64,000 bases of DNA from Hymenobacter psoromatis (GTDB lineage Bacteria > Bacteroidota > Bacteroidia > Cytophagales > Hymenobacteraceae). This document shows, piece by piece, positions 1 through 64,000 of this stretch (positions within the stretch are counted from its first letter, which is position 1; every line of letters begins with the position of its first letter). Both the position numbers and the translations under genes were made by a program. The notes beneath the pieces are model-generated. The model saw only the letters and a list, made by a program, of their open reading frames with translations, was not told the origin of the DNA and did not search any database. The stretch is from contig CP014771.1 in NCBI GenBank assembly GCA_001596155.1, positions 682,001 through 746,000 on the forward strand, read 5' to 3'.

Positions 1-2739
1 CTTTCGCCCGGCTCGTCGCTGAGCCAGACCATTGCCACCAACCTGCGCGTGCAGCAGATTCTGAAGGCGAAATTCCCGGAGATTGAGCAGATTGTGGGCA
101 AAAGCGGCACCTCCGAAATTCCGACCGACCCGATGTCGCTGGAAGACAGCGACGAGATGGTGATTCTCAAAGACCACAGCGAATGGACTTCGGCCAGCAC
201 CCGCGAGGAGCTGGCGGGCAAGATGCAGGCCGCGCTGGCCGGTATTCCGGGCGTGAGCATGGAGTTTCAGCAGCCCATCCAGATGCGATTCAACGAGCTG
301 ATTTCGGGCGTGAAATCGGACGTGAGCATCAAGATTTACGGTGACGACCTGGCCGTGCTCTACGAGAAGGCCAACGAAGCCGCCGCGCTTATCCGCCCGC
401 TGGGGGGGGTAGGCGACCTGAAAGTGGAGCAAATCGCGGCCCTGCCGCAGATGCGCGTGACCTACAACCGCCAGAAGCTGGCGCAGTATGGCCTCAAGGT
501 GAGCGAGTTGAACATGATACTGCGGGCATCTTTCGCCGGCGACATCGCCGGGCAAGTGTACGAGGGCGAGCGCCGCTACGACCTCGTGATGCGCCTCGAC
601 AGCGCCCACCGCGCGGGCCTGGCCAACCTCCGGGACCTGTACGTGGACACGCCCGGCGGCCAGAAAATCCCGCTCGATGAGGTAGCCACCGTGGCGTATA
701 AGAACGCGCCCATCCAGATTTCGCGCGATGACGCCCGCCGCCGCATCAACATCGGCATCAACGTGCGGGGCCGCGACGTGCAGAGCCTGGTGCAGGAAAT
801 TCAGCGTAAGCTGAACACCGGCCTCCAGCTGCCGCCCGGCTACACCATCACCTACGGCGGCCAGTTTGAAAACCTGAACCACGCCATTAAGCGCCTGAAA
901 GTGGCCGTGCCGGTATCGCTGCTATTGATTTTCCTGCTGCTCTACCTCTCATTTCGGTCGGTGAAGCAGGCGCTGCTCATTTTTACGGGCGTGCCGCTGG
1001 CCACCATTGGCGGCATCGTGGCGCTGTGGGCGCGCGGGATGCCGTTCAGCATTTCGGCGGGGGTAGGGTTTATCGCGCTCTTCGGCGTGGCGGTTTTAAA
1101 CGGTATCGTGCTGCTGGCCAGTTTCAACGAGCTGGCCGCCGAGGGCGTGGCCTCGGTGCGTGACCGTGTGCTACGCGCCACCGAGGAGCGTTTCCGGCCG
1201 GTTATTCTCACGGCCAGCGTGGCTTCGCTGGGCTTTTTGCCGATGGCCCTGAGCACCTCGGCCGGCGCGGAGGTGCAAAAGCCGCTGGCCACAGTCGTCA
1301 TTGGCGGCCTGCTTTCGGCCACGCTGCTCACGCTGGTGGTGCTGCCGGTGCTCTATATGCTCTTTACTAAAGACGGCGAGCCTAACCCCCGCGATGCCGC
1401 CCAGGCCCAGGAAGACGCCAAGCACGCCGCCGAGAAAGGGGAGGAGCCCGGCCAGCATCAGACCCCAAAACCAGACCAGCACCCCACCAAAAAGCCCGCG
1501 CCCGCCGTGGTCACGGCCGTGCTACTCTTAGCCTGGCTGGGGGGGGTAGGGCGCCCGGCGCTGGCCCAAAACACGCTCGGCTCCACGGCCGGCCAGTCGC
1601 TGAACCTGAGCCAGTCGCTGCAAGCGGCGGGCCTCCAAAACCAGTCGCTACAAAATGCCGGCCTGCAAACCCAGCAGCAGCGGGCGCTCATCCGCACGGG
1701 CATTGAGCCGCCGCGCACGGTGGTGGATTTCCAGCTGGGCCAGACGTCGAGCAACCTGACTGACCACACCTTCAATATTATTCAGCAGACGGCTTTTCCG
1801 GGGGTGTACATCGCGCAGCGTAAACTGCTTGAAGGGCAAGGAATTACAGCTGAGCAGCAAGCTGCGGTGAGCCGCCGCAACCTGGTGCAGTCCGTTCGCT
1901 CGGGCTACTATGGCCTGCTCGTAACCTACCGCCGGGTGGCCCTGCTGCGCCGCCAGGACAGCCTGTATCGCCGCGCCGCCCACGCCGCCCTCATCCGCTA
2001 TAAAGTGGGCGAAACCAACCGCCTGGAGCAAGTCGCCGCCGAGGCCCGCGCCCGCGAGCTGGAAAACCGCCTGCTCACCGCCCTCTCCGACCTGGAAGTG
2101 CAGCGCGAGCAGCTGGGCCAGCTGCTGGGCCGCCCCACGCCCGCCGCCATCGACACCACCGACGCGCTCATCGCCCCGCTCACGCCTGCCGACACGGCCG
2201 CCCTCTCGCCCGAGAGCAACCCCACCCTGGGCCTATTGCGCCAGCAAATTGCCGTGAGCCAGCTGCAAACGCGGGTCGAGGAATTGCGCCGCCTGCCCGA
2301 CCTGCGCGCCGGCTATTTCCAGCAAACCATCCGGCCCGAGTTTAGCGCGCTGCACGTGGGGCAGCTGGGGCTGGCCATTCCGCTGCTGGGCCAGGCCGGG
2401 CGGGCGCGCGTGGCGGCGGCCCGCCTCGGCGAGCAGGTGGCGCAGGGCCAGCTGAGCTACGCCACCAGCCAGCTCAGCACCCAGCTCAGCACGCTGCGCC
2501 GCCAGCTGCGCCGGGCGGCAGCCTCGCTCGCCTATTACCAGAAAACGGCCCTGCCCCAGGCGCAGCTTATCCTGACCACGGCCGAAAAAAGCTTCCGGGC
2601 CGGCGACATCGACTACGTGACCTACGTGGTGAATACCGACCCGGCCTGGCAGATTCAAACCAATTACCTCGACCAGGCCCAGCGCTATAATGACCTGGTA
2701 GTGAGTGTGCAGGCGCTTACTGGCCCGGATAAGCCGTAG
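1..2739 (+). CDS. CusA/CzcA-type RND metal efflux pump fused to a TolC-like outer-membrane channel (5' partial)
   Basis: The frame is open from base 1, so the N-terminal half of the pump is missing. The visible first part (about 450 codons) is the second half of a heavy-metal RND permease: periplasmic porter and docking segments, then the last membrane helices from about base 900 to 1370, with the FNEL and GVGDLK landmarks of CzcA/CusA. A charged, Pro-rich linker (about 1375-1500) leads to a hydrophobic segment ending in ALAQ (about 1510-1566). This looks like a signal peptide and is followed by about 390 residues of CzcC/TolC-type helical channel. Pump-channel fusions of this kind occur in Bacteroidota. 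The periplasmic adaptor gene lies just downstream. The transported metal cannot be deduced because the selectivity region is outside the window. The stop codon lies inside the following inverted repeat. Confidence 0.9.
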   Translation, partial: LSPGSSLSQTIATNLRVQQILKAKFPEIEQIVGKSGTSEIPTDPMSLEDSDEMVILKDHSEWTSASTREELAGKMQAALAGIPGVSMEFQQPIQMRFNELISGVKSDVSIKIYGDDLAVLYEKANEAAALIRPLGGVGDLKVEQIAALPQMRVTYNRQKLAQYGLKVSELNMILRASFAGDIAGQVYEGERRYDLVMRLDSAHRAGLANLRDLYVDTPGGQKIPLDEVATVAYKNAPIQISRDDARRRINIGINVRGRDVQSLVQEIQRKLNTGLQLPPGYTITYGGQFENLNHAIKRLKVAVPVSLLLIFLLLYLSFRSVKQALLIFTGVPLATIGGIVALWARGMPFSISAGVGFIALFGVAVLNGIVLLASFNELAAEGVASVRDRVLRATEERFRPVILTASVASLGFLPMALSTSAGAEVQKPLATVVIGGLLSATLLTLVVLPVLYMLFTKDGEPNPRDAAQAQEDAKHAAEKGEEPGQHQTPKPDQHPTKKPAPAVVTAVLLLAWLGGVGRPALAQNTLGSTAGQSLNLSQSLQAAGLQNQSLQNAGLQTQQQRALIRTGIEPPRTVVDFQLGQTSSNLTDHTFNIIQQTAFPGVYIAQRKLLEGQGITAEQQAAVSRRNLVQSVRSGYYGLLVTYRRVALLRRQDSLYRRAAHAALIRYKVGETNRLEQVAAEARARELENRLLTALSDLEVQREQLGQLLGRPTPAAIDTTDALIAPLTPADTAALSPESNPTLGLLRQQIAVSQLQTRVEELRRLPDLRAGYFQQTIRPEFSALHVGQLGLAIPLLGQAGRARVAAARLGEQVAQGQLSYATSQLSTQLSTLRRQLRRAAASLAYYQKTALPQAQLILTTAEKSFRAGDIDYVTYVVNTDPAWQIQTNYLDQAQRYNDLVVSVQALTGPDKP

Positions 2740-2868
2740 GGGCGGGGCTTGCCCCCGCCCGCCGTTGGACGACCACCGTCCGCGTCGCCTACCCATTCCT
2801 ACCCCCTCCTTGTCAACCAGCTGGCTAAAATCATTCAACGACGGGCGGGGGCAAGCCCCGCACCCTAC
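2736..2868. repeat. GC-rich inverted repeat (family D) between pump and adaptor genes
   Basis: Arms at about 2736-2767 and 2836-2868 are near-perfect reverse complements around the core GGGGCTTGCCCCCGCCC, separated by about 68 bases. The left arm carries the TAG stop of the pump gene; the right arm ends two bases before the adaptor ATG. It may attenuate transcription or be a small mobile palindrome. The short hairpin at 6987-7016 is similar in composition. Confidence 0.85.
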
Positions 2869-2870
2869 TT

Positions 2871-4076
2871 ATGCCTTTCAACCTCAACCTCTACGTCCTG
2901 GCTGCCAGCCTGGCCTTCCTCACCGCCTGCGGTGCCAAGCCCGACGACGCGGCTACCAAAGAAGCCGGCGGTAAAGCTGGCAAAGCCGCCGCGCCTACCT
3001 CCCCCGCCAACCCCGACCAGGTGATGATAAGCCCCGCCCAGGAAAAAGCTGCCGGCATCACGTTCGGCACCTTCGAGCGGCAGAACATGACCACCGAAGT
3101 GCAGGCCAACGGCTCGGTGGAGGTGCCGCCCGGCAACCGCGTTTCGCTCACCGCCATCATGGGCGGCTACGTGCAAACCGTTGACGTGCTGCCCGGCGAG
3201 CACGTGCGGGCCGGCGAAACGGTGGCCACTCTGCGTTCGCCCGAATACCTGACCCTGCAGCAGAACTACTTGCAGAGTAAGGCTAGAGTGCGCTTCCTGG
3301 CCGAAGACCTGGAGCGTCAGCGCATTCTGGACGTGGAGGACGTGGGTGCCAAGCGCAAGCTGCAACTGGCCCGCGCCGACTACGCCACCGAGCAGGCCGC
3401 CCTGCGCGCTACCGCCGCCCAGCTGCGGCTGCTCGGCATTTCGGTGGCGCACCTCGATGCCACGGGCCAGATTGTGAGCCGCGTGCCGCTCACTACCCCC
3501 ATCGCCGGCTTCGTAAAGGCCGTTAATATCAACCCCGGCCAGTACGTGGGGCCGCAGGATGTGCTGGTGGAAGTGCTCAACCGCGACGACCTGCACCTGG
3601 AGCTGAAGGTGTTTGAAAAGGACGTGGCCCAGGTGCATCCTGGCCAGAAAATCCTGTTTCAAATCAAGGGGGCCGGCCGGCCCGACGAAGTGCTGACCGC
3701 CCGCGTGTTTCTGGTGGGGCAGGCCTTCGACGACGACGCGCGCACCGTGCGCGTGCACGCCCACCTGGAGCCCGAGCGCACCGATTTGCTGCCCGGCCAG
3801 TTCATCGCCGCCCGCATCCAGACGGCCGGCGCGCGGGTGCGCACCCTGCCCGAAGCCGCCCTCATTCAGGCCGGCGAGCTGAGCTACATCTTCCGCCGCG
3901 TCGGCACCGACTCGGGCCGCACCATCTTTCGGCGCGTGAAGGTGCGCGCCGGCCTGCCCCAGCACGGCGACGTGCCCGTGACCGTGCTCGACCCGCTGCC
4001 CGATACCACCGGGCTGGTGCGCCGGGGCGCTTATTTTCTGGATGCCGAGCTGCGCAAAGGCGAAGGCGGCGACTAG
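2871..4076 (+). CDS. RND efflux periplasmic adaptor lipoprotein (CzcB/CusB family)
   Basis: This 401-residue membrane-fusion protein bridges the inner-membrane metal pump and the outer-membrane channel. The N-terminus is a lipoprotein signal with lipobox LTAC, so the mature protein should be anchored at Cys20. A low-complexity Ala/Lys stretch follows, then the lipoyl/barrel-sandwich half (GNRVSLTAIMGGYVQTV), a coiled hairpin rich in Gln/Arg/Glu (about residues 125-175), the second lipoyl half with the TPIAGFVKAV signature, and beta-barrel and membrane-proximal domains. It follows the pump gene directly and matches it in family. The ATG at 2871 is chosen because it opens the signal sequence. 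Confidence 0.92.
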   Translation: MPFNLNLYVLAASLAFLTACGAKPDDAATKEAGGKAGKAAAPTSPANPDQVMISPAQEKAAGITFGTFERQNMTTEVQANGSVEVPPGNRVSLTAIMGGYVQTVDVLPGEHVRAGETVATLRSPEYLTLQQNYLQSKARVRFLAEDLERQRILDVEDVGAKRKLQLARADYATEQAALRATAAQLRLLGISVAHLDATGQIVSRVPLTTPIAGFVKAVNINPGQYVGPQDVLVEVLNRDDLHLELKVFEKDVAQVHPGQKILFQIKGAGRPDEVLTARVFLVGQAFDDDARTVRVHAHLEPERTDLLPGQFIAARIQTAGARVRTLPEAALIQAGELSYIFRRVGTDSGRTIFRRVKVRAGLPQHGDVPVTVLDPLPDTTGLVRRGAYFLDAELRKGEGGD

Positions 4077-4143
4077 GGCCGTAACGAGGGGGGTAGGGCC
4101 AGCCTGAACAGCGGTGGCCCGCTCTAATAGCCCGATTGAGGAA

Positions 4144-4168
4144 TTGCCTTAAGCAAACTTTAAGGCAA
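4144..4168. repeat. Small hairpin downstream of the adaptor gene
   Basis: Nine-base arms TTGCCTTAA and TTAAGGCAA flank a seven-base loop, about 70 bases past the adaptor stop. No T-run follows on either strand, so it is a weak terminator candidate at best. The rest of 4077-4359 shows no gene. Confidence 0.35.
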
Positions 4169-4359
4169 AAACCGGGTCTTCCTGCAAATTCATTCGCCAG
4201 TATTCTCGTTCAACCCCCGGCTCCCCGACCAGTCAGCCACTCCTGCGCCGGCTGGCGAAGCCGTAAAAAATAGCGGTGGCCCGGCGTAGGGGTAACGGCC
4301 GCCGTCCGTATCTTCTCCCTGGCCAGCCGTTTGCCAGCCGCCCTACCCCTCACTTTCCT

Positions 4360-4809
4360 ATGCGTTATCTATTGCTGGCCGGCCTGGCCTTGGCTGCCAC
4401 TTCGGTCGCGGCCCAAACGGCCCCTTCCTGGACGAATTCGCTACCCGTGGCCCTGGAGCAGGCCAAAGCCAGCCAGAAGCCGGTGCTGGCCGTGTTTTCG
4501 GGCTCCGACTGGTGCAAGCCCTGCATGATGCTCAAGCAGGAAGTATTTGACCAGCCCGAGTTTGCGCAGTATGCCAAGGGCAAGTTCGTGCTGGCGCGCT
4601 TCGACTTTCCGCGCAACAAGAAAAACCGCCTCGACCCCGCCCAAACCAAGCTCAACGAAGATGCTGCCGCCCGGCTCAACCAGGAAGGCGCGTTTCCGGC
4701 CGTCGTGCTAATTTCGCCCGAGGGCAAAATCCTGGCCCGCACCGGCTACCGCCCCGGCGGCGTCACCGCCTACGATACCTACCTGGAGCAGCTGCTCGCT
4801 AAAAAATAA
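4360..4809 (+). CDS. Periplasmic thioredoxin-family protein
   Basis: This 149-residue protein starts with a Sec signal peptide ending near VAAQ. A thioredoxin fold carries the redox motif WCKPC (Cys52 and Cys55), and the cis-proline region FPAVVLIS follows. It resembles the Thioredoxin_7/DUF255-like proteins that accompany ApbE in exported redox clusters. An in-frame GTG at 4276 would add 28 Arg/Pro-rich residues ahead of the signal, so the ATG at 4360 is preferred. The next gene begins five bases after its stop, which indicates an operon. Thiol reduction for a neighbouring exported protein is inferred from context. Confidence 0.85.
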   Translation: MRYLLLAGLALAATSVAAQTAPSWTNSLPVALEQAKASQKPVLAVFSGSDWCKPCMMLKQEVFDQPEFAQYAKGKFVLARFDFPRNKKNRLDPAQTKLNEDAAARLNQEGAFPAVVLISPEGKILARTGYRPGGVTAYDTYLEQLLAKK

Positions 4810-4814
4810 GGCCG

Positions 4815-5936
4815 ATGCCCAAGTTGTGGACGTTGCTGAGTAGCAGGGGGGTAGGGCCGCTGGCCGCCGGCCTGTTGCTGTGCGCCGGCCTGCCGGCCCA
4901 CGGGCAGGCACCCACGGTGGCCGCGGCCCACCAGGCCCGCGCCTACACCCGCGAGGCGCACCTGATGGGCTCGCATTTCACCTTCACGGCCGTGTCAGGC
5001 GATGACTCGCTGGCCTGGCGCGCCCTGCGCGCCGGCTTGCGCGAAACCTGGCGCATCGACCGCCTCTTTTCCTACTGGGATTCGACCTCGCAAGTGGTCA
5101 AAATCAACCGCTTGGCGGGCATCCGGCCGGTGGTGGTGGACCCGGAAGTATATGACCTTATTGAGCGTACACTTAAAATCTCCCAGCTCAGCGGCGGCGC
5201 GTTCGACATCACGTTTGCCAGCGGCGATAAGATTTATCAGTTTGATAAAACCGAGCACGCCAGCCTGCCCGACTCGGCCCTCGTGCGCCGCTCCATTCGG
5301 CGCATTGGCTGGCAAAAGGTGAAGCTCGACCCGGCCACGCACGCCGTGTTTCTGCCCGAAAAGGGCATGCGCATCAATCTGGCGGGCATTCTGCAAGGCT
5401 ATGGCGTGCGGCGGGCCGAAGAGATTATGAAGAAGATGGGTATCGCGGGCGGCCTCATCAACGGCTCGGGCGACGTGTATTGCTGGGGCAAGCAGCCCGA
5501 CGGCGCGGGCTGGCGCATTGCCATCGGCGACCCGGCCCGGCCGCACACCGTGTCGTCGTGGCTGACAGTCAGCGACATGGCCGTGGTCACAGCCGGCAAT
5601 TATGAGCAGTATTTCACCGTAAAAGGTAAATACTACGGCCACATTATTAACCCGCACACCGGCTACCCGGCCACGGGCCTACGCTCGGTCACCATCATTT
5701 GCCCCGACGTGGAGCTGGCCGACGCCCTCGACGACGCCGTATTCGTGCTGGGGGCCGGGCCGGGCCTGGCCCTGATAAACCGCCTCAAAGGCGTGGATGC
5801 CACCGTGATAACCGACGATGGCCAAACGCTGGTGTCGCGCGGGATGCAGCTCAACGCCTACCACAGCGCCGCGCCGGCGGCCCCTACCCCCTCCGCCGCG
5901 CCCCAAGCCAAACGCTCTTCTCCACCCCAGCCATGA
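4815..5936 (+). CDS. apbE: FAD:protein FMN transferase (ApbE family)
   Basis: This 373-residue protein is predicted to transfer FMN from FAD onto Thr/Ser of exported flavoproteins, using magnesium. An N-terminal hydrophobic segment ending in HGQA suggests export. Family landmarks include the SGGAFDITF motif, the AEEIMKKMGIAGGLINGSGD stretch, the GHIINPHTGYPA motif and the metal-binding DALDDAVFVLG region. The C-terminal roughly 25 residues are Pro/Ala-rich and probably disordered. It lies between a thioredoxin gene and a DUF4266 gene, and its stop overlaps the next start (ATGA at 5933-5936), so the genes are probably translationally coupled. Confidence 0.92.
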   Translation: MPKLWTLLSSRGVGPLAAGLLLCAGLPAHGQAPTVAAAHQARAYTREAHLMGSHFTFTAVSGDDSLAWRALRAGLRETWRIDRLFSYWDSTSQVVKINRLAGIRPVVVDPEVYDLIERTLKISQLSGGAFDITFASGDKIYQFDKTEHASLPDSALVRRSIRRIGWQKVKLDPATHAVFLPEKGMRINLAGILQGYGVRRAEEIMKKMGIAGGLINGSGDVYCWGKQPDGAGWRIAIGDPARPHTVSSWLTVSDMAVVTAGNYEQYFTVKGKYYGHIINPHTGYPATGLRSVTIICPDVELADALDDAVFVLGAGPGLALINRLKGVDATVITDDGQTLVSRGMQLNAYHSAAPAAPTPSAAPQAKRSSPPQP

Positions 5937-6163
5937 AATCTTTCCCCTTTCGCCCGGCCCTGCTGGGCCTGCTGCTGGCGGGCAGCGCCCTGCTGCCAGG
6001 CTGCGTGTCGGTGGCGGCCTACCAAAAAGCTTACCTCAACGACGAGGATATGAAGCTGGCCACCCGCAAAGTCGAAACCTCCGAGGTCAACTTCGAAAGC
6101 TACCGCGAGGGCGGGGGCGGCGCCAACGGCGGCAAAGTAGGCGGCGGCTGCGGCTGCAATTAA
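5933..6163 (+). CDS. DUF4266-type small lipoprotein
   Basis: This 76-residue protein overlaps the apbE stop by four bases. It has a lipoprotein signal (lipobox LLPGC), then a conserved short region with VAAYQKAYLNDEDM, and a Gly-rich tail ending GGGCGCN. The sequence and its place after apbE match DUF4266 proteins, which are typically found in apbE clusters. The function is unknown; a partner or substrate of the flavinylation machinery is inferred from context. The paired Cys residues in the tail could bind metal or cofactor. Confidence 0.8.
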   Translation: MKSFPFRPALLGLLLAGSALLPGCVSVAAYQKAYLNDEDMKLATRKVETSEVNFESYREGGGGANGGKVGGGCGCN

Positions 6164-6268
6164 CTAATGTTACGCGGAGGTTGTCGTCCACCGCGTTCAC
6201 CCCATTTACTTAATACCAATCAGTTTCGTCCTTTCCTTCGTAATGCCCTATCCCTCTTCTTTTCCCCG

Positions 6269-6982
6269 ATGAACCCCATTGTTACCGCCCCGGCTGAACA
6301 CCACCTCACCAGTTCGGCCATGCTGCAAGATATTGTTATTGGCTTGTCCGATGGCCTCACGGTGCCGTTTGCGCTGGCGGCCGGCCTGAGTGGGGCGGTG
6401 CAGTCGTCGGGCCTGGTCATCACGGCGGGCCTGGCCGAAATCGTGGCTGGTTCCATCGCGATGGGCCTGGGCGGCTACCTGGCCGGCCGCACCGAGGTGG
6501 ACCACTACGCCGCCGAGCTTACCCGCGAGCACGAGGAAGTGCGCACCGTGCCCGACACCGAGCGGCAGGAAGTGCAGGAGCTATTCGTAGAAATGGGCCT
6601 CTCCGAAACCACCGCCGCCCAAGCCACCAACGAGCTGGTGAAAGACCCCGAGCAGTGGGTCAAGTTCATGATGAAGTATGAGTTGGGCCTCGAAGAGCCC
6701 GACCCTAAGCAGGCGTTCAAGAGCGCTTTTACCATTTCCGCGGCCTACGCCGTGGGCGGCCTCATCCCGCTCAGCGCCTATTTCCTGACCGCTACCCCCC
6801 ACGAAGGGCTGCTGTGGTCGGGCCTCATCACGCTGGTGTGCCTGCTGGTATTTGGCTATTTCAAAAGCCGCCTGACGGGCCAGGCCCCGGTAGCGGGAGC
6901 CATCAAGATGGCGGCTACCGGCGCGGCCGCCGCCGCGGCGGCCTTCTACGTGGCGCGGCTGGTGCAGGGCCACGGCGTGTAG
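6269..6982 (+). CDS. VIT1/CCC1-family iron/manganese transporter
   Basis: This 237-residue membrane protein has two N-terminal hydrophobic helices (about residues 20-75), a charged cytosolic domain of about 90 residues rich in Glu (YAAELTREHEEV and following), and three C-terminal helices. That is the layout of vacuolar-iron-transporter homologues, whose cytosolic domain binds metal. The segment DIVIGLSDGLTVPFALAAGL is the family signature. The ATG at 6269 is chosen over an upstream in-frame ATG at 6167 because it opens the conserved part. It fits the metal theme of the neighbouring pump and two-component system. Confidence 0.88.
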   Translation: MNPIVTAPAEHHLTSSAMLQDIVIGLSDGLTVPFALAAGLSGAVQSSGLVITAGLAEIVAGSIAMGLGGYLAGRTEVDHYAAELTREHEEVRTVPDTERQEVQELFVEMGLSETTAAQATNELVKDPEQWVKFMMKYELGLEEPDPKQAFKSAFTISAAYAVGGLIPLSAYFLTATPHEGLLWSGLITLVCLLVFGYFKSRLTGQAPVAGAIKMAATGAAAAAAAFYVARLVQGHGV

Positions 6983-6986
6983 TTTT

Positions 6987-7016
6987 GTAGGGCGCGGGGC
7001 CAGCCCCGCGCCCTAC
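6987..7016. repeat. Perfect short palindrome (family D) between transporter and response regulator
   Basis: Two 14-base arms beginning GTAGGGCGCGGGGC flank a CA loop. It lies four bases after the transporter stop and five before the regulator start. It could act as a terminator or transcript stabiliser, but no T-run follows. Confidence 0.75.
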
Positions 7017-7021
7017 CCCTT

Positions 7022-7693
7022 ATGAAAATATTACTGGTTGAAGACGAGCCCAAGCTCAGCTCCTTCGTGCGCAAAGGTTTGGAGGGCGAAGGCTACTGGG
7101 TGGAGGCGGCTTTCGATGGCCAGCTGGGCCTGAGCATGGCCCTGAACGGCGACTACGACCTGGTGATTCTCGACGTGAACCTGCCCCAGCTCAACGGCTT
7201 TGAGGTGTGCCGCCGCCTGCGCGCCGAGCGGCCTCAGGTGGCCGTGCTGCTGCTCACGGCCCTGGGCAGCATCGCCCACAAAACGGAGGGCTACGACGCC
7301 GGCGCCGATGACTACCTGGTGAAACCCTTTGAGTTTCAGGAATTACTGCTGCGCGTGCGCGCCCTCTACCGGCGCTACCACGACGCCGGCCCCGGCCGCG
7401 TGCTGCGCGTGGCGGACCTCACGCTGCACCTGGCCACCAAAAAAGTGGCGCGCGCCGGCCAGGCCATCACCCTCACCGCCCGCGAGTACTCCCTGCTCGA
7501 ATACCTGCTGCTCAACCACGGCCAGGTAGTGTCCAGGGTCGATATCGCCGAGAAGGTCTGGGACCTGAATTTCGATACCAACACCAACATCATCGACGTC
7601 TATATCACGTATTTGCGCCGGAAGATTGACAAGGATTTCGCGCCCAAGCTCATCCACACGGTGGTGGGCATGGGCTATGTTTTGAGGGAGTAG
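7022..7693 (+). CDS. OmpR/CusR-family response regulator
   Basis: This 223-residue protein has a receiver domain with the acidic pocket VEDE, phospho-acceptor Asp51 (VILDVNLP), Thr79 and Lys101 (YLVKPF), followed by a winged-helix DNA-binding domain from about residue 125 (LTAREYSLLEYLLLNHGQVV, and RRKID through VGMGYVLRE). The subfamily resembles CusR/CopR metal-response regulators. The kinase gene follows after a long inverted repeat. The upstream metal pump and transporter are plausible targets (inferred). Confidence 0.95.
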   Translation: MKILLVEDEPKLSSFVRKGLEGEGYWVEAAFDGQLGLSMALNGDYDLVILDVNLPQLNGFEVCRRLRAERPQVAVLLLTALGSIAHKTEGYDAGADDYLVKPFEFQELLLRVRALYRRYHDAGPGRVLRVADLTLHLATKKVARAGQAITLTAREYSLLEYLLLNHGQVVSRVDIAEKVWDLNFDTNTNIIDVYITYLRRKIDKDFAPKLIHTVVGMGYVLRE

Positions 7694-7711
7694 GGGGGGT
7701 AGGGAGTACTA

Positions 7712-7816
7712 AAGAACGTCATTCCGAGCTTGCCGAGGAATCTCGCCCGCCTTGTTGAACGAAGCCCGAACGACTGCGAGCGAGATTCCTCGGCAAGCTC
7801 GGAATGACGTTCTTTA
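7712..7816. repeat. Long perfect inverted repeat (family A) splitting a two-component operon
   Basis: Arms 7712-7747 and 7781-7816 are exact 36-base reverse complements beginning AAAGAACGTCATTCCGAG, with a 33-base loop. It lies between the response regulator and its kinase. The outer bases (GAACGTCAT) recur at 17629, 22602 and 26053, which defines a repeat family. Confidence 0.95.
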
Positions 7817-7841
7817 TTGCCCCACACTACCCCCCCCAAAC

Positions 7842-9191
7842 ATGACCATCCGCGCCCGTCTCACGCTCTTCTTTGCCGGCCTGATGCTGGCGCTGGTGGT
7901 GGCGGTGTCGTGCGGGGTTTACTTTTTTGAGCGCAACAGCCAGCGCGACATCTTCGCGCAGCGGCTGCTGCGCAAGGCCGAGGCCACGGCCCAGGTATAT
8001 GTGCGCAAGCACGACCGCCTGGAGCCGACCGACGCCATTCTGCTGCTCACCCAGCAAAACCAGTACGAAGCTATCTACAACGAGGCCAATGAGTTGGCCT
8101 ATACCAGCCGGGCCAATCCCAGCCTCATCATCACCTCGCGCTTTCTAGTGCAGGTGCGCACGGCGGGCCGCCTGCTTTTCAATCACGAAGCAGCTCAGGG
8201 GGTAGCGCTGTATGCCAACGACGAGGGCGAGCGGTTTGTGGTCATCGTGACGGCGGAGGACAGCTACGGCCACGATGGCTTGCTGCGCCTGCGCAACAAC
8301 CTGCTGGTTAGTGATTTGCTGGGCATGGTGCTGGTGGTGCTGCTGGCCAACCTCTTTGCCGGGCGGGCGCTGCGCCCGGTGCAGCAGCTGAGCCGCGAGA
8401 TTCAGGGGCTATCGTCGCGCACGCTCGACCAGCGCCTGAGCACCGGCAACGGCCGCGACGAGCTGGCCCGCCTGGCCGCGCAGTTCAACGCCCTGCTGGC
8501 CCGCCTGGCCGACACGGTGGCCCAGAACCGCAGCTTCGTCAACCACGCCTCGCACGAGCTGCGCACGCCGCTGGCCAACCTGCTGGGCACGCTCGACATC
8601 TCGCGCGCCTACGACGAGCGGCCCCAGGAGCTGCGCGCTACCCTCACCTCGGCCACCGAAGAAGTGCGCCGCCTCATCTCCCTCACCAACGACCTGCTGC
8701 TGCTGGCCGAGCTCAGCCAGGAAAAGCCCGCCTCCGACCTGCCCCTGGTGCCCGTGCTGCTCATCGAGCCCCTGCTCGACGCCGTGCAAACCGTGCAGCG
8801 CCGCTACCCCGGCACCAGCATCGAGCTGCAATTGCCCGAGGCCGTGGAAGACTGCCAGGCCCGCGCCCACGCCGAGCTGCTGACGCTGGCCCTGGTCAAC
8901 CTCCTCGATAATGCCTGCAAATACTCGCCCGCGGGCTCGGCCGTGCACGCCAGCCTCGCCGCCGGGCCGCGGGGCTGCGAATACGGCGTGCGCGACGCCG
9001 GCCGGGGCATTGACCCCGAGGCCCTACCCCATATTTTTGAGCCCCTGTACCGGGCCGAGGCCGTGCGGGGCCAGGTGCCGGGCAATGGCGTGGGCCTGAG
9101 CCTGGTGCAGCGCGTGGCCGAGCTGCACGGCGGCGGCATCGCCGTAAAGTCGGGGGTAGGCGAGGGCACCGAGTTTCGCCTGTGGCTGTGA
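7842..9191 (+). CDS. Membrane sensor histidine kinase (CusS-like)
   Basis: This 449-residue kinase has a first membrane helix at residues 5-28, a periplasmic sensor domain of about 120 residues, a second helix near residues 155-175, a HAMP domain (RALRPVQQLSREI), and HisKA with His238 in ASHELRTPLANLL. The ATPase follows, with N-box LLDNACKYSP, G1 DAGRGIDP, the F-box and G2 GNGVGLSLV. The architecture matches metal-sensing CusS/CzcS kinases. The ATG at 7842 is used; an upstream in-frame start would read through the palindrome. The periplasmic ligand is not identifiable from sequence. Confidence 0.93.
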   Translation: MTIRARLTLFFAGLMLALVVAVSCGVYFFERNSQRDIFAQRLLRKAEATAQVYVRKHDRLEPTDAILLLTQQNQYEAIYNEANELAYTSRANPSLIITSRFLVQVRTAGRLLFNHEAAQGVALYANDEGERFVVIVTAEDSYGHDGLLRLRNNLLVSDLLGMVLVVLLANLFAGRALRPVQQLSREIQGLSSRTLDQRLSTGNGRDELARLAAQFNALLARLADTVAQNRSFVNHASHELRTPLANLLGTLDISRAYDERPQELRATLTSATEEVRRLISLTNDLLLLAELSQEKPASDLPLVPVLLIEPLLDAVQTVQRRYPGTSIELQLPEAVEDCQARAHAELLTLALVNLLDNACKYSPAGSAVHASLAAGPRGCEYGVRDAGRGIDPEALPHIFEPLYRAEAVRGQVPGNGVGLSLVQRVAELHGGGIAVKSGVGEGTEFRLWL

Positions 9192-9493
9192 GCGGTGGCC
9201 CAGGCTTTTCGGTGCCCGGCAACTACCGGCCAAATAGCCTGGGTTTTATTAAATTAATTAATTTATTGGGGATTTATCCAGCCGGCCTTCATCTAAAACC
9301 CTGGGGTAGGGGGCTACCTTCGTAGTAGCTATGTGGTTGCCCCAACGGGCTGCCCGCTGCCGACGGCGGTCTCTACCCGGCGTTTAGTAGGTGAAAAGCC
9401 GGCCGCGACGCGGGCTGGCGCGGGCAAGTAGCTTTTGGCTGGCTGCTGCCCGGTAGCGCGGCTTCTGGAGCCGCGCCCCCAGCGTGCATTCGT
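9192..9493. other. Intergenic region without a gene
   Basis: About 300 bases between the kinase and the ClC gene. It holds a short AT-rich patch near 9247-9275 and a CTACCTTCG element near 9315 that weakly resembles a -7 promoter box. No RNA gene or conserved coding frame was seen. Confidence 0.5.
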
Positions 9494-10957
9494 ATGTCCG
9501 ATTCCAAGCTTACTACCCGCTACGAACAGGCCCTGGCCTGGTTCGACCACTACCTCATTCGGCCGCTGTACACGGCGCGGGTGCGGCGGCTCATTCTGCA
9601 AAGCTTCCCGTTCTGGATTGCTTCGCTGCTGACCGGCGCGATGGCCGTGGGCTACGAGCGCGTCTTCAATTGGGCCGAGCAGGTGAGCTTTACCTGGCTC
9701 AGCAAAGTGCCGCTCCAGGCGTTCGGGCTCACGCCGGTCGCGTTTTTGGCGGCCTGGGCGCTGATTCATTACCTGGCCCCGGCCGCCAGGGGCAGCGGCA
9801 TTCCGCAGGTGATGGCGGGCATCGACCTCTCCAACCCCTCGCAGTATCGCCACACCGAGTATTTGCTGAGCCTGCGCGTGGGCATCGTCAAAATAGTGAG
9901 CAGCGTGGTGCTGCTGCTGGGTGGCGGCATCATCGGCCGCGAGGGGCCCACCATTCACGTGTCGGCGATTATCTTCCGCACTATCAATCGCTTGCAGCCG
10001 GCGGGCTGGCCCCAGCTCTCGCGCCAGATTGCGCTCGTGACGGGCGGCGCGGCCGGGCTGGCCGCCGCCTTCAACACCCCGCTCGGCGGCATCGTGTTCG
10101 TGGTGGAGGAGCTGACCCAGATTCACTTGTCGCGCTTTCGCATGGCCGTGTTCGCGGCCGTTATCATCGCTGGGCTCACGGCCCAGCAGTTTCTGGGCCC
10201 TTATCTCTACCTGGGCTTCCCGAAGGTGACCTCGCCGGCTGGCTGGTTTCAGGTGCTGGCAATGGGCTGCGCGATGGTCTGCGGCCTGGCGGGGGCGCTT
10301 TTTGGCAAAACCCTGCTGGGGGTGGCGCAGTACCGCAAGCGCTTCACCACCCTGGGCGCGCAGATGGGCTGGGTAGTGGGCTGCGGCTTCGCGCTGGCCA
10401 CGCTGGCCTACTTCGTCGGCGTGGATGGGGTAGGAACCGGCAAGCCGATTATCAACCGCCTGCTGTTTCAGAACAGCGGCACCACGCCCTTCTACCTGTT
10501 TCCGGTGCGCTTCGCGGGCATGGTGCTCAGCTACAGCGCCGGCGGGGCGGGGGGCATTTTTTCGACTTCGCTGAGCGCGGGCGCGCTGCTCGGCGATGGC
10601 CTGGCCCGCCTGGCCGGCGTGCCCATCGTGGACCGCAACCTGCTGATTCTGGTCAGCATGGTGGGGTTTCTGACCGGCGTGGTGCGCTCGCCTTTCACGG
10701 CCGCCATCCTGGTTTTGGAGATGACGGACCGCCATTCGGCCATTTTCCAGCTGCTGATGGGCGCGCTGCTGGCCCAGGCCGTGGCCGCGCTCGTGGACCC
10801 GCACTCGCTCTATGAGCACCTCAAGCACGGCTTCATCCGCGAGGCGCTGGCTCAGGAGCTGAGCCCGCAGGCCGCCGCCCTACCCCCCGACCACGACGAC
10901 GAGCACGACCACGAGCAGGAAAACGTGAAGCCCCAGAAAACGCAGCCAACCGAGTAG
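9494..10957 (+). CDS. ClC-family chloride channel/exchanger
   Basis: This 487-residue polytopic membrane protein carries the canonical ClC motifs: GSGIPQV near residue 95, GREGP with the gating Glu, PLGGIVFVVEE, where the second Glu corresponds to the internal proton glutamate of exchangers, and GGAGGIFSTSLSAGA. No CBS domain follows. The C-terminus is a short His/Asp/Glu-rich tail (DHDDEHDHE) that might bind metal. Having both glutamates suggests Cl-/H+ exchange rather than a passive channel (inference). The TAG stop lies in the following inverted repeat. Confidence 0.93.
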   Translation: MSDSKLTTRYEQALAWFDHYLIRPLYTARVRRLILQSFPFWIASLLTGAMAVGYERVFNWAEQVSFTWLSKVPLQAFGLTPVAFLAAWALIHYLAPAARGSGIPQVMAGIDLSNPSQYRHTEYLLSLRVGIVKIVSSVVLLLGGGIIGREGPTIHVSAIIFRTINRLQPAGWPQLSRQIALVTGGAAGLAAAFNTPLGGIVFVVEELTQIHLSRFRMAVFAAVIIAGLTAQQFLGPYLYLGFPKVTSPAGWFQVLAMGCAMVCGLAGALFGKTLLGVAQYRKRFTTLGAQMGWVVGCGFALATLAYFVGVDGVGTGKPIINRLLFQNSGTTPFYLFPVRFAGMVLSYSAGGAGGIFSTSLSAGALLGDGLARLAGVPIVDRNLLILVSMVGFLTGVVRSPFTAAILVLEMTDRHSAIFQLLMGALLAQAVAALVDPHSLYEHLKHGFIREALAQELSPQAAALPPDHDDEHDHEQENVKPQKTQPTE

Positions 10958-11063
10958 CGCGAACTTTCCAGTTCGTGCGCGAGCGCAACGAGCAGGCGGG
11001 GCCGCGCGGCGCGAATGACCCTGCTCGCTGGTGCTCGCGCACGAACTGGAAAGTTCGCGCTAC
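10954..11063. repeat. Perfect inverted repeat (family C) between convergent genes
   Basis: Arms 10954-10984 and 11033-11063 are exact 31-base reverse complements beginning GTAGCGCGAACTTTCCAG. The left arm includes the ClC stop codon; the right arm abuts the stop of the convergent DJ-1 gene. It probably serves as a bidirectional terminator. A relative lies at 62242-62390 and a short one at 58493-58530. Confidence 0.95.
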
Positions 11064-11744
11064 TTACTTTTTCAGCTGCCTGAGCATTTCCTCGGCGGCG
11101 GGGCCTGACGAGGCGGGGTTCTGGCCCGTGATGAGGTTGCCGACCGTCACCACGTGGGGCTGCCAGTCGGCCTTTTTCGAGTAGATGCCGCCGTTTTCCT
11201 TCAGCATATCTTCCACCAAAAAGGGCACTACGTTGGTGAGCTGCACGGCCGCTTCCTCGGTGTTGGTGAAGCCCGTTACGGCCTTGCCTTTCACCAGCGG
11301 TTCGCCGTTGGCGGCCTTCACGTGGCGCAGCACGCCGGGGGCGTGGCACACCACGGCTACCGGCTTGCCGGCGGCGTAGGCCTTTTCAATCAGCGCGATA
11401 GAGTCCTTATCCTCAGCCAAATCCCAGAGCGGGCCGTGGCCGCCGGGGTAGAAAACGGCGTCAAAATCCGCAGCCTTAATCGTGTCGAGCTTCACGGTGT
11501 GGGCCAGCGCCTGCTGGGCCGCCGGGTCTTGCTTGAAGCGCCGGGTGGCATCGGTCTGGGTATCGGGCGTGTCGCTGGCCGGGTCGAGCGGCGGCTGGCC
11601 GCCCTGGGGCGAAGCCAGTGTGAGGGTCGCGCCGGCATCCTTGAATACGTAGTAAGGCGCGGCAAATTCTTCCAGCCAGAAGCCGGTTTTGTGACCCGTG
11701 TCGCCGAGCTGGTCGTGCGAAGTCAAAATGAGGGCAATTTTCAT
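11064..11744 (-). CDS. DJ-1/PfpI (type 1 glutamine amidotransferase-like, Hsp31-like) protein
   Basis: This 226-residue alpha/beta protein has the nucleophile elbow AVVCHAPGVL with the catalytic Cys. FYPGGHGPLWDL precedes it and the Glu/His region near EEFAAPYYVFKDAG lies at the N-terminus, as in Hsp31-like glyoxalases and chaperones. The likely role is repair of glyoxal damage or stress protection (family knowledge). It sits with an oxidoreductase and the ohr peroxide genes in a stress-response stretch. The start is the ATG at 11744. Confidence 0.9.
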   Translation of the reverse strand: MKIALILTSHDQLGDTGHKTGFWLEEFAAPYYVFKDAGATLTLASPQGGQPPLDPASDTPDTQTDATRRFKQDPAAQQALAHTVKLDTIKAADFDAVFYPGGHGPLWDLAEDKDSIALIEKAYAAGKPVAVVCHAPGVLRHVKAANGEPLVKGKAVTGFTNTEEAAVQLTNVVPFLVEDMLKENGGIYSKKADWQPHVVTVGNLITGQNPASSGPAAEEMLRQLKK

Positions 11745-11811
11745 GATTTTGCGAAATAGATGGGGTAAGAATAAACGGATGACCGCGAAAGCGAACCCGG
11801 AATGCTTTTAT

Positions 11812-11884
11812 AATTAAAAATTAAGAATAATAAATAAAAACTATGGTGACTACATTTTTAAATTATCATTCTTAATTTTTAATT
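11812..11884. repeat. AT-rich inverted repeat (family F)
   Basis: Arms 11812-11828 and 11868-11884 are perfect 17-base reverse complements of AATTAAAAATTAAGAAT. It sits between the DJ-1 gene and the broken oxidoreductase. AT-rich relatives lie near 44074 and 54951. Confidence 0.85.
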
Positions 11885-11887
11885 CAA

Positions 11888-12884
11888 CTAAGCCACTTTC
11901 ACCACCGCCTTGCCCGTGTTGTCGCCCGCGAACAGGCCCAGGAAAGCAGCCGGAATCTGGTCGAAGCCTTCGGTAATGGTTTCCTCGCCCTTCAGCTGGC
12001 CGGCCGCGTACCATGCGGTCAGCTGCTGCACGCCTTCGGGCCAGCGGCTGAGGTAGTCGCTCACGATGAAGCCTTGCAGCTTGGTGCTGGTTTTGAGGAT
12101 TCCCTTCCGGGCGCGGCCCCATCGGCGTTTCCGTCGCGTTATAAGTTGAAATCTGGCCGCAGAGCGCGATGCGCGCGTGCTTGTTCAGCAGGTCATACAC
12201 GGCGTCGGTGATGGCCCCGCCCACGTTGTCGAAATAGCAGTCCACGCCGGCCGGCGCGGCGGCGGCCAGCGCCTGGGCCAGGTTGGGCGTAGTCTTGTAA
12301 TTGATGGCCTCATCAAAGCCCAGCTCCTTCAAATAAGCCACCTTCTCATCGGAGCCGGCGGTGCCGACCACGCGGCAGCCCCGGATTTTGGCCAGCTGGC
12401 CCACGATGCTACCCACCGCGCCCGCTGCCCCCGACACCACCACCGTTTCGCCGGCCTGGGGCTGGCAAATGTCGGGCAGCCCGAAATAGGCCGTGAGGCC
12501 GGGCATGCCCAGCAGGCCCAGAAAGTAGCTGGCCGGCGCCTTATCGGCCGGCACGCGGCTCAGGCCCGTGGCATCGGCCACGCTGAACTCCTGCCAGGGC
12601 AGGTTGCCGACCACCACGCTGCCCACCGGCAGCGCCTCGCTGTGGCTGGCCACCACCTCGGCCACCACGCCGCCCGCGATGGGCTGCCCCACCTCGAAGG
12701 GCGCGATATACGACTTCGCCGCGCTCATGCGACCCCGCATGTAGGGGTCCACGGACACGTACAGCGTTTTGAGGAGCACTTGCCCTTCGGCGGGCACCGG
12801 CACCTCGCGGGTTTCGAAGCGGAACTGCGCGGCCGTGGGCACGCCCTGGGGGCGGCTGGCCAGCAAGATGGTATTGGTAGTCAT
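11888..12884 (-). pseudogene. NADP-dependent MDR-family oxidoreductase, broken by a single-base frameshift
   Basis: From the ATG at 12884 the frame encodes a zinc-free medium-chain reductase (curcumin/prostaglandin-reductase type), with GLLGMPGLTAYFGL, the Rossmann motif SGAAGAVGSIVGQLAK and YFDNVGG. After STYNATETPMGPR the frame becomes Arg/Pro-rich nonsense. The expected tail (LKTSTKLQGFIVSDYLSRW through TGKAVVKVA) is intact in the neighbouring frame and stops at 11888-11890. The span of 997 bases implies one extra base, most likely in the CCC run at 12102-12104. It is either a recent pseudogene or a sequencing error. The unshifted frame instead runs on into the AT-rich palindrome, to about 11850. 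Confidence 0.88.
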
Positions 12885-12960
12885 AAGGTATTGAGTAACA
12901 GTCGCCCCAAGTGGGGGTAGGGAAATAAAAAACGCCCAGGCTCAACCCGAGCTTTTTTAA

Positions 12961-13032
12961 GGGAGTTAAGAGTTGAGAGTTAAGAGTTAAAAATCAGGCG
13001 AAAAGGTTTTTAACTCTTAATTCTTAACTCCC
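12961..13032. repeat. AT-rich inverted repeat (family E)
   Basis: The left arm (about 12961-12993, GGGAGTTAAGAGTTGAGAG and onward) pairs with the right arm (about 13007-13032). The left arm holds one extra 7-base GAGTTAA-like unit. The same sequence type occurs inside the E1 dehydrogenase gene at 56661-56766. Confidence 0.85.
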
Positions 13033-13069
13033 TTAATTCTCGCCTAAATACAGCTGCGCGGAAATTGCT

Positions 13070-13504
13070 TTAGGCGTTGGTCGTAGTGGTGAGGGTAACT
13101 TCGATGTTGCCCCGCGTGGCGCGCGAGTAGGGGCAGATGCCGTGGGCGGCTTGCACCAGCTCCTCGGCCTGCGCCTGCCCGAAGCCGGGTAGGTTCACGT
13201 GCAGGTCGGCCGAGACGCCGTAGCCACCATCTTCGGCCTGGCCAAAGCCGATAAATGCTTCTACCGACACGTTTTCGAGCTTCACTTTGGCCTGGCGGGC
13301 GGCCACGCCGAGAGCGCCCTCAAAGCAGGCGGCGTAGGCGGCGGCAAACAGCTGCTCGGGGTTGGTCGCGCCGGTTTTGCCGGGGCCGCCCATCTCCTTG
13401 GGCGTGCTCAGGGTGAGGTCGAGCACGTGGTTGTCGGATGTTACGTGGCCGTCGCGGCCCCCGATGGCTTTCGCCTGCGCGGTAAATACTTTGTTGATTT
13501 TCAT
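13070..13504 (-). CDS. ohr: Organic hydroperoxide reductase Ohr (OsmC/Ohr family)
   Basis: This 144-residue thiol peroxidase reduces organic hydroperoxides. Both redox cysteines are present: Cys60 (YAACFEGAL) and Cys124 (HGICPYSRAT). The N-terminal TAQAKAIGGRDGHV is also typical of Ohr rather than OsmC. It starts at the ATG at 13504, about 20 bases after the upstream MarR-type regulator gene, which suggests co-transcription. Confidence 0.95.
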   Translation of the reverse strand: MKINKVFTAQAKAIGGRDGHVTSDNHVLDLTLSTPKEMGGPGKTGATNPEQLFAAAYAACFEGALGVAARQAKVKLENVSVEAFIGFGQAEDGGYGVSADLHVNLPGFGQAQAEELVQAAHGICPYSRATRGNIEVTLTTTTNA

Positions 13505-13525
13505 GGTTTTATAAAAAATGCCTGG

Positions 13526-13981
13526 CTAAGCCAGACGGGTAAGAATCTGCGTGAGCTGCGTGCGCAAAGCGGCCAGCTCGGTCAGCGTGAGGCCCACCCT
13601 GGCCAGCAGCTGGGCCGGAATGTGGCCGGCCCGCGCTTCGAGCGCCCTACCCCCCGGCAGCAGCCCGATGACGACCGAGCGCTCGTCGCGCGGGTCGCGG
13701 CGGCGGCTGAGCCACTGTTGCTGCTCCATGCGCTTGAGCAGCGGCGTGAGCGTGCCCGAATCGAGCAGCAGCTTTGTGCCCAACTCCTTCACCGTCAGCT
13801 CCTCATGCTCCCAAAGCAGCAGCAATACCAGGTATTGCGGGTAGGTAAGGCCCAGCGCCTGCAAGTAAGGCTGGTAGGCTTTGGTGAGCTGCCGCGACAC
13901 GGCATAAAACGGAAAGCAAAGTTGGTTTTCCAGCTTCAACAGCTCGTTCGGCGCGGAAGGGGGGGTAGGGACGGTTGGCAT
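13526..13981 (-). CDS. ohrR: OhrR-type MarR-family peroxide-sensing repressor
   Basis: This 151-residue winged-helix protein has the peroxide-sensing Cys22 in LENQLCFPFYAVSR, the hallmark of OhrR. The DNA-binding wing with LDSGTLTPLLKRME and RRRDPRDERSV is present. The family represses ohr until the Cys is oxidised by organic peroxides. It is first in a two-gene minus-strand unit with ohr, so it probably autoregulates through the inverted repeat just upstream. Confidence 0.93.
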   Translation of the reverse strand: MPTVPTPPSAPNELLKLENQLCFPFYAVSRQLTKAYQPYLQALGLTYPQYLVLLLLWEHEELTVKELGTKLLLDSGTLTPLLKRMEQQQWLSRRRDPRDERSVVIGLLPGGRALEARAGHIPAQLLARVGLTLTELAALRTQLTQILTRLA

Positions 13982-14007
13982 GGCGTTCGGGTAGTAAACT
14001 ACGGTTG

Positions 14008-14034
14008 ATTGCGCAATGTTTAATTGTGCGCAAT
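14008..14034. promoter_or_regulatory. Candidate OhrR operator
   Basis: An imperfect palindrome, ATTGCGCAAT then GTTTA then ATTGTGCGCAAT, lies 27-53 bases upstream of the ohrR start. MarR-family repressors bind such palindromes over their own promoters. The location next to ohrR is the main argument; binding is inferred. Confidence 0.65.
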
Positions 14035-14144
14035 TTATTTTTATAAAGGTTGTGTACTACCCCGGTAATTGCTGATTGCCTTCACGCTTTGGCCGTCGGC
14101 CAGCGCGGGATTACGCTGCGGAACTCGCCCTAGTTGGGAGGTGC

Positions 14145-15059
14145 CTAATTATCATCAGGGTATCGCTCGCTTGGTTCTTCATCCCAGCTTTGAACGAAAC
14201 GAAAGCCTGTGTCGAGTAAAAGTGTTCGCAGCTCAGGAGCATCCAGGCTTTGCGCAGGCCGATAATGCCAATGGTAAAAGCCGTATTCCAGATTATAAAG
14301 CTCCTTGGTTTGCTTAAATCCTAATGCCATTATTGCTTCACCGAAGCTGATAAATAGTTTTTCGTCTTGGGTCTGAAAAAATATCTTCTTATGCTCATTG
14401 AGGGTAAGTATTATTGTATCAGAGTTCAGAGTAACGGCACACTCCACAAAGCCATTCCGCAGGATATTCTCCTTATTTTCAAGCAAAAAATATTCTATAC
14501 TGGTTGGTAATTTGCTGGTATCAATGGCCCATAATTCACTCTTTTGATTATGCCAATGGCCCTTTATACATACTTCTATTCTGTCTGGCGATGGGATAAA
14601 TTTTAAAGTTTTAATAAATGTCTCCAATAATTTATCCTTTCCCACAACTAACTCAAAATCAAAGCTATTATTATCCTTATCGTGAAGCGCGATAAACCCT
14701 TCTTTAATCAATTCATACTCGAACTCGCCATCTTCATTCGATTTAATAATTCCAGTTGGTGAAATAAAATCCTTATCCTGTGAGTCCAAAGGATAAGAGT
14801 AGCTTTGCGGTCCGGTAAGGACTAAATCGGTAAGATTGATAAGGTCCTCGGGCTCTTCAAAATTATCAAGTATATCCAGCCGAGCAGCTTCCGTAGCTTC
14901 TGGATTAAGTATGCCAAGTTCTTCAGCAGCAGCTTGTAAAGCATTATCCAAGGCTTCGCCACAATGCTGCCCATAAGCATAGAAATTAGCAACAGTGCCA
15001 GAAAGCTCGTTGGTCGGGCCACCAATCAGAAAGTACCAGTATTGATTTGGGGTTGGCAT
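14145..15059 (-). CDS. Unrecognised AT-rich protein of about 304 residues
   Basis: No family was recognised. The protein is soluble and acidic, starts MPTPNQYWYFLIGG and ends SERYPDDN, with an aromatic-rich C-terminal half (YGFYHWHYRPAQ). No signal peptide or membrane helix is visible. Base composition is clearly lower in GC than both neighbours, and A/T-ending codons are common, which suggests horizontal acquisition. The ATG at 15059 is preferred over an in-frame TTG at 15086. A lone immunity-like or defence role is possible but unsupported. Confidence 0.7.
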   Translation of the reverse strand: MPTPNQYWYFLIGGPTNELSGTVANFYAYGQHCGEALDNALQAAAEELGILNPEATEAARLDILDNFEEPEDLINLTDLVLTGPQSYSYPLDSQDKDFISPTGIIKSNEDGEFEYELIKEGFIALHDKDNNSFDFELVVGKDKLLETFIKTLKFIPSPDRIEVCIKGHWHNQKSELWAIDTSKLPTSIEYFLLENKENILRNGFVECAVTLNSDTIILTLNEHKKIFFQTQDEKLFISFGEAIMALGFKQTKELYNLEYGFYHWHYRPAQSLDAPELRTLLLDTGFRFVQSWDEEPSERYPDDN

Positions 15060-15189
15060 ATAATTGCTTTGAGGAGAGATGCACAAATCTACTGTCTTCT
15101 TAACATTAGAAACTTCTAATTTGCCTCCAATCCTACGTTAATACCCCTGCCGCACCTTTGGGTAATTCCTCCGCGAATAACTCACTGGT

Positions 15190-16635
15190 ATGGTCACTTT
15201 TATGCGTTTCTTCGGGCTGCTGGCAACGCCGGCGGTGGCGTGGTCGGCCGCGACGGGGCCCACCGCGCCGGCGCGGGTGCTGACCCTGCCCGAGGCGCTG
15301 ACCCTCAACCAGACGAGCGACCCGGTTATCAGGGCGCAGCAGGCGCGGCTGCAAGGCGTCACGTTTCGCACGGCCGAAGCGCAGCTCACGGCCGTGCCCA
15401 AAGTTATTGCGCAGGCGCAGGCGTTTTATGCCACCAGCAACCAGATTCGGGGCGCGTTTTTTCCTAATGGCGGCTCGGTGCCGGCCATCGAGGGCGGCTA
15501 CCGGCCCAACGGTGCTAACCAACAGCAGGCCAACGGCAGCCCGCTCACGTGGTCGAGCTTCGGCACGCTGCTGGCCGACGGCCCCATTGCCACCTTCGGC
15601 AAAACCCGCGCGGCCATGCAGGTGGCCCGCACGGCCCAAAACCGCCAGCAGGCGGCGGTCGATAACACCGTTTTCCGGCAGCAGGTCGAAACCGCCAGCG
15701 CCTACGTGGCCGTGCTCGATGCCGCCGCTGAGGCCCGCGTGTGGGCCGGGCAGGCGCGCCGCCTGGCGGCCTTGCGCCAGGTGGTGCTGGCCCGCACCCG
15801 CAGCGGCCTGCGGCCGGGTGCCGACTCCTCTTTAGTGAATGCCGATTATGCCCGCGTGCACCTGCGCGCCCAGCAGGCCCAGTTGCGCGAACAGACCGAG
15901 CGCCTGCGCCTGGCCGAGCGGGTAGGGCTGCGCGCTAGTGAGTTTGTGGTTGATACCGTGTCCTTTGCGCGCATCGCCCCCAGCCAGCTGCCCGGCGCGC
16001 CCGTGGCCGACAGCCTGCTGCTGGCTGCCCACCCCGCCGCCCGCCTCCGCCAGGCCGACCTCGACCTGACCCTGGCCGGGGCCGAGGTGCTGCACCGCGC
16101 CCGCTGGCCTAGTCTGCGCGGCATCGCGGCTTTCTGGACGCGCGGCTCGGGCATCGGGCAGGGCGAGTATAACGAGCTGAATTACAACACGAATATCTGG
16201 GCTGGTTTGCAGCCGCGGGTGTTCAATGGCATGGTGGGGGTAGCGCTGGTGTGGGACTTCACCGAGGCCTGGCACCTGCACCACGCCGAGCAGGAAACCC
16301 GCCTGTTCGCCAGCGCCCGCCGCTACGACGCCCAAACCACTACCCTGGCCCTGCGCCGCGCCTTTGCCACCGCCGACCTCGACGCCCGCGCCAGCCAGCA
16401 GCTTCAGCAGCAGGCCGCTACCCAAACGGTGGCCTCCCGCGCTGCCTACACCGCCCTGCTGGCCCGCTACGACAACGGCCTTGCCAATGCCGCCGACCTC
16501 AACCAGGCCCTCGACGTGCTGCAAACCGCCGAACTGCGCGGCCAGCAAGCGCGCTTCCAGGGCTGGCAAAGCCTGCTTAACCAAGCGGCGGCCGCTGGCC
16601 GCCTGCCCGATTTTTTAACTGCTTTGAAAGGATAA
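15190..16635 (+). CDS. TolC-family outer-membrane efflux protein (copy 1)
   Basis: This protein of about 480 residues has a short N-terminal hydrophobic signal and the repeated helical-hairpin architecture of outer-membrane factors: GPIATFGKTRAAMQVART in the first repeat, SGLRPGADSSLVNAD, and NGLANAADLNQALD in the second. It is paralogous to the gene at 17695, sharing the phrases SNQ..G.F.PN.GS and LRPG.DSSL. An IS5-family element separates the two copies. It probably belongs to the efflux set whose pump starts at 19288. The ATG at 15202 is an alternative start. Confidence 0.88.
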   Translation: MVTFMRFFGLLATPAVAWSAATGPTAPARVLTLPEALTLNQTSDPVIRAQQARLQGVTFRTAEAQLTAVPKVIAQAQAFYATSNQIRGAFFPNGGSVPAIEGGYRPNGANQQQANGSPLTWSSFGTLLADGPIATFGKTRAAMQVARTAQNRQQAAVDNTVFRQQVETASAYVAVLDAAAEARVWAGQARRLAALRQVVLARTRSGLRPGADSSLVNADYARVHLRAQQAQLREQTERLRLAERVGLRASEFVVDTVSFARIAPSQLPGAPVADSLLLAAHPAARLRQADLDLTLAGAEVLHRARWPSLRGIAAFWTRGSGIGQGEYNELNYNTNIWAGLQPRVFNGMVGVALVWDFTEAWHLHHAEQETRLFASARRYDAQTTTLALRRAFATADLDARASQQLQQQAATQTVASRAAYTALLARYDNGLANAADLNQALDVLQTAELRGQQARFQGWQSLLNQAAAAGRLPDFLTALKG

Positions 16636-16639
16636 AAAA

Positions 16640-17621
16640 TAGACTTGTTGTGATTTGAAAGTCAAGGACATAGATAAAAATTCCACAACCCTGCACAAAC
16701 TCCTAACACGTTGTCGTAGCGTTTCCAATCGTGCATTCGTAGACGGTCACTCAAAATCCGATAACGTTTCCAGCCACCGATAGCATGTTCCACTATAATA
16801 CGTTTACTCGCCTGTTCTTTATTTAGGGCTCGCTGCTCCAGGGTCAATTCTTTTCCCTTAGGTTTTTTAATTGGTAGAAAATAGGTAGGACACTTATAAT
16901 CCTTACCAAACCCCAGAAATCCTAAATCCAGGCGAACAGTAAATTTTCTAAACCACTGTTTATCAACAGGAAAGAGTTGTTTAAGTAACCCATAATCATG
17001 CTGTTTTCCCGGTTGAAAATGACTTAAAAACCCAATCCACCTAGTGGTAGTAGCAATGACTATTTCTTTTAAGGTATTCGCTTTTTTTTACCACTATACG
17101 AGTCTTTCTGAGTAGTATAATCTTGCGGTCGTTGTATCCGTTGTTCCGTTCCGTCTAGTAACAACGTTTCGTGCTGGCTAAAATAAGCTTCAAATTCGTC
17201 TACGCTAGCAAACGCTCGTTTAGGCAAATGACCAGACAGTGTTAAAGCTTCTTGAAGCACCATAATTCCTCGGTCTTGATAACGTTTAGCATTCGCGGTA
17301 TCCATCCCACTTACAAAACCAAGTAAATCGTAAGTTAAACTGGTTTTAAAGCTAAATAGGGTAAATAGCAGCAGTTCTTCTTCCGTTTTAATAATGGACT
17401 CATGAATGGCAAAAGCATCACGGTCAGCTATTTGTAAATCAAATAAGCGCGAATAAGCTTGCTTAAAATGAGTCAGTAATTTTTCAAATCGAGCTTGTGT
17501 CAAGCCAGTTGCTGCTCGCCATTTACGTTCGGTAGTAAGGGTCGAAGTGGAAAGTTGCATAACCTAAGCGGAAATATATTTCTCACAAATTTACGTCACC
17601 TTGTACCTCGCAACAAGTCTA
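16640..17621. mobile_element. Intact IS5-family insertion sequence (IS427-like)
   Basis: The element spans 16642-17619 (978 bases), bounded by inverted ends GACTTGTTG and CAACAAGTC and flanked by TA on both sides (16640-16641, 17620-17621). This matches the 2-base target duplication of the IS427 subgroup. It carries a two-frame transposase on the minus strand and is lower in GC than its surroundings. It is inserted four bases after the stop of one TolC-like gene and upstream of its paralogue. Confidence 0.9.
16662..17560 (-). CDS. IS5-family transposase made by -1 frameshift
   Basis: Frame A (17560 to 17069, 163 codons) carries the first catalytic Asp in LLLDGTEQRIQRP and ends shortly after an A8 run (17082-17089 on the plus strand). 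Slipping -1 on A_AAA_AAG joins it to frame B (KANTLKEIVIATTTRWIG onward), which holds the second Asp in KQHDYGLLK and the Glu in IIVEHAIGGWKRY and ends at 16662. The fused product of about 300 residues contains the whole DDE triad, so the frameshift looks programmed rather than a defect. Confidence 0.9.
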
Positions 17622-17628
17622 ATAAAAA

Positions 17629-17675
17629 AGAACGTCGTGTTTATCTGGCGTTCGCTTGTCAAAGCATGACGTTCT
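17629..17675. repeat. Decayed, internally deleted family A repeat
   Basis: The left part reads AGAACGTCGTGTTTATCTGG and continues as a diverged version of the 22602 arm. After AAAGCAT it jumps straight to the terminal GACGTTCT of the opposite arm, so most of the right arm is gone. It lies just past the IS right end, upstream of the second TolC-like gene. Confidence 0.7.
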
Positions 17676-17694
17676 GAATTGCCTCCTAATTTCC

Positions 17695-19110
17695 ATGAAA
17701 TCGCTCCTACCCCTCCTTCTTGCTCTGGCCGCGCCGCTGGCGCTGCTGGCCCAGCCGGCGGCCGGGCCGCCGCCGCTACCCCTGGCGCAGGTGCTGGCCC
17801 TCACGGCCGCGCACTACCCCAGCATCAAGGGCCGGCAGGCGGAGCTGGACGCCGCCCGCTACGCCGTGAAGGAGCGCCGGGACGACTACCTGCCCAAAAC
17901 CGTGTTTCAGACCCAGGCGCTGTACTCGACCAGCAACCAGGTGCAGGGCACGTTTTATCCTAATGAGGGCTCGGCCATTCCGGTGGTGGGCTCGATTAAG
18001 CCCAACACCAACACCTCCGACATGACTTGGACCAGCGGCTCGACGCTGTACACCGACTGGTCGTTTTTTAACTTCGGCCGCGTTAAGGCCGGCGTGCAAG
18101 TGGCCAGGGATGAGGTGATTACCCGGCAGGCGGCGCTCGACAATGAGGTATTTCAGCAGCAGATTCAGGCCGCCGACGCCTACCTGCTCGTGCTGGTGAA
18201 TGAGGAAATTGCCGAGCGCCAGGCTGCCAACGTGCGCCGGGCCGAGGTGTTCCGGCAGGTGACGGCGGCGCGGGCCGCGTCGGGCCTGCGACCGGGCGTC
18301 GATTCGTCGCTGGCCGATGCTGAGGTGGCCCGCGCCAAGCTGTTGCTGACCCAGGCGCGGCAGCAGGCCCAGCAGCAGCGCCTGCGCCTGGCCGAGCTGA
18401 CGGGCCTGCCGGCCGCCAATATCGCCGTGGACACGGCCAGTTTTTACCAGCAAATGCCTACCCCCCCCACTTCGCCCAATGCTGGCGGCGTGCCCGATTC
18501 GCACCCGATTTTGCGCCAGGCGCTGGCCGAGGTGCGCCGCAGCCAGGATGCCGTGCGCCTGGCCCGGCTCTCGTGGCTGCCGGGCATCCGGCTGTTTGCG
18601 GCCGGCTTCAGCCGGGGCTCGGGCATCGATAATGAGAAGGCGGCCGACGGCGGCCTCATCTACCACAAGGGCCTGTGGGACGGCATGAAATTCCGGGCTT
18701 ACGACTTCATGGTGGGCCCCATTACGTACTGGAACCTGACCGATGGCTTCCGCGCCCACAACCTCGCTCAACAGGCTAATTTCCTGAGCCAGAGCCTACA
18801 ATTTGACCTCGATGAGCAGCGCCTCGGCCTGGAGCGCGAAAACGAGGTAGCCGACCTCACCATCGCCTACGCCACCGAAAACGTGACGGCCGCCGACCAG
18901 CAGCTCGCCGCCGCGCGGGCGTCCTACGGCCAAAGCCTGGCCCGCTATCAGGCCGGCCTCGCCAACGCCGTGGAGCTAACCCAGGCCGTGACCATCCTCA
19001 ACCGCGCCGAAATAGACCACGCCGTGGCCGTGGCCGGCACCTGGCAGGGCTTGCTGAAAAAAGCCGCGGCGACGGGCGATATGGCGGTGTTTACGAGTCA
19101 GGCGAAGTAG
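17695..19110 (+). CDS. TolC-family outer-membrane efflux protein (copy 2)
   Basis: This 471-residue protein has a Sec signal (PLALLAQPAAG) and the two long helical hairpins of outer-membrane factors, including LYTDWSFFNFGRVKAGVQVA, SGLRPGVDSSLADAEVA and AGLANAVELTQAV. The ATG at 17695 begins at the signal peptide; an earlier in-frame ATG lies inside the decayed repeat. It precedes the RND pump (19288) and adaptor (22745), forming a complete tripartite exporter set. It is paralogous to the gene at 15190. Confidence 0.9.
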   Translation: MKSLLPLLLALAAPLALLAQPAAGPPPLPLAQVLALTAAHYPSIKGRQAELDAARYAVKERRDDYLPKTVFQTQALYSTSNQVQGTFYPNEGSAIPVVGSIKPNTNTSDMTWTSGSTLYTDWSFFNFGRVKAGVQVARDEVITRQAALDNEVFQQQIQAADAYLLVLVNEEIAERQAANVRRAEVFRQVTAARAASGLRPGVDSSLADAEVARAKLLLTQARQQAQQQRLRLAELTGLPAANIAVDTASFYQQMPTPPTSPNAGGVPDSHPILRQALAEVRRSQDAVRLARLSWLPGIRLFAAGFSRGSGIDNEKAADGGLIYHKGLWDGMKFRAYDFMVGPITYWNLTDGFRAHNLAQQANFLSQSLQFDLDEQRLGLERENEVADLTIAYATENVTAADQQLAAARASYGQSLARYQAGLANAVELTQAVTILNRAEIDHAVAVAGTWQGLLKKAAATGDMAVFTSQAK

Positions 19111-19127
19111 GGGGTAGGGCCACCCAC

Positions 19128-19252
19128 CTGTCCTTGCGAGCGCAACGAAGTGGAGCGCGGCAATCTTTCCTGGTCGTTCGCTTCACCAGGTTAGTAACCC
19201 CGACGTGAAGGAAAGATTGCCGCGCTTCACTTCGTTACGCTCGCAAGGACAG
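19128..19252. repeat. Long inverted repeat (family B)
   Basis: The 44-base arms at 19128-19171 and 19209-19252 (CTGTCCTTGCGAGCGCAACG onward) differ at only two positions. It lies between the TolC-like gene and the pump gene. Near-identical copies are at 42646-42767 and 56010-56127. Confidence 0.95.
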
Positions 19253-19287
19253 ACGATTTATTGGAAATAGTACTAAGTTGATAAACT

Positions 19288-22200
19288 ATGAATAAACTAA
19301 TCATCGCGGCCCTTACCCGGCCCGTAACGCTGGTGGTGGCCGTGCTCGGGCTGCTGGTGTTTTCGCTCATGGCCGTGATGAGCATCCCGGTGGACATCTT
19401 CCCCAAGCTCAACTCACCGACGATTTACATCGCGCAGAGCTACGGCGGGATGCTGCCCTCCCAGATGGAAGGCTTCATGGCCACGCGCTACCAGAATCAG
19501 ATGCTGTATGTGTCTGGTATTAAGAATGTTGAAGTAAAGAACGTGCAGGGCCTGACCCTGGTAAAGTGTTCTTTCTACGAAAATACTAACATGGCGCAGG
19601 CGGCTGGCGAGGTCGCTAATCAGGTGTCGCGGGTGCAGTCGTACCTGCCGCCGGGCTCGCAGCCGCCGGTGGTAGTGCGCTTCGATGCCTCCACGCTGCC
19701 GGTGGGCGAGCTGGTTTTCAGCAGCGCCACGCGCTCGCTGAGCGAAATCCAGGATTTGGCTTCTACCAAGATTCGGCCGCTGCTGGCGCGCATTCCGGGG
19801 GCCTCGTCACCACCGCCGTTCGGGGGCAATGAGCGCACGATTGTCATTCGGGTGGACCCCGACAAGATGCAGAGCTACGGTTTCACGCCCGACCAGATTG
19901 TGCAGGCCATCGTGAAGGAAAACCAGATTTCGCCGGCCGGCGTGGTGCGCTCGGGCGACATCGCCTACCTGGCCCCCAACAACTCTACGGTGGACAAAGT
20001 ATCCGATTTCGGGCAGATTCCGCTGCGGCTCGGCACCGGCCCCACGGTGCTCGTCAACGACCTGGCCACGGTGACCGACGCGGCCGACCAGACTGTGGGC
20101 TACGCCCTCGTCAACGGCAAGCGGGCAGTGTATATCCCGGTTACGAAATCGGGCGATGCCTCCACCATGTCGGTGGTGAAAGCGTTGAAAGCCAGGCTGT
20201 CCGAAATGCAGAGCCTCCTGCCCCCCGACGTGCGCCTGAGCTACGAGTTTGACCAGTCGGTGTACGTGTCGAACGCCGTGAGCGGGCTGGTGAGCGAGGG
20301 TTTGATTGGCGCGATTCTGACCGGCCTGGTGGTGCTGCTGTTCCTACGCGACTGGCGCTCGTCGCTCATCGTGGTGCTCACGATTCCGGTCGCCATCCTG
20401 GCTTCGGTGATGCTGCTCAACATGACGGGTAGTACCATTAACATTATGACGCTGAGCGGCTTGGCGCTGGCCATTGGCATTCTGGTGGACGAGGCCACGG
20501 TGACGATTGAGAACATTCACCAGCACCTCGAAATGCGCAAGCCCAAGGCCCGCGCCATCCTCGACGGTTGCCTGGAAGTGGCCTTCCCCGAGTTCCTGAT
20601 TCTGGTGTGTATTCTGGCCGTGTTCGCGCCCTCGTTCCTGATGACGGGCATCCCGAAGGCCATGTTCCTACCCCTCTCGCTGGCCATCGGCTTCGCCATG
20701 ATTGTGGCCTTTTTAATGGCCCTGACGCTGGTGCCGGTGCTCTCCAACTGGTGGATGAAGGTGCATGGCACCGAGCACTACCACGTTGCGCAGGTGCTGG
20801 ATAAGCGGGAGTTGCAGGAGGAAGAAGGCCACTTGCGGTTTGAGCACCATCCGCAGGCCAGCCAGCCGCGCCAACCGCGCCAGCGCATTTCGGGCTTCGT
20901 GAAGATTAAGCTGACGTACCAGCGCCTGCTGCGCCGCCTCATGCCGCACCGCGGCCTGGTGGTGGGCGGCTACCTGGTGGTGACGTTTGGACTGGCGGCG
21001 CTGCTGTTTTTGAATATTGGGCAGGATATGCTGCCGCACAGCAATGTGCACCAGTTTCAGGTGCGCCTCATTGGCCCCACCGGGATGCGCATCGAGCGCA
21101 CCGAGCAGCGCGTGCGCAAGGTGCTGGCCATTATTGACCAGATGGTGGGCCACCAGAATGTGGAGATTTCCTCGGCGTTCGTGGGCCTCACGCCCAGCAG
21201 CTACGGCACCAGCAACCTCTACGTGTTCAACGCCGGCCCCCACGAGGCTACCCTGCAAGTAGCGCTGAATGAGGACCTTAAAATCAACATGGATGCGTTT
21301 AAGGACCAACTGCGGGCGGCGGTAAAAAAGGATATTCCGGGCGAAAGCCTGAGCTTCGAGCCCATCGAGCTGACCGAGAAAATCATGAGTCAGGGCGCAT
21401 CCACGCCCATTGAGGTGCAGGTGGGGGGTAAGAGCCTGGAAGACGGCAAAGCCTTCGCCGACAAGCTCTTGGCGAAGATGAAAAACGTGCCCTACCTGCG
21501 CGACCTGCGCATCAAGCAGCCCCTCGACTACCCGGCCCTCAACATCAACATAGACCGCCAGAAGGCTGCCCAGTTTGGCCTTACGGCCGAGGACGTGTCG
21601 AAGTCGCTGGTAGCGGCCACGTCATCCAGTCGCTTCACGGCCAAGAACTTATGGCTGGATAAAAAGTCGGGCTACGCCTACCAGGTGCAGGTGCAATTGC
21701 CGGAATACGACATGTCATCCATCGCCGACCTCGAAACCTTGCCCCTGGTGCGCGGCCAGCAGCGCCCCACGCTGGGCGACGTGGCCACGGTGACCCGCGA
21801 AACCATTCCCGGCGAGTACGACCGCAGCGGCCCGCGCCGCTTGGTCACGGTGTCGGCCAATATCTCGGGCAAGGACCTGGGCTCGGCCTCCCGCGAGGTG
21901 CAAAAACTGATTGACGGCCTGGGCACGCCGCCCGCCGGCACCACCGTGGAGCTGCAAGGCCAGGCCCAGTTGCTGACCGAAACCCTGAGCAGCCTCCAGA
22001 CCGGCCTGGGCCTGGCCATCGTGGTTATCTTCCTGGTGCTCACCGCTAACTTCCAGTCGTTCAAGATTTCCATAGTGGTGCTTTCCACCATTCCAGCCGT
22101 GCTGGCGGGTTCGCTGGGTCTGCTCTGGCTCACGGGTAGCACGCTCAATTTGCAGTCCTACATGGGCATTATCATGTCGGTGGGCGTGTCGGTGGCCAAC

Positions 22201-22560
22201 GCTATCCTGATGATTACCAACTCCGAAACCCTGCGCGTGCAGTTCCGCGACTCGACGCGGGCGGCCGTCACGGCGGGCGGAATGCGCCTGCGCCCCATCC
22301 TGATGACTTCCATCGCCATGATTGCCGGGATGCTGCCGATGGCCTCGGGCCTGGGCGAAACCGGCGACCAGTCGGCCCCGCTGGGCCGCGCCGTTATCGG
22401 CGGGCTGTTTTTCTCGGCCATCGCGGCGCTGCTCATCCTACCCCTGGTTTTTTCGCTGGTCATGGGCAAGTCGTCGGTTGACTCGGTATCGCTGAACCCG
22501 GACGACACCGATAGCTTGGTATATGACGCGCCGGAAATGACGCTGAAAAAGGTGGCGTAG
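19288..22560 (+). CDS. RND efflux permease (AcrB/HAE-like)
   Basis: This 1090-residue inner-membrane pump has the usual two-fold RND layout: the N-terminal helix, a porter domain opening IPVDIFPKLNSPTIYI, helices 2-6 with GILVDEATVTIENI, a second half beginning near residue 560, and the last helices with IIMSVGVSVANAILMITN. The proton-relay helix has Asp-Glu where AcrB has Asp-Asp, as in several Bacteroidota and Acidobacteria relatives. There is a His/Gln/Arg-rich cytosolic linker near residues 495-535. Substrates cannot be told from sequence. The adaptor gene follows after a palindrome. Confidence 0.93.
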   Translation: MNKLIIAALTRPVTLVVAVLGLLVFSLMAVMSIPVDIFPKLNSPTIYIAQSYGGMLPSQMEGFMATRYQNQMLYVSGIKNVEVKNVQGLTLVKCSFYENTNMAQAAGEVANQVSRVQSYLPPGSQPPVVVRFDASTLPVGELVFSSATRSLSEIQDLASTKIRPLLARIPGASSPPPFGGNERTIVIRVDPDKMQSYGFTPDQIVQAIVKENQISPAGVVRSGDIAYLAPNNSTVDKVSDFGQIPLRLGTGPTVLVNDLATVTDAADQTVGYALVNGKRAVYIPVTKSGDASTMSVVKALKARLSEMQSLLPPDVRLSYEFDQSVYVSNAVSGLVSEGLIGAILTGLVVLLFLRDWRSSLIVVLTIPVAILASVMLLNMTGSTINIMTLSGLALAIGILVDEATVTIENIHQHLEMRKPKARAILDGCLEVAFPEFLILVCILAVFAPSFLMTGIPKAMFLPLSLAIGFAMIVAFLMALTLVPVLSNWWMKVHGTEHYHVAQVLDKRELQEEEGHLRFEHHPQASQPRQPRQRISGFVKIKLTYQRLLRRLMPHRGLVVGGYLVVTFGLAALLFLNIGQDMLPHSNVHQFQVRLIGPTGMRIERTEQRVRKVLAIIDQMVGHQNVEISSAFVGLTPSSYGTSNLYVFNAGPHEATLQVALNEDLKINMDAFKDQLRAAVKKDIPGESLSFEPIELTEKIMSQGASTPIEVQVGGKSLEDGKAFADKLLAKMKNVPYLRDLRIKQPLDYPALNINIDRQKAAQFGLTAEDVSKSLVAATSSSRFTAKNLWLDKKSGYAYQVQVQLPEYDMSSIADLETLPLVRGQQRPTLGDVATVTRETIPGEYDRSGPRRLVTVSANISGKDLGSASREVQKLIDGLGTPPAGTTVELQGQAQLLTETLSSLQTGLGLAIVVIFLVLTANFQSFKISIVVLSTIPAVLAGSLGLLWLTGSTLNLQSYMGIIMSVGVSVANAILMITNSETLRVQFRDSTRAAVTAGGMRLRPILMTSIAMIAGMLPMASGLGETGDQSAPLGRAVIGGLFFSAIAALLILPLVFSLVMGKSSVDSVSLNPDDTDSLVYDAPEMTLKKVA

Positions 22561-22601
22561 GCGGGGCTTGGTACTTATTGAAAATTAATTGAAATTAAAA
22601 A

Positions 22602-22726
22602 GAACGTCATGCTCATCTGGTGTCCGCTTGCCGAAGCATCTCTACCGCGTAACTAACCTCTAACGTTAAGATTACTAACGCGGTAGAGATGCTTCGGCAA
22701 GCGGACACCAGATGAGCATGACGTTC
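22602..22726. repeat. Long perfect inverted repeat (family A) between pump and adaptor
   Basis: Arms 22602-22650 and 22678-22726 are exact 49-base reverse complements (GAACGTCATGCTCATCTGG onward) with a 27-base loop. It separates two genes that should be co-expressed. An ATG in the right arm (22712) is in frame with the adaptor gene. Confidence 0.96.
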
Positions 22727-22744
22727 AATAAAAAGACTTTCCCC

Positions 22745-23872
22745 ATGATATCCCGCCGCCTCCCTCTCCTAGCCCTCGCCGCCAGCCTCGCCGCCTGCTC
22801 CCAAAATAAACCCGATGCGGCCGCCGCCACCGCCACCGCCCCGGCCGAGCCTACCTACGCCACCATCCAGGTGGCGCGGCACACCAGCCGCCAGGAGTTG
22901 AAGCTGCCCGGCGAGCTGCTGCCGCACTTTGAGGTGGCGCTGTATGCCAAGGTGAACGGTTTCGTGAAAAGCATTTCGGCCGATGTAGGCGACCGCGTGC
23001 ATAAGGGCCAGGTGCTGGCCCGCATGGAAGCCCCCGAAATGGCCGCCGACCTCAACCGCGCCCAGGCCGATATTCAGGCCGCCCGCGGGAAGCTTAAAAT
23101 CAGCCAGATAACCTACAAGCGCCTGCACCAGACCGCCCGCACCGCCGGCGCGGTGGCCCCGCAGGAGCTGGACCTGGCCCGTGCCAACGTGCAGGCCGAC
23201 AGCATTGCCCTGCTGGGCAAGTACCAGCTGGCCGCCGGCTCGCGCCAGATGAACAGCTACCTGACCCTGACCGCGCCCTTCGACGGCATCGTGACCGAGC
23301 GCTTGCTGAGCCCCGGCGCGCTCGTCGGCCCCGCCGAAAAGGATGCCCAGCCCATTATCAAGCTCAAGGAAGTGGACTTGCTGCGTTTGCAGGTGGTGGT
23401 GCCCGAAGCCTACGCCGGCCAGCTGCACGAAAACGCGCCCATTACGTTCACGGTCAACGCGTTTCCGGGTGAGGAATTTGCGGGCAAAGTCAACCGCGTG
23501 TCGCACAACGTGGAGCGCGCCGTGCGCGGCGAAATGGTGGAAATGGAGGTAAAAAACCCCGGCCTGAAACTCGCGCCCGGCATGTTTGCCAGCGTGGAGC
23601 TGCCGGTGCATCGCGACGCGAAGTCGCTCTTCGTGCCCAAAACCGCCCTCGTGGTGAGCATGGAAAATAGCTACGTCGTGGCCGTGCGCAACGGCAAAAC
23701 CCACCGCGTGCCCGTGCAGGCCGGCCCGGAGGAAGGCTCCGCCATTGAAGTAACCGGCGACGACCTCCAGCCCACCGACCAGGTTATCGCCAAAGCCAGC
23801 GACGACATCGCCGACGATATCGCCGTGCATACTACGGCTACCAAGGCCGACGATAACGTGGCCGTGAAGTAG
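22745..23872 (+). CDS. RND efflux periplasmic adaptor lipoprotein (AcrA/HlyD type)
   Basis: This 375-residue membrane-fusion protein has a lipoprotein signal ending in lipobox LAAC, then paired lipoyl halves (PHFEVALYAKVNGFVKSI and LTAPFDGIVTERLL), a helical hairpin between them, and a beta-barrel/membrane-proximal region (PGMFASVELPV, VPKTALV). The ATG at 22745 is preferred; a start at 22712 lies in the palindrome and would add 11 residues before the signal. It partners the pump at 19288. The order channel-pump-adaptor is unusual; adaptor-pump-channel is the common order. Confidence 0.92.
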   Translation: MISRRLPLLALAASLAACSQNKPDAAAATATAPAEPTYATIQVARHTSRQELKLPGELLPHFEVALYAKVNGFVKSISADVGDRVHKGQVLARMEAPEMAADLNRAQADIQAARGKLKISQITYKRLHQTARTAGAVAPQELDLARANVQADSIALLGKYQLAAGSRQMNSYLTLTAPFDGIVTERLLSPGALVGPAEKDAQPIIKLKEVDLLRLQVVVPEAYAGQLHENAPITFTVNAFPGEEFAGKVNRVSHNVERAVRGEMVEMEVKNPGLKLAPGMFASVELPVHRDAKSLFVPKTALVVSMENSYVVAVRNGKTHRVPVQAGPEEGSAIEVTGDDLQPTDQVIAKASDDIADDIAVHTTATKADDNVAVK

Positions 23873-23923
23873 CGGGCGGCGCACACGCGTAGTCCCTACC
23901 CCCGCCTAAAACGCGTAAGCCCT

Positions 23924-24682
23924 TTAGCCCCCGAAAAAATAGGTGGCTGTGAGTTGCGCCACGCGGTTGTGAGCCACCTCGTCGCTGAACTGGCGGCCGT
24001 AGTCGCGGTTGCTGAAGGGGAATAGCTCAGCGGAAGTTTTATACGCGTTGAGCAGCCCCAGACCGTAGCCCAGCTGCACTTGCAAAGGCCCCTGGCGGTA
24101 GCCGATGCCAAAGTTCAGGCCCGCGTCCAGGCGCTGGTTGCTGGTGCCATAAGTGATTGATTTATCAAAATCAGCTACCTGCCCAGGCAATGGGTCAATA
24201 GCTGGAGCATAGTAAGTGCGGGTACCCTTCTGCCGCCCACCTATGGCTAGTGCCACATATGGCCCGGCAAATACTTGCAGGCCGTGGTTGCCATGCAGCG
24301 TGTATACAAAGTTTAGTGGCAGTTCCAGCCAATTGGTGCGATTAGTGCCGGTGGCTTCCTGAGCGCTGTAGCCAATCACGCCGCTCGTGTAGGTGGACGT
24401 ATGGAACTGGTTGCCCTTCTGCGAAAACACTAATGCTGGCTGGAAGGCAAATTTGCCGGAGCGAATTTCGCTTACTACCCCCGCCTGCCAGGCATACAGC
24501 GCCGACTTATCCGTGGAGTAACTATAAGGGTAGCTGCCACTGGAGTTGCTGGCCGGGTCCACCGTCGTCAACGCCCGGTTGAGGCCGCCGCGCAGGCCGA
24601 AGCGGAAAGTGGTTTGGGCCGAAGCAGCGGCGGCGCTCAGTAGCAGGGCGGCCGCCAGCGGGAGGGTAAGCAGTTGTTTCAT
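23924..24682 (-). CDS. PorT-like outer-membrane beta-barrel protein
   Basis: This 252-residue protein has a signal peptide ending ASAQ, then alternating aromatic/polar strands typical of small outer-membrane barrels (FRFGLRGGLN, FAFQPALVFSQKGNQF) and a final aromatic strand AQLTATYFFGG. It fits the outer membrane beta-barrel (PorT-like) families common in Bacteroidota. The ATG at 24682 is chosen because it begins the signal. No specific function can be assigned. Confidence 0.82.
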   Translation of the reverse strand: MKQLLTLPLAAALLLSAAAASAQTTFRFGLRGGLNRALTTVDPASNSSGSYPYSYSTDKSALYAWQAGVVSEIRSGKFAFQPALVFSQKGNQFHTSTYTSGVIGYSAQEATGTNRTNWLELPLNFVYTLHGNHGLQVFAGPYVALAIGGRQKGTRTYYAPAIDPLPGQVADFDKSITYGTSNQRLDAGLNFGIGYRQGPLQVQLGYGLGLLNAYKTSAELFPFSNRDYGRQFSDEVAHNRVAQLTATYFFGG

Positions 24683-24757
24683 GGGAGAAGGAAGAATGGG
24701 CTGTTTTGATGAGTGCCTGGCGATAGGATAGGGTTGCATGCGCCCCGCCCCACTCCG

Positions 24758-25984
24758 CTAAAACACATCCCCCAGATTAAAAAACACGCCCTGCGAACCC
24801 TGAATGCCGAAGGCATAATCCACGGCCAGGTACGTGCTGGACCGCTTGCTCAGGCACAGCCGAAGGCCGGTGCCCACGCCCGGTGCCACGCGCCCGTAAC
24901 CGGTTTCGGGGTTGCGGGCCGTTTCGCCATTCAGAAACACTACCCCCCCCAACACCCGCGAAGGCGTGAGGTTGAAGCGGTATTCGGCCTCGCCATACAC
25001 GAGGCTGGTGCCCCGGAAGCGGCCCTGAATGTAGCCCCGGCCGGTGACGCTGTAGGTGTCCCAGCCGGTAGAGGGCAGGTCGAGATACGGTGCGGCTTGG
25101 CCCAGGGCAAAGTCGCCGTAGAGCCAGAAAGCCAGCACGTTGCCGCGCGGCCCGGCCCGCAGGTAGCGCCGGGTGTCGAACTGCGCGAAGCGGTAGTTGG
25201 CATCCGAGCCCAGAACCTGCATATTGGACCGCAGGGCCAGAAACAGGTAGCTCTCGCCGCCGGCGGGGCGCAGCTGGTTGTCGCGGGTGTCGCGCAGCAC
25301 CGACACCACCAGCCCCGACGACGTAGAGCGCCCCGCCACTCCCGGCCGGTAGCCCGAAATGACGTACACCTGCCGCCCGTTGCCATCCACGGTCTCAATA
25401 TTCCAGCGCGAATCCAGAAAATAGCCGCCGCCCACGTAGAGGTTGCCCCTGGGGCCGATGCGGTGGTAGTAACTCTGATGCACGCGCAAGAAGTTGTAAT
25501 CCATGCCGATAGCATCGCCGATGTTCGAGCTGCTGCCCAGGCCGTAGGTCTGCTGCGGGTAGTGCAGCAGGCGGTAGTCGGCCAGCCACAGGCTATGGTT
25601 GTGGCTCGTCCAGAGCGGCCCGTTGAACGCCAAAATCAGCTGCTGATTCTGGGTATAAGTGAGCGTGGCCGCCAGCGCCGATAGGTTGGCCTCGGGCCGC
25701 TGAAAGGTGTAGCTGGTGGTGATGGTGGCCAGTAGGCGGGCCTCCAGGGTGTAGGCCACGGCCGGCAGCGGCACCAGCGAGTGCGTCTTGGGCGGGCGCA
25801 GGTGGGCCGAATCAAGGGGGGTAGGGCGCGGGTGTCGGTGCGGAAATACCTGGCGCACCAGGTCGCCGAGGTCCTTGGTGGGGTGGGGTAGCGAGTCGGG
25901 CCGCGCCGGGCTGGGCGTTTGGGCCTGGGTGCAAAAAGTAGTTAGCGCCAGCAGCGCCAGGATGCGTAGTCGTTCAGCAATCAT
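24758..25984 (-). CDS. Omp85-type (BamA/TamA-like) barrel protein without POTRA domains
   Basis: This 408-residue protein has a signal peptide (TFCTQAQ) and a Pro-rich stretch, then a barrel resembling the C-terminal surface-antigen domain of the Omp85 superfamily. It includes the lid-loop-like motif GRGYIQGRFRG and closing strands YLAVDYAFGIQGSQGVFFNL. There is no room for POTRA domains, so it resembles the short Omp85-like or patatin-associated barrels. It is a likely outer-membrane protein of unknown cargo. Its stop is 75 bases from the start of the next minus-strand barrel gene. Confidence 0.75.
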   Translation of the reverse strand: MIAERLRILALLALTTFCTQAQTPSPARPDSLPHPTKDLGDLVRQVFPHRHPRPTPLDSAHLRPPKTHSLVPLPAVAYTLEARLLATITTSYTFQRPEANLSALAATLTYTQNQQLILAFNGPLWTSHNHSLWLADYRLLHYPQQTYGLGSSSNIGDAIGMDYNFLRVHQSYYHRIGPRGNLYVGGGYFLDSRWNIETVDGNGRQVYVISGYRPGVAGRSTSSGLVVSVLRDTRDNQLRPAGGESYLFLALRSNMQVLGSDANYRFAQFDTRRYLRAGPRGNVLAFWLYGDFALGQAAPYLDLPSTGWDTYSVTGRGYIQGRFRGTSLVYGEAEYRFNLTPSRVLGGVVFLNGETARNPETGYGRVAPGVGTGLRLCLSKRSSTYLAVDYAFGIQGSQGVFFNLGDVF

Positions 25985-26052
25985 CAGTTCTCAATCCGCC
26001 ATTCAACCAGCAGACGCGGCTAATGATTTGATATTTTCAATGGGTAGTGAGT

Positions 26053-26166
26053 AAACCAGAACGTCATGCTGACGACAGGAAGCATCTCGCTCGCGTAAGT
26101 AATTCTACCTTTTGGAGTTAGTGACGCGATAGAGATGCTTCCTTCGTCAGCATGACGTTCTGGTTT
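26053..26166. repeat. Inverted repeat (family A, imperfect)
   Basis: Arms 26053-26096 and 26124-26166 (AAACCAGAACGTCATGCTG onward) pair with a few mismatches and one bulge. It lies between the divergently placed ends of the Omp85-like gene start and the ClC gene stop. Confidence 0.9.
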
Positions 26167-26184
26167 TGCTCAATATGCACCGCG

Positions 26185-27462
26185 CTACAACTCGCCTACC
26201 CGTCGTCCAACCTGCCGGCCCAATAACGGGTGTTTGGCCCCGCCCACCATCTGCGAGCCGTAGATGCCGCTGTGGCCCGAAAACAAATAAGCCATTACGC
26301 AGCTCAGCCCCAGGTAGATACCCGCCTGCGCGCCAAACAATTCGAGCCCCATCAGCACGCAGGCAAGCGGCGTGTTGGCCGCCCCCGCGAACACGCCCAC
26401 GAAGCCCATGCCCGCCAGCAGCGCCACCGGCAGCGGCAAAATGCCCGCCAGCGCCGAGCCCAGCGTGGCCCCGATAAAAAATAGCGGCGTCACTTCGCCC
26501 CCCTTAAAGCTGGCCCCCAGCGTGAGGGCCGTCAGCAGCAGCTTCAGGGCAAAATCCTGCGCCCCGAGCTGGTGCCCAAACGCCTCCACGATGACGGGCA
26601 CGCCCAGGCCGGCGTAGCGCATGGTGCCCAGGCCCCACATGGCCGCCGCCACCAGCGCGCCGCCCACCACCGGCCGCAGGGGGGGGTAGGGAATTGTGTT
26701 GGCAAAAACCTTCGAAATGGCGTGCGTGAGCATGGCAAATGCCCGCGCCGCCAGCCCAAACAGCGCGCCCGCCAGCAGCGTGGCCCCCAGCCCGCCCGCC
26801 GTGAGGGGCAGCGCCGCCAGGGGGGGGTAGGCGGTGTGGCCCACGCCCCAGGCGCGCGTAACCGCATCGGCCACCACGGCCGCCAAAAAGCTCGGCAAAA
26901 TGGCCTCGTAGCGCACCTGGCCCAGCAAATACACCTCCAGCCCAAACACCGCGCCCGCCAGCGGCGTCCCAAAAATAGAGGCAAATCCCGCGCTCATGCC
27001 CGCGATGAGCAGCAGCCGGCGCTCACGCCGGGGCAGCCAGCGCGCCAGCTGGTCGGCCAGGGCCGCACCCATCTGCACGGCCGTGCCCTCGCGCCCCGCC
27101 GAGCCGCCAAACAGGTGCGTGAGCAGCGTGCCGCCCAGCACCAGCGGCACCAGCCGCAGCGGAATCGTCTCGCTGGGCGCGTGTAATTCGTCCAGTATCA
27201 GGTTGTTGCCCTTCACCACCCGGTTGCCGAAGTAGTGGTAGGCCAGGCCCACCACCAGGCCGCCCGCCGGCAGCAGCGCCAGCGCCCAGGGGTGGGCCAC
27301 GCGCCAGCTCGTCACCCACTCCAGGCTCACTAAAAAGCCCGCCGAGGCGGTGCCCGCCAGCGCGCCCACCAGGGCGGCTAGTAGCAACCAGCGCAGGGTG
27401 AAGAGGAGGGTAGGGGCCAGGTTTTGCCGGCGAAAGAATAGAAGCGCGGAAGTCGTAGTCAC
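26185..27462 (-). CDS. ClC-family anion transporter, probable fluoride exporter (CLC-F type)
   Basis: This 425-residue membrane protein is a ClC homologue with altered signature motifs: GNNLI where chloride ClCs have GSGIP, GREGT with the gating Glu, and FKGGEVTPLF where chloride types have a GxFxP motif. Such substitutions mark the fluoride-exporting F-clade, which protects cells by fluoride/proton antiport (family knowledge). It differs strongly from the chloride-type ClC at 9494. No fluoride riboswitch was recognised upstream. The start is a GTG at 27462. Confidence 0.75.
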   Translation of the reverse strand: MTTTSALLFFRRQNLAPTLLFTLRWLLLAALVGALAGTASAGFLVSLEWVTSWRVAHPWALALLPAGGLVVGLAYHYFGNRVVKGNNLILDELHAPSETIPLRLVPLVLGGTLLTHLFGGSAGREGTAVQMGAALADQLARWLPRRERRLLLIAGMSAGFASIFGTPLAGAVFGLEVYLLGQVRYEAILPSFLAAVVADAVTRAWGVGHTAYPPLAALPLTAGGLGATLLAGALFGLAARAFAMLTHAISKVFANTIPYPPLRPVVGGALVAAAMWGLGTMRYAGLGVPVIVEAFGHQLGAQDFALKLLLTALTLGASFKGGEVTPLFFIGATLGSALAGILPLPVALLAGMGFVGVFAGAANTPLACVLMGLELFGAQAGIYLGLSCVMAYLFSGHSGIYGSQMVGGAKHPLLGRQVGRRVGEL

Positions 27463-27505
27463 GGCGCGAAGTAACGAGACGTTTACCTAGTGGCCTTATG
27501 ACGGG

Positions 27506-29119
27506 TTAGGTTGCCGCTTCGACCTGTTGGGCAGCCCAGCCATCTTTTCCCTTCTTTTGGTCGAATTGCGCCACGGCGATACCGCGTACCATCTGGCCAG
27601 TTTGCCAATCCTGCTGGCTTACGAAGCGGGCCGGAATAAAAACGCCTTCTACAAACCCAAAGCCAGCTGCTTGTACTCGTAATATGCCTTCGAATGCCTT
27701 GGTAGCAGTTGCTGCGGTTGGGGCCGGCTGAGCGGTTAGGCGGGTATCCCAGAGCTGCCCACCGGGGCGGGGTATTAACTGAACTACCCGTAGCCGCTCG
27801 GCCACTACTTCGCTGCGCACTTGCAACGGGCTGCCTAACGGCAGCTTTTGCAGCCAACGGTATTTTTTGAGCGGTACACTCATCGGCCGGGCATCCAGCC
27901 CAGCGGGTAGCAGGCGGGCCAGCGCCATCTTTTCAGGGGTTTCGTCGGTGATGGCTTGCAGCACCACGGGCTGCCAGGGCAGGTCGCCGTAGGTAGTCTG
28001 CTCGGCCAGGGCCAGCCATTCGCGGCGGGCGGTTTCGGCGGGGGCGGGTGGGTGATTGGCTAGCTGCGCGGCCAGCAGCAGGGTTTCCCCCTTCGTGTTC
28101 CAACCTTCGGCGGCGTAGGTGGCCTGCGCTTTTTCGAGCTGCCAGCGGGCTTCGCCGGGATGGGTATCGGCCAGCAGCCGGGCCAGCTTGAGGCGCAGCT
28201 TACCCAGAAATTTTTCTTCGCTGCCGCAGGCGCTGGCTTTATACAAGCAGGCCAGCGCGGCGGCCGGGTCGGTGGGTTCCAGGGTTTCGGCCAGCAAGTT
28301 CCAGGCCCAGAACTCGCCGCTTTTCTGGCGCACCACGGGTAGCAGCGTGGGCAGGGCGGCGGCCGCGTCGCCGGTGCTCAACTGAAGTTTAGCCTTAAAA
28401 AACGGCAGCCACTGGTAACTGGGATGCTGCCCAATGGCCGCCGCTAGCTGCGGCAGGAAAGCGGCAATGTTGGCCTGGTGCTGGCTGGCTTCGGCTAGTA
28501 GCTCGCGTGCCAGGGCCATGTAGGCCTGCTCGGCCAGCGGCATTTGCTTTTTGCCCTGGTATTCTTCGCCTTGATAATCTTCGGGGCGCAACGCATCGGC
28601 TAAGGGTCTGGCCAGTAGTAATTTTAGCGGGCAGGCTTTTTCCTTGAAATGCAGCGTGGCTTTGAGCAGCGCCGAATGTGGCTCGGAAGCAATAGCGTAG
28701 GGGAACCGCGCCACCTGCGCCAATAGCTGATGGGCTTCGGTCTGGTGGCGGGCGCGGCTATCGCTACCGGGCAGGCTGCTGCGCGTCCAGGTATCCTGCT
28801 CATTCACTTGCACTTTCACCCAGCCGGCAATCGGGTAGCTGGCTTTCGCCAGGGCGTACAACCGCCTAACCACCTGCCAGATAAGGTTGGGATACAGCAT
28901 TTCCTCCTCCGGTCCTAGCCCCAGCTTCGCCACGGCGGCCAGAGCCTGCAAAAACCCGAACGAGTTTTCACTAGTCAGGCCCTTCAACTGGTCGTGATAC
29001 ACCCAGGCTAGGTTGCGTTTGGCCCACACGTCGGTTGGTTTGGCCGCCAGTTCGGCCAGCCCTTGTGCCAGGGCTTCCGCCAGCTGGCCGCCTCGGCGGA
29101 GTTCGGTAACGGTGGGCAT
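27506..29119 (-). CDS. Helical-repeat (TPR-like) protein with C-terminal OB/cold-shock-like domain, third gene of the R-M operon
   Basis: This 537-residue protein was not confidently recognised. Residues 1-400 are helical with TPR-like pairs (ALAQGLAELAAKPTDVWAKR, and WAWNLLAETLEPTDPAAALA). The final roughly 70 residues (FEGILRVQAAGFGFVEGVFI, then GQMVRGIAVAQFDQKKGKDGW) resemble an OB-fold or cold-shock-like nucleic-acid-binding domain. There is no signal peptide. It starts 17 bases after the helicase stop, so it is almost certainly co-transcribed with the helicase and the methyltransferase-endonuclease. A scaffold or nucleic-acid sensor role is inferred from this context. Confidence 0.75.
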   Translation of the reverse strand: MPTVTELRRGGQLAEALAQGLAELAAKPTDVWAKRNLAWVYHDQLKGLTSENSFGFLQALAAVAKLGLGPEEEMLYPNLIWQVVRRLYALAKASYPIAGWVKVQVNEQDTWTRSSLPGSDSRARHQTEAHQLLAQVARFPYAIASEPHSALLKATLHFKEKACPLKLLLARPLADALRPEDYQGEEYQGKKQMPLAEQAYMALARELLAEASQHQANIAAFLPQLAAAIGQHPSYQWLPFFKAKLQLSTGDAAAALPTLLPVVRQKSGEFWAWNLLAETLEPTDPAAALACLYKASACGSEEKFLGKLRLKLARLLADTHPGEARWQLEKAQATYAAEGWNTKGETLLLAAQLANHPPAPAETARREWLALAEQTTYGDLPWQPVVLQAITDETPEKMALARLLPAGLDARPMSVPLKKYRWLQKLPLGSPLQVRSEVVAERLRVVQLIPRPGGQLWDTRLTAQPAPTAATATKAFEGILRVQAAGFGFVEGVFIPARFVSQQDWQTGQMVRGIAVAQFDQKKGKDGWAAQQVEAAT

Positions 29120-29136
29120 AGCGGCGGGGTAAAGGG

Positions 29137-31293
29137 TTAATCCAGGTTTTGCAGAATGGTGTGCAGGCGGTTCATAAGCTCCGGCGAATCGTGCTGCGTG
29201 AGCCGCGCCCCGGTAATGCGGCCTTTGCCGTCATAATCCAGGTTCAGCACCGCCCGGCCCGTGGCATCTTGCAGCAGGTAGCGCTCCACGTATTTATGGT
29301 GCTGCACTATCAGTATCATGATTTCCTGATTGGCGGCAGCCTCGGCAAACTGCTCGTAGAAGCCCGCCAGCGCGGGCGGGGCATCGTCGGCAAAAGTGGC
29401 TGGCACCACGGCAATGCCGGGCGGTAGCGGCTCGTTGAGCCGGGCAACTGCGTCTTGGGCGAGGGCGCTAGGTTTGCCAATGGCCTGCGCCTTACTCAGG
29501 GGGACGTCATTTTTATAGTAAGCCAGTAGTTCGCTCTGCTCTTCGCCCCGGTGCAGGGTGTAGCGCAGCGCGTGCTGCTGGTCGGCCACGGCGGCCACGG
29601 TCACGCCCATTTCCCCAAGCTGTCCTGCTACCCGCCGAAACTGCTGTATTTGCGCCGGGGGGCGCTGCCCAATGCCCAGCCGGGCTTCCAGCGCATCTAG
29701 CGGGTCGAACTGCGCCGTTTGTGCCCGCAACACTTCGGGCCACAGCTGGACCCCGCCCGGCGCAGGCGGAACGCCTACCGGGTCAAACAATCGCAGCTCA
29801 CCCCAAGGCACGAAATCCGGCGGATTCAGTAAGTACAGGTGCTTGGCGGCCCGCGTAATGGCCGTATAAACCCAGCGGAAATACGAGGCGTTGCGCTGCC
29901 CGGCGTACCCCTGAAAATCTACGAAAGCGGTATTCCAGGTGCCGCCCTGCGCCTTGTGGCAGGTAATGGCGTAGCCATACTTCACCCGCAACGCCTGAAA
30001 CTGCGGGTCTTTTCTAAGGAAATCGCTGAACTCGGGGTGTTTGTGGTCGTGCCCGGTTTTGCCCCGCCACCGGATAACCGCGTCAATGTAGAGCGCCCGC
30101 ATTTCGGCGGAGGTCAATTTCCCTTCAATGCGGTTCAGAAAACTTTCCAGGAGTAGCCGCTCGGCTTCGTAGGTGCTGCCATTGGGCCGGGTGAGGCGCA
30201 GGCGCACCCAGCGCCATTGCAACGGTACATAAACTTCGGTTCGCTTTTCTTCGCCGGTCTGCTTGTCGGTAGTGGTAATGGCCACCTTCCGCGAACTGCC
30301 GAATGATTCGCCCACTTCCAGCACGGTGGCAAATTCGCCGTTGTAAATTGCCTCCTCGGGGTCGAGGTAATTATTCTGGCTGATAATAAGCCAGTCGCGG
30401 GTCGCGATGGTGGCCAGGCCCGGAAAAAAATGCGCCCGTATCTGCTCGTTGTACTGGCGGGCTAGGTTGTTGGAATACGTAACGATAACCGTTTGATCGC
30501 CCGCTTCCGGGCCACCCCCGGCCGCCAGGTAAGTGGTGAGAATTCCACCCGCCGGCACATCCTGCACATCGGCCGCCCGCGTCAGGCGCAGGCGCGCGAA
30601 GTTGCCGGTGCGGATGCCATCGCGCACGGCCGTGGCGTTTTGCAGGATGCCACTACCGGCCTGTTGGCGCTTTACCTCGGTCATCTCGACCTCGCGCACG
30701 GCTTGGCCGCCCAAGCGGGCGCGAAGCCAGTCGGCATCGAGCGCCCACGAGTCGCGGTCGCCTACGGGCTGCAACTGCGCCCGGTCGCCCACAAACAGAA
30801 TTTTGTAGCCATTGCTGGCCGAAGGCTGCACGTAGCGCAGGAAGTCACTCAGCAGCTGCCCGCTACCCAACCGAAAAAACTCGCCCTCGCTAAAGTTATC
30901 GCCTACCATCGAGGCCTCGTCCACGACGAACACCGTGCCGGCCGGTGCTTGGTTAATAGCTAGGTCGAAATGGTATTTGAACGACTTAAGCGCGTCGTCC
31001 TTGCCCGTATTGTCTTCCCGGTTTTCCAGCCGCCGCAGCTTCTCAAAATTGTAGATGCCCCGGTGAATGGTAGTAGCCAAGCGCCTCGTTTGCCGGGTCA
31101 TCACTCGCGCCGCCCGCCCGGTAGGAGCCAGCAACACGGCGGGCTGCCGCAAGTCGGCCAGCAGCTTTTTCAGCAAATACGTTTTACCCGTGCCCGCATA
31201 TCCCCGCAACAGAAACACCAGTTCCTCGGGGCGCGTGAGGAAATTGTTGAATGCAGCGAGGGCATCAGCTTGAGTAGTGGGAGGAAGGGTCAT
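29137..31293 (-). CDS. RecD/Dda-like SF1 helicase, second gene of the R-M operon
   Basis: This 718-residue ATPase has Walker A GYAGTGKT (residues 31-38), Walker B VVDEAS (124-129), motif III GDRAQLQPVGD, motif V YAITCHKAQGGTW and motif VI YTAITRA, in the order expected of RecD2/Dda-type 5'-3' SF1B helicases. A C-terminal region of about 190 residues after the helicase core is unassigned. It starts 31 bases after the methyltransferase-endonuclease gene. Helicases of this sort in restriction operons may translocate on or unwind target DNA after cleavage (inference). Confidence 0.9.
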   Translation of the reverse strand: MTLPPTTQADALAAFNNFLTRPEELVFLLRGYAGTGKTYLLKKLLADLRQPAVLLAPTGRAARVMTRQTRRLATTIHRGIYNFEKLRRLENREDNTGKDDALKSFKYHFDLAINQAPAGTVFVVDEASMVGDNFSEGEFFRLGSGQLLSDFLRYVQPSASNGYKILFVGDRAQLQPVGDRDSWALDADWLRARLGGQAVREVEMTEVKRQQAGSGILQNATAVRDGIRTGNFARLRLTRAADVQDVPAGGILTTYLAAGGGPEAGDQTVIVTYSNNLARQYNEQIRAHFFPGLATIATRDWLIISQNNYLDPEEAIYNGEFATVLEVGESFGSSRKVAITTTDKQTGEEKRTEVYVPLQWRWVRLRLTRPNGSTYEAERLLLESFLNRIEGKLTSAEMRALYIDAVIRWRGKTGHDHKHPEFSDFLRKDPQFQALRVKYGYAITCHKAQGGTWNTAFVDFQGYAGQRNASYFRWVYTAITRAAKHLYLLNPPDFVPWGELRLFDPVGVPPAPGGVQLWPEVLRAQTAQFDPLDALEARLGIGQRPPAQIQQFRRVAGQLGEMGVTVAAVADQQHALRYTLHRGEEQSELLAYYKNDVPLSKAQAIGKPSALAQDAVARLNEPLPPGIAVVPATFADDAPPALAGFYEQFAEAAANQEIMILIVQHHKYVERYLLQDATGRAVLNLDYDGKGRITGARLTQHDSPELMNRLHTILQNLD

Positions 31294-31324
31294 GGGTTGA
31301 GAGGCGTAAATACCATCTGGCAGC

Positions 31325-33916
31325 CTAACGCGGCCCCAAAAAACGGTCGCCGTTGAAGTGAATCATGTTACCCGGCATTTCCTGAATCCAAACTTCGGTG
31401 TGCCAGGCCAGGGCGCTGCTGTATTTTTTAAATAGCTTGAAATCAGGGAAGGCTGTCACGTACACCGGGCCGGCCGGGCAACTCTTCAGCATTTCCTGCA
31501 GCTCCAGTTTGCGCTTGGGCGATACCGGGCCGTGGCTGGTTACGACTTCAATGAGGAATAGCCATTCGCTGCCATCGGGGCGGGCCTGGAGCACCACCAC
31601 ATCGGGCAGCTTGCTGTGCTGGCCCAGCGGCACGCCTAGGCGCTGCAAAGTGGCGGCATCCTCAAACAGATGCTTTTGTTCGGTATCGCCCAGATAAAGC
31701 AGCTGAGCACTGGGGGCGAAGGTCGGTAAGAACTGCTCAAGCACGGCTCGTTGCACCTCGTTGTGCAAACCGGGCGAAAGGGCTACCGGGCGGCCATCCG
31801 GTAGTACTAGCTCAATGCGCTGCTGGTTGCGGGCCGCGGCGTATTGGGCGGTCAGGGCTGCGTGTTGGGCCTGAAAAGCGGTGAGCTGCGCGGGCCACTG
31901 GTCGGTGCCATAAGCTTGCAGCAGGCTGACGGCTTCGGCCGTAAGCGCATAATGCGCCTTGGGACTGTTGACGGGCAGGGCGGGCGCATCGGGGTTGTAG
32001 GCCACCAAGCCAGCCTGCACAAACTGGTGCAGCACCTGGCGGCGGAATGTTTCGCGGGTATTTTCCTTATACACCTGATTATAGGTAGCGGCGATAAAGT
32101 CGCTGATGCCCCGCGAAACCCGTTTGCTCTGGCCGGTGGCGGCCCCCCACGGGTCGGCCGGCCCCAGGCTGGCCAGGGCCAGCAGCGTATAAGCGGAAAC
32201 CTTGTTTTGCTGCGCGGCCGGCATTCCTACGGCGCTTAGCAGTTGCTGGGCCTCGCGGACTTTGGGCGGCAGTTCGGCATCGGGGTTCGCGTAGGGTAGG
32301 GTGGGCTCAGCCATAAAATTAGCGGGGAGTGAATAGGCAGCGGTTGGCAGTTGCAAAAGGTCGGCTACCAGTTGGTCGGCTACGTCCCAGCCGTGGGCCT
32401 GCACCCGCGTCCCCAGGGCCTCGATAGCTGGCCAGGCGGGCACGGGCAACTCGCGGGCCTCAGTGGCGCTGACTTGCGTATTGCCGTTGAAAAGCCTAAA
32501 AAACTGGTCGTAGGGCCGGCTGCTCAGCAACGCGGCCAGGCCAATGGCCTGCACCGGCGTAAACTCGCCCCGACGGGCGTAGAGGTAGTTGAGCTTATTC
32601 TCAAAGCCCAGGTGCGAAGCGGCCCAATCGGCGGCCAGGCACGGCGCGGCCACGATGCGCCGGGTCTCATCTTTGGCGCTGATGCGGCGCATCAGCACGT
32701 AGTTACGGTTGGGTACCAGTTGCGCCTTTGGCGTAGCCGCGGCCAGGTATTGGGGTTTGGTGCGCGCGGGGAGCGGCCAGCGCCAGCGCCCGCCCGGCCC
32801 TACGTTATCCATCCAGAGCAGGGGTAGCGCTCCCGGCGCGGGCTGTTCACGCAGCCACTCGGCGGCCCGAAAAGCCACTACCGGCCCGGTGGAAACCCCC
32901 ACGCCCAGGTCGGCCAGGCGGTGCGTCCAGCTGCGAAAACGGGTCAGCAGGGCGTTTTCCTCGGCATCAGTGGGTAAAAAAAGTAAGCTGCCCTGGCGTT
33001 CGGGACCAACCACTTCGGCTGGTGGCTGCGCAAACTCGCTGGCTTCGCCCAAATCGTGCATCCCGGCCGAAGCAGAAATAATAACCGCGGGCGCGGCTGC
33101 CAGGCCGGGGTTGGCACCGCCGTGGCGAACAGCTTTGAACAAAACCGTTTCCTGCAATACGGCATCCTTCTTAAACGCCGCCCGGCGCGAATGAAACAGG
33201 TGAAACCGCGCCCAACGCCACTGCTGCTGGGCAAAGCGCCGAAACCGCGCAAAATAGGGACCCGAGCTAAAGCTACGCGGCACCAGGAAGAGCAGTTCGC
33301 CCCCCGGCCGGACGAGCTTGCCGGCCAGCACGGCAAACAGCGCGTATATATTGGGCTGCGCGTAGGCCGCCCCAGCCAGCACATTGCGCGGGTCGTGCTG
33401 CCCAAGCTTAAAATACGGAGGATTGGCAATAACTACGTCATAAGCGGCGGGTGGTGCTAGTGGAAACTGCCAGACGGCAGCGTGCGCCAATATAAAGTCA
33501 GCCGTGTGCAGGCGAGTAGTCAGTTCGATGCCCCGGCTGGCCAGCCAAACAGTGAGGTGACCCATTACCGCCTGGGCAGTGGGTAGTAGGCTTTCATCTA
33601 CATCGTATGCTTCCAGCGCTATCAGCCGTAGTGCGGGGGAGTTTTCTGCAAAATGCTCTAGTAGGCAGCAACTTAAAATTCCCGTCCCAAAGCCTGGGTC
33701 AAGCACGCGAACAGCCTCGGTGCTAGGCGGAGTGGCCCAGTGAGCAAGGTATTCACCGATGAGCAACGGCGTAAAAAACTGGCCTAACTCCTTTTTGCGG
33801 GCCGAGGAATTATGGCGGGCATAGTGCTCACCAAGCCGGGCAGCTACTGCGCTGGGTCGCTCCCTGTCGGGGGTAGTAGAAGGTAAGTCGGGGGCAACTA
33901 ATTCGGCAACTAACAT
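31325..33916 (-). CDS. Fused N6-adenine methyltransferase and BsuBI/PstI-type restriction endonuclease
   Basis: This 863-residue protein has an N-terminal methyltransferase with AdoMet motif VLDPGFGTG (71-79) and catalytic NPPY (165-168), preceded by the RKKELGQFFTP motif. The C-terminal 320 residues match the PstI/BsuBI endonuclease: a winged N-terminal part with NTRETFRRQVLHQFVQAGLV, then the PD-(D/E)XK nuclease with Asp772, Glu790 and the nearby TSHGPVSPKRK, ending IHFNGDRFLGP. PstI and BsuBI have separate methylase and nuclease genes of similar summed size, so this is a head-to-tail fusion. Recognition of CTGCAG is inferred from homology only. It is first in a three-gene operon. Confidence 0.92.
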   Translation of the reverse strand: MLVAELVAPDLPSTTPDRERPSAVAARLGEHYARHNSSARKKELGQFFTPLLIGEYLAHWATPPSTEAVRVLDPGFGTGILSCCLLEHFAENSPALRLIALEAYDVDESLLPTAQAVMGHLTVWLASRGIELTTRLHTADFILAHAAVWQFPLAPPAAYDVVIANPPYFKLGQHDPRNVLAGAAYAQPNIYALFAVLAGKLVRPGGELLFLVPRSFSSGPYFARFRRFAQQQWRWARFHLFHSRRAAFKKDAVLQETVLFKAVRHGGANPGLAAAPAVIISASAGMHDLGEASEFAQPPAEVVGPERQGSLLFLPTDAEENALLTRFRSWTHRLADLGVGVSTGPVVAFRAAEWLREQPAPGALPLLWMDNVGPGGRWRWPLPARTKPQYLAAATPKAQLVPNRNYVLMRRISAKDETRRIVAAPCLAADWAASHLGFENKLNYLYARRGEFTPVQAIGLAALLSSRPYDQFFRLFNGNTQVSATEARELPVPAWPAIEALGTRVQAHGWDVADQLVADLLQLPTAAYSLPANFMAEPTLPYANPDAELPPKVREAQQLLSAVGMPAAQQNKVSAYTLLALASLGPADPWGAATGQSKRVSRGISDFIAATYNQVYKENTRETFRRQVLHQFVQAGLVAYNPDAPALPVNSPKAHYALTAEAVSLLQAYGTDQWPAQLTAFQAQHAALTAQYAAARNQQRIELVLPDGRPVALSPGLHNEVQRAVLEQFLPTFAPSAQLLYLGDTEQKHLFEDAATLQRLGVPLGQHSKLPDVVVLQARPDGSEWLFLIEVVTSHGPVSPKRKLELQEMLKSCPAGPVYVTAFPDFKLFKKYSSALAWHTEVWIQEMPGNMIHFNGDRFLGPR

Positions 33917-34042
33917 GACGCAAGATAAGTGGCCGGCACTAGCCGCAACGCCCCTCAGAGAGTAGCAGCCCGCTGGTAAGCGACGATGTGGCCGGGTTGC
34001 GACAGGTCCTCAGTTCGTTGTAACGTGGGGCTGGGCGACAAG

Positions 34043-35902
34043 CTATTCTTTGAGCTTGCGCCCGCTTTTCTTCTTTTCCACCACCGCTGCCGGCACCTCC
34101 GCCGTCACCAGCAGCCCTTCGCGCCGCAGCACGTCGCGCAGTCCGTGCAACGTCGGAAACTCCGTGCGCAGCTCCTGGGCCAGGCGCAGCACCGGGTCGG
34201 TGAGGCGGGGCGCGGTGCCGCGCATACTCACCAGCCAGCGGCCGATGCGCTCGTATAGAAATGCCCCGCGCTTGGCCCCGGCGCGGCCGTTGAGGTAGGC
34301 GGGCAGGCGGGTTTCCAGCTCCAGCATCAGGGGCGTGGGGTCCACGGCGGCCAGGCGCATCAGCGCGATTTCGGAGTGGTAGGGCGGGCTCACGTTCAGC
34401 CACTCCAGGCCCAGCACGAAGGCGCGCAGCTCCTCTACATTGCCCTCGCGGGCCAGCAGCTCAGCGGCAAAGGCCACGCTGCCGCGCCGGGCGGTGGCGG
34501 CGGCCACGGCCTCGCGCACCAGGGCGGCGGTTTCGGTCGCGCTTAGCAGCGGGCGCAGGGCGGCGAAGTCGTCGAGGCTGTGGTTGGCCAGCGTGCGGTA
34601 GCGCAGGGCGGCGGGGTAGAGGGTAGGGGCCTGGTCCACGGCAAAGCTGCTGAGCACGTAGTCGGCAAACTGGTCGGGCCAGGTGGCGAAGGCCGTGGTG
34701 GCGGTGCGCAGGCGGGCGGGCAGGTCGCCCTGGTTGGCGTGGTAGCTGAGCAGCTGCCGGGCCACCTGGGCATCGTCGGCCACGAGGGTTTCGGCGGTGG
34801 CAAGCCAGGCCGCGTCGTCGGCCAGGGTGCGGGCCAGGCGCAGGCGCAGGTGGGCCAGGGTGGCGGGGGCCAGCTGCGCGGCGGCCAGCAGCGCCGGAAA
34901 AAGCGGCGCGGCCGTGGGGTCGGCGGCCAGGCTTTCGAGCAGCGGCTGCCAGGTAGCGTCATAGTCGGGCCAGCGGGCGGGCGGGTCGGCCAGGTGCTTG
35001 GTGAGCCAGGTAACAGCACTCTTTATCTCGCGGGCGGGCAGCACGGCGGTGGTCAGCAGCAGCGGCCAGCCTTCGGTAGCCAGCACCTCCTGCCACTGCT
35101 CCAGCGCCTCCTGTCCATAGTCGCCAAAGGCCCCGTACTCGTCGCTGGCCGGCTCTTCGACCTGAAAAATGGCCCCGCAGGCGGTGGTCCAGTAGCGCAG
35201 CGCCTCTTTAAGCTGGCCGGCCCGCGCCAGGGCCAGCAGTTCGGCGGCAAAGGCGTGCAGCTCCTCGCGCACCAGCTCGCAGGCCCCTTCCCTTAGCGCG
35301 TCGCCCTCGTCGTAGCCGTAAGCCGGGTCGCTCTCAAAAAAATCGTCATCAAATTCCAGGGTTTCCAGCGCCTCGCGCAGACGCTCGGCCAGGTGCTTGG
35401 TGGGGTCGGGGGCCTTGGCCTTTTTTTCGGGCAGCGCCGCCGGCTCGTCGAAGGCCAGAAACTGCCGGGCCAGGTCGTCGCTCTTGCGCAGCGCCAGCTC
35501 CAAAAAGCGCAGGCGCTCGGCCTCGGGGCGGGCGGCCCAGGTGCGGGCCACCTGCGCGGGCAGCTGGTCGGCGGCGGTGGCGGTGGCGGAGGGGGTAGGG
35601 GCGGCGGTTTCGGCCGGCAGCTGGCCCAGGCTGTTGCCATAGGTGGCCAGCACGGCCAGGCCCAGCGCCACGCTGTGCTTGCAGATGCCCTCCCAGTCGT
35701 AGGCGCAGTCGCAGCTAAACTCGGCCGCGCCGCTGGCCAGCCACAGCTGCACGCTGTAGCGGTAGGTGCCCTTTACGCGGGCGCTGAAGCGGGTCGGGGC
35801 CGGGCAGGCCAGCTTCTGCACCGCGCCGGCATCGTAGAGCGCCTGGCCGCGGTCGAATACTTTGGCTTCGGCCAGGCGGCGCAGGGTTTGCTGAGTAAAC
35901 AT
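34043..35902 (-). CDS. SWIM zinc-finger family protein
   Basis: This 619-residue soluble protein carries an N-terminal SWIM zinc-binding motif (Cys64, Cys66, Cys74, His76; CDCAYDWEGICKHSVAL) followed by a long Ala/Leu-rich helical region. SWIM domains bind DNA or proteins; many bacterial members are uncharacterised. The ATG at 35902 is used; a start at 35932 adds ten hydrophobic residues with no clear purpose. Its stop lies 126 bases before the R-M operon start on the same strand, so membership in that operon is possible but not supported. It is very GC-rich compared with that operon. Confidence 0.8.
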   Translation of the reverse strand: MFTQQTLRRLAEAKVFDRGQALYDAGAVQKLACPAPTRFSARVKGTYRYSVQLWLASGAAEFSCDCAYDWEGICKHSVALGLAVLATYGNSLGQLPAETAAPTPSATATAADQLPAQVARTWAARPEAERLRFLELALRKSDDLARQFLAFDEPAALPEKKAKAPDPTKHLAERLREALETLEFDDDFFESDPAYGYDEGDALREGACELVREELHAFAAELLALARAGQLKEALRYWTTACGAIFQVEEPASDEYGAFGDYGQEALEQWQEVLATEGWPLLLTTAVLPAREIKSAVTWLTKHLADPPARWPDYDATWQPLLESLAADPTAAPLFPALLAAAQLAPATLAHLRLRLARTLADDAAWLATAETLVADDAQVARQLLSYHANQGDLPARLRTATTAFATWPDQFADYVLSSFAVDQAPTLYPAALRYRTLANHSLDDFAALRPLLSATETAALVREAVAAATARRGSVAFAAELLAREGNVEELRAFVLGLEWLNVSPPYHSEIALMRLAAVDPTPLMLELETRLPAYLNGRAGAKRGAFLYERIGRWLVSMRGTAPRLTDPVLRLAQELRTEFPTLHGLRDVLRREGLLVTAEVPAAVVEKKKSGRKLKE

Positions 35903-36015
35903 GGTAAGTAGGAGCAAGTAGGACCGGGGCAAAAATAACGCGGTGCGCCCTACCCCCCTCCCCTGTAATGACCGCTGCCCTACGGCGATATAGGAGGGCG
36001 ACCGGCAAAAAATGC

Positions 36016-36022
36016 TAACTTG
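36016..36022 (+). promoter_or_regulatory. Possible -7 promoter box (TAnnTTTG-like)
   Basis: TAACTTG lies about 58 bases before the SPFH gene start, in the divergent intergenic region. The same heptamer occurs before gatB at 39871-39877. No convincing -33 TTG was found, so the assignment is tentative. Confidence 0.3.
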
Positions 36023-36079
36023 CCGCCGTTCACCTTCATTTCACGTCATCCCCTTCTCCGGCGCCCGGCGCTTCTGCCT

Positions 36080-37009
36080 ATGTCTTTTTCGTTGGTCCTC
36101 CTTGGCCTTGCGCTGCTGACCTTGTTTCTGAGCTACGTTATCGTGCCGCAGGGCACGGTGGCGGTAGTCACCGTCTTCGGCAAATACCGGCGCGTGATGA
36201 TGCCGGGCCTGAATTTTAAGATGCCCTTTGTGGAGAATGTGTTCAAGCGCATCTCCATTCAAAACCGGTCATTAGAACTGGAATTTCAGGCCATTACCAT
36301 CGACCAGGCCAACGTCAACTTTAAGGCCATGCTGGTGTACTCGGTGCTCAACCAGGCCGACGAAACCATCAAAAACGTGGCCTTCAAGTTCGTGGATGAG
36401 CGCAGCCTCATGCAGGCGCTCATCCGCACCGTGGAGGGTAGCATCCGGGCCTTCGTGGCCACCCAGCGGCAGGCGGCGGTGCTGAGCCTGCGCGGCGAAA
36501 TCGTGCTGCACGTGAAGGACCAGCTCGATGAAACCCTCGAAAGCTGGGGCTACCATTTGATTGACCTGCAATTGAATGACATCGCCTTCGACGAGGAAAT
36601 TATGCGCTCGATGGCTAAAGTCGTGGCCAGCAACAACCTCAAGGCCGCCGCCGAAAACGAGGGCCAAGCTCTGCTCATCACCAAAACCAAGTCTGCCGAA
36701 GCCGAGGGCAACGCCATCAAGATTTCGGCCGAAGCCGAGAAAATCGCGGCGCAGCTGCGCGGGCAGGGGGTAGCGCTGTTTCGGGAGGAAGTGACCAAGG
36801 GCATGGCCCACGCCGTGCAGGAGCTGGCCGATAACAACCTGGACCCCAGCCTGGTATATTTCTCGATGTGGACCGAGGCCATCAAGCACTTTGCCGAGCA
36901 GGGCAAGGGCAACGTCATCTTCCTAGACGCGTCCAACGAAGGCCTCGAAAAAAACCTCAAGCAAATGACCGCCTTGCAGCACCTCGACCGCGGGGCCGAC
37001 CTGCGCTAG
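36080..37009 (+). CDS. SPFH/Band 7 (stomatin-like) membrane protein
   Basis: This 309-residue protein has one N-terminal membrane helix (LVLLGLALLTLFLSYVIV), then a Band 7 domain (VPQGTVAVVTVFGKYRRVMMPGL) and a long Ala/Glu/Lys-rich helical region (SAEAEGNAIKISAEAEKIAA) ending with LDASNEGLEKNL. SPFH proteins form membrane microdomain scaffolds. The ATG at 36080 is preferred to a TTG at 36020. It is monocistronic by spacing, followed by an AT-rich inverted repeat. Confidence 0.9.
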   Translation: MSFSLVLLGLALLTLFLSYVIVPQGTVAVVTVFGKYRRVMMPGLNFKMPFVENVFKRISIQNRSLELEFQAITIDQANVNFKAMLVYSVLNQADETIKNVAFKFVDERSLMQALIRTVEGSIRAFVATQRQAAVLSLRGEIVLHVKDQLDETLESWGYHLIDLQLNDIAFDEEIMRSMAKVVASNNLKAAAENEGQALLITKTKSAEAEGNAIKISAEAEKIAAQLRGQGVALFREEVTKGMAHAVQELADNNLDPSLVYFSMWTEAIKHFAEQGKGNVIFLDASNEGLEKNLKQMTALQHLDRGADLR

Positions 37010-37033
37010 GCGCGGAAATGGAATTGATTAAAA

Positions 37034-37090
37034 AGTAAAAAGGAAGAGTTAAAAATTTGGCGGTCAAATTTTTAACTCTTCCTTTTTACT
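37034..37090. repeat. Perfect AT-rich inverted repeat (family E)
   Basis: Arms 37034-37058 and 37066-37090 are 25-base exact reverse complements (AGTAAAAAGGAAGAGTTAAA onward) with a 7-base loop. It may double as a terminator for the SPFH gene. Confidence 0.92.
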
Positions 37091-37106
37091 TCCTCACAAA
37101 ATAGCC

Positions 37107-37910
37107 ATGCGTTACCTGTGCGTTGCGATTTTGGGGCTGGCGGCGCGCGCCGCCCAGGCCCAATTGCCGGCCGCCAGCCTCGCTTCGGGGCCCGATTCGA
37201 GCCGCTATGAAACGGCCCTCGACCAGCGCCGGGCCGGCTCCTACACTGACTCAACGGGGACCTGCACCGAAGAAATGGAGTGGGGTGAGCCCAGCGGCCT
37301 GGTGCGGGTGTACTACCCCTCAGGCCACCTTAAAGAATACGTGCCCTACGCCGACCTGGCGCGGGGTTACCGGTGGGGGGTAGCCACCTCGTGGTACGAT
37401 AATGGCCAGCTCAGCACCTGGCAGGCCTACCAGGAAGGCCGGCGCCACGGCCCGCTGCTGCTCTACTACGAGTCGGGCATGTTGAAGCGCCGCACCGAGT
37501 ACGTAGCCGGCAACGAGCTGCCTGGCAATTGTTATGATGCCGATGGTCAGGCTGTTGCGTACTTCCCGTACGAGCAATTGCCCCTCTACCCCGGTGGTCA
37601 CACCCAGCTCAACAAGGATATAAATAAAACCCTGCGCGTGCCCCGCCAGCTGCCGGGTTTCTACTACGGCCAGCATTATCTGGTTGACGTGGCTATTCAG
37701 GTGGCCGAAGACGGGAGTATTCAGAACCCGCAGGTGGCGGTATCGTCGCGGGTGCCCGCGCTCGACAAGGCAGTTCTCGCGGCGGTGGCCAGCCTCTCCA
37801 AGCGCTTCAACCCCGGCAAGCGCGATGGCCTGCTCGTGCAGTGCGTCTATCATTTGTCGGTCGAGATTGTCGGCCCCAACCCGCCAGCCAGGCGAGCCGA
37901 CAAACTCTGA
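37107..37910 (+). CDS. TonB C-terminal-domain protein with MORN-variant repeats
   Basis: This 267-residue exported protein has a signal peptide (ARAAQAQ). The middle carries repeats of the YYPSGHLKEY / WYDNGQLSTWQAY / YYESGMLKRRTEY type, which are MORN-variant repeats. The C-terminal roughly 90 residues resemble a TonB C-terminal domain (LVDVAIQVAEDGSIQNPQVA, then LDKAVLAAVASL). There is no N-terminal membrane anchor and no Pro-rich spacer, so it is not a classical TonB. Similar proteins are frequent in Bacteroidota; their role is unclear. Confidence 0.78.
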   Translation: MRYLCVAILGLAARAAQAQLPAASLASGPDSSRYETALDQRRAGSYTDSTGTCTEEMEWGEPSGLVRVYYPSGHLKEYVPYADLARGYRWGVATSWYDNGQLSTWQAYQEGRRHGPLLLYYESGMLKRRTEYVAGNELPGNCYDADGQAVAYFPYEQLPLYPGGHTQLNKDINKTLRVPRQLPGFYYGQHYLVDVAIQVAEDGSIQNPQVAVSSRVPALDKAVLAAVASLSKRFNPGKRDGLLVQCVYHLSVEIVGPNPPARRADKL

Positions 37911-37964
37911 GTCCAGCGAAAGCACAACTAAAACTTCGAAAAAACAGTAACTGTGCCCTGTGGC

Positions 37965-37972
37965 TACCTTTG
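37965..37972 (+). promoter_or_regulatory. Possible Bacteroidota -7 promoter box upstream of ompA-like gene
   Basis: TACCTTTG fits the TAnnTTTG consensus and lies about 120 bases before the OmpA-family start. No clear -33 TTTG is seen at the right distance, so this is tentative. Confidence 0.4.
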
Positions 37973-38092
37973 TGGCGGCCTCAGCATGCCCCTTGGCCTA
38001 TTTGGGGGGGGTAGGCGGGCCAGCGCAAGCATCCAGATGGGTACTACGCTCCTCGTTCTCAGTTATCTTTTTTCACCTTTCCTTTTTTTCTA

Positions 38093-39748
38093 ATGAAGCA
38101 CCCACTATACACCACAGCTCTACTTGGGCTGGGGATGCTGGCGGCAGTGCCGCGCAGCCACGCGCAGACTGTCGACCGCAAGTTCGGCGTCAGCGGCTAC
38201 GTGACGACTCTACAATACCGGGGCGACCTGGGCAGCAGTTTCTGGGACCTGCGCAACGCCACCTACGGCGGCGGCCTGACCCTGAGCCGCTATCTAACCA
38301 AAGGCTTAGACATCAACCTGTCGGCTAATCAGTCGCTGCTCCGCTTTCCGGGCCAGGACAACACGTTCGCTTCGCCCACCACGTCCGGCAACTACGCCAC
38401 GGCCCGCCGCTTCTCGGCCAACGTTACTACGTTTGGCCTGGGTTTCAAGCTGAAGCTGCTGCCCAATTCGCCGGTAGTCCCCTATATCCTGCTTCAGCCG
38501 GGTCTGGCATTGGTGTATTCTGACCGCTACGTTGCCACGGCGCCCAACGTGAGCAATCACACCAGCTTTGGTTCCTTCGATGGCCAGGCTGCGCTGGGTC
38601 TGGACTTTCACCTGTCGCCCGGTTTCGGCATTTTCGTGCAGGCCGGTCAGCACTTCCTCGACCGCGATGATGACCGTCTTGATGGCGTGAACAGCGGCAG
38701 CAGCAATTTCTGGGATAAATACGACCGCTACATGCAGTTCTCGGCCGGTGTGACGGCTAACCTCGGCAAAGCCAAGGACACGGACGGCGACGGCGTGCCC
38801 GACCGCAAGGACAAGTGCCCCGACACACCTTCGGGCGTGAAAGTGGATGCCAATGGCTGCCCGATTGACACGGACGGCGATGGCGTGCCCGACTACCAGG
38901 ACAAGTGCCCCGACGTGAAGGGCCTGGCGGCCCTGCAGGGCTGCCCCGACGCGGACGGCGACGGCGTGGCCGATGCCGACGACAAGTGCCCCAACACCCC
39001 GGCCGGCGTGCGCGTCGATGCCTCGGGTTGCCCGCTTGATGCTGACGGCGACGGCGTGCCCGACTACCTCGACAAGTGCCCCGGCACCCCGGCTGGCGTG
39101 AAAGTGGACGCCACCGGCTGCCCGCTCGACCGCGACGGCGACGGCGTGCCCGACTACGAGGACCGCTGCCCCGACCGGGCCGGCCCCGCTTCCAACAAAG
39201 GCTGCCCCGAGATTAAGGCGGAGGACAAGAAAATCCTCAACGAGGCCACGAAGTACATCAACTTCGACTTCAACAAGGCCACGCTGAAAGCCTCGTCGTA
39301 TCCGAAGCTGCAGCAGATGGTGCAGATTATGAACGAGTACCCGGACTACTCGCTCAGCATCGCTGGCCACACCGACAGCAAGGGGGCCGACGACTACAAC
39401 CTGCGCCTGAGCTACGAGCGCGCCGCCGCGGCCCGCAAGTACATGCTGGAGAAGGGCATTTCGGCCGACCGCATTGAGGCCCGTGGCTACGGGGAAACCA
39501 AGCCGATTGCCAGCAACAAGACGGCCGCTGGCCAGGCCCTGAACCGCCGGGTGGACTTCGACCCCTACCTGACGGGCGAGACGAACGCTGCCGAAGCCAA
39601 GTATGGCCCGGCCCCGACCATTTCGGACATCAAAGCTGAAGGCAAGAAACTGCCCGGCAAGAAGACCATCGGCACCGGTGCCCCCCGCAGCCGCAAGGCG
39701 CCGATGAAAAAGGCATCGATGAAAAAGGCTCCGGTGCGCAAAAAGTAA
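38093..39748 (+). CDS. OmpA-family outer-membrane protein with thrombospondin type-3 repeats
   Basis: This 551-residue protein has a signal peptide ending SHAQ, an N-terminal beta-barrel (to about residue 225), five Asp-rich calcium-binding thrombospondin-3 repeats of the DxDGDGVPDxxDKCPxTP type (about 230-365), and an OmpA peptidoglycan-binding domain (YINFDFNKATLK, IAGHTDSKGADDYNLRLSYE, RIEARGYGETKPIASN). The C-terminus is a Lys/Met/Ala-rich basic tail (APMKKASMKKAPVRKK). It anchors the outer membrane to peptidoglycan. A strong terminator follows, suggesting a single-gene transcript. Confidence 0.94.
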   Translation: MKHPLYTTALLGLGMLAAVPRSHAQTVDRKFGVSGYVTTLQYRGDLGSSFWDLRNATYGGGLTLSRYLTKGLDINLSANQSLLRFPGQDNTFASPTTSGNYATARRFSANVTTFGLGFKLKLLPNSPVVPYILLQPGLALVYSDRYVATAPNVSNHTSFGSFDGQAALGLDFHLSPGFGIFVQAGQHFLDRDDDRLDGVNSGSSNFWDKYDRYMQFSAGVTANLGKAKDTDGDGVPDRKDKCPDTPSGVKVDANGCPIDTDGDGVPDYQDKCPDVKGLAALQGCPDADGDGVADADDKCPNTPAGVRVDASGCPLDADGDGVPDYLDKCPGTPAGVKVDATGCPLDRDGDGVPDYEDRCPDRAGPASNKGCPEIKAEDKKILNEATKYINFDFNKATLKASSYPKLQQMVQIMNEYPDYSLSIAGHTDSKGADDYNLRLSYERAAAARKYMLEKGISADRIEARGYGETKPIASNKTAAGQALNRRVDFDPYLTGETNAAEAKYGPAPTISDIKAEGKKLPGKKTIGTGAPRSRKAPMKKASMKKAPVRKK

Positions 39749-39775
39749 GCGCGACCCAGCCATTCGGCTAAGTTG

Positions 39776-39816
39776 AAAAGCAGCTCGTTCCACGTTGGAA
39801 CGGGCTGCTTTTTTTG
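39776..39816 (+). terminator. Rho-independent terminator after ompA-like gene
   Basis: The stem AAAAGCAGCTCGTTCCA pairs with TTGGAACGGGCTGCTTTTTT across a short CG loop (with one wobble or mismatch) and runs into seven Ts. It begins 28 bases past the stop. It is the clearest intrinsic terminator in the window. Confidence 0.9.
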
Positions 39817-39924
39817 CGTAGCATAACTTTTAGCTTGTGCGTAGTCGGGCACAGGCCCCGGAATCGGCTTTAACTTGCGGCCACGTTGCGACGGTAATGC
39901 TCGCGACCGCTCACTTCTGCTTAT

Positions 39925-41382
39925 ATGGACGACGCTCTGCTTGCCAACTACCAGCCCGTGATTGGCCTGGAAGTACACGCTCAACTCTTGACGCACAGCA
40001 AGATGTACTCTTCGGATGAGAACGAGTACGGCTCCTTGCCCAATACTAACCTCTCGGTCATTACCCTCGGCCACCCAGGCACGCTGCCCCGCGTGAACCG
40101 CACGGCCGTGGACTACGCCCTGAAAATGGGCCTGGCCACCAATTGCCAGATTACCCGCGAGAACCTGTTTGCCCGCAAAAACTACTTTTATCCCGACCTG
40201 CCCAAGGGCTACCAGATTACCCAGGATAAAACCCCGATTTGCGTGGGCGGCCACGTCGATATCCGGCTGGCCGACGGCAGCACCCGCCGCATCGGCATCA
40301 CGCGCATTCACATGGAGGAAGACGCGGGCAAATCGATGCACCTGGCCGGCGAAACCGAAACCCTGGTGGACCTGAACCGCGCCGGCGTGCCGCTCATCGA
40401 GATTGTGAGTGAGCCCGACATCCGCACCGAGGAAGAAGCCTACGCCTACCTGGCCGAAATCAAAAAGCTGGTGCAGTACCTGGGCGTGTGCGACGGCAAC
40501 ATGGAGGAAGGCTCGCTGCGCTGCGATGCCAACGTGAGCGTGATGAAAAAGGACGCCACCGAGTACGGTACAAAGGTGGAAGTCAAAAACATGAACTCCT
40601 TTCGCAACGTGCAACGGGCCATCGAGTACGAGGTGCGGCGGCAGGTCGAAATCCTGGAAAACGGGGGGGTAGTAGATTCCGAAACGCGCGGCTTCGATGC
40701 CGCCACCGGCACCACTAACGGCCAGCGCTCGAAGGAAACGCTGAACGACTACCGCTACTTTCCCGAGCCCGACCTACCCCCCCTCCTCATCGACGATGCC
40801 TGGCTGCACCGCGTGCAGGCCGAATTGCCGGCCCTGCCGCAGCAGCTCTACGCCCGCTTCACCGGCGAGCTGGGCCTGAACGACTACGACGCCAACGTGC
40901 TGACTGACCAGAAGGATGTGGCCCTGTTTTTTGATGAGCTGGCCCGCCTCACGCCCAACGCCAAGGCCGCCGCCAACTGGGTGATGGGCCCCGTGAAGTC
41001 GTATCTCAACGAGCGCGCCCTGGACCTGGCCGATTTTCCCCTCGACCCCGGCCAGCTGGCGGGCATCATCGAGCTGATTGACGCCGGCAAGCTCAACTAT
41101 TCCGTAGCCAGCAAGCAGCTGTTCCCGTACCTGCTCGAACACCCCACGGCCAATGCCACCGGCGCGGCCGAGCAGTTGGGCCTGCTCACCCAGGCCGACG
41201 CCGGCGAGCTGGAAGCCCTCGTGCAACAGGTTCTAGCCGCCAACCCGGCCAAAGTGGCCGAGTACCGGGCCGGTAAAAAGTCGCTCACCGGCATGTTTAT
41301 GGGTGAGCTCATGAAGCTGACCGGTGGCAAGGCCGACCCCAAGCTGGCCAACCAATTGCTCCGCCAGGGGCTGGAGGGGTAA
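39925..41382 (+). CDS. gatB: Aspartyl/glutamyl-tRNA amidotransferase subunit B
   Basis: This 485-residue subunit of GatCAB converts Glu-tRNA(Gln) and Asp-tRNA(Asn) to their amide forms. It is full length, with the N-terminal YQPVIGLEVHAQL, the catalytic-cradle motifs KNYFYPDLPKGYQITQ and HMEEDAGKS, the segment EGSLRCDANVSV, and the C-terminal YqeY-like helical domain. It starts at the ATG at 39925 with no partner gat genes nearby, as is usual in Bacteroidota. A G6 run followed by TAG (the scattered oligomer) is embedded near 40666. Confidence 0.97.
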   Translation: MDDALLANYQPVIGLEVHAQLLTHSKMYSSDENEYGSLPNTNLSVITLGHPGTLPRVNRTAVDYALKMGLATNCQITRENLFARKNYFYPDLPKGYQITQDKTPICVGGHVDIRLADGSTRRIGITRIHMEEDAGKSMHLAGETETLVDLNRAGVPLIEIVSEPDIRTEEEAYAYLAEIKKLVQYLGVCDGNMEEGSLRCDANVSVMKKDATEYGTKVEVKNMNSFRNVQRAIEYEVRRQVEILENGGVVDSETRGFDAATGTTNGQRSKETLNDYRYFPEPDLPPLLIDDAWLHRVQAELPALPQQLYARFTGELGLNDYDANVLTDQKDVALFFDELARLTPNAKAAANWVMGPVKSYLNERALDLADFPLDPGQLAGIIELIDAGKLNYSVASKQLFPYLLEHPTANATGAAEQLGLLTQADAGELEALVQQVLAANPAKVAEYRAGKKSLTGMFMGELMKLTGGKADPKLANQLLRQGLEG

Positions 41383-41501
41383 GGAAGTTTGACCGCGCGC
41401 GTCTACCCAGGTGTTCGCGCCGGAACCCGCCGGCCCGTTTGCGTGTCCGCAGGGTAGCCGCGTGGCGCTACCCGTGCCAACCCGTTCTTATTCAGTAGTA
41501 A

Positions 41502-42638
41502 ATGACTCATTTTATGAAACCTGCCCTCGTTGCCGTGGCGTTGCTCGGCCTCACCAATGCCTGCCAGAACGCCAGCGCCGCCGAAGGCTACCAGATAACC
41601 GGCCAGCTGCGCAACTTGCCGGCCGGCACCACTCTGCACCTTTCGGAGCTCACCAGCAGCCAGTTTGTGGAGCGCGGCACGGCCAAAACCGATGCCCAGG
41701 GCAAGTTCACCTTCAAAGGCACGCTGCCCGTTGCGGCGGCCGTGTATCAACTCAAGGTTGACGAGCCCAACCAGGTTCTCTTGGTGCTCGATAACAACAC
41801 CCACCTCACGCTCTCGGGCGATGCTAAAAGCCTACCCACCACCTACTCGGTGAAGGGCTCGAAAGACTCGGAGGTGATTCAGCAGCTGACGCGCACCATG
41901 AACGCCAGCCGCGACCAGATGCAGCGCCTGGCTCAGCGCTACAACGCCGCCGGCCAGGCCGGCCACGCCGATTCGCTGGCCGCTATCGAGCAGCAGTACA
42001 ACACGTTGCAGCGCGGCACGGCCAACCGCGCCAAGGCCGTGATTCGGCGCAATGCTACCTCGGTTGCCGCCGGCTTTGCCACGCTCAGCTTCGTGAGCCC
42101 CGACGACGATTTTGCGTTTGCCGACTCCATTGCCACGGTGCAGCGCAAGGCCCAGCCGGCCTCGCCCTTCACCCAGGCCCTCACCGAGCGCCTGGCCCCG
42201 CTGCGGGCCACGGCCATCGGCACCGAAGCCCCCGAAATCAACCTGGCCACGCCCGAGGGTAAAGCTCTCTCGCTCAAAAGCTTGCGCGGCAAGTACGTGC
42301 TGGTCGATTTCTGGGCCAGCTGGTGCGGCCCCTGCCGCCAGGAAAATCCCAACGTGGTGAAGGCCTACAACCAGTTCAAGGACCAGGGCAAAGGCTTCAC
42401 CATCTACAGCGTGTCTTTGGACCAGAAGAAGGAAAACTGGGAAAAGGCCATCGCGGCCGACCATTTAGTGTGGCCCAACCACGTTTCGGACCTGAAATTC
42501 TGGCAGAGCGCCGCCGCCGCCGCCTACGGCGTGCAGGCCATCCCGCAGTCCTTTTTGCTTGACCCGAGCGGGAAAATCATCGCCAAAAACCTGCGCGGCC
42601 CCGCCCTGGAAGCCAAGCTGGCCGAGGTGCTGAAGTAA
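41502..42638 (+). CDS. TlpA-like thiol-disulfide oxidoreductase lipoprotein with DUF4369 domain
   Basis: This 378-residue protein has a lipoprotein signal (lipobox TNAC), a DUF4369 beta-rich domain (YQITGQLRNLPAGTTLHLSE), a helical linker with a Gln-rich coiled region, and a C-terminal AhpC/TSA-type thioredoxin domain with WCGPC (Cys275, Cys278) and cis-Pro IPQSFLLDPSG. It is expected to act in periplasmic disulfide reduction or cytochrome maturation. The ATG at 41514 is an alternative start. It is flanked downstream by a family B palindrome. Confidence 0.92.
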   Translation: MTHFMKPALVAVALLGLTNACQNASAAEGYQITGQLRNLPAGTTLHLSELTSSQFVERGTAKTDAQGKFTFKGTLPVAAAVYQLKVDEPNQVLLVLDNNTHLTLSGDAKSLPTTYSVKGSKDSEVIQQLTRTMNASRDQMQRLAQRYNAAGQAGHADSLAAIEQQYNTLQRGTANRAKAVIRRNATSVAAGFATLSFVSPDDDFAFADSIATVQRKAQPASPFTQALTERLAPLRATAIGTEAPEINLATPEGKALSLKSLRGKYVLVDFWASWCGPCRQENPNVVKAYNQFKDQGKGFTIYSVSLDQKKENWEKAIAADHLVWPNHVSDLKFWQSAAAAAYGVQAIPQSFLLDPSGKIIAKNLRGPALEAKLAEVLK

Positions 42639-42645
42639 TAGCAAC

Positions 42646-42767
42646 CGTTTGTCCTTGCGAGCGCAACGAAGTGAAGCGCGGCAATCCTTCCTAATCGTCG
42701 GGGTAGTAACCCTAACGTGCAGGAAAGATTGCCGCGCTTCACTTCGTTGCGCTCGCAAGGACAAACG
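42646..42767. repeat. Long inverted repeat (family B)
   Basis: The 47-base arms at 42646-42692 and 42721-42767 differ at one position. The sequence is nearly the same as the repeat at 19128. It lies between two convergent genes, ending nine bases before the stop of the minus-strand gene, and may act as a bidirectional terminator. Confidence 0.95.
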
Positions 42768-42775
42768 TCTTTAAG

Positions 42776-43540
42776 CTACTTCGGAAACAGCCGCTGCAAG
42801 CCGCCCCACAGGCGCTTTTTGAGGCTCACGTCATACTCAATCATCTCGACCTCGGCACCGGCCAGGTAGGAGAGGCCCACGGCCGGAAACTGCACCGGCT
42901 CGTAAATCTGGGTGGTGCGCACGGCCACGTCGAGCAGGTTTTTGCCGAAGGCCAGGATGGTCGTGGCGGCGATTTCTTTGCGCAGGTTGGCCAGCGCCAC
43001 CGGGTAGGGGCCGTCCACGTTCACCAGCACCACGTCGGCCATCACCAGGCCAACGGCTTGCAGCAGCTTGTTGAGAAACACGTTGCGCGGCAGCTTCACG
43101 AACTGGGCGGGGGGTAGGCGCACCACCAGCACCACGCCCGCCACATTGGCACCCAGCGTGTCGAACGTCGTGAGCAGATAGGGTGCCACGACCAGCGCAT
43201 CGGCCGGGCCGGCGGGTGGCGCAACTGAAGGCTGCACCGGCGTGCTGACGGGAACTGGAATGGGCGCTGCCACCGGTGCCACTGGCGGGGGTAGGGGCGC
43301 GCTGGCTGGCAGCCTGGCCGGCGCGGCGGGGGGTAGGGGCACCACCGGCAAAACTGCGGCGGCCAGCGGGGCCGCGGCGGGCGCGGGTGGCGGTAACGCC
43401 GCGAACGCGGGTGTGGGTGCGGCCGCCGCTGGCTCACTTGTCACCAGCGGCTCCTCAGCCACGATGGGCATGTAGAGCGTCACGCCGGTGTAGAAGTTTT
43501 GCAGGAAGGCCAGGGTGCCGCTTTGCTCGTCCTCAGTCAT
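42776..43540 (-). CDS. Unrecognised protein with Pro/Ala-rich linker
   Basis: No function is assigned. The 254-residue protein has a short N-terminal segment (GTLAFLQNFYTGVTLYMPI), a low-complexity Pro/Ala/Val linker (about residues 28-115), and a folded C-terminal domain of about 135 residues (KLPRNVFLNKLLQAVGLVMA through LWGGLQRLFPK). Bacteroidota often carry short relatives of this last domain. The linker contains several copies of the G-run-TAGGG oligomer in the DNA. Its start lies 13 bases from the stop of the upstream thioesterase gene, which suggests an operon. Confidence 0.7.
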   Translation of the reverse strand: MTEDEQSGTLAFLQNFYTGVTLYMPIVAEEPLVTSEPAAAAPTPAFAALPPPAPAAAPLAAAVLPVVPLPPAAPARLPASAPLPPPVAPVAAPIPVPVSTPVQPSVAPPAGPADALVVAPYLLTTFDTLGANVAGVVLVVRLPPAQFVKLPRNVFLNKLLQAVGLVMADVVLVNVDGPYPVALANLRKEIAATTILAFGKNLLDVAVRTTQIYEPVQFPAVGLSYLAGAEVEMIEYDVSLKKRLWGGLQRLFPK

Positions 43541-43553
43541 GTATGATGAAGCG

Positions 43554-44072
43554 TTAGGTTAGCTCGAACAGCGCTTTCAACTCGGTGGCGTCGCTGGGCT
43601 TCATGCGGCCGGCCAGCACCAGGCGCAACTGGCGGCGGCGCAGGGCACCGTCATAGAGCACTATTTCGTTGGCGGTTTTGGGCACGGCCTCGGGCACGTC
43701 GATGGGGCGGCCCGACTGGTCCACGGCCACGAAGGTGAAAAACGCCTCGTTGGTTTTGAGTTTGGTGCCGCTCGGAATATCCTCGGCCCACACATCGATG
43801 TGCACCTCCATGCTGGAGCTGAACGCGCGCGTGACCTGCGCCTCCAGCGTCACCACGTTGCCCAGCTGGATGGGGTCGCGAAACGACACGTTATCGACCG
43901 AGGCCGTGACCACGATGCGGTTGGAATGCTTCTGGGCGGCGATGGCGGCGGCAATATCCATGAGGTGCATCATGCGGCCCCCCATCAGGTTATGGAGCGT
44001 GTTGGTATCGTTGGGCAGCACCAACTCAGTCATAATGACGAATGAGTCGGAGACGGGACGTTGCTTTTTCAA
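43554..44072 (-). CDS. Acyl-CoA thioesterase (hot-dog fold, YciA/BACH type)
   Basis: This 172-residue enzyme is predicted to hydrolyse acyl-CoA thioesters. It has the hot-dog core with catalytic-loop residues in NTLHNLMGGRMMHLMDIAAAIAA, VDNVSFRDPIQLGN and VDVWAEDI-like strands. The TTG at 44072 gives the usual family N-terminus (VSDSFVIMTELVLPNDTN); the ATG at 44033 would cut the first strand. It lies in a minus-strand unit with the Pro/Ala-linker protein. Confidence 0.92.
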   Translation of the reverse strand: MKKQRPVSDSFVIMTELVLPNDTNTLHNLMGGRMMHLMDIAAAIAAQKHSNRIVVTASVDNVSFRDPIQLGNVVTLEAQVTRAFSSSMEVHIDVWAEDIPSGTKLKTNEAFFTFVAVDQSGRPIDVPEAVPKTANEIVLYDGALRRRQLRLVLAGRMKPSDATELKALFELT

Positions 44073-44073
44073 G

Positions 44074-44228
44074 TAAAAATTAAAAATGATAAATTAAAAA
44101 TGGAGCAGCGGGTGGGATAAAATATGGCAGGATGAGAGAATGCCGTGCAAAGGTAAAGACGCTGCCTACCCCCCGCCCAGTAGTCAAGTCGCTTCACTTT
44201 TAATTTTTAATTCATACTTTATAATTCA
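44074..44228. repeat. AT-rich imperfect inverted repeat (family F)
   Basis: The left part (AAAAATTAAAAATGATAAATT region, about 44076-44102) pairs with the right part (CTTTTAATTTTTAATT, about 44197-44213, and beyond). About 90 GC-rich bases lie between. The right end overlaps the stop codon of the pcm gene. Boundaries are approximate. Confidence 0.65.
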
Positions 44229-44900
44229 AACAGCCCAGCCCGCCGCGCCCAGCAGGGGCACGAAGCGGCAGTCGCCGAAAGCTTCACGGGTGAAGGTTTC
44301 GGGGCCTTCGCGGGTGATGCGCAGCAGTTGTTGCTGGCCCATGTCGGCGGCGCCCACTGGCACCACCAGCCGCCCCCCAATGCGCAGCTGCCGCAGCAAA
44401 GCGGGGGGTAGGGCCGGCGCGCCCGCCGTGACCAGAATGCCATCGTAGGGCGCCAGGGCGGGCAGGCCCAGCGAGCCATCGCCCAAGTGCAGGCCCGCCG
44501 TGGGCAGGCCCAGCGCCGCCAGCCGCTGCCGGCCCCGCTCAAAAAGCACCGCGTTAAACTCGATACTCTGCACCTGGTCAGCAAGTTGGCACAGCACGGC
44601 AAACTGGTAGCCTGAGCCAGTGCCAATCTCTAAAATGCGCTGGCCGGGGCGCACTTCCAGCAGCTGGGTTTGGTAGGCCACGGTGCTGGGCTGCGAAATC
44701 GTCTGGCCTTCGCCAATGGGAAAGGCCTTGTCCTGGTAGGCGTGGGCCTCAAAAGCCGGGGCAAAAAACAGGTGGCGCGGCACCGCGCCAATGGCCGCCA
44801 GCACCCGCTCGTCGTGGATGCCACGCTGCGCGCGCAGCAGCGTAACCAGGCCGCGGCGCTGGCCGCGGTGGCGGTAGGTATCGGGTAGAGAAGGCGTAAT
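44226..44900 (-). CDS. pcm: Protein-L-isoaspartate O-methyltransferase, apparent ATT start
   Basis: This repair methyltransferase of about 225 residues converts isoaspartyl residues using AdoMet. Motifs present: GEGQTISQPSTVAYQTQLLE, the AdoMet loop ILEIGTGSGYQ, and GGRLVVPVG. The family N-terminus (DTYRHRGQRRGLVTLL, then IHDERVLAAIGAVPRHLF) is fully encoded upstream of the first GTG (44804). The frame has no ATG, GTG or TTG between that region and the upstream stop at 44919-44921. ATT at 44898-44900 is the best-placed candidate. The GTG at 44804 would remove about 30 conserved residues. Confidence 0.85.
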   Translation of the reverse strand: MTPSLPDTYRHRGQRRGLVTLLRAQRGIHDERVLAAIGAVPRHLFFAPAFEAHAYQDKAFPIGEGQTISQPSTVAYQTQLLEVRPGQRILEIGTGSGYQFAVLCQLADQVQSIEFNAVLFERGRQRLAALGLPTAGLHLGDGSLGLPALAPYDGILVTAGAPALPPALLRQLRIGGRLVVPVGAADMGQQQLLRITREGPETFTREAFGDCRFVPLLGAAGWAV

Positions 44901-45083
44901 GGGGTAGGAGATTAAGCGTTAAAAACTGATGGTTAAGCGTTGGAAATCAAGGCCCAGTAACAAGAAGCAGGTAGAAATTCTACCTCTTACCTCTCTATTC
45001 TTCCCTCTTAACACCCAACTCTACCATCCGGCCGACCTATTTTTGCGCAGCCCCACAAAAATACACGCTACCCGTTCCCCACC

Positions 45084-46502
45084 TTGTTGCTCCGCCGAAT
45101 TCAGTATCTTAAGCTTGTGGCGGCCGATTTCGGGGCGGCGCTGCTGGCCTGGGTGGCGTTTTTTCTGGTGCGCAAGTACCTGCTGAGCGAGCTCACGGGT
45201 TACCCGTTCAGCGAGGGCGTGCTGTTTTACCTGTCGGGGGCGGCCGTGATGATTGGCCTGTTCTGGACCACGCTCTACGCGCTGCTGGGCGAATACCGCG
45301 ACATCTTTCGCAAGTCGCGCCTCAGCGAGCTGATTCGGCTGGCGCGGGCCTCCTTGCTGGGCACGGTCGTTATTTTCTTCGCCCTGCTGCTCGACGACCA
45401 GGGCGTGAGCAATTACCGCGCTTATTACAAGACGTTTACGGCCTATTACCTGCTGCATTTCACCATTACGGCGGTGCTGCGCATCTGGGCCGTGAGCAGC
45501 GTGCAGGGCTTGGTGCGCGGCGGGGTTATTTCGTTTCCTACCCTCCTAATTGGCTCCAACCGACTGGCCCTGAGCACGTACCGCGAGCTGGCCCGCACCG
45601 GCCGGCACCTGGGCCTGCGGCTGGTGGGCTTCGCGCCCATTGGCACGGCCATCGACCCCGAGCTGGCCCAGGCCCTGCCCGAAGTGGGCTCGTATCAGCA
45701 GGTGCCCGACCTTATCCAGCGCCTGGCCATCGAGCAGATTATCATTGCCATCGAGCCCAGCGAACACCTGCGCATTCAGGAAATTCTGACCCTGCTGGAG
45801 GGCTTGCCGGTGCGCATCAGCGTGCTGCCCGATTTGTACCAGATGCTGCTGGGCTCGGTGAAAGTCAACCACTTATTCGGCACGCCGCTCATCGAAATCA
45901 AGCAGGATTTGCTGCCCGTGTGGCAGCAGGTGCTCAAGCGCGCCCTCGATGTGGGCGCCTCGGGGCTGTTCTTGCTGCTGGCCTGGCCGGTGTACCTGTT
46001 CACGGCGTTTATGGTGCGCTCGTCGTCGCCGGGGCCTATTTTTTACCGCCAGCAGCGCGTGGGTAAGAATGGCGTGCCGTTCGATATTATCAAATTTCGC
46101 TCGATGTACGTCGATGCCGAGCGGCTGGGCCCGGCCCTCAGCTCCGACCACGACCCGCGTATCACGTCCTGGGGCCGCTTTATGCGCCGGGTGCGGCTCG
46201 ATGAGTTTCCGCAGTTCTGGAACGTCATTAAGGGCGACATGAGCTTGGTGGGGCCGCGCCCCGAGCGCCAGTTTTTCATCGACCAGATTGTGAAAATCGC
46301 GCCCCACTACCGCCACCTGCACCGCGTGCGCCCCGGCATCACCAGTCTCGGCCAGGTCAAGTACGGCTACGCCGAAACCGTGCCCCAGATGGTCGAGCGC
46401 CTTAAATTCGACATTTTATACATCGAAAATATGAGCTTGGCGATGGACTTTCGGGTGCTGCTCTACACCTTGAAAATCATCGTAGAAGGGCGAGGCAAAT
46501 AA
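45084..46502 (+). CDS. Exopolysaccharide polyprenyl glycosylphosphotransferase
   Basis: This 472-residue membrane enzyme starts polysaccharide repeat assembly by moving a sugar-phosphate onto undecaprenyl phosphate. There are four N-terminal helices, a CoA-binding-like middle domain (PTLLIGSNRLALSTYRELAR), a fifth helix (residues about 295-315), and the bacterial sugar-transferase domain with YRQQRVGKNGVPFDIIKFRS, RRVRLDEFPQFWNVIKGDMS and LVGPRPE. The start is a TTG pair at 45084, with no ATG nearby. No other glycan genes flank it. Confidence 0.92.
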   Translation: MLLRRIQYLKLVAADFGAALLAWVAFFLVRKYLLSELTGYPFSEGVLFYLSGAAVMIGLFWTTLYALLGEYRDIFRKSRLSELIRLARASLLGTVVIFFALLLDDQGVSNYRAYYKTFTAYYLLHFTITAVLRIWAVSSVQGLVRGGVISFPTLLIGSNRLALSTYRELARTGRHLGLRLVGFAPIGTAIDPELAQALPEVGSYQQVPDLIQRLAIEQIIIAIEPSEHLRIQEILTLLEGLPVRISVLPDLYQMLLGSVKVNHLFGTPLIEIKQDLLPVWQQVLKRALDVGASGLFLLLAWPVYLFTAFMVRSSSPGPIFYRQQRVGKNGVPFDIIKFRSMYVDAERLGPALSSDHDPRITSWGRFMRRVRLDEFPQFWNVIKGDMSLVGPRPERQFFIDQIVKIAPHYRHLHRVRPGITSLGQVKYGYAETVPQMVERLKFDILYIENMSLAMDFRVLLYTLKIIVEGRGK

Positions 46503-46503
46503 A

Positions 46504-46690
46504 ATCGCGGATTTCGCGGATTTCGCGGATTCTAATGGCGCTGGCGGCTTTTCCGGTCGTCGCGGCCATCTTTTTTCGGTGTTGCTGGTTTTATTTCCGC
46601 TAGTCATCCCCTGCCGCCGCCATTTTCCTCTAATTGGCAGCCGCGGGCCATCCGAATCCGCGAAATCCGCGCAATCTATTAAATCTGCGA
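46504..46690. repeat. Inverted repeat built on CGCGGATTT units (family G)
   Basis: Three tandem CGCGGATTT-like units (46505-46531) are mirrored by AATCCGCGAAATCCGCG and AAATCTGCGATT units near 46653-46692, just before the riboflavin synthase start. About 110 bases lie between. Its role is unknown; it may be another palindromic element. Confidence 0.7.
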
Positions 46691-46693
46691 TTC

Positions 46694-47311
46694 ATGTTCA
46701 CCGGAATTATTGAAACTGTCGGCACCGTTGTCGGCACTGCCGAGCAAGGCACCAACCGCCATTTCACTATCCAGTCGCCCTTCGCCAGTGAGCTGAAAAT
46801 CGACCAGAGCGTGGCCCACGACGGCGTGTGCCTCACGGTAGTAGCCCTCGATGCCGCAGCCGGCACGCACGTTGTGACGGCCATTGACGAGACGCTGCGC
46901 AAGACTAACCTGGGCCAGTGGCAGCCCGGCCGCCATATTAACCTGGAGCGCTGCCTGGCTGCCGGCGGGCGCTTCGACGGCCACATCGTGCAGGGCCACG
47001 TCGATGCCACCGCCGAGTGCCTCAGCGTGCAGGACCAGGATGGCTCCTGGCTCTTCCGCTTCCGCCACGAGGCCGGCCCGCAGCGCCTCACGGTGGAGAA
47101 AGGCTCCATCACCATCAACGGCGTGAGTCTCACCTGCTTCAACTCGACGCCGACCGAGTTTTCGGTAGCCATTATCCCCTATACCTATGAGCACACCGGC
47201 TTCTACCAGTTGCAAGCCGGCGACCGCGTGAACCTGGAGTTCGACATCGTGGGCAAGTACGTGGCCAAGCTGCTGGCCAGCCAGGGCCTCATAGCCAGCG
47301 TCGAAGCCTAA
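46694..47311 (+). CDS. ribE: Riboflavin synthase alpha chain
   Basis: This 205-residue enzyme dismutates two 6,7-dimethyl-8-ribityllumazine molecules to riboflavin. It has two lumazine-binding halves: MFTGIIETVGTV with VAHDGVCLTVVA, and FDGHIVQGHVDATA with ITINGVSLTCF. The ATG at 46694 starts at the invariant MFTGII; an upstream ATG at 46634 runs through the repeat. No other rib genes or FMN riboswitch were seen nearby. Confidence 0.96.
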   Translation: MFTGIIETVGTVVGTAEQGTNRHFTIQSPFASELKIDQSVAHDGVCLTVVALDAAAGTHVVTAIDETLRKTNLGQWQPGRHINLERCLAAGGRFDGHIVQGHVDATAECLSVQDQDGSWLFRFRHEAGPQRLTVEKGSITINGVSLTCFNSTPTEFSVAIIPYTYEHTGFYQLQAGDRVNLEFDIVGKYVAKLLASQGLIASVEA

Positions 47312-47378
47312 CCCGCTGGCCTTAGGCGCGAAAAGTGGGGGTAGGGGGCCGGTTACATCCCGGCCGCCTACCCCCCTC

Positions 47379-47582
47379 ATGGCCCACCAACGCGAAGAAC
47401 TCGAACCTAATCCCGGCGACAAACGCTACATCCGCCGCGACGACGACGGCCAGATTGAAACCTCAGTGGACCTCAACCGCTCCCTTACGCAAGACGACCG
47501 CCACAACGCCAAGCAAACCAGCAAGCCCGGCCAGGGCGACCACGGCGACGGCCACATGGGGGATAGGGAGCCGGCGGAGTGA
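47379..47582 (+). CDS. Small hydrophilic protein of unknown function
   Basis: This 67-residue protein is highly charged (MAHQREELEPNPGDKRYIRR onward), rich in Asp, Arg, Gln and His, and has no signal or hydrophobic core, so it is probably disordered. It follows riboflavin synthase by 67 bases. Resemblance to short stress-type hydrophilic proteins of Bacteroidota is only compositional. Alternative frames are less convincing. Confidence 0.6.
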   Translation: MAHQREELEPNPGDKRYIRRDDDGQIETSVDLNRSLTQDDRHNAKQTSKPGQGDHGDGHMGDREPAE

Positions 47583-47634
47583 TTGATACTGAGCGAACAA
47601 CGGTAAGTTCGATGGCTGCAGATTTTATAACATA

Positions 47635-48704
47635 TAGGACTTACGCAAAAGCTGTAACTTGAAAAGAAAAGCGATGAAAGCGACCGCGCAACTTTACGGG
47701 CAGTTTTTGGTGAGCAGCCAGGTAAATTACACGGGCACGTACCTGGCTGACCATCTGGAGGGCCTGACGCACGACAATGTGCGTTACTTCTTCAAGACCA
47801 ACCAGTTTACGCCGCGCCAGCTCTGGCAGCAGGTGCGCCCGCAGCTCGTACCCAGCGCGCGCGGGTACGTGTTGTTCGATGACACGGTGCTGGATAAACA
47901 CCACAGCCGGCGCATTGAACTGGTTCGCCGGCAGTACAGTGGCAATGCCCACGGCGTGATTGCCGGCATCGGCCTGGTCACCTGCGTCTATGTTAATCCC
48001 GACACCGACCAGTTCTGGCTGATTGACTACCGCCTCTTCGCCCCCGACACCGTTGGCAAGACCAAGCTCGAGCACGTGGCCGACATGCTCGGCCAGTTGG
48101 CCCCACGCGGCCTTACGTACCGCACGGTCTTGATGGACAGTTGGTACGCCACCACAGCCCTGTTCAAGTGGCTGATGAAGGCCGGCAAAACGTTTTACTG
48201 TCCGCTGAAAACGCGCTTCAAGCGTTTGGGAGCAACCGCTTGGTGGACGATTCTGGCGGCCAGCAGCCCTACCAGCCCGTGGGCTGCCTGAGTTGGTCGA
48301 CTGCGGAAGTGGCGGCTGGCAAAACCCTGAAAGTAAAGGGGATGCCGAAGGAGTGCAAATTGAAGCTTTTCCGCGTACTGGTGTCTCCCCACCGGACGGA
48401 CTACCTCTTGACCAACGAGGTAGAGCCCCGCGACACGGCCGCTGCCGAACAAGAAAGCAGCGTTCGCTGGACGATTGAGCAGTTTCACCGCGAACTCAAG
48501 CAGCTTACCGGCGTGCAGGCCTGCCAGTGCCGGCTGGCCCGCAGCCAGCGCAACCACATTGCCCTGGCCGTGCGGGCCTGGACCCAGCTCAAACAAGCCG
48601 CGTACCAAACTCAAAAAACGGTTTATCAGCTCAAGCAAGGCTTTTTGGATGCATATATGCGGCACGAATTGACACAGCCAGCATTGGCTTTTGCGTAAGT
48701 CCTA
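47635..48704. mobile_element. IS701/IS4-like insertion sequence
   Basis: The 18-base perfect inverted ends TAGGACTTACGCAAAAGC (47635-47652) and GCTTTTGCGTAAGTCCTA (48687-48704) bound a 1070-base element with a two-frame transposase. No matching target duplication is seen (CATA left, AACT right), which suggests a rearrangement. A truncated IS5-type gene begins immediately at its right end. Confidence 0.88.
47674..48698 (+). CDS. IS701/IS4-like DDE transposase spanning a -1 frameshift
   Basis: The first frame runs from 47674 (or TTG at 47659) to a stop near 48291, with catalytic Asp in VLFDDTVLDK and LMDSWYA. The conserved continuation NRLVDDSGGQQPYQPVGCLS, through the Glu-bearing WTIEQFHRELKQLTG, lies one base back and stops at 48698. 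At the shift is T_TTG_GGA (48225-48231) in the zero frame, which fits the X_XXY_YYZ slippery pattern. It could be programmed, or a simple one-base deletion inactivating the gene. Confidence 0.82.
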
Positions 48705-49066
48705 AACTGCTTAAAAAGGAGTTTGATGTAAACCTGGGGCTGCTCGACCTCTTCGACTTGTTGGCCGATTTGGGTTATTTGGGGCTAGTCGCCGACTACG
48801 AGGCGGCTCCCCAAAGTTTGCCCCATCGCAAGCCCCGCCGCAGCAAAAAGCGCCCCGACGCGGCCCTGACCGATGCTCAACGGGCCGACAACCGCCTCCA
48901 CGCTAGCCGCCGCGTCAAGGTCGAACACGCCATCAGTGGGGCCAAACGCCTGGGCTGCGTCGCCCAAACCTGCCGCAATAAGTCCGCCTCGTTCAACGAC
49001 CGTTTGTTGGCCCTGGCTTGCGGAATCTGGAACTGGCATCTCGGCAAACAAAAAGAAGTTATTTAG
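48705..49066 (+). pseudogene. 5'-truncated IS5-family transposase remnant
   Basis: Only the C-terminal part survives: LGYLGLVADYEAAPQS, the basic KPRRSKKRPDAALTDAQR, and the Glu region RRVKVEHAISGAKRLG through GIWNWHLGKQ. The frame enters from the abutting IS701-like element, so its start is lost. Just downstream, AACAAGTCTA (49068-49077) matches the right end of the intact IS5-type element at 16640-17621, though the proteins differ. Confidence 0.85.
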
Positions 49067-49091
49067 GAACAAGTCTATTATCAAGGTCTTC

Positions 49092-49580
49092 ATGCTCAGT
49101 AACCTAGTTGCTTTCTTCGCCCCTCTTCCCGACCCGCGCTGTGCTGGCCGCACCCGGCACCGCTTACTTGATGTGCTCGTTATCGCCGTTTGTGCCGTAG
49201 TGGCCGGTGCGGAGACTTGGGTCGATATCGCCGACTACGGACGGATGAAGCACGCCTGGCTGGCCACTTTTTTGGATTTGCCCCACGGCAGTGCCTACCA
49301 CGACACGTTCAGGCGCGTGTTCTCGCTGGTGGACCCGCAGGGACTGGAGCAGTGCTTCCGCCAGTGGATAGCCAGCGCCGCCCCGCCCCTACCGCGCGAA
49401 GTAGTCGCCATCGATGGCAAGACGGTGCGCCGCTCCTTTGACCGCGGGCGGGCCCAGGGGCCCCTACACGTAGTCAGTGCGTTCGCCACGCAGCAGGGCC
49501 CAAGTCTGGGGCAGGTAGGGGTTCTTGTTCCTATCGAGCGGCCCGCGCGCGCGACCGTCAGGCGGACTGGCACAACGTAA
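49092..49580 (+). pseudogene. 3'-truncated ISAs1-family (H-repeat) transposase
   Basis: The frame starts MLSNLVAFFAPLPDPRCAGR and follows the ISAs1 pattern: HRLLDVLVIAVCAVVAGAE, the Asp-bearing VVAIDGKTVRRSFDR, then HVVSAFATQQGPSLGQV near 49516. After that the sequence departs from the family and ends at a chance stop at 49580. About half the usual 370-residue protein is missing. The break coincides with the start of the hydrolase fragment. Confidence 0.85.
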
Positions 49581-50242
49581 CCCTATCGGCGTGGCTAATT
49601 GAACCGTCGGTTAAGGCTACTGACCTACATACCACAGTCGTAGTGGCAGGTGGTGATGCCTACAACATGTCGAGCAACATCTACACCGCTTGGGCTTTAG
49701 CGGATGCTGGCTACCGCTCCCTGTTGTTCGATTACCGAGGGTTTGGGCATAGCCAGGCGTTTGCCATTGACAAGCAACGGCTTTACTATGAAGAGTTTGC
49801 CACTGACCTACAAGCAGCTCCCCACGACCAGGTGGGCATTTTGGGGTTATCTATGGGAGCCATCGTGGGCTCGGAAGTAGCGGCTAAAGACAAACCGGCC
49901 TTTTTAATAACGGAGGGGTACGCAGGTAATTTACCCGCTATAGTGGCTCACTTTAAGACCGTTAACGATGATATCGTGACGCTCCCTACTGAGGCCACCG
50001 CTTACCCTCGTATAGCTCCCCAAGTGAACTGCCCTTGGTTACTTATTGCTGGCACCAAAGATGAGAATACCCCTTTAGCTGATTCTCTTGCTGTTATACA
50101 AGCAGCTCGCCGCCGTCAGCGCCGCCAAGTGCTGACGGTAGACTGTGGCCATTTAGGAGTGCAAGACAAGCTAACAGAAAAGTTTTTTGCGGAAGGGTAC
50201 GTTCGGGCAATTGGCCGTTTTCTAGCAGGTGGCAAGATTTAA
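49541..50242 (+). pseudogene. N-terminally truncated alpha/beta hydrolase
   Basis: The frame (RQADWHNVTLSAWLIE onward) lacks a family-like start; the first ATG is at 49643, past the first core strands. The catalytic residues remain: nucleophile GLSMG, Asp in GTKDENTP and His in CGHLGVQ, with DYRGFGHS upstream. It resembles exported or membrane-anchored serine hydrolases whose signal region is gone, replaced by the ISAs1 remnant. A deletion between the IS and the hydrolase is the likely cause. A product from 49643 (199 residues) would probably be non-functional. Confidence 0.75.
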
Positions 50243-50852
50243 ATATAACATTGTATAATTACATAGAAATATTTATCATTTTCAAAATCTATTAACTATC
50301 CAGCAACAAGCGCACTACTTTTACATGTAGTAAACGGTGAATCACAACATGTAAACAGTAGAGATATCCTGTGAGCTAATGGCTCCAAAAGGCATACATT
50401 AAGTGCCAGGCTACTTGGCACCACCATTGGCTTACCGAGTAGGGAAGCGCACTGAGCCACCTGCTGTTAGACCTTACCAAGGGTAATGGGACCTACGCTG
50501 TTAGCCAACTTAAGGGTGACCTGACTAATGGGTCAGTCCACTGCCTCTGCACTGTGTTTGCAGACAAGCCAAGTCTGACCAAGTGCAGTTGCGGGATAGC
50601 GAGGGGCTCTAAAATGTAGCTCCTTAGCCACCTAGCTAGCCGGTCGGCTGGACCAGCAGACACGCTGCTCAGACTATAAAATTCCTTACGGCAGAAAGGT
50701 GGTACCTTACATGGCAGTCAGGTGTATGCTGCATATAAGTTTGCATTATTTTTGCATTAAATCAATACGAAGTAATTTTTATTAGGTAGGGCTAGCCTCT
50801 GTTCACCTGGTATGCTCATGCCACAACTATAAAGAATTAGGCGCTTGCCTTC
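50243..50852. other. Low-GC intergenic region without a gene
   Basis: About 610 bases of lower GC than the rest, with short chance palindromes (TGCCAGGCTACTTGGCA near 50405) and a direct repeat TTTGCATTA near 50740-50759 about 100 bases before the kinase start, which might belong to its promoter. No coding frame, tRNA or riboswitch was recognised. Confidence 0.5.
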
Positions 50853-53800
50853 ATGGCCGGCGAACTATCCACGATGAAGGAAAGCGAAAAAAAATACCGA
50901 CGCTTGCTTGAAGCAAGCCAAGATTTAGTGGTTACTCTTGATGTAGCGGGTAACATCCTCGATACCAATGAGGCAGCGGTAACCCTGACGGGCGTAGAAC
51001 GTGATACCTTGATAGGGGCCAACTTCTTTGCCTTTTTTACCGAGCCGGAATTGGTGGGGGAGGCCTATCAGGAAGTGCTGGCCAATGGGGCGGTCCGCAA
51101 CGTGCCGTTTACGCTTCGGTACACCACTGGCAGGCTGACCGAGGTCTTGTTTGACGGCTCCGTGAATAAAGACAACCAGGGTGCCGTGCTGGGTGCCGTA
51201 ATAGTAGCCCGGGAAGTGGCCGGGAAAAACTGGGCTACCGAGCTAGGTATTGCCAATAAAGAGTTGGCGTTTCAGCACAACGAAAAGGAAAAGCGGGCTG
51301 ACGAACTCAGCATTGCCAACGAGGAGTTGGCCTACCAGAACGACGAGAAAGAAAAGCGGGCCCAGGAGTTGAGTGTGGCCAATACGGAGTTGGCTTTTCA
51401 AAACGACGAGAAAGAAAAGCGCGCCGCGGAGCTGAGTATCGCCAATGAAGAACTGGCCTTCCAACACAACGAGAAAGAAAAACGAGCGGCCGAACTTGGC
51501 ATTGCCAATGAAGAACTAGCCTTTCAAAACGACGAGAAGGAGAAGCGCGCCGCCGAGCTAGGCATTGCTAACAAGGAGCTGGCGTTTCAAAACGATGAGA
51601 AGGAAAAGCGGGCTCAGGAGCTCCTCATTGCGAATACCGAACTGGCTTTTCAGAACGACGAGAAAGAGAAGCGCGCCCAGGAACTAGGCATTGCCAACAC
51701 TGAATTGGCGTTTCAAAACGATGAGAAAGAAAAGCGCGCGGCGGAGCTCAGCATTGCCAACAAAGAGCTGGCGTTTCAGAACGACGAAAAGGAAAAGCGG
51801 GCCCAGGAATTAATCGTGGCGAACGCGGAACTGGCGTTTCAGAATGACGAAAAGGAAAAGCGGGCGCAGGAATTGAGTATTGCCAACATTGAGCTGGCTT
51901 TTCAGAACGATGAGAAGGAGAAGCGGGCCGCCGAACTGGTCATTGCCAACAAGGAGCTGGCGTTTCAAAACGACGAAAAGGTGAAGCGGGCCGCCGAGCT
52001 GCGCGTGGCCAACTACGCCCGAAGTCTGATTGAGGCCAGTCGCGACCCGCTCGTTACCATCAGCCCGGAGGGGAAAATAACGGACATGAACCTGGCCACG
52101 GTCAACATCACCGGCATGGAGCGTGCGCAGCTGATTGGGTCCGATTTCTTCGCCTATTTCACCGACCCGCAGATGGCGCGCGAGGTGTACCAAGAAGTGT
52201 TTGCCAAGGGCACGGTGGCCGATTCGCCCCTCACCCTGCGTCATAAAGACGGCAAGCTGACGGATGTGCTCTTCAACGGGTCGGTGTATAAGAACGACGA
52301 GGGCAAGGTGCTGGGCGTAGTGATTGTGGCCCGCGACGTGACGGACCAAAAGCGCATTGCCACCGAGCTGATTGAGGCCAAATTTGCGGCCGAGCGCGCC
52401 ACCGTGCGGGCCGAAGAAGCCCAGGCCAAAGCCGAAAGCGCCACCGGCATCGCCGAAAATGCGGTGAAAGCCAAGCAGCAGTTCCTCAGCAATATGAGTC
52501 ACGAGATTCGCACGCCCATGAACGCCATCATCGGCTTCACGAAGGTGGTGCTGAAGACCGAGCTCACCGACAAGCAGCGGGAATACCTAACGGCTATCAA
52601 ACTCAGTGGCGACACGCTCATTGTGCTCATCAATGACATTCTGGACTTGGCCAAGGTGGACGCGGGCAAGATGACCTTTGAGCAAATCCCGTTCAAGCTC
52701 TCGGCGTCGGTAGCGGCGATGGTGCATCTGTTCGAGACTAAGATTCAGGAGAAGAACCTGACGCTGGTGATGGACTACGACGCCAAAATTCCGGAAGTGC
52801 TGGTGGGCGACCCGGTGCGGCTGCACCAAATTATTCTTAACCTGGTGAGCAATGCCGTCAAGTTTACCAGCGAAGGCACCATCACCGTGGGCGTGCGGAT
52901 GCTGGTGCAGGACCAGGAGAAAGTCATCCTGGAGTTTGCCGTGACCGATACCGGCATCGGCATTGAGCAAGAAAAGCTGGGTACCGTATTCGACGATTTT
53001 CAGCAGGCTACGAGCGGCACGAGTCGCCTGTACGGCGGCACGGGGCTGGGACTGGCCATTGTCAAAAACCTGGTGGAACCCCAGGGCGGCACCATCCACG
53101 TAAAAAGTAAGGTGGGCGGGGGCTCGACCTTCAGCTTCATCTTGAGCTTTGGTAAAACTACCGAGAAGGCCGACACCGAGTCAGGCCTGACCATTGAGCT
53201 GGAAACCGGGTTTCAGGATGTCAGAATCCTGGTAGTAGAAGATATTGCCCTGAACCAGCTCTTGATGAAGACGCTGCTGGAAGACTTCGGCTTTGAGATG
53301 GAGGTGGCTGGCAACGGCAAAATAGCTCTCGAAAAGCTGCGCACCACCCGCTACGACATCGTGCTCATGGACCTGCAAATGCCGGTTATGAATGGGTTCG
53401 AGGCCACCGAATACATCCGTAACGAGCTGCACTTAACCGTGCCCATTATTGCCCTCACGGCCGACGTGACGACGGTGGACGTGGAGAAATGCAAGACCGT
53501 GGGGATGAACGACTACATCTCGAAACCAATTGATGACAAGCTGCTCTACAGCAAAATCATCAAGTACCTGAAGCAGTCCGATTTCGACCAAACCGCGGTG
53601 GCACCGGCCGCCGGCCACCTGCCAGCCCCGCCCCAGACCTGCGTCAACTTCGACTATCTGAAACGGATAACCAAAAGCGACGCCCGCATGGCCGAAATGA
53701 TTGGCCTCTACCTGCAGGAAATTCCGCAGCTGGTGCAAACTATGAAAAAGGCCATTGCCGAAAAGGACTGGCTTGCCCTAAAGCGCGCCACGCATTCCCT

Positions 53801-54038
53801 CATTCCCACCTTTGCCACGATGGGCATAGACCCGGCATTTGAGGACATTACCAAAGCCATTCAGGTCTTGGCAGTGAGCCTGATTTCCGTGGGCGAAGGC
53901 ACCAGCCGGGAGACTATGACCGGCTTGTTGTCCTTGTTTTCGAAGATAGAAACTGTCTGCGCCCTGGCCGCCCAGGAACTGGAGGAAAAGCTCCGCTCAC
54001 TTTCACGTAGCCTTGCCCAGGCGCAGGCCACTGGATAG
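50853..54038 (+). CDS. Soluble hybrid histidine kinase (PAS, 12-repeat coiled coil, PAS, HisKA, HATPase, REC, HPt)
   Basis: This 1061-residue cytosolic protein has no membrane helix. PAS-1 spans about residues 15-125. Twelve 21-residue repeats (residues 130-381; see separate entry) lead to PAS-2 (about 386-495), which is clearly a duplicate of PAS-1 ([12 protein letters not shown] versus [12 protein letters not shown]). HisKA follows with [17 protein letters not shown], then HATPase ([34 protein letters not shown]), a receiver with Asp in [13 protein letters not shown] and Lys in YISKPID, and a C-terminal HPt domain with His in [14 protein letters not shown]. It is a complete phosphorelay; the output partner is not in the window. 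Confidence 0.95.
51240..51995 (+). repeat. Twelve in-frame 63-base repeats encoding [21 protein letters not shown]
   Basis: Each unit is 63 bases, or 21 residues, equal to three heptads, so the array should form one unbroken coiled coil. Positions 3, 7 and 21 vary (S/G/L/V, K/E/T/A/I, A/Q/D). Synonymous codons differ between units, while the protein consensus is nearly invariant. A partial thirteenth unit (ELRVAN) enters PAS-2. Confidence 0.97.
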
Positions 54039-54399
54039 CAGGTGAAGTAATCGAGTAAATCGAGACAGTTAAGGCCTTATTTTCCTTCGTTCTGAAAAAT
54101 ATTCCCAGGCTCGTTGTTAGGCGCAGGGGGGGGGCATCAGCAAGGCACACCTTTCTAGACCTGCCTTCAGTAGCCGCCTTGGCTAAGCGCCACTGAGGAC
54201 GGCCAGTCAGCAGGTTGGGTACCCGTTAGGTCACTTCTTATGGCAGGTCTAGGCAGTCCACTTAGATGAGCCAAAAATCGCCCTTATTCCGGTAAGTGTC
54301 CGACAACTTCCTTTTTGTTAAGGGATTAAAAGGAGAATTTAACGCTGACCCAGGAGAAAATGATTATCAATCCAGTTAAATTCACGCATCCTGACTTAC
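54039..54399. other. Intergenic region without a gene
   Basis: About 360 bases between the hybrid kinase and the PAP2 gene stop. It contains a G9 run near 54125 and no recognisable RNA, repeat or terminator. Confidence 0.5.
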
Positions 54400-55089
54400 C
54401 TAACCAGTCCGTACCCCATCCCAGCGCCGAAAGGCCCACGCCGCGCCCGCGCCCAGCGCCGCGCCCAGCAGCCAGCCGCCCAGCACGTCGAGGGGGTAGT
54501 GCGCGGCCAAATATACTCGGCTGTATGAAATCAGCAGCGCCCACAGAAACACGCCGATTTTGAGGGCGCGAAACCGGCCGGCTGGTAGCGTCAGCAGCAG
54601 GAAAACGGCCAGCCCCATCGCGTTGGCGGCGTGCGACGACATGAAGCCATATTGCCCGCCGCAGCCGTCGGGCAGGTAAAGCTGCGCGGCCAGGTCGGCA
54701 GCGTGGCAGGGGCGGGGGCGCGCCGCCCAGGGCTTGAATATGCGGCTCGTGATGCTGTCGGCCAGGGCCACGGTGGCAGCTAGCAGCAAGAGCAGACGCC
54801 CGGCGCGGCGCCGAAAGTGGTAAATAAGCCAGCCCAGCAGCACCGCGTAAAACGGAAACCACACCTTAATCTGGGAGGCGAACGTCATCACCGCATCCAG
54901 CGCCGGCGTGCGGGCGTGGTTGATGGCCAGCAGCACGCGGTGGTCAGCATTAATTATGAATTGTGAAGTATGAATTATGAATGGCGTTCGGAGCAGTAGC
55001 CCACCCGACGAAAGCAGGCCAGCCAGCGCCTGATAATACCACCCGCCCATTACCAATTCATAATTCATAATTTCTAATTCATAATTCAA
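54400..55089 (-). CDS. PAP2-family phosphatase whose N-terminus is encoded by an inserted palindrome
   Basis: The family core begins near DHRVLLAINHARTPALDAVM. It carries the phosphatase signature: K and RP in KPWAARPRP, SSHAANAMG and SRVYLAAHYPLDVLGG, with several membrane helices. It is probably an undecaprenyl-diphosphate or lipid phosphatase. All usable ATGs (55089 and two more within the next 40 bases) lie in the AT-rich inverted repeat, so the first roughly 48 residues (starting MNYELEIMNYELVMGG) come from the element. No ATG, GTG or TTG is evident at the expected position just before the core. The start therefore remains uncertain. Confidence 0.82.
   Translation of the reverse strand: MNYELEIMNYELVMGGWYYQALAGLLSSGGLLLRTPFIIHTSQFIINADHRVLLAINHARTPALDAVMTFASQIKVWFPFYAVLLGWLIYHFRRRAGRLLLLLAATVALADSITSRIFKPWAARPRPCHAADLAAQLYLPDGCGGQYGFMSSHAANAMGLAVFLLLTLPAGRFRALKIGVFLWALLISYSRVYLAAHYPLDVLGGWLLGAALGAGAAWAFRRWDGVRTG
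54951..55088. repeat. AT-rich inverted repeat (family F) at the PAP2 gene start
   Basis: The left arm (about 54951-54983, TAATTATGAATTGTGAAG onward) and right arm (about 55052-55088, CAATTCATAATTCATAATTT onward) are imperfect reverse complements made of ATGAATT units, with about 70 GC-richer bases between. It overlaps the first codons of the PAP2 gene. Confidence 0.82.
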
Positions 55090-55986
55090 CTACGCCCACT
55101 CCACGCCCTTGCGGAGCCAGGCTAGGGTAGTGGCCTCGGGGGTGCCGGGCTCGGGCGGGGCGGGGTTATAGCTCCAGCCGCAGCGGGGGGGTAGGCTCAT
55201 GAGGATGCTCTCGGTGCGGCCGCCGGTTTCGAGGCCGAAGCGGGTGCCGCGGTCGAAGGCCAGGTTGAATTCGGCGTAGCGGTTGCGGCGCAGCAGCTGC
55301 CAAGCTTCCTCGCGCTCGGCGAAAGGCAGGGCGTGATTTTCGCGCATCAGTTCGGTGAAGAAGGGGCCGAAAACCTCGGCCACGTCGCGCACGAAGGCGA
55401 ATAATTCTTCTACCGAGCCGTCCTGACCCACGGTGAGGCGGTCAAAGAAAATGCCGCCTACCCCCCTGGTTTCGTGGCGGTGGGGCAGGTAGAAGTAGTC
55501 GTCGGCCCAGCGCGTGAAGCGGGGGTAGTAGGTCGGGTTGTGTTTATCGCAGGCGGCCTTCAGGCGCTCGTGAAAGCGCCGGGCCTGGGCCTCGTCCACG
55601 TAAATGGGCGTCAAATCGATGCCGCCGCCGAACCACGCCTCGCCGTTGCCGGCCTCAAAATAGCGCACGTTCATGTGGATAATGGGCACGCGGGGGCTGC
55701 GCGGATGCAGCACCACGCTCACGCCGGTGGCGAAAAAGTGCGGGTCGGGCAGGTGCAGCTGCCGGGCGGCGGCGGGGCTCAGCTCGCCCTCCACTTCCGA
55801 AAACCCTACCCCCCCTTTTTCGAGGATAGCGCCGCCTTCGAGCACCCGCGAGTGGCCGCCGCCGCCACCGGGCCGCTGCCAGTCGTCTTGCCCAAAGCGG
55901 GCGGTGCCGCCGTCAGCGGCTTCGAGCTGGGCGCAGAGGCGGGTTTGAAAATCCTGGAGCCAGGCGGCAATATCGTGGCGGGACAT
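55090..55986 (-). CDS. hemF: Oxygen-dependent coproporphyrinogen III oxidase
   Basis: This 298-residue haem-biosynthesis enzyme decarboxylates coproporphyrinogen III. Motifs include VSVVLHPRSPRVPIIHMNVRYFE, WFGGGIDLTPIY, HRHETRGVGGIFFD and RYAEFNLAFDRGTRFGLETGGRTE (only parts quoted as seen). The ATG at 55986 is chosen because it begins MSRHDIAAWLQDF; a longer frame would read through the family B palindrome. The next gene on this strand (PAP2) starts directly after its stop. Confidence 0.96.
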   Translation of the reverse strand: MSRHDIAAWLQDFQTRLCAQLEAADGGTARFGQDDWQRPGGGGGHSRVLEGGAILEKGGVGFSEVEGELSPAAARQLHLPDPHFFATGVSVVLHPRSPRVPIIHMNVRYFEAGNGEAWFGGGIDLTPIYVDEAQARRFHERLKAACDKHNPTYYPRFTRWADDYFYLPHRHETRGVGGIFFDRLTVGQDGSVEELFAFVRDVAEVFGPFFTELMRENHALPFAEREEAWQLLRRNRYAEFNLAFDRGTRFGLETGGRTESILMSLPPRCGWSYNPAPPEPGTPEATTLAWLRKGVEWA

Positions 55987-56009
55987 AGAGAGTAGGAACT
56001 GAAAAATGC

Positions 56010-56127
56010 TTGTCAGTGCGCGCGCAACAAAGTGGAGCGCGGCAATCTTTCCTGCTTGTAGAGGATAAAAATCCGGGTAGTGAAGGAAGGATTGCCGCGC
56101 TCCACTTCGTTGCGCGCGCACTGACAA
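56010..56127. repeat. Long inverted repeat (family B) between divergent genes
   Basis: The 44-base arms at 56010-56053 and 56084-56127 differ at two or three positions. The core has GTGCGCGCGCAAC where the other copies have CCTTGCGAGCGCAAC. It lies in the divergent hemF / E1 promoter region, so a pure terminator role is unlikely for this copy. Confidence 0.93.
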
Positions 56128-56211
56128 ATGCTCCTGCACTACCAAGATTCCCCGCAAAGGTCGGGCTACGGCGTAATTTTACCATTCCCACTGGCTCTCC
56201 CTACCCTGCCC

Positions 56212-58383
56212 ATGCCCGCTGATGCCCCCGCCGCCCCCAACGCGGCTACTCCGGCCGTTCCCGAAACCAACCTGCTCGCCCGCGCCTACCTGCTCATGCA
56301 CACGGCCGCCGAAATGGCGGCCCTCTACGAAGCCCAGAAAACCGTGGCCGCCCGCTACGTGCACGCCACTGCCCGCGGCCACGAGGCCGTGCAGCTGGCG
56401 GCCGCTTTTCTGCTCACCGAGCACGACTACGCTACCCCCTACTACCGCGACGACGCCCTGCTGCTGGGCCTGGGCCTGCGCCCCTACGAGCTGATGCTCC
56501 AGCTACTGGCCAAGCGCGACGACCCCTTCAGCGGCGGCCGCACTTACTACAGCCATCCCAGCCTGCGGCGGCCGGGCATGCCCGTTATTCCGCACCAAAG
56601 CTCAGCCACGGGCATGCAGGCCATCCCGGCCACCGGCATGGCGCAGGCTATTAAGTATTTGGAGTTAATGAAGTTAAGAGTTAAGAGTGAAAAGTTAAAA
56701 GAACAGCAAGCGCCAAGCGGAGCCAATGTCACAGCTCTTAACTCTCAACTCTCAACTCTTAACTCCAACCCCCTGGTGCTCTGCTCTATCGGCGACGGGG
56801 CCATGACCGAAGGCGAGGTGAGCGAGGCCCTGCAAATGGCCGTGCTGCACCAGCTGCCTATCGTGTACCTGGTGCAGGACAACGACTGGGGCATCTCGGC
56901 CACGGGCAAGGAAATGCGGGCGATGGATGCCTACGAGTTTGCCGCCGGCTTTCCCGGCCTGCACCGGGTGCGGGTCGATGGGGCCGACGTGGTGTCGTCG
57001 TACATCGGTCTGCACGAGGCATTTGCGCACGTGCGCCAGCGGCGCGGGCCGGCGCTGGTGCACGCCAAGTGCCCGCTGCTGGGCCACCACACCAGCGGCG
57101 TGCGCCGCGAGTGGTACCGCGGCGACAATCTCCCCGAACATCAGCTCAACGACCCGCTGCCGCGCCTGCACCGCCGCCTGCGCCACACCGGCGCCAGCGA
57201 AGCCGACCTGGCCGCCCTGGTGGAGCAGGCCCGCGCCACCGTGGCCGCCGACTGGGCCGCCGCCCTCGCCGCGCCCGACCCCGACCCCGCCACCTTCGCC
57301 GACCACGAGTTTGCGCCGCCCGCCGTGACCGAAGAAGCCGGCGAGCGTACCCCCGCCGGGGCCGAAAAAGTGCTGATGGTGGACGCCGCCCTGCACGCCG
57401 TGGACGACATTCTACGCGAGTTTCCCGAAGCCTTGTTCTATGGCCAGGACGTGGGCGGCGAACTGGGCGGCGTATTCCGCGAAGCCGCGCTGCTGGCCAA
57501 AAAGTATGGCGACCGGCGCGTGTTCAACACGCCCATTCAGGAGGCGTATATTGTGGGCAGTACGGCGGGCATGGCGGCCGTGGGCGCGCGGCCCATCGTC
57601 GAGATTCAGTTTGCCGACTACATCTGGCCGGCGCTCAACCAGCTGGTCGAGGAACTGTCCAAATCGTGCTACCTGAGCATGGGCAAGTTTCCGGTGCCGG
57701 CACTCATTCGGGTGCCGGTGGGGGCCTACGGCGGGGGCGGGCCCTACCACTCGGGCTCCATCGAAAGCACGCTGCTCACCATCCGGGGCATCAAGGTGGT
57801 GTATCCCAGCAACGCGGCTGATATGAAGGGGCTGATGCGCGCCGCGTTTCTGGACCCCAACCCGGTCATTATGCTGGAGCACAAAGGCTTGTACTGGAGC
57901 AAAGTGCCCGGCACCGAAGACGCCAAAACCGTGGAGCCGGCCGCCGGCTACGTCATTCCGCTGGGCCTATCCGCCGTAGCCCAGGCCGCCGACGCCGAGG
58001 CCCTGCGCCGGGGTAGCACCTGCGTGGTCATCACCTACGGCATGGGCGTGCATTGGGCCCGCACCGCTAGCCGCGCCTACCCCGGCCGCGTGGAAGTACT
58101 CGACCTGCGCACCCTCAACCCGCTCGACTGGGACGGCGTGCGGGCCGCCGTGCGCCGCCACGGTAAAATCCTGGTGCTCACCGAAGAACCCCTGCTCAAC
58201 TCGTTCGCCGAAAGCCTGGCCGGCCGCATTCAAACTCACTGCTTCCTGGAGCTCGATGCGCCCGTGCGCACCCTGGGCGCCGCCAACCTGCCCGCCATTC
58301 CGCTCAACGTGGAGCTGGAAAAGCAGATGCTGCCCAGCGCCGAAAAAGTAGGGGTAGTGCTGGGTGAGCTGCTGGCTTATTAG
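56212..58383 (+). CDS. 2-oxoacid dehydrogenase E1, alpha-beta fusion (branched-chain type), with in-frame palindrome insertion
   Basis: This 723-residue thiamine-diphosphate enzyme fuses E1-alpha (residues 1 to about 370) and E1-beta (about 385-723), as in Bacteroidota branched-chain 2-oxoacid dehydrogenases. It has the ThDP motif GDGAMTEGEVSEALQMAV with DNDWGIS; in the beta half it has FYGQDVGGELGGVF, GAYGGGGPYHSGSIE and a transketolase C-terminal domain (VLTEEPLLNSFAESLAG). Residues about 151-185 are encoded by a family E inverted repeat lying in a loop just before the ThDP motif; homologues have a short ordinary linker there. The ATG at 56212 is preferred. Confidence 0.92.
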   Translation: MPADAPAAPNAATPAVPETNLLARAYLLMHTAAEMAALYEAQKTVAARYVHATARGHEAVQLAAAFLLTEHDYATPYYRDDALLLGLGLRPYELMLQLLAKRDDPFSGGRTYYSHPSLRRPGMPVIPHQSSATGMQAIPATGMAQAIKYLELMKLRVKSEKLKEQQAPSGANVTALNSQLSTLNSNPLVLCSIGDGAMTEGEVSEALQMAVLHQLPIVYLVQDNDWGISATGKEMRAMDAYEFAAGFPGLHRVRVDGADVVSSYIGLHEAFAHVRQRRGPALVHAKCPLLGHHTSGVRREWYRGDNLPEHQLNDPLPRLHRRLRHTGASEADLAALVEQARATVAADWAAALAAPDPDPATFADHEFAPPAVTEEAGERTPAGAEKVLMVDAALHAVDDILREFPEALFYGQDVGGELGGVFREAALLAKKYGDRRVFNTPIQEAYIVGSTAGMAAVGARPIVEIQFADYIWPALNQLVEELSKSCYLSMGKFPVPALIRVPVGAYGGGGPYHSGSIESTLLTIRGIKVVYPSNAADMKGLMRAAFLDPNPVIMLEHKGLYWSKVPGTEDAKTVEPAAGYVIPLGLSAVAQAADAEALRRGSTCVVITYGMGVHWARTASRAYPGRVEVLDLRTLNPLDWDGVRAAVRRHGKILVLTEEPLLNSFAESLAGRIQTHCFLELDAPVRTLGAANLPAIPLNVELEKQMLPSAEKVGVVLGELLAY
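56661..56766. repeat. Family E inverted repeat inside the E1 coding sequence
   Basis: The left part GGAGTTAATGAAGTTAAGAG (from 56661) mirrors the right part CTCTCAACTCTTAACTCC (ending 56766). The element keeps the frame open and encodes LMKLRVKSEKLKEQQ, then TALNSQLSTLNSN. It is the same sequence type as the intergenic repeat at 12961-13032. Confidence 0.92.
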
Positions 58384-58404
58384 AAATAGAGGTTACAAAA
58401 TAAT

Positions 58405-58616
58405 GTCATGCTCATCTGGCGTCCGCTTGTCGAAGCATCTCGCTCGCGTAACTAACTCCAAACGTTAGAATTACTTACTGCTGTTACGTAGCGGGGAGTA
58501 GCGCGAACTACAAAGTTCGCGCTACTCCCCGTTTCCATCTCGAACAAGGGAGTGCGTAACAGCAGTTACTTACGCGAGCGAGATGCTTCGACAAGCGGAC
58601 GCCAGATGAGCATGAC
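58405..58616. repeat. Family A inverted repeat with a family C palindrome nested in its loop
   Basis: The outer 47-base arms 58405-58451 and 58570-58616 are exact reverse complements (GTCATGCTCATCTGGCGTCC onward). Inside, CTGCTGTTACG (58478-58488) pairs with CGTAACAGCAG (58555-58565). Within that, 17-base arms 58493-58509 and 58514-58530 (GGGGAGTAGCGCGAACT) form a perfect tight hairpin. It lies between convergent genes. Confidence 0.95.
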
Positions 58617-58638
58617 GTTCTTTTTAGCCCTACCGCCC

Positions 58639-61500
58639 TTAAAACGGATAACCCAGGCCCACGTTGATAACCGTTTGGTTGGTGGTTTGGCGCAGGGCAT
58701 TGTCGATGCGCCACGGCTGCTCGTTGGTGGGGTCATAGACCTTAGTGGCAATGTCGAAGCGCAGGATGAGGAAGGTAAAATCCATGCGAATGCCAAAGCC
58801 CGAGGCCACCGCAAACTGCTTGTAGAAGCGGTCAACCAGAAACTCAGCGCCCGGCCGGTTGGTATCGGGCTGCAAGGTCCAGACGTTGCCAAAGTCCGTA
58901 AATAGCGCGCCTTTAATAAAAGAATATACCGGGAATCGGTATTCCACCGAGCCTTCGAGCAGCACCTCGCCCGGCTGCTCGGTGTAGTAGTCGCGGGTGC
59001 CGTTGGGCAGGCGCGTGGCGTAGGAGCCGGTGCCGAGGCGGCGCGGGCTCCAGGCCCGCACGCTGTTGGAGCCGCCCACGAAAAAGTATTTATCGTAGGG
59101 CAAAATATAGCGGTCCACGGTGCCGTGGCCGTGTTCGCCGGTGGTGTCGGGGGTAGTGGTGAGGGCGTGAGCCAAGCCGCCGTTGAGGCGCCAGGCCAGG
59201 TAGGTTTGGGGCGAAAGCTTGTAGTAGCGCCGGTAATCGACCGATATTTTGGCAAAGTTGTACACCGAAAGATTGGTCTTCATGAACCAGTCGGTGTTGC
59301 GGTACGCGCCCCGCGTGAGACCTCCCAGCTCGACAAACAGCCGCAGAAAGCGGGCGTTGCGCGTCTGGTTGAGGTCATTGGAATTATATAGTGAGGTGAA
59401 GCTGAAGCTCGGCTCGTAGATGGGCCGAAACGAGCGGTAGAGCGGGCTGCCCTGAAAAATGCGCAGGCTGTCGAGGCGCTTCTGGTAAAACTCGCTGGTG
59501 TAGGGCGTGCTGACAATGCCCAGGTCAACGGGCGTGAAGATATACTGCTGGTAGGTAGAGGTTTGCCACAGGTAATCGAACGTAAACTCGGTGTTGCTGC
59601 GGGTGTAGTAAGGCGAAGAAGTGTAGGTGGTGGAGAGCGCAAACCGGGTGCGCGGCTGGTCATTCACCAGAAAATTACCGAGGTGAAACGGCACCAGAAA
59701 CTGGGGCACCACCAGCGCCGCCGTGGCCCCATACTGCACCGTGTACACGGCGTCGGTCGTGTTGTTGTCGCCGATGCGGGCCAGCTGGCCTTCCAGGCCG
59801 GCGCGGGCGCTCAGCTCCAGCACTTCGGCCCCGCCAAACGGGTTGCGCCACTTCAGGCGCAGGTTGCCAAACGGCCCCACTTTGGTAGCCACGTAGGTGC
59901 CGCCAAACTCGGCCGTCTCGGAAAAGCGCGGGCTGGGCGACGTCGTGATAATGGCGTCGAGGTAGCCCGGCGCGGAGGGGGTAGGGCTGCGCGGGGGCGC
60001 GGTGGGCGTAAGCTGCCGGCTGCTGTCGGCGGCCGGTGCCTCGCCGCCGGCCGGGTCAGCCACCTTGCGGTAGCTCAGGGTATTAAACCGATACATATCC
60101 AGGCTCGACAGCTGGCGCTGGGTGCGCTGGGTGCGGGTAAGGTTGTAGAGCTGGTTGGGGCGCACGGCTATTTGCCGGGCCAGAATGCTGGGGCTGATGA
60201 CCGCCGGGCCCCGGCTCAGAAACAGCACCGAGTCCTGGCGCAGCGTGTCGCGCGGCATCAGGGCGCGGCCCGTGCGCCGCAGCTGCCGGGCCGCGAGGGT
60301 ATCGGCCACGGCGGCCGGCGTCACGCCCGCCGGCATGGCCGCCGTGGAGATGCGGCCGGTGCCGGTAGTCGTTTGGCCGGGTAGGGCAGTGGTGTCGGCG
60401 GCCGCCGCCTGGCGCAGCCCGCGCCGACCGCGCCGGGTCGTGTCGCCCGAGGCCAGCCGCAGCGCCCGCGCCTGGCTCACGTCGCTGATTACCAACACGT
60501 CGCGCAGCCGGTAGGCGCGGTGGCCACCGGGCGGGCTGGCTATTTGCAGGCGCAGCCGCACCTGGTTTTTCTCGAAGCTCGTATCCGCCTCCAGGGTAAT
60601 ATATTGGGCCCGAAAATCGTAGTAGCCCGAGTTCTTGAGCAGCGTTTCGAGGCGCTGGCGCTCCTGGCCAATAATGTCCTCGTTGTAGGCAGCGCCCACG
60701 TGCAGCAGGGTAGCGGCCTGCGCCCGGCGCACCACTTGGGCCACGCCCGAATCGGGGATGCTGCGCGTGAGGCGGCTCAGCGTAAACTCGTGGCCTTCTT
60801 TTACTTCGTACGTCACGGTTACCAGCCGGTGCAGCCGCTCGCCGGCCGAGTCGCGCAGCGGCACGGGGCGCACGGGCTTGCGCAGGCCCACCGCGCGCAG
60901 GGCGCTGGCAACGAAGCTGGGCTTGGAGCGGGCCGAGTCGGTGTAGCGCACGTGCGCCCGGAAATAGCCCTGCGAACGCAGGTAGGTGGTGAGCTGGTCC
61001 ACGGTGCGCTGGCTCAGGGTAGGGTCGTAGATAACGGGCGGCTCGCCCAGGCGCATAAGGGAGTTGCCTTTTTCAAGGGCCGTGCGCTTGCGGGCCAGGC
61101 GGCGGTCGCGGCGGGCCAGCAGCTTGCCGGTGCGCGCCGAGTCGCCCTGGGCGCTGGCCAGCTCGCCGGCATACTTGCGCTTGATGCCCGAAATCTTGCG
61201 CTCGATGCGCGTCGAGTCGTAAAACGAATGCCCGAACTGGTAGATGGCCAGCTTGGGAATGGGAATGGTGCGGTTGGGCTTTTGCTGCACCAGCGTCAGC
61301 ATGCGTTCCTGCTGGGCGGTGCTCAGGCCCTCGCTTTCCACCGCTATTTTGGTGAGCAGGCGCTGCTTGGGCCCCAGCAGCCGCAGCGGCGAGCAGCCCA
61401 CGGCCAGCAGCAGGGCAGCCAGGCCCAGCAGCAGCCAGGCCCCCAGGCGATTCAGACCGAGGCGCGCCCGGTCGTTACTTTGTCTTTCTAATGGTTTCAA
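58639..61500 (-). CDS. tamL: TamL-like lipidated Omp85 assembly protein
   Basis: This 953-residue protein has an N-terminal lipoprotein signal (lipobox AVGC), POTRA-like repeats over about residues 45-330 (FRAHVRYTDSARSKPSF and similar), a low-complexity insert, and a C-terminal Omp85 barrel with FVGGSNSVRAWSPRRLGTGS as the lid-loop motif and a final strand ending VGLGYPF. Lipidated TamA homologues (TamL) are known in Bacteroidota, where they assist outer-membrane protein assembly. The only upstream start is TTG at 61500, which overlaps the divergent methyltransferase gene by 10 bases. Confidence 0.88.
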   Translation of the reverse strand: MKPLERQSNDRARLGLNRLGAWLLLGLAALLLAVGCSPLRLLGPKQRLLTKIAVESEGLSTAQQERMLTLVQQKPNRTIPIPKLAIYQFGHSFYDSTRIERKISGIKRKYAGELASAQGDSARTGKLLARRDRRLARKRTALEKGNSLMRLGEPPVIYDPTLSQRTVDQLTTYLRSQGYFRAHVRYTDSARSKPSFVASALRAVGLRKPVRPVPLRDSAGERLHRLVTVTYEVKEGHEFTLSRLTRSIPDSGVAQVVRRAQAATLLHVGAAYNEDIIGQERQRLETLLKNSGYYDFRAQYITLEADTSFEKNQVRLRLQIASPPGGHRAYRLRDVLVISDVSQARALRLASGDTTRRGRRGLRQAAAADTTALPGQTTTGTGRISTAAMPAGVTPAAVADTLAARQLRRTGRALMPRDTLRQDSVLFLSRGPAVISPSILARQIAVRPNQLYNLTRTQRTQRQLSSLDMYRFNTLSYRKVADPAGGEAPAADSSRQLTPTAPPRSPTPSAPGYLDAIITTSPSPRFSETAEFGGTYVATKVGPFGNLRLKWRNPFGGAEVLELSARAGLEGQLARIGDNNTTDAVYTVQYGATAALVVPQFLVPFHLGNFLVNDQPRTRFALSTTYTSSPYYTRSNTEFTFDYLWQTSTYQQYIFTPVDLGIVSTPYTSEFYQKRLDSLRIFQGSPLYRSFRPIYEPSFSFTSLYNSNDLNQTRNARFLRLFVELGGLTRGAYRNTDWFMKTNLSVYNFAKISVDYRRYYKLSPQTYLAWRLNGGLAHALTTTPDTTGEHGHGTVDRYILPYDKYFFVGGSNSVRAWSPRRLGTGSYATRLPNGTRDYYTEQPGEVLLEGSVEYRFPVYSFIKGALFTDFGNVWTLQPDTNRPGAEFLVDRFYKQFAVASGFGIRMDFTFLILRFDIATKVYDPTNEQPWRIDNALRQTTNQTVINVGLGYPF

Positions 61501-62246
61501 AAGCTCTCGCCAAATACGTTCGGTCGCTGCATCAGCGCAAATATCGGCAGCGGCACGCCGCCTTTCTGGTCGAAGGTGCCAAAAGCGTGCTAGAACTGCT
61601 CGCCTCGGGCCTCGAAGTGGAGCACTTGCTCGCTACCCCCGCCTTCGCCGAGCACCTGCCCGCCGCCCCCGCCTGCCCGTTGCACCTGGCCACCGAAGAC
61701 GAGCTGACCCAGCTCGGCACCCTCCAGACTAACGCCGCCGCGCTGGCCGTAGTACGCCGCCCGCCCGTGCCGGCCCTACCCCCCCAGCTGCCCGCCACCC
61801 GCCTCGTGCTGGCCCTCGACAACGTGGCCGACCCCGGCAACCTCGGCACCCTCTGGCGCCTGGCCGACTGGTACGGCCTGCCCGGCCTGGTCCTGTCCAA
61901 GAATTGCGCCGACCCCTTCAACCCCAAAGCCGTAGCCGCCAGCATGGGTGCCTTCGGCCGGGTGCCCGTGTGGGCCGACGTGGACCTGCCCGCCTGGCTG
62001 CAAGCTTTACCCGAGGGGGTAGGGGTCTTTGGTGCTGACCTAGAAGGTGATAACGTGCACAAGCTGCACCTGCGCCCGGCCGGCGTGCTGATGATGGGCA
62101 GCGAGAGCCACGGCCTCAGCCCGGCCGTGGCCGCGCGGCTCACCAGCCGCCTGCACATCCCGCACGGGCGGGGGGGTAGGGCCGAAAGTCTAAACGTGGC
62201 CGTGTCAGCCGCCATTCTGCTGGATAACTTTTTCCGCAACGAGTAG
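61491..62246 (+). CDS. SpoU/TrmH-family RNA 2'-O-methyltransferase
   Basis: This 251-residue SPOUT enzyme has an N-terminal substrate-binding domain (KYRQRHAAFLVEGAKSVLEL) and a knotted C-terminal domain with LDNVADPGNLGTLWRLADW, PKAVAASMGA, LMMGSESHGLS and AESLNVAVSAAI. Ribosomal or tRNA methylation is expected; the target is unclear. Its ATG (61491) overlaps the divergent tamL start region. Its TAG stop is supplied by the family C palindrome that follows. Confidence 0.94.
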   Translation: MVSKALAKYVRSLHQRKYRQRHAAFLVEGAKSVLELLASGLEVEHLLATPAFAEHLPAAPACPLHLATEDELTQLGTLQTNAAALAVVRRPPVPALPPQLPATRLVLALDNVADPGNLGTLWRLADWYGLPGLVLSKNCADPFNPKAVAASMGAFGRVPVWADVDLPAWLQALPEGVGVFGADLEGDNVHKLHLRPAGVLMMGSESHGLSPAVAARLTSRLHIPHGRGGRAESLNVAVSAAILLDNFFRNE

Positions 62247-62390
62247 CGCGAAGTTTTGCCGTAGCGCGAAGTTTCCACTTCGTGCGCGAGCGTCAGCGAG
62301 CAGGGTCGTTCGCACCGCGTGGTGCCGCCTGCTCGCTATCGCTCGCGCACGAAGTGGAAACTTCGCGCTACGGCAAAACTTCGCGCTACT
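62242..62390. repeat. Perfect inverted repeat (family C) supplying both stop codons of convergent genes
   Basis: The 51-base arms 62242-62292 and 62340-62390 are exact reverse complements. Each arm contains the unit GTAGCGCGAAGTTT twice in tandem. The left arm gives the methyltransferase stop (62244-62246) and the right arm gives the stop of the minus-strand barrel gene (62386-62388). Confidence 0.96.
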
Positions 62391-63522
62391 GGAGCAGGCG
62401 CAGGCCGAAGCTCAGCGTTTGGGCCTGGATGCCCTGGCCGTCGCGGAAGAGGGGATTGAGATTATACTTGGCAAAGAAAGTCAGTGACTTAAAGCCGATG
62501 ATGCCTTGCAGGCCACACTGCCAGTCGTTGAGGTTATACGAGCCGTAGTCCTTGTCCTTGTAGCTCGTGCCTTCTTCATAATATTTGAGCTTGGTCCAGC
62601 TGGCCAGGCGGTAGCCCACGAAGCCACCCGCGCCCAGGTGAAAGTGGCTGTTGCCGTGCGTGTTGAGTTGCAGCATCAGCGGCACGGTGAGGGTAGAGGT
62701 CGCCAGCTTGGTTTTCTGGTACTGCCGGCTGCTGGTTTCGGGCACCACGCTGGTCAAACCATTCTGGCTCACCCACTTTTGATTGCCTTCGAGCATGTAG
62801 TTGTTAAACGCAAACTCGGGGCCGACCATCAGGTAGAGCGGGCTGCGCCGTGCGCCCAGCCGCTGCTTGAAATTGAAGCCGAGATTGACGTAGCGCGAGC
62901 CGCCCGTGCGCAGGTCGAGCGGCGAGGTAGGTGCCTGCCCGGCCGGCGTCACGCGGTCGATATGATTGTTAACGAGCGCATTAAGCCCCAGGTCAAATAT
63001 AAAGTCCGTCGAAGACGACTTGCGGTCGTTGCGCGCCTCCCGCATCGAGTCGCGCTCGGCCTGGCTGCCGCCGCCGATGGTAATATTTACCTTCCGGGAC
63101 CGCTTGCTGCCCGAATCGGCAGTTTTCTCCTTATCCAGCAGCACTTCCACCCGGTTGCTGGAGCCACGGCCCGTACCGCCCGCCTTGTGGGTCGTGATGC
63201 GGATTTCCTGGGGCAGGCTCTGGCCGGGCTGGTCCTGGTTGGGGTGAAAGACGGTGGTCAGGCGCTCGGTATCAGCTACTTTGGCCGCCGCGTCGGCTCG
63301 CTGAATGTAGCCGCCCAGCCGCGCCACCAGCGAGTCGAGGTGGTACTGCGGCAACTGGCGCAGCTGCTGGGCATCGCGCACCACCAGCGTCATCACCGCC
63401 TTGTTGGGCAGGCGCACCACAATGGTATCGGTGGGGGTAGGGGCCAGATTACCAGCCCGCGAAGTGAAAGTGGAGGCCACCAGCAGCGCCCCAAAAGCAG
63501 CAGAAAAAAGGATAGATTTCAT
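62386..63522 (-). CDS. Outer-membrane beta-barrel protein with periplasmic N-terminal region
   Basis: This 378-residue protein has a signal peptide (ASTFTSRAG), a region of about 150 residues rich in Arg, Asp and Ser (ERDSMREARNDRKSSSTD), and a C-terminal barrel-like domain (YVNLGFNFKQRLG, LYLMVGPEFAFNNYML, a final strand TLSFGLRLLQ). It resembles PorT-like barrel families. The ATG at 63522 starts the signal. The upstream gene at 63625 reads the same way, about 100 bases away, and is likely co-transcribed. Confidence 0.78.
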   Translation of the reverse strand: MKSILFSAAFGALLVASTFTSRAGNLAPTPTDTIVVRLPNKAVMTLVVRDAQQLRQLPQYHLDSLVARLGGYIQRADAAAKVADTERLTTVFHPNQDQPGQSLPQEIRITTHKAGGTGRGSSNRVEVLLDKEKTADSGSKRSRKVNITIGGGSQAERDSMREARNDRKSSSTDFIFDLGLNALVNNHIDRVTPAGQAPTSPLDLRTGGSRYVNLGFNFKQRLGARRSPLYLMVGPEFAFNNYMLEGNQKWVSQNGLTSVVPETSSRQYQKTKLATSTLTVPLMLQLNTHGNSHFHLGAGGFVGYRLASWTKLKYYEEGTSYKDKDYGSYNLNDWQCGLQGIIGFKSLTFFAKYNLNPLFRDGQGIQAQTLSFGLRLLQ

Positions 63523-63624
63523 GAGTGAAAAGACGTTGAGAAAGACGTTGAATAAAGGCTGTGAAAAGAAAGTCCGACCCAAAAAGGAGCAGAAAAAAAG
63601 TAAATAAGTGCGCTGGCTGGCGCG

Positions 63625-64000
63625 CTATAATTGAATGGTCCGGCTGATAGTGCGGCCGCCGAGGCGGGCCTGCACGGTCAGGCTTTCAGGCAGGCCGGTG
63701 GCCTCGGCCAGGCTCACGGGCTCGCCGTGTACCAGGTGGTCGGCCTGGCGCAGCAGCCCGCCGAGGCGGAGCCGCCGCCGGGGCTGGTCGGACGCCGGGC
63801 TGGGCGCGGCGGCCACTACTGCCGCTACCGCTGGGCGACTGGTTTCGGGGCCGCGCCGCACATCTACCTCAATAATGCCGGCCGGGGCAGCTGGCACTGC
63901 GGCAACCGCAACTTGCGTGGGTGTTTCAGACGCGGCCGGCGTTTCCGGGGCCACGCGGGGGTAGGCAGGTGAGGCTGGCCCGCCGGGCCGTTCCGCCGCC
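63625..64000 (-). CDS. Partial unrecognised gene (C-terminal part only)
   Basis: The frame is open to the right edge, so the start lies outside the window. The visible 124 codons comprise a Pro/Ala/Val-rich linker followed by a small domain (RRRLRLGGLLRQADHLVHGE, then LTVQARLGGRTISRTIQL). No family was recognised. The position upstream of a barrel gene may mean a regulatory or envelope partner (speculative). Confidence 0.55.
   Translation of the reverse strand, partial: AAERPGGPASPAYPRVAPETPAASETPTQVAVAAVPAAPAGIIEVDVRRGPETSRPAVAAVVAAAPSPASDQPRRRLRLGGLLRQADHLVHGEPVSLAEATGLPESLTVQARLGGRTISRTIQL

Follow-up and report, generated by a model that had tools for sequence, protein, structure and literature searches.

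Introduction

In type II restriction-modification (R-M) systems of the BsuBI/PstI type, the methyltransferase protects the system's own site and the endonuclease cuts unmethylated sites, the PstI-type enzymes leaving 3' overhangs. A second group of systems relevant here is TOTE, named after TPR, OB, TBP and Effector, as stated in PMC12458937 with reference to Aravind, Iyer et al. 2022. PMC12458937 was the only paper found in our literature search that uses the name in this sense; TOTE is not named in the accessible text of PMC7159879, and a search on the PADLOC candidate PDC-M16 found no paper.

The locus described here lies in Hymenobacter psoromatis, within a stretch of 64,000 nucleotides (contig CP014771.1, positions 682,001 to 746,000) referred to as the window. 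It shares with BsuBI/PstI R-M systems such as SdaI (PDB 2ixs) an Eco57I/N6-type methyltransferase and a two-domain endonuclease, but differs in that a single chain holds the two halves, as already known from PDLC03359, and in that a TOTE pair comes after it. As far as the accessible text defines TOTE/PDC-M16, the likeness consists of a TBP-TOTE helicase and a DUF7017 TPR protein with S1/CSD-TOTE, in the usual order and with matching PDC-M16A/B scores; the partner in the window is a type II methyltransferase-endonuclease fusion (M-R), whereas the proteobacterial plasmid versions carry a DUF4145 N-terminal domain and others a retron or YhcG. The retron-TOTE operons of Bacteroidota have close helicases, the same kind of third gene and the same order behind the partner, but the window block lacks both an RT and the a1/a2 repeat of the genus. 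TALON, in the portion of PMC12458937 accessible to us, has TPR-CSD and TBP in common with TOTE, plus a nuclease and a helicase; these are a YprA-type helicase and a NERD nuclease, whereas the window encodes an SF1B helicase and a BsuBI/PstI enzyme. The locus contains a conserved two-gene module (TOTE/PDC-M16) with an exchangeable partner, and its best reading, from sequence comparison, would be a retron-type TOTE operon with an R-M fusion in the retron's place.

The three-gene block and its fused enzyme

The block lies on the minus strand and consists of the M-R gene (31325..33916, 863 aa), the TOTE helicase gene (29137..31293, 718 aa) and a third gene encoding a TPR-OB protein (27506..29119, 537 aa). 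The ORF coordinates agree with the original prediction of three minus-strand genes separated by 31 nt (M-R/helicase) and 17 nt (helicase/third gene), and no terminator-like site was found when both gaps were scanned. A promoter scan placed a promoter-like box, TATCTTG, 11 nt 5' of the M-R gene start and none before the helicase or the third gene; it also found none before the flanking CLC and SWIM genes, so the scan says little. The predicted operon is supported as an operon-like unit, whose genes are probably co-transcribed. The identity of the three parts is close to certain, far more so than their coupling.

The N6-adenine methyltransferase part of M-R comprises residues 1 to ~520 (window ~32357-33916, minus strand) and is followed by the HTH domain (residues 552-688, ~31853-32263, minus) and the PD-(D/E)XK domain (residues 703-856, ~31349-31810, minus) of the endonuclease. 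The protein matches the Pfam families Eco57I (5.6e-9), BsuBI_PstI_RE_N (2.8e-43) and BsuBI_PstI_RE (5e-50), and SdaI, a solved enzyme, matches its endonuclease half over residues 550-862 (5.1e-56). Across a 16-row alignment, NPPY (165-168) and the PD...E.VTSHG signature (771-772 and 790-796 except 791) are invariant. These results corroborate the description of the gene as an NPPY N6-adenine methyltransferase joined to a complete PstI/BsuBI nuclease. The novelty that had been attached to the fusion, in comparison with the separate classical genes, is not borne out: the PADLOC model PDLC03359 (840 positions) aligns over residues 28-838 (6.7e-157), and both halves are present in 66 of 120 M-R homologues among the matches listed, as counted by us. 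By these matches the fusion is already modelled and common, not new. M-R is probably a one-chain type II R-M enzyme of the SdaI/BsuBI/PstI type which, by analogy with its family, would methylate adenine in its own site and cut that site when unmethylated.

The PstI sequence CTGCAG occurs 8 times in 84 kb of the own genome (the window and L163), where 41.6 are expected, 142 times versus 208.8 expected in 16 loci of relatives, and 22 times versus 34.0 in four loci with M-R relatives. This avoidance was not accepted as proof of CTGCAG specificity, since other palindromes (CCCGGG, CCATGG, GTCGAC and CTCGAG) are equally depleted in the own genome. Over the same 84 kb, CCCGGG was seen once against 38.2 expected and CCATGG not at all against 10.1, a depletion that hints at further restriction specificities.

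A helicase and a TPR-OB protein of the TOTE type

The helicase core extends over ~29824-31272 and the TBP-like part over ~29140-29676, both on the minus strand. Its Pfam matches are AAA_30 (3.8e-20), UvrD_C_2 (1.3e-15) and TBP-TOTE (PF22721; 9.4e-19, above cut-off), the last with two matches at the C-terminus, and PADLOC PDC-M16A aligns over residues 7-715 (7.2e-177). Residues of the Walker and other SF1 motifs do not vary across an alignment of 40 rows, and the structures closest to the model (pLDDT 88.5) are DSH9, T4 Dda, Pif1 and RecD2, which indicates an SF1B-like helicase and agrees with the RecD-like enzyme with SF1B motifs originally proposed. SF1B helicases move 5'-3' and load on 5' tails. 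A different helicase of ~480 aa, found in 118 of 120 genus genomes, accounts for nearly all matches there; ~37-44% identical over the core, it was set aside as a core RecD-like gene, not TOTE.

The adjacency of a helicase to a methyltransferase and a nuclease might suggest a restriction complex of the Type I/III or BREX/DISARM kind, with the helicase as its translocase. The motor of Type I/III, BREX and DISARM systems belongs to SF2, whereas the helicase is modelled as SF1B-like; no other subunit of such systems is among the three genes, and the endonuclease has all the parts of a type II enzyme. A Type I/III-like translocase was rejected on the helicase fold, and we regard this complex as highly improbable.

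In the third gene, a TPR-like solenoid with DUF7017 (~27989-29119, minus) precedes two OB/S1-CSD-like beta regions (~27770-27979 and ~27515-27706, minus), of which Pfam covers only the second, as S1CSD-TOTE-2. The matches are DUF7017 at 2.5e-30 and S1CSD-TOTE-2 at 5.3e-16 (PF22860 and PF22707, both above cut-off), and PADLOC PDC-M16B at 3.3e-75. The AlphaFold2 model (mean pLDDT 89.9) consists of a helical solenoid and then mostly beta regions at residues ~381-450 and 472-535, and among solved structures it matches TPR proteins best (E 2.3e-4); model and S1CSD-TOTE-2 match both accord with the helical/OB protein with a cold-shock-like tail seen earlier. On its own, DUF7017 marks TOTE poorly: it matches in 82 of 395 class genomes, in 27 of them above cut-off, and among 12 loci above the DUF7017 cut-off, four are without a TOTE helicase in the stretch and one has a short helicase that was not counted.

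The helicase and the third gene had been described as parts of a restriction operon. Both match TOTE Pfam domains and PDC-M16, and by these matches the pair can be identified as the TOTE core, equivalent to PDC-M16A/B, an already named module; we take the PADLOC prefix PDC to mark untested phage-defence candidates.

The site of the block and its flanks

The segment missing in relatives, defined by similarity breakpoints, is 27480..34055. On one side it is bordered by a CLC-type channel gene (26185..27462, minus), where similarity resumes at 27479, in the CLC leader, in G080 and G078. On the other lies a gene for a SWIM-type zinc-finger protein (34043..35932, minus), with a CxC..CxH pattern read by eye and a weak PADLOC PDC-S62 match; here similarity stops at 34051-34056, at the SWIM gene end, in G080, G048 and G101, at 34116 in G078 and at 34102 in G113. 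G080 has 13 flank proteins, 81-96% identical and in the same order as in the window; its SWIM and CLC genes enclose an unrelated gene of 338 aa, and all three block genes are absent. In G078 only ~330 bp separate SWIM and CLC, and the block is also absent from the site in G048. The whole block is thus without counterpart in three relatives that have both flanks, and was seen in the window only; in G113 what is left of the third gene is a C-terminal piece, which lies behind the SWIM gene. This pattern is consistent with a joint gain of the block. No word of 8-20 nt is shared between 27440-27520 and 33900-34100 that could represent direct repeats at the block ends.

The SWIM gene was considered as a fourth member and rejected, as G080, G048 and G078 have it at this position with the block missing. 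SWIM homologues at E up to 1e-30 were detected in 28 of 120 genus genomes, of which at least three share the position but have no block. There is no clear sign of a crowded defence island: a PADLOC scan of 10 further large ORFs in the window yielded nothing at 1e-8 apart from an OmpA/MotB-like match. Block transfer by a virus was also rejected: none of 48 pattern matches for the third gene in viral contigs was confirmed, and among 240 phage records with a helicase match none covers 80% of the protein, the 10 phage matches listed falling within residues 3-502, in the helicase core only.

M-R and TOTE rarely meet

Among the best 80 of at least 583 M-R relatives in GTDB contigs, none of the 80 loci has TOTE genes beside M-R within the sequence available, which extends at least 2.5 kb downstream in 61 loci and that far on both sides in 52. 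M-R matches were found in 12 of 120 genus genomes: five full-length fusions in four genomes, a split pair in a fifth, and endonuclease-side pieces only in the other seven, none of which has a TBP-TOTE match. TOTE adjoins one of these six genus loci, that of the window. The nearest M-R relatives (P0001-P0013) share no contig with a listed TOTE protein except the genome's own, as judged by eye on mostly short contigs. The own genome also encodes a second M-R fusion (C3:1164040-1166583; L163 about 8981-11587), 79% identical to that of the window, with no TOTE gene within 20 kb. The two copies are 72-96% identical per 40-residue block across the endonuclease and possibly share site specificity.

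The M-R/TOTE pairing is a singleton among the genomes searched. Co-conservation of the three genes, on which the original prediction would stand, was therefore not found (0 of the 80 best GTDB loci, of at least 583; one of six genus loci), and the trio as a conserved three-gene system was rejected, 5 of 6 genus loci being without TOTE. The prediction was to fail if the fusion occurred mostly alone and the other two genes in unrelated contexts: the fusion is indeed mostly without TOTE, and the helicase and third gene have other partners, but these two are still a conserved pair.

It can accordingly be asked whether two independent defence modules merely share a site, the R-M gene having landed upstream of the TOTE pair, or both having arrived together, with neither needing the other. 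M-R relatives without TOTE, including the second copy in the own genome, the mosaic ancestry of the block genes described below and the promoter-like box of M-R itself all speak for such independence. Against it stand the 31-nt gap with no terminator-like site, the position of M-R exactly in the slot of the retron or YhcG in relatives, the absence of the whole block at the site in three relatives, and the finding of no further defence gene among the 10 large flanking ORFs scanned. We give independence somewhat less than an even chance.

The TOTE pair and its upstream partners

The partner survey comprised 36 TOTE helicase loci. It excludes L003 as a duplicate plasmid record, G245 because its helicase is short, and G561 and G912, whose matches fall below the Pfam cut-off; G561 has a helicase together with a DUF7017 gene and no RT. 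Plasmids entered the survey from 5 of 94 records with a helicase match and from three found by a second search, a Runella one of them without helicase in the stretch. By our own profile, a TPR-OB gene directly follows the helicase in 31 of 36 loci, a count biased upward by the nine loci found via the third gene. The five exceptions are G701, with DUF7017 above cut-off, G517 and G198, with weak TPR-type matches, G589, which reaches the contig end, and G026, with no TPR-OB gene within 600 bp. In all four proteobacterial plasmid versions scanned, a DUF4145 domain is fused to the helicase. TOTE genes were also observed just behind CRISPR genes in L119 and L255; in the Runella plasmid the third gene follows cas1 and one more gene, and in G589 the helicase comes after a Cas1 gene.

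To the window helicase, 16 Bacteroidota loci from 15 genomes or plasmids (G877 is counted twice) score at least 275 bits and have at least 4 kb of upstream sequence. Their upstream partner is an RT, within 5 kb and on the same strand as the helicase, in 14, YhcG in one and M-R in one, namely the window; G367, where RT and YhcG are both present, was tallied as RT. No RT was found in five plasmid loci from other phyla that pass the same helicase score, nor in nine Bacteroidota loci that are more distant and offer 4 kb or more of upstream sequence. TBP-TOTE exceeds the cut-off in 13 of 395 phylum genomes, counting that of the window, and in 10 of 204 family genomes, of which eight have an RT, one YhcG and one M-R.

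In the helicase tree, the window helicase falls in a six-member genus clade (100/100), beside the RT locus G043 (94/100). Four of the six members are RT-linked, which is most simply explained by M-R having taken the place of a retron. Support is low at the deeper branches, and the RT-less G512 and G548 stand among RT-linked groups (support 59/70), so that the tree does not establish that the RT link arose only once. The nearest genus relative of the helicase is in G043 (79%) and that of the third gene in G053 (58%; 45% in G043), and because these relatives differ, the block genes have not been inherited together for long.

Retron-TOTE operons in relatives

The operons of relatives have the order retron-type RT, at least one variable gene, TOTE helicase and TPR-OB gene, the variable genes encoding ORFans, YhcG, or HisKin-conflict/response-regulator proteins. 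They include L121 6013-12454, L122 5755-12080, L123 6079-12599 and L125 7836-11999, the last without the TPR-OB gene that the others have, and further L118, L209, L211, L212, L246 and L278-L282. A divergent WYL/WCX gene lies upstream in both loci scanned for it. Four of four RTs tested match PADLOC retron models at 1e-100 or better, and the motifs NAxxH and YADD, in 9 of 9 checked, and VTG, in 8 of 9, are presumably marks of retron RTs. End repeats resembling msr-msd were seen in 9 of 13 retron-TOTE records checked.

In five genus loci, four with a TOTE helicase and G074, a stretch of 207-239 nt shortly 5' of the RT is bounded by a 13-nt inverted repeat (a1/a2). At two of its 13 pairs, one sequence carries changes on both sides that preserve the pairing, and 1 of 65 cells is broken; the covariation term in the consensus fold of the five sequences is unfavourable (+2.72). 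Among nine other RT loci, five have repeats of 11-15 nt, ~220-260 nt apart, and four have none or 9-nt matches only, counts that carry no chance control. The upstream RT elements look like retrons, on the basis of motifs, model matches and repeats, and the operons are possibly an undescribed retron type: our literature search found no retron with these partners, within a coverage that may exclude the retron classification papers. At G074 (L168 7692-10268), a retron-like RNA and RT precede a protein of ~402 aa that matches S1/CSD-TOTE at its C-terminus; the 20 kb of sequence covered there contain no TOTE helicase, and the locus is an apparent short form of retron-TOTE.

In the window, Pfam detected no RT among the three block genes, the genus a1/a2 pattern has no copy, and Rfam gave no match at gathering scores. 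The occupation of the retron slot by M-R can be read by analogy as a guard arrangement, in which M-R would hold the TOTE effector in check as msDNA-RT would, and phage interference would release TOTE and stop the cell. Retrons are known as guarded toxin-antitoxin-like systems, which lends this some plausibility, but the M-R active-site signatures are intact and the family works alone, and we consider such a guard improbable.

Discussion

We propose, tentatively and with chances put just short of even, that the block is a coupled two-module defence cassette formed by the M-R enzyme and the TOTE core. The M-R enzyme would tell self from non-self DNA and make breaks; the TPR-OB protein may bind single-stranded ends or the M-R enzyme and load the 5'-3' helicase, which would open invader DNA and so prevent its repair or replication. 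The cassette proposal draws on the identity and intact signatures of the parts, the operon-like layout, the absence of the whole block in relatives, and the position of M-R upstream of the pair, where other loci have a retron or YhcG nuclease; cooperation, physical coupling, the order of events and a defence role of the block are suggested by this context. A break-then-unwind scheme is mechanically awkward, because SF1B helicases load on 5' tails, whereas PstI-type cuts would give 3' overhangs. A broader view, which we hold to be unlikely though worth stating, is that the TOTE pair may be a portable DNA-processing effector placed behind different self/non-self detectors, usually a retron near this helicase; here M-R would have replaced the retron, with a restriction event or loss of the enzyme acting as disturbed msDNA does.

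The retron-TOTE operons may be a more interesting result than the M-R/TOTE pairing. If the coupling is not real, what is left at the locus is a type II fusion enzyme next to a defence candidate that is already catalogued. If it is real, one helper module would serve both retrons and restriction enzymes, and TOTE function would become testable, since an R-M trigger, unlike the retron version, could be controlled by methylated and unmethylated target sites; the 79% identical M-R without TOTE would provide a built-in control in the same genome.
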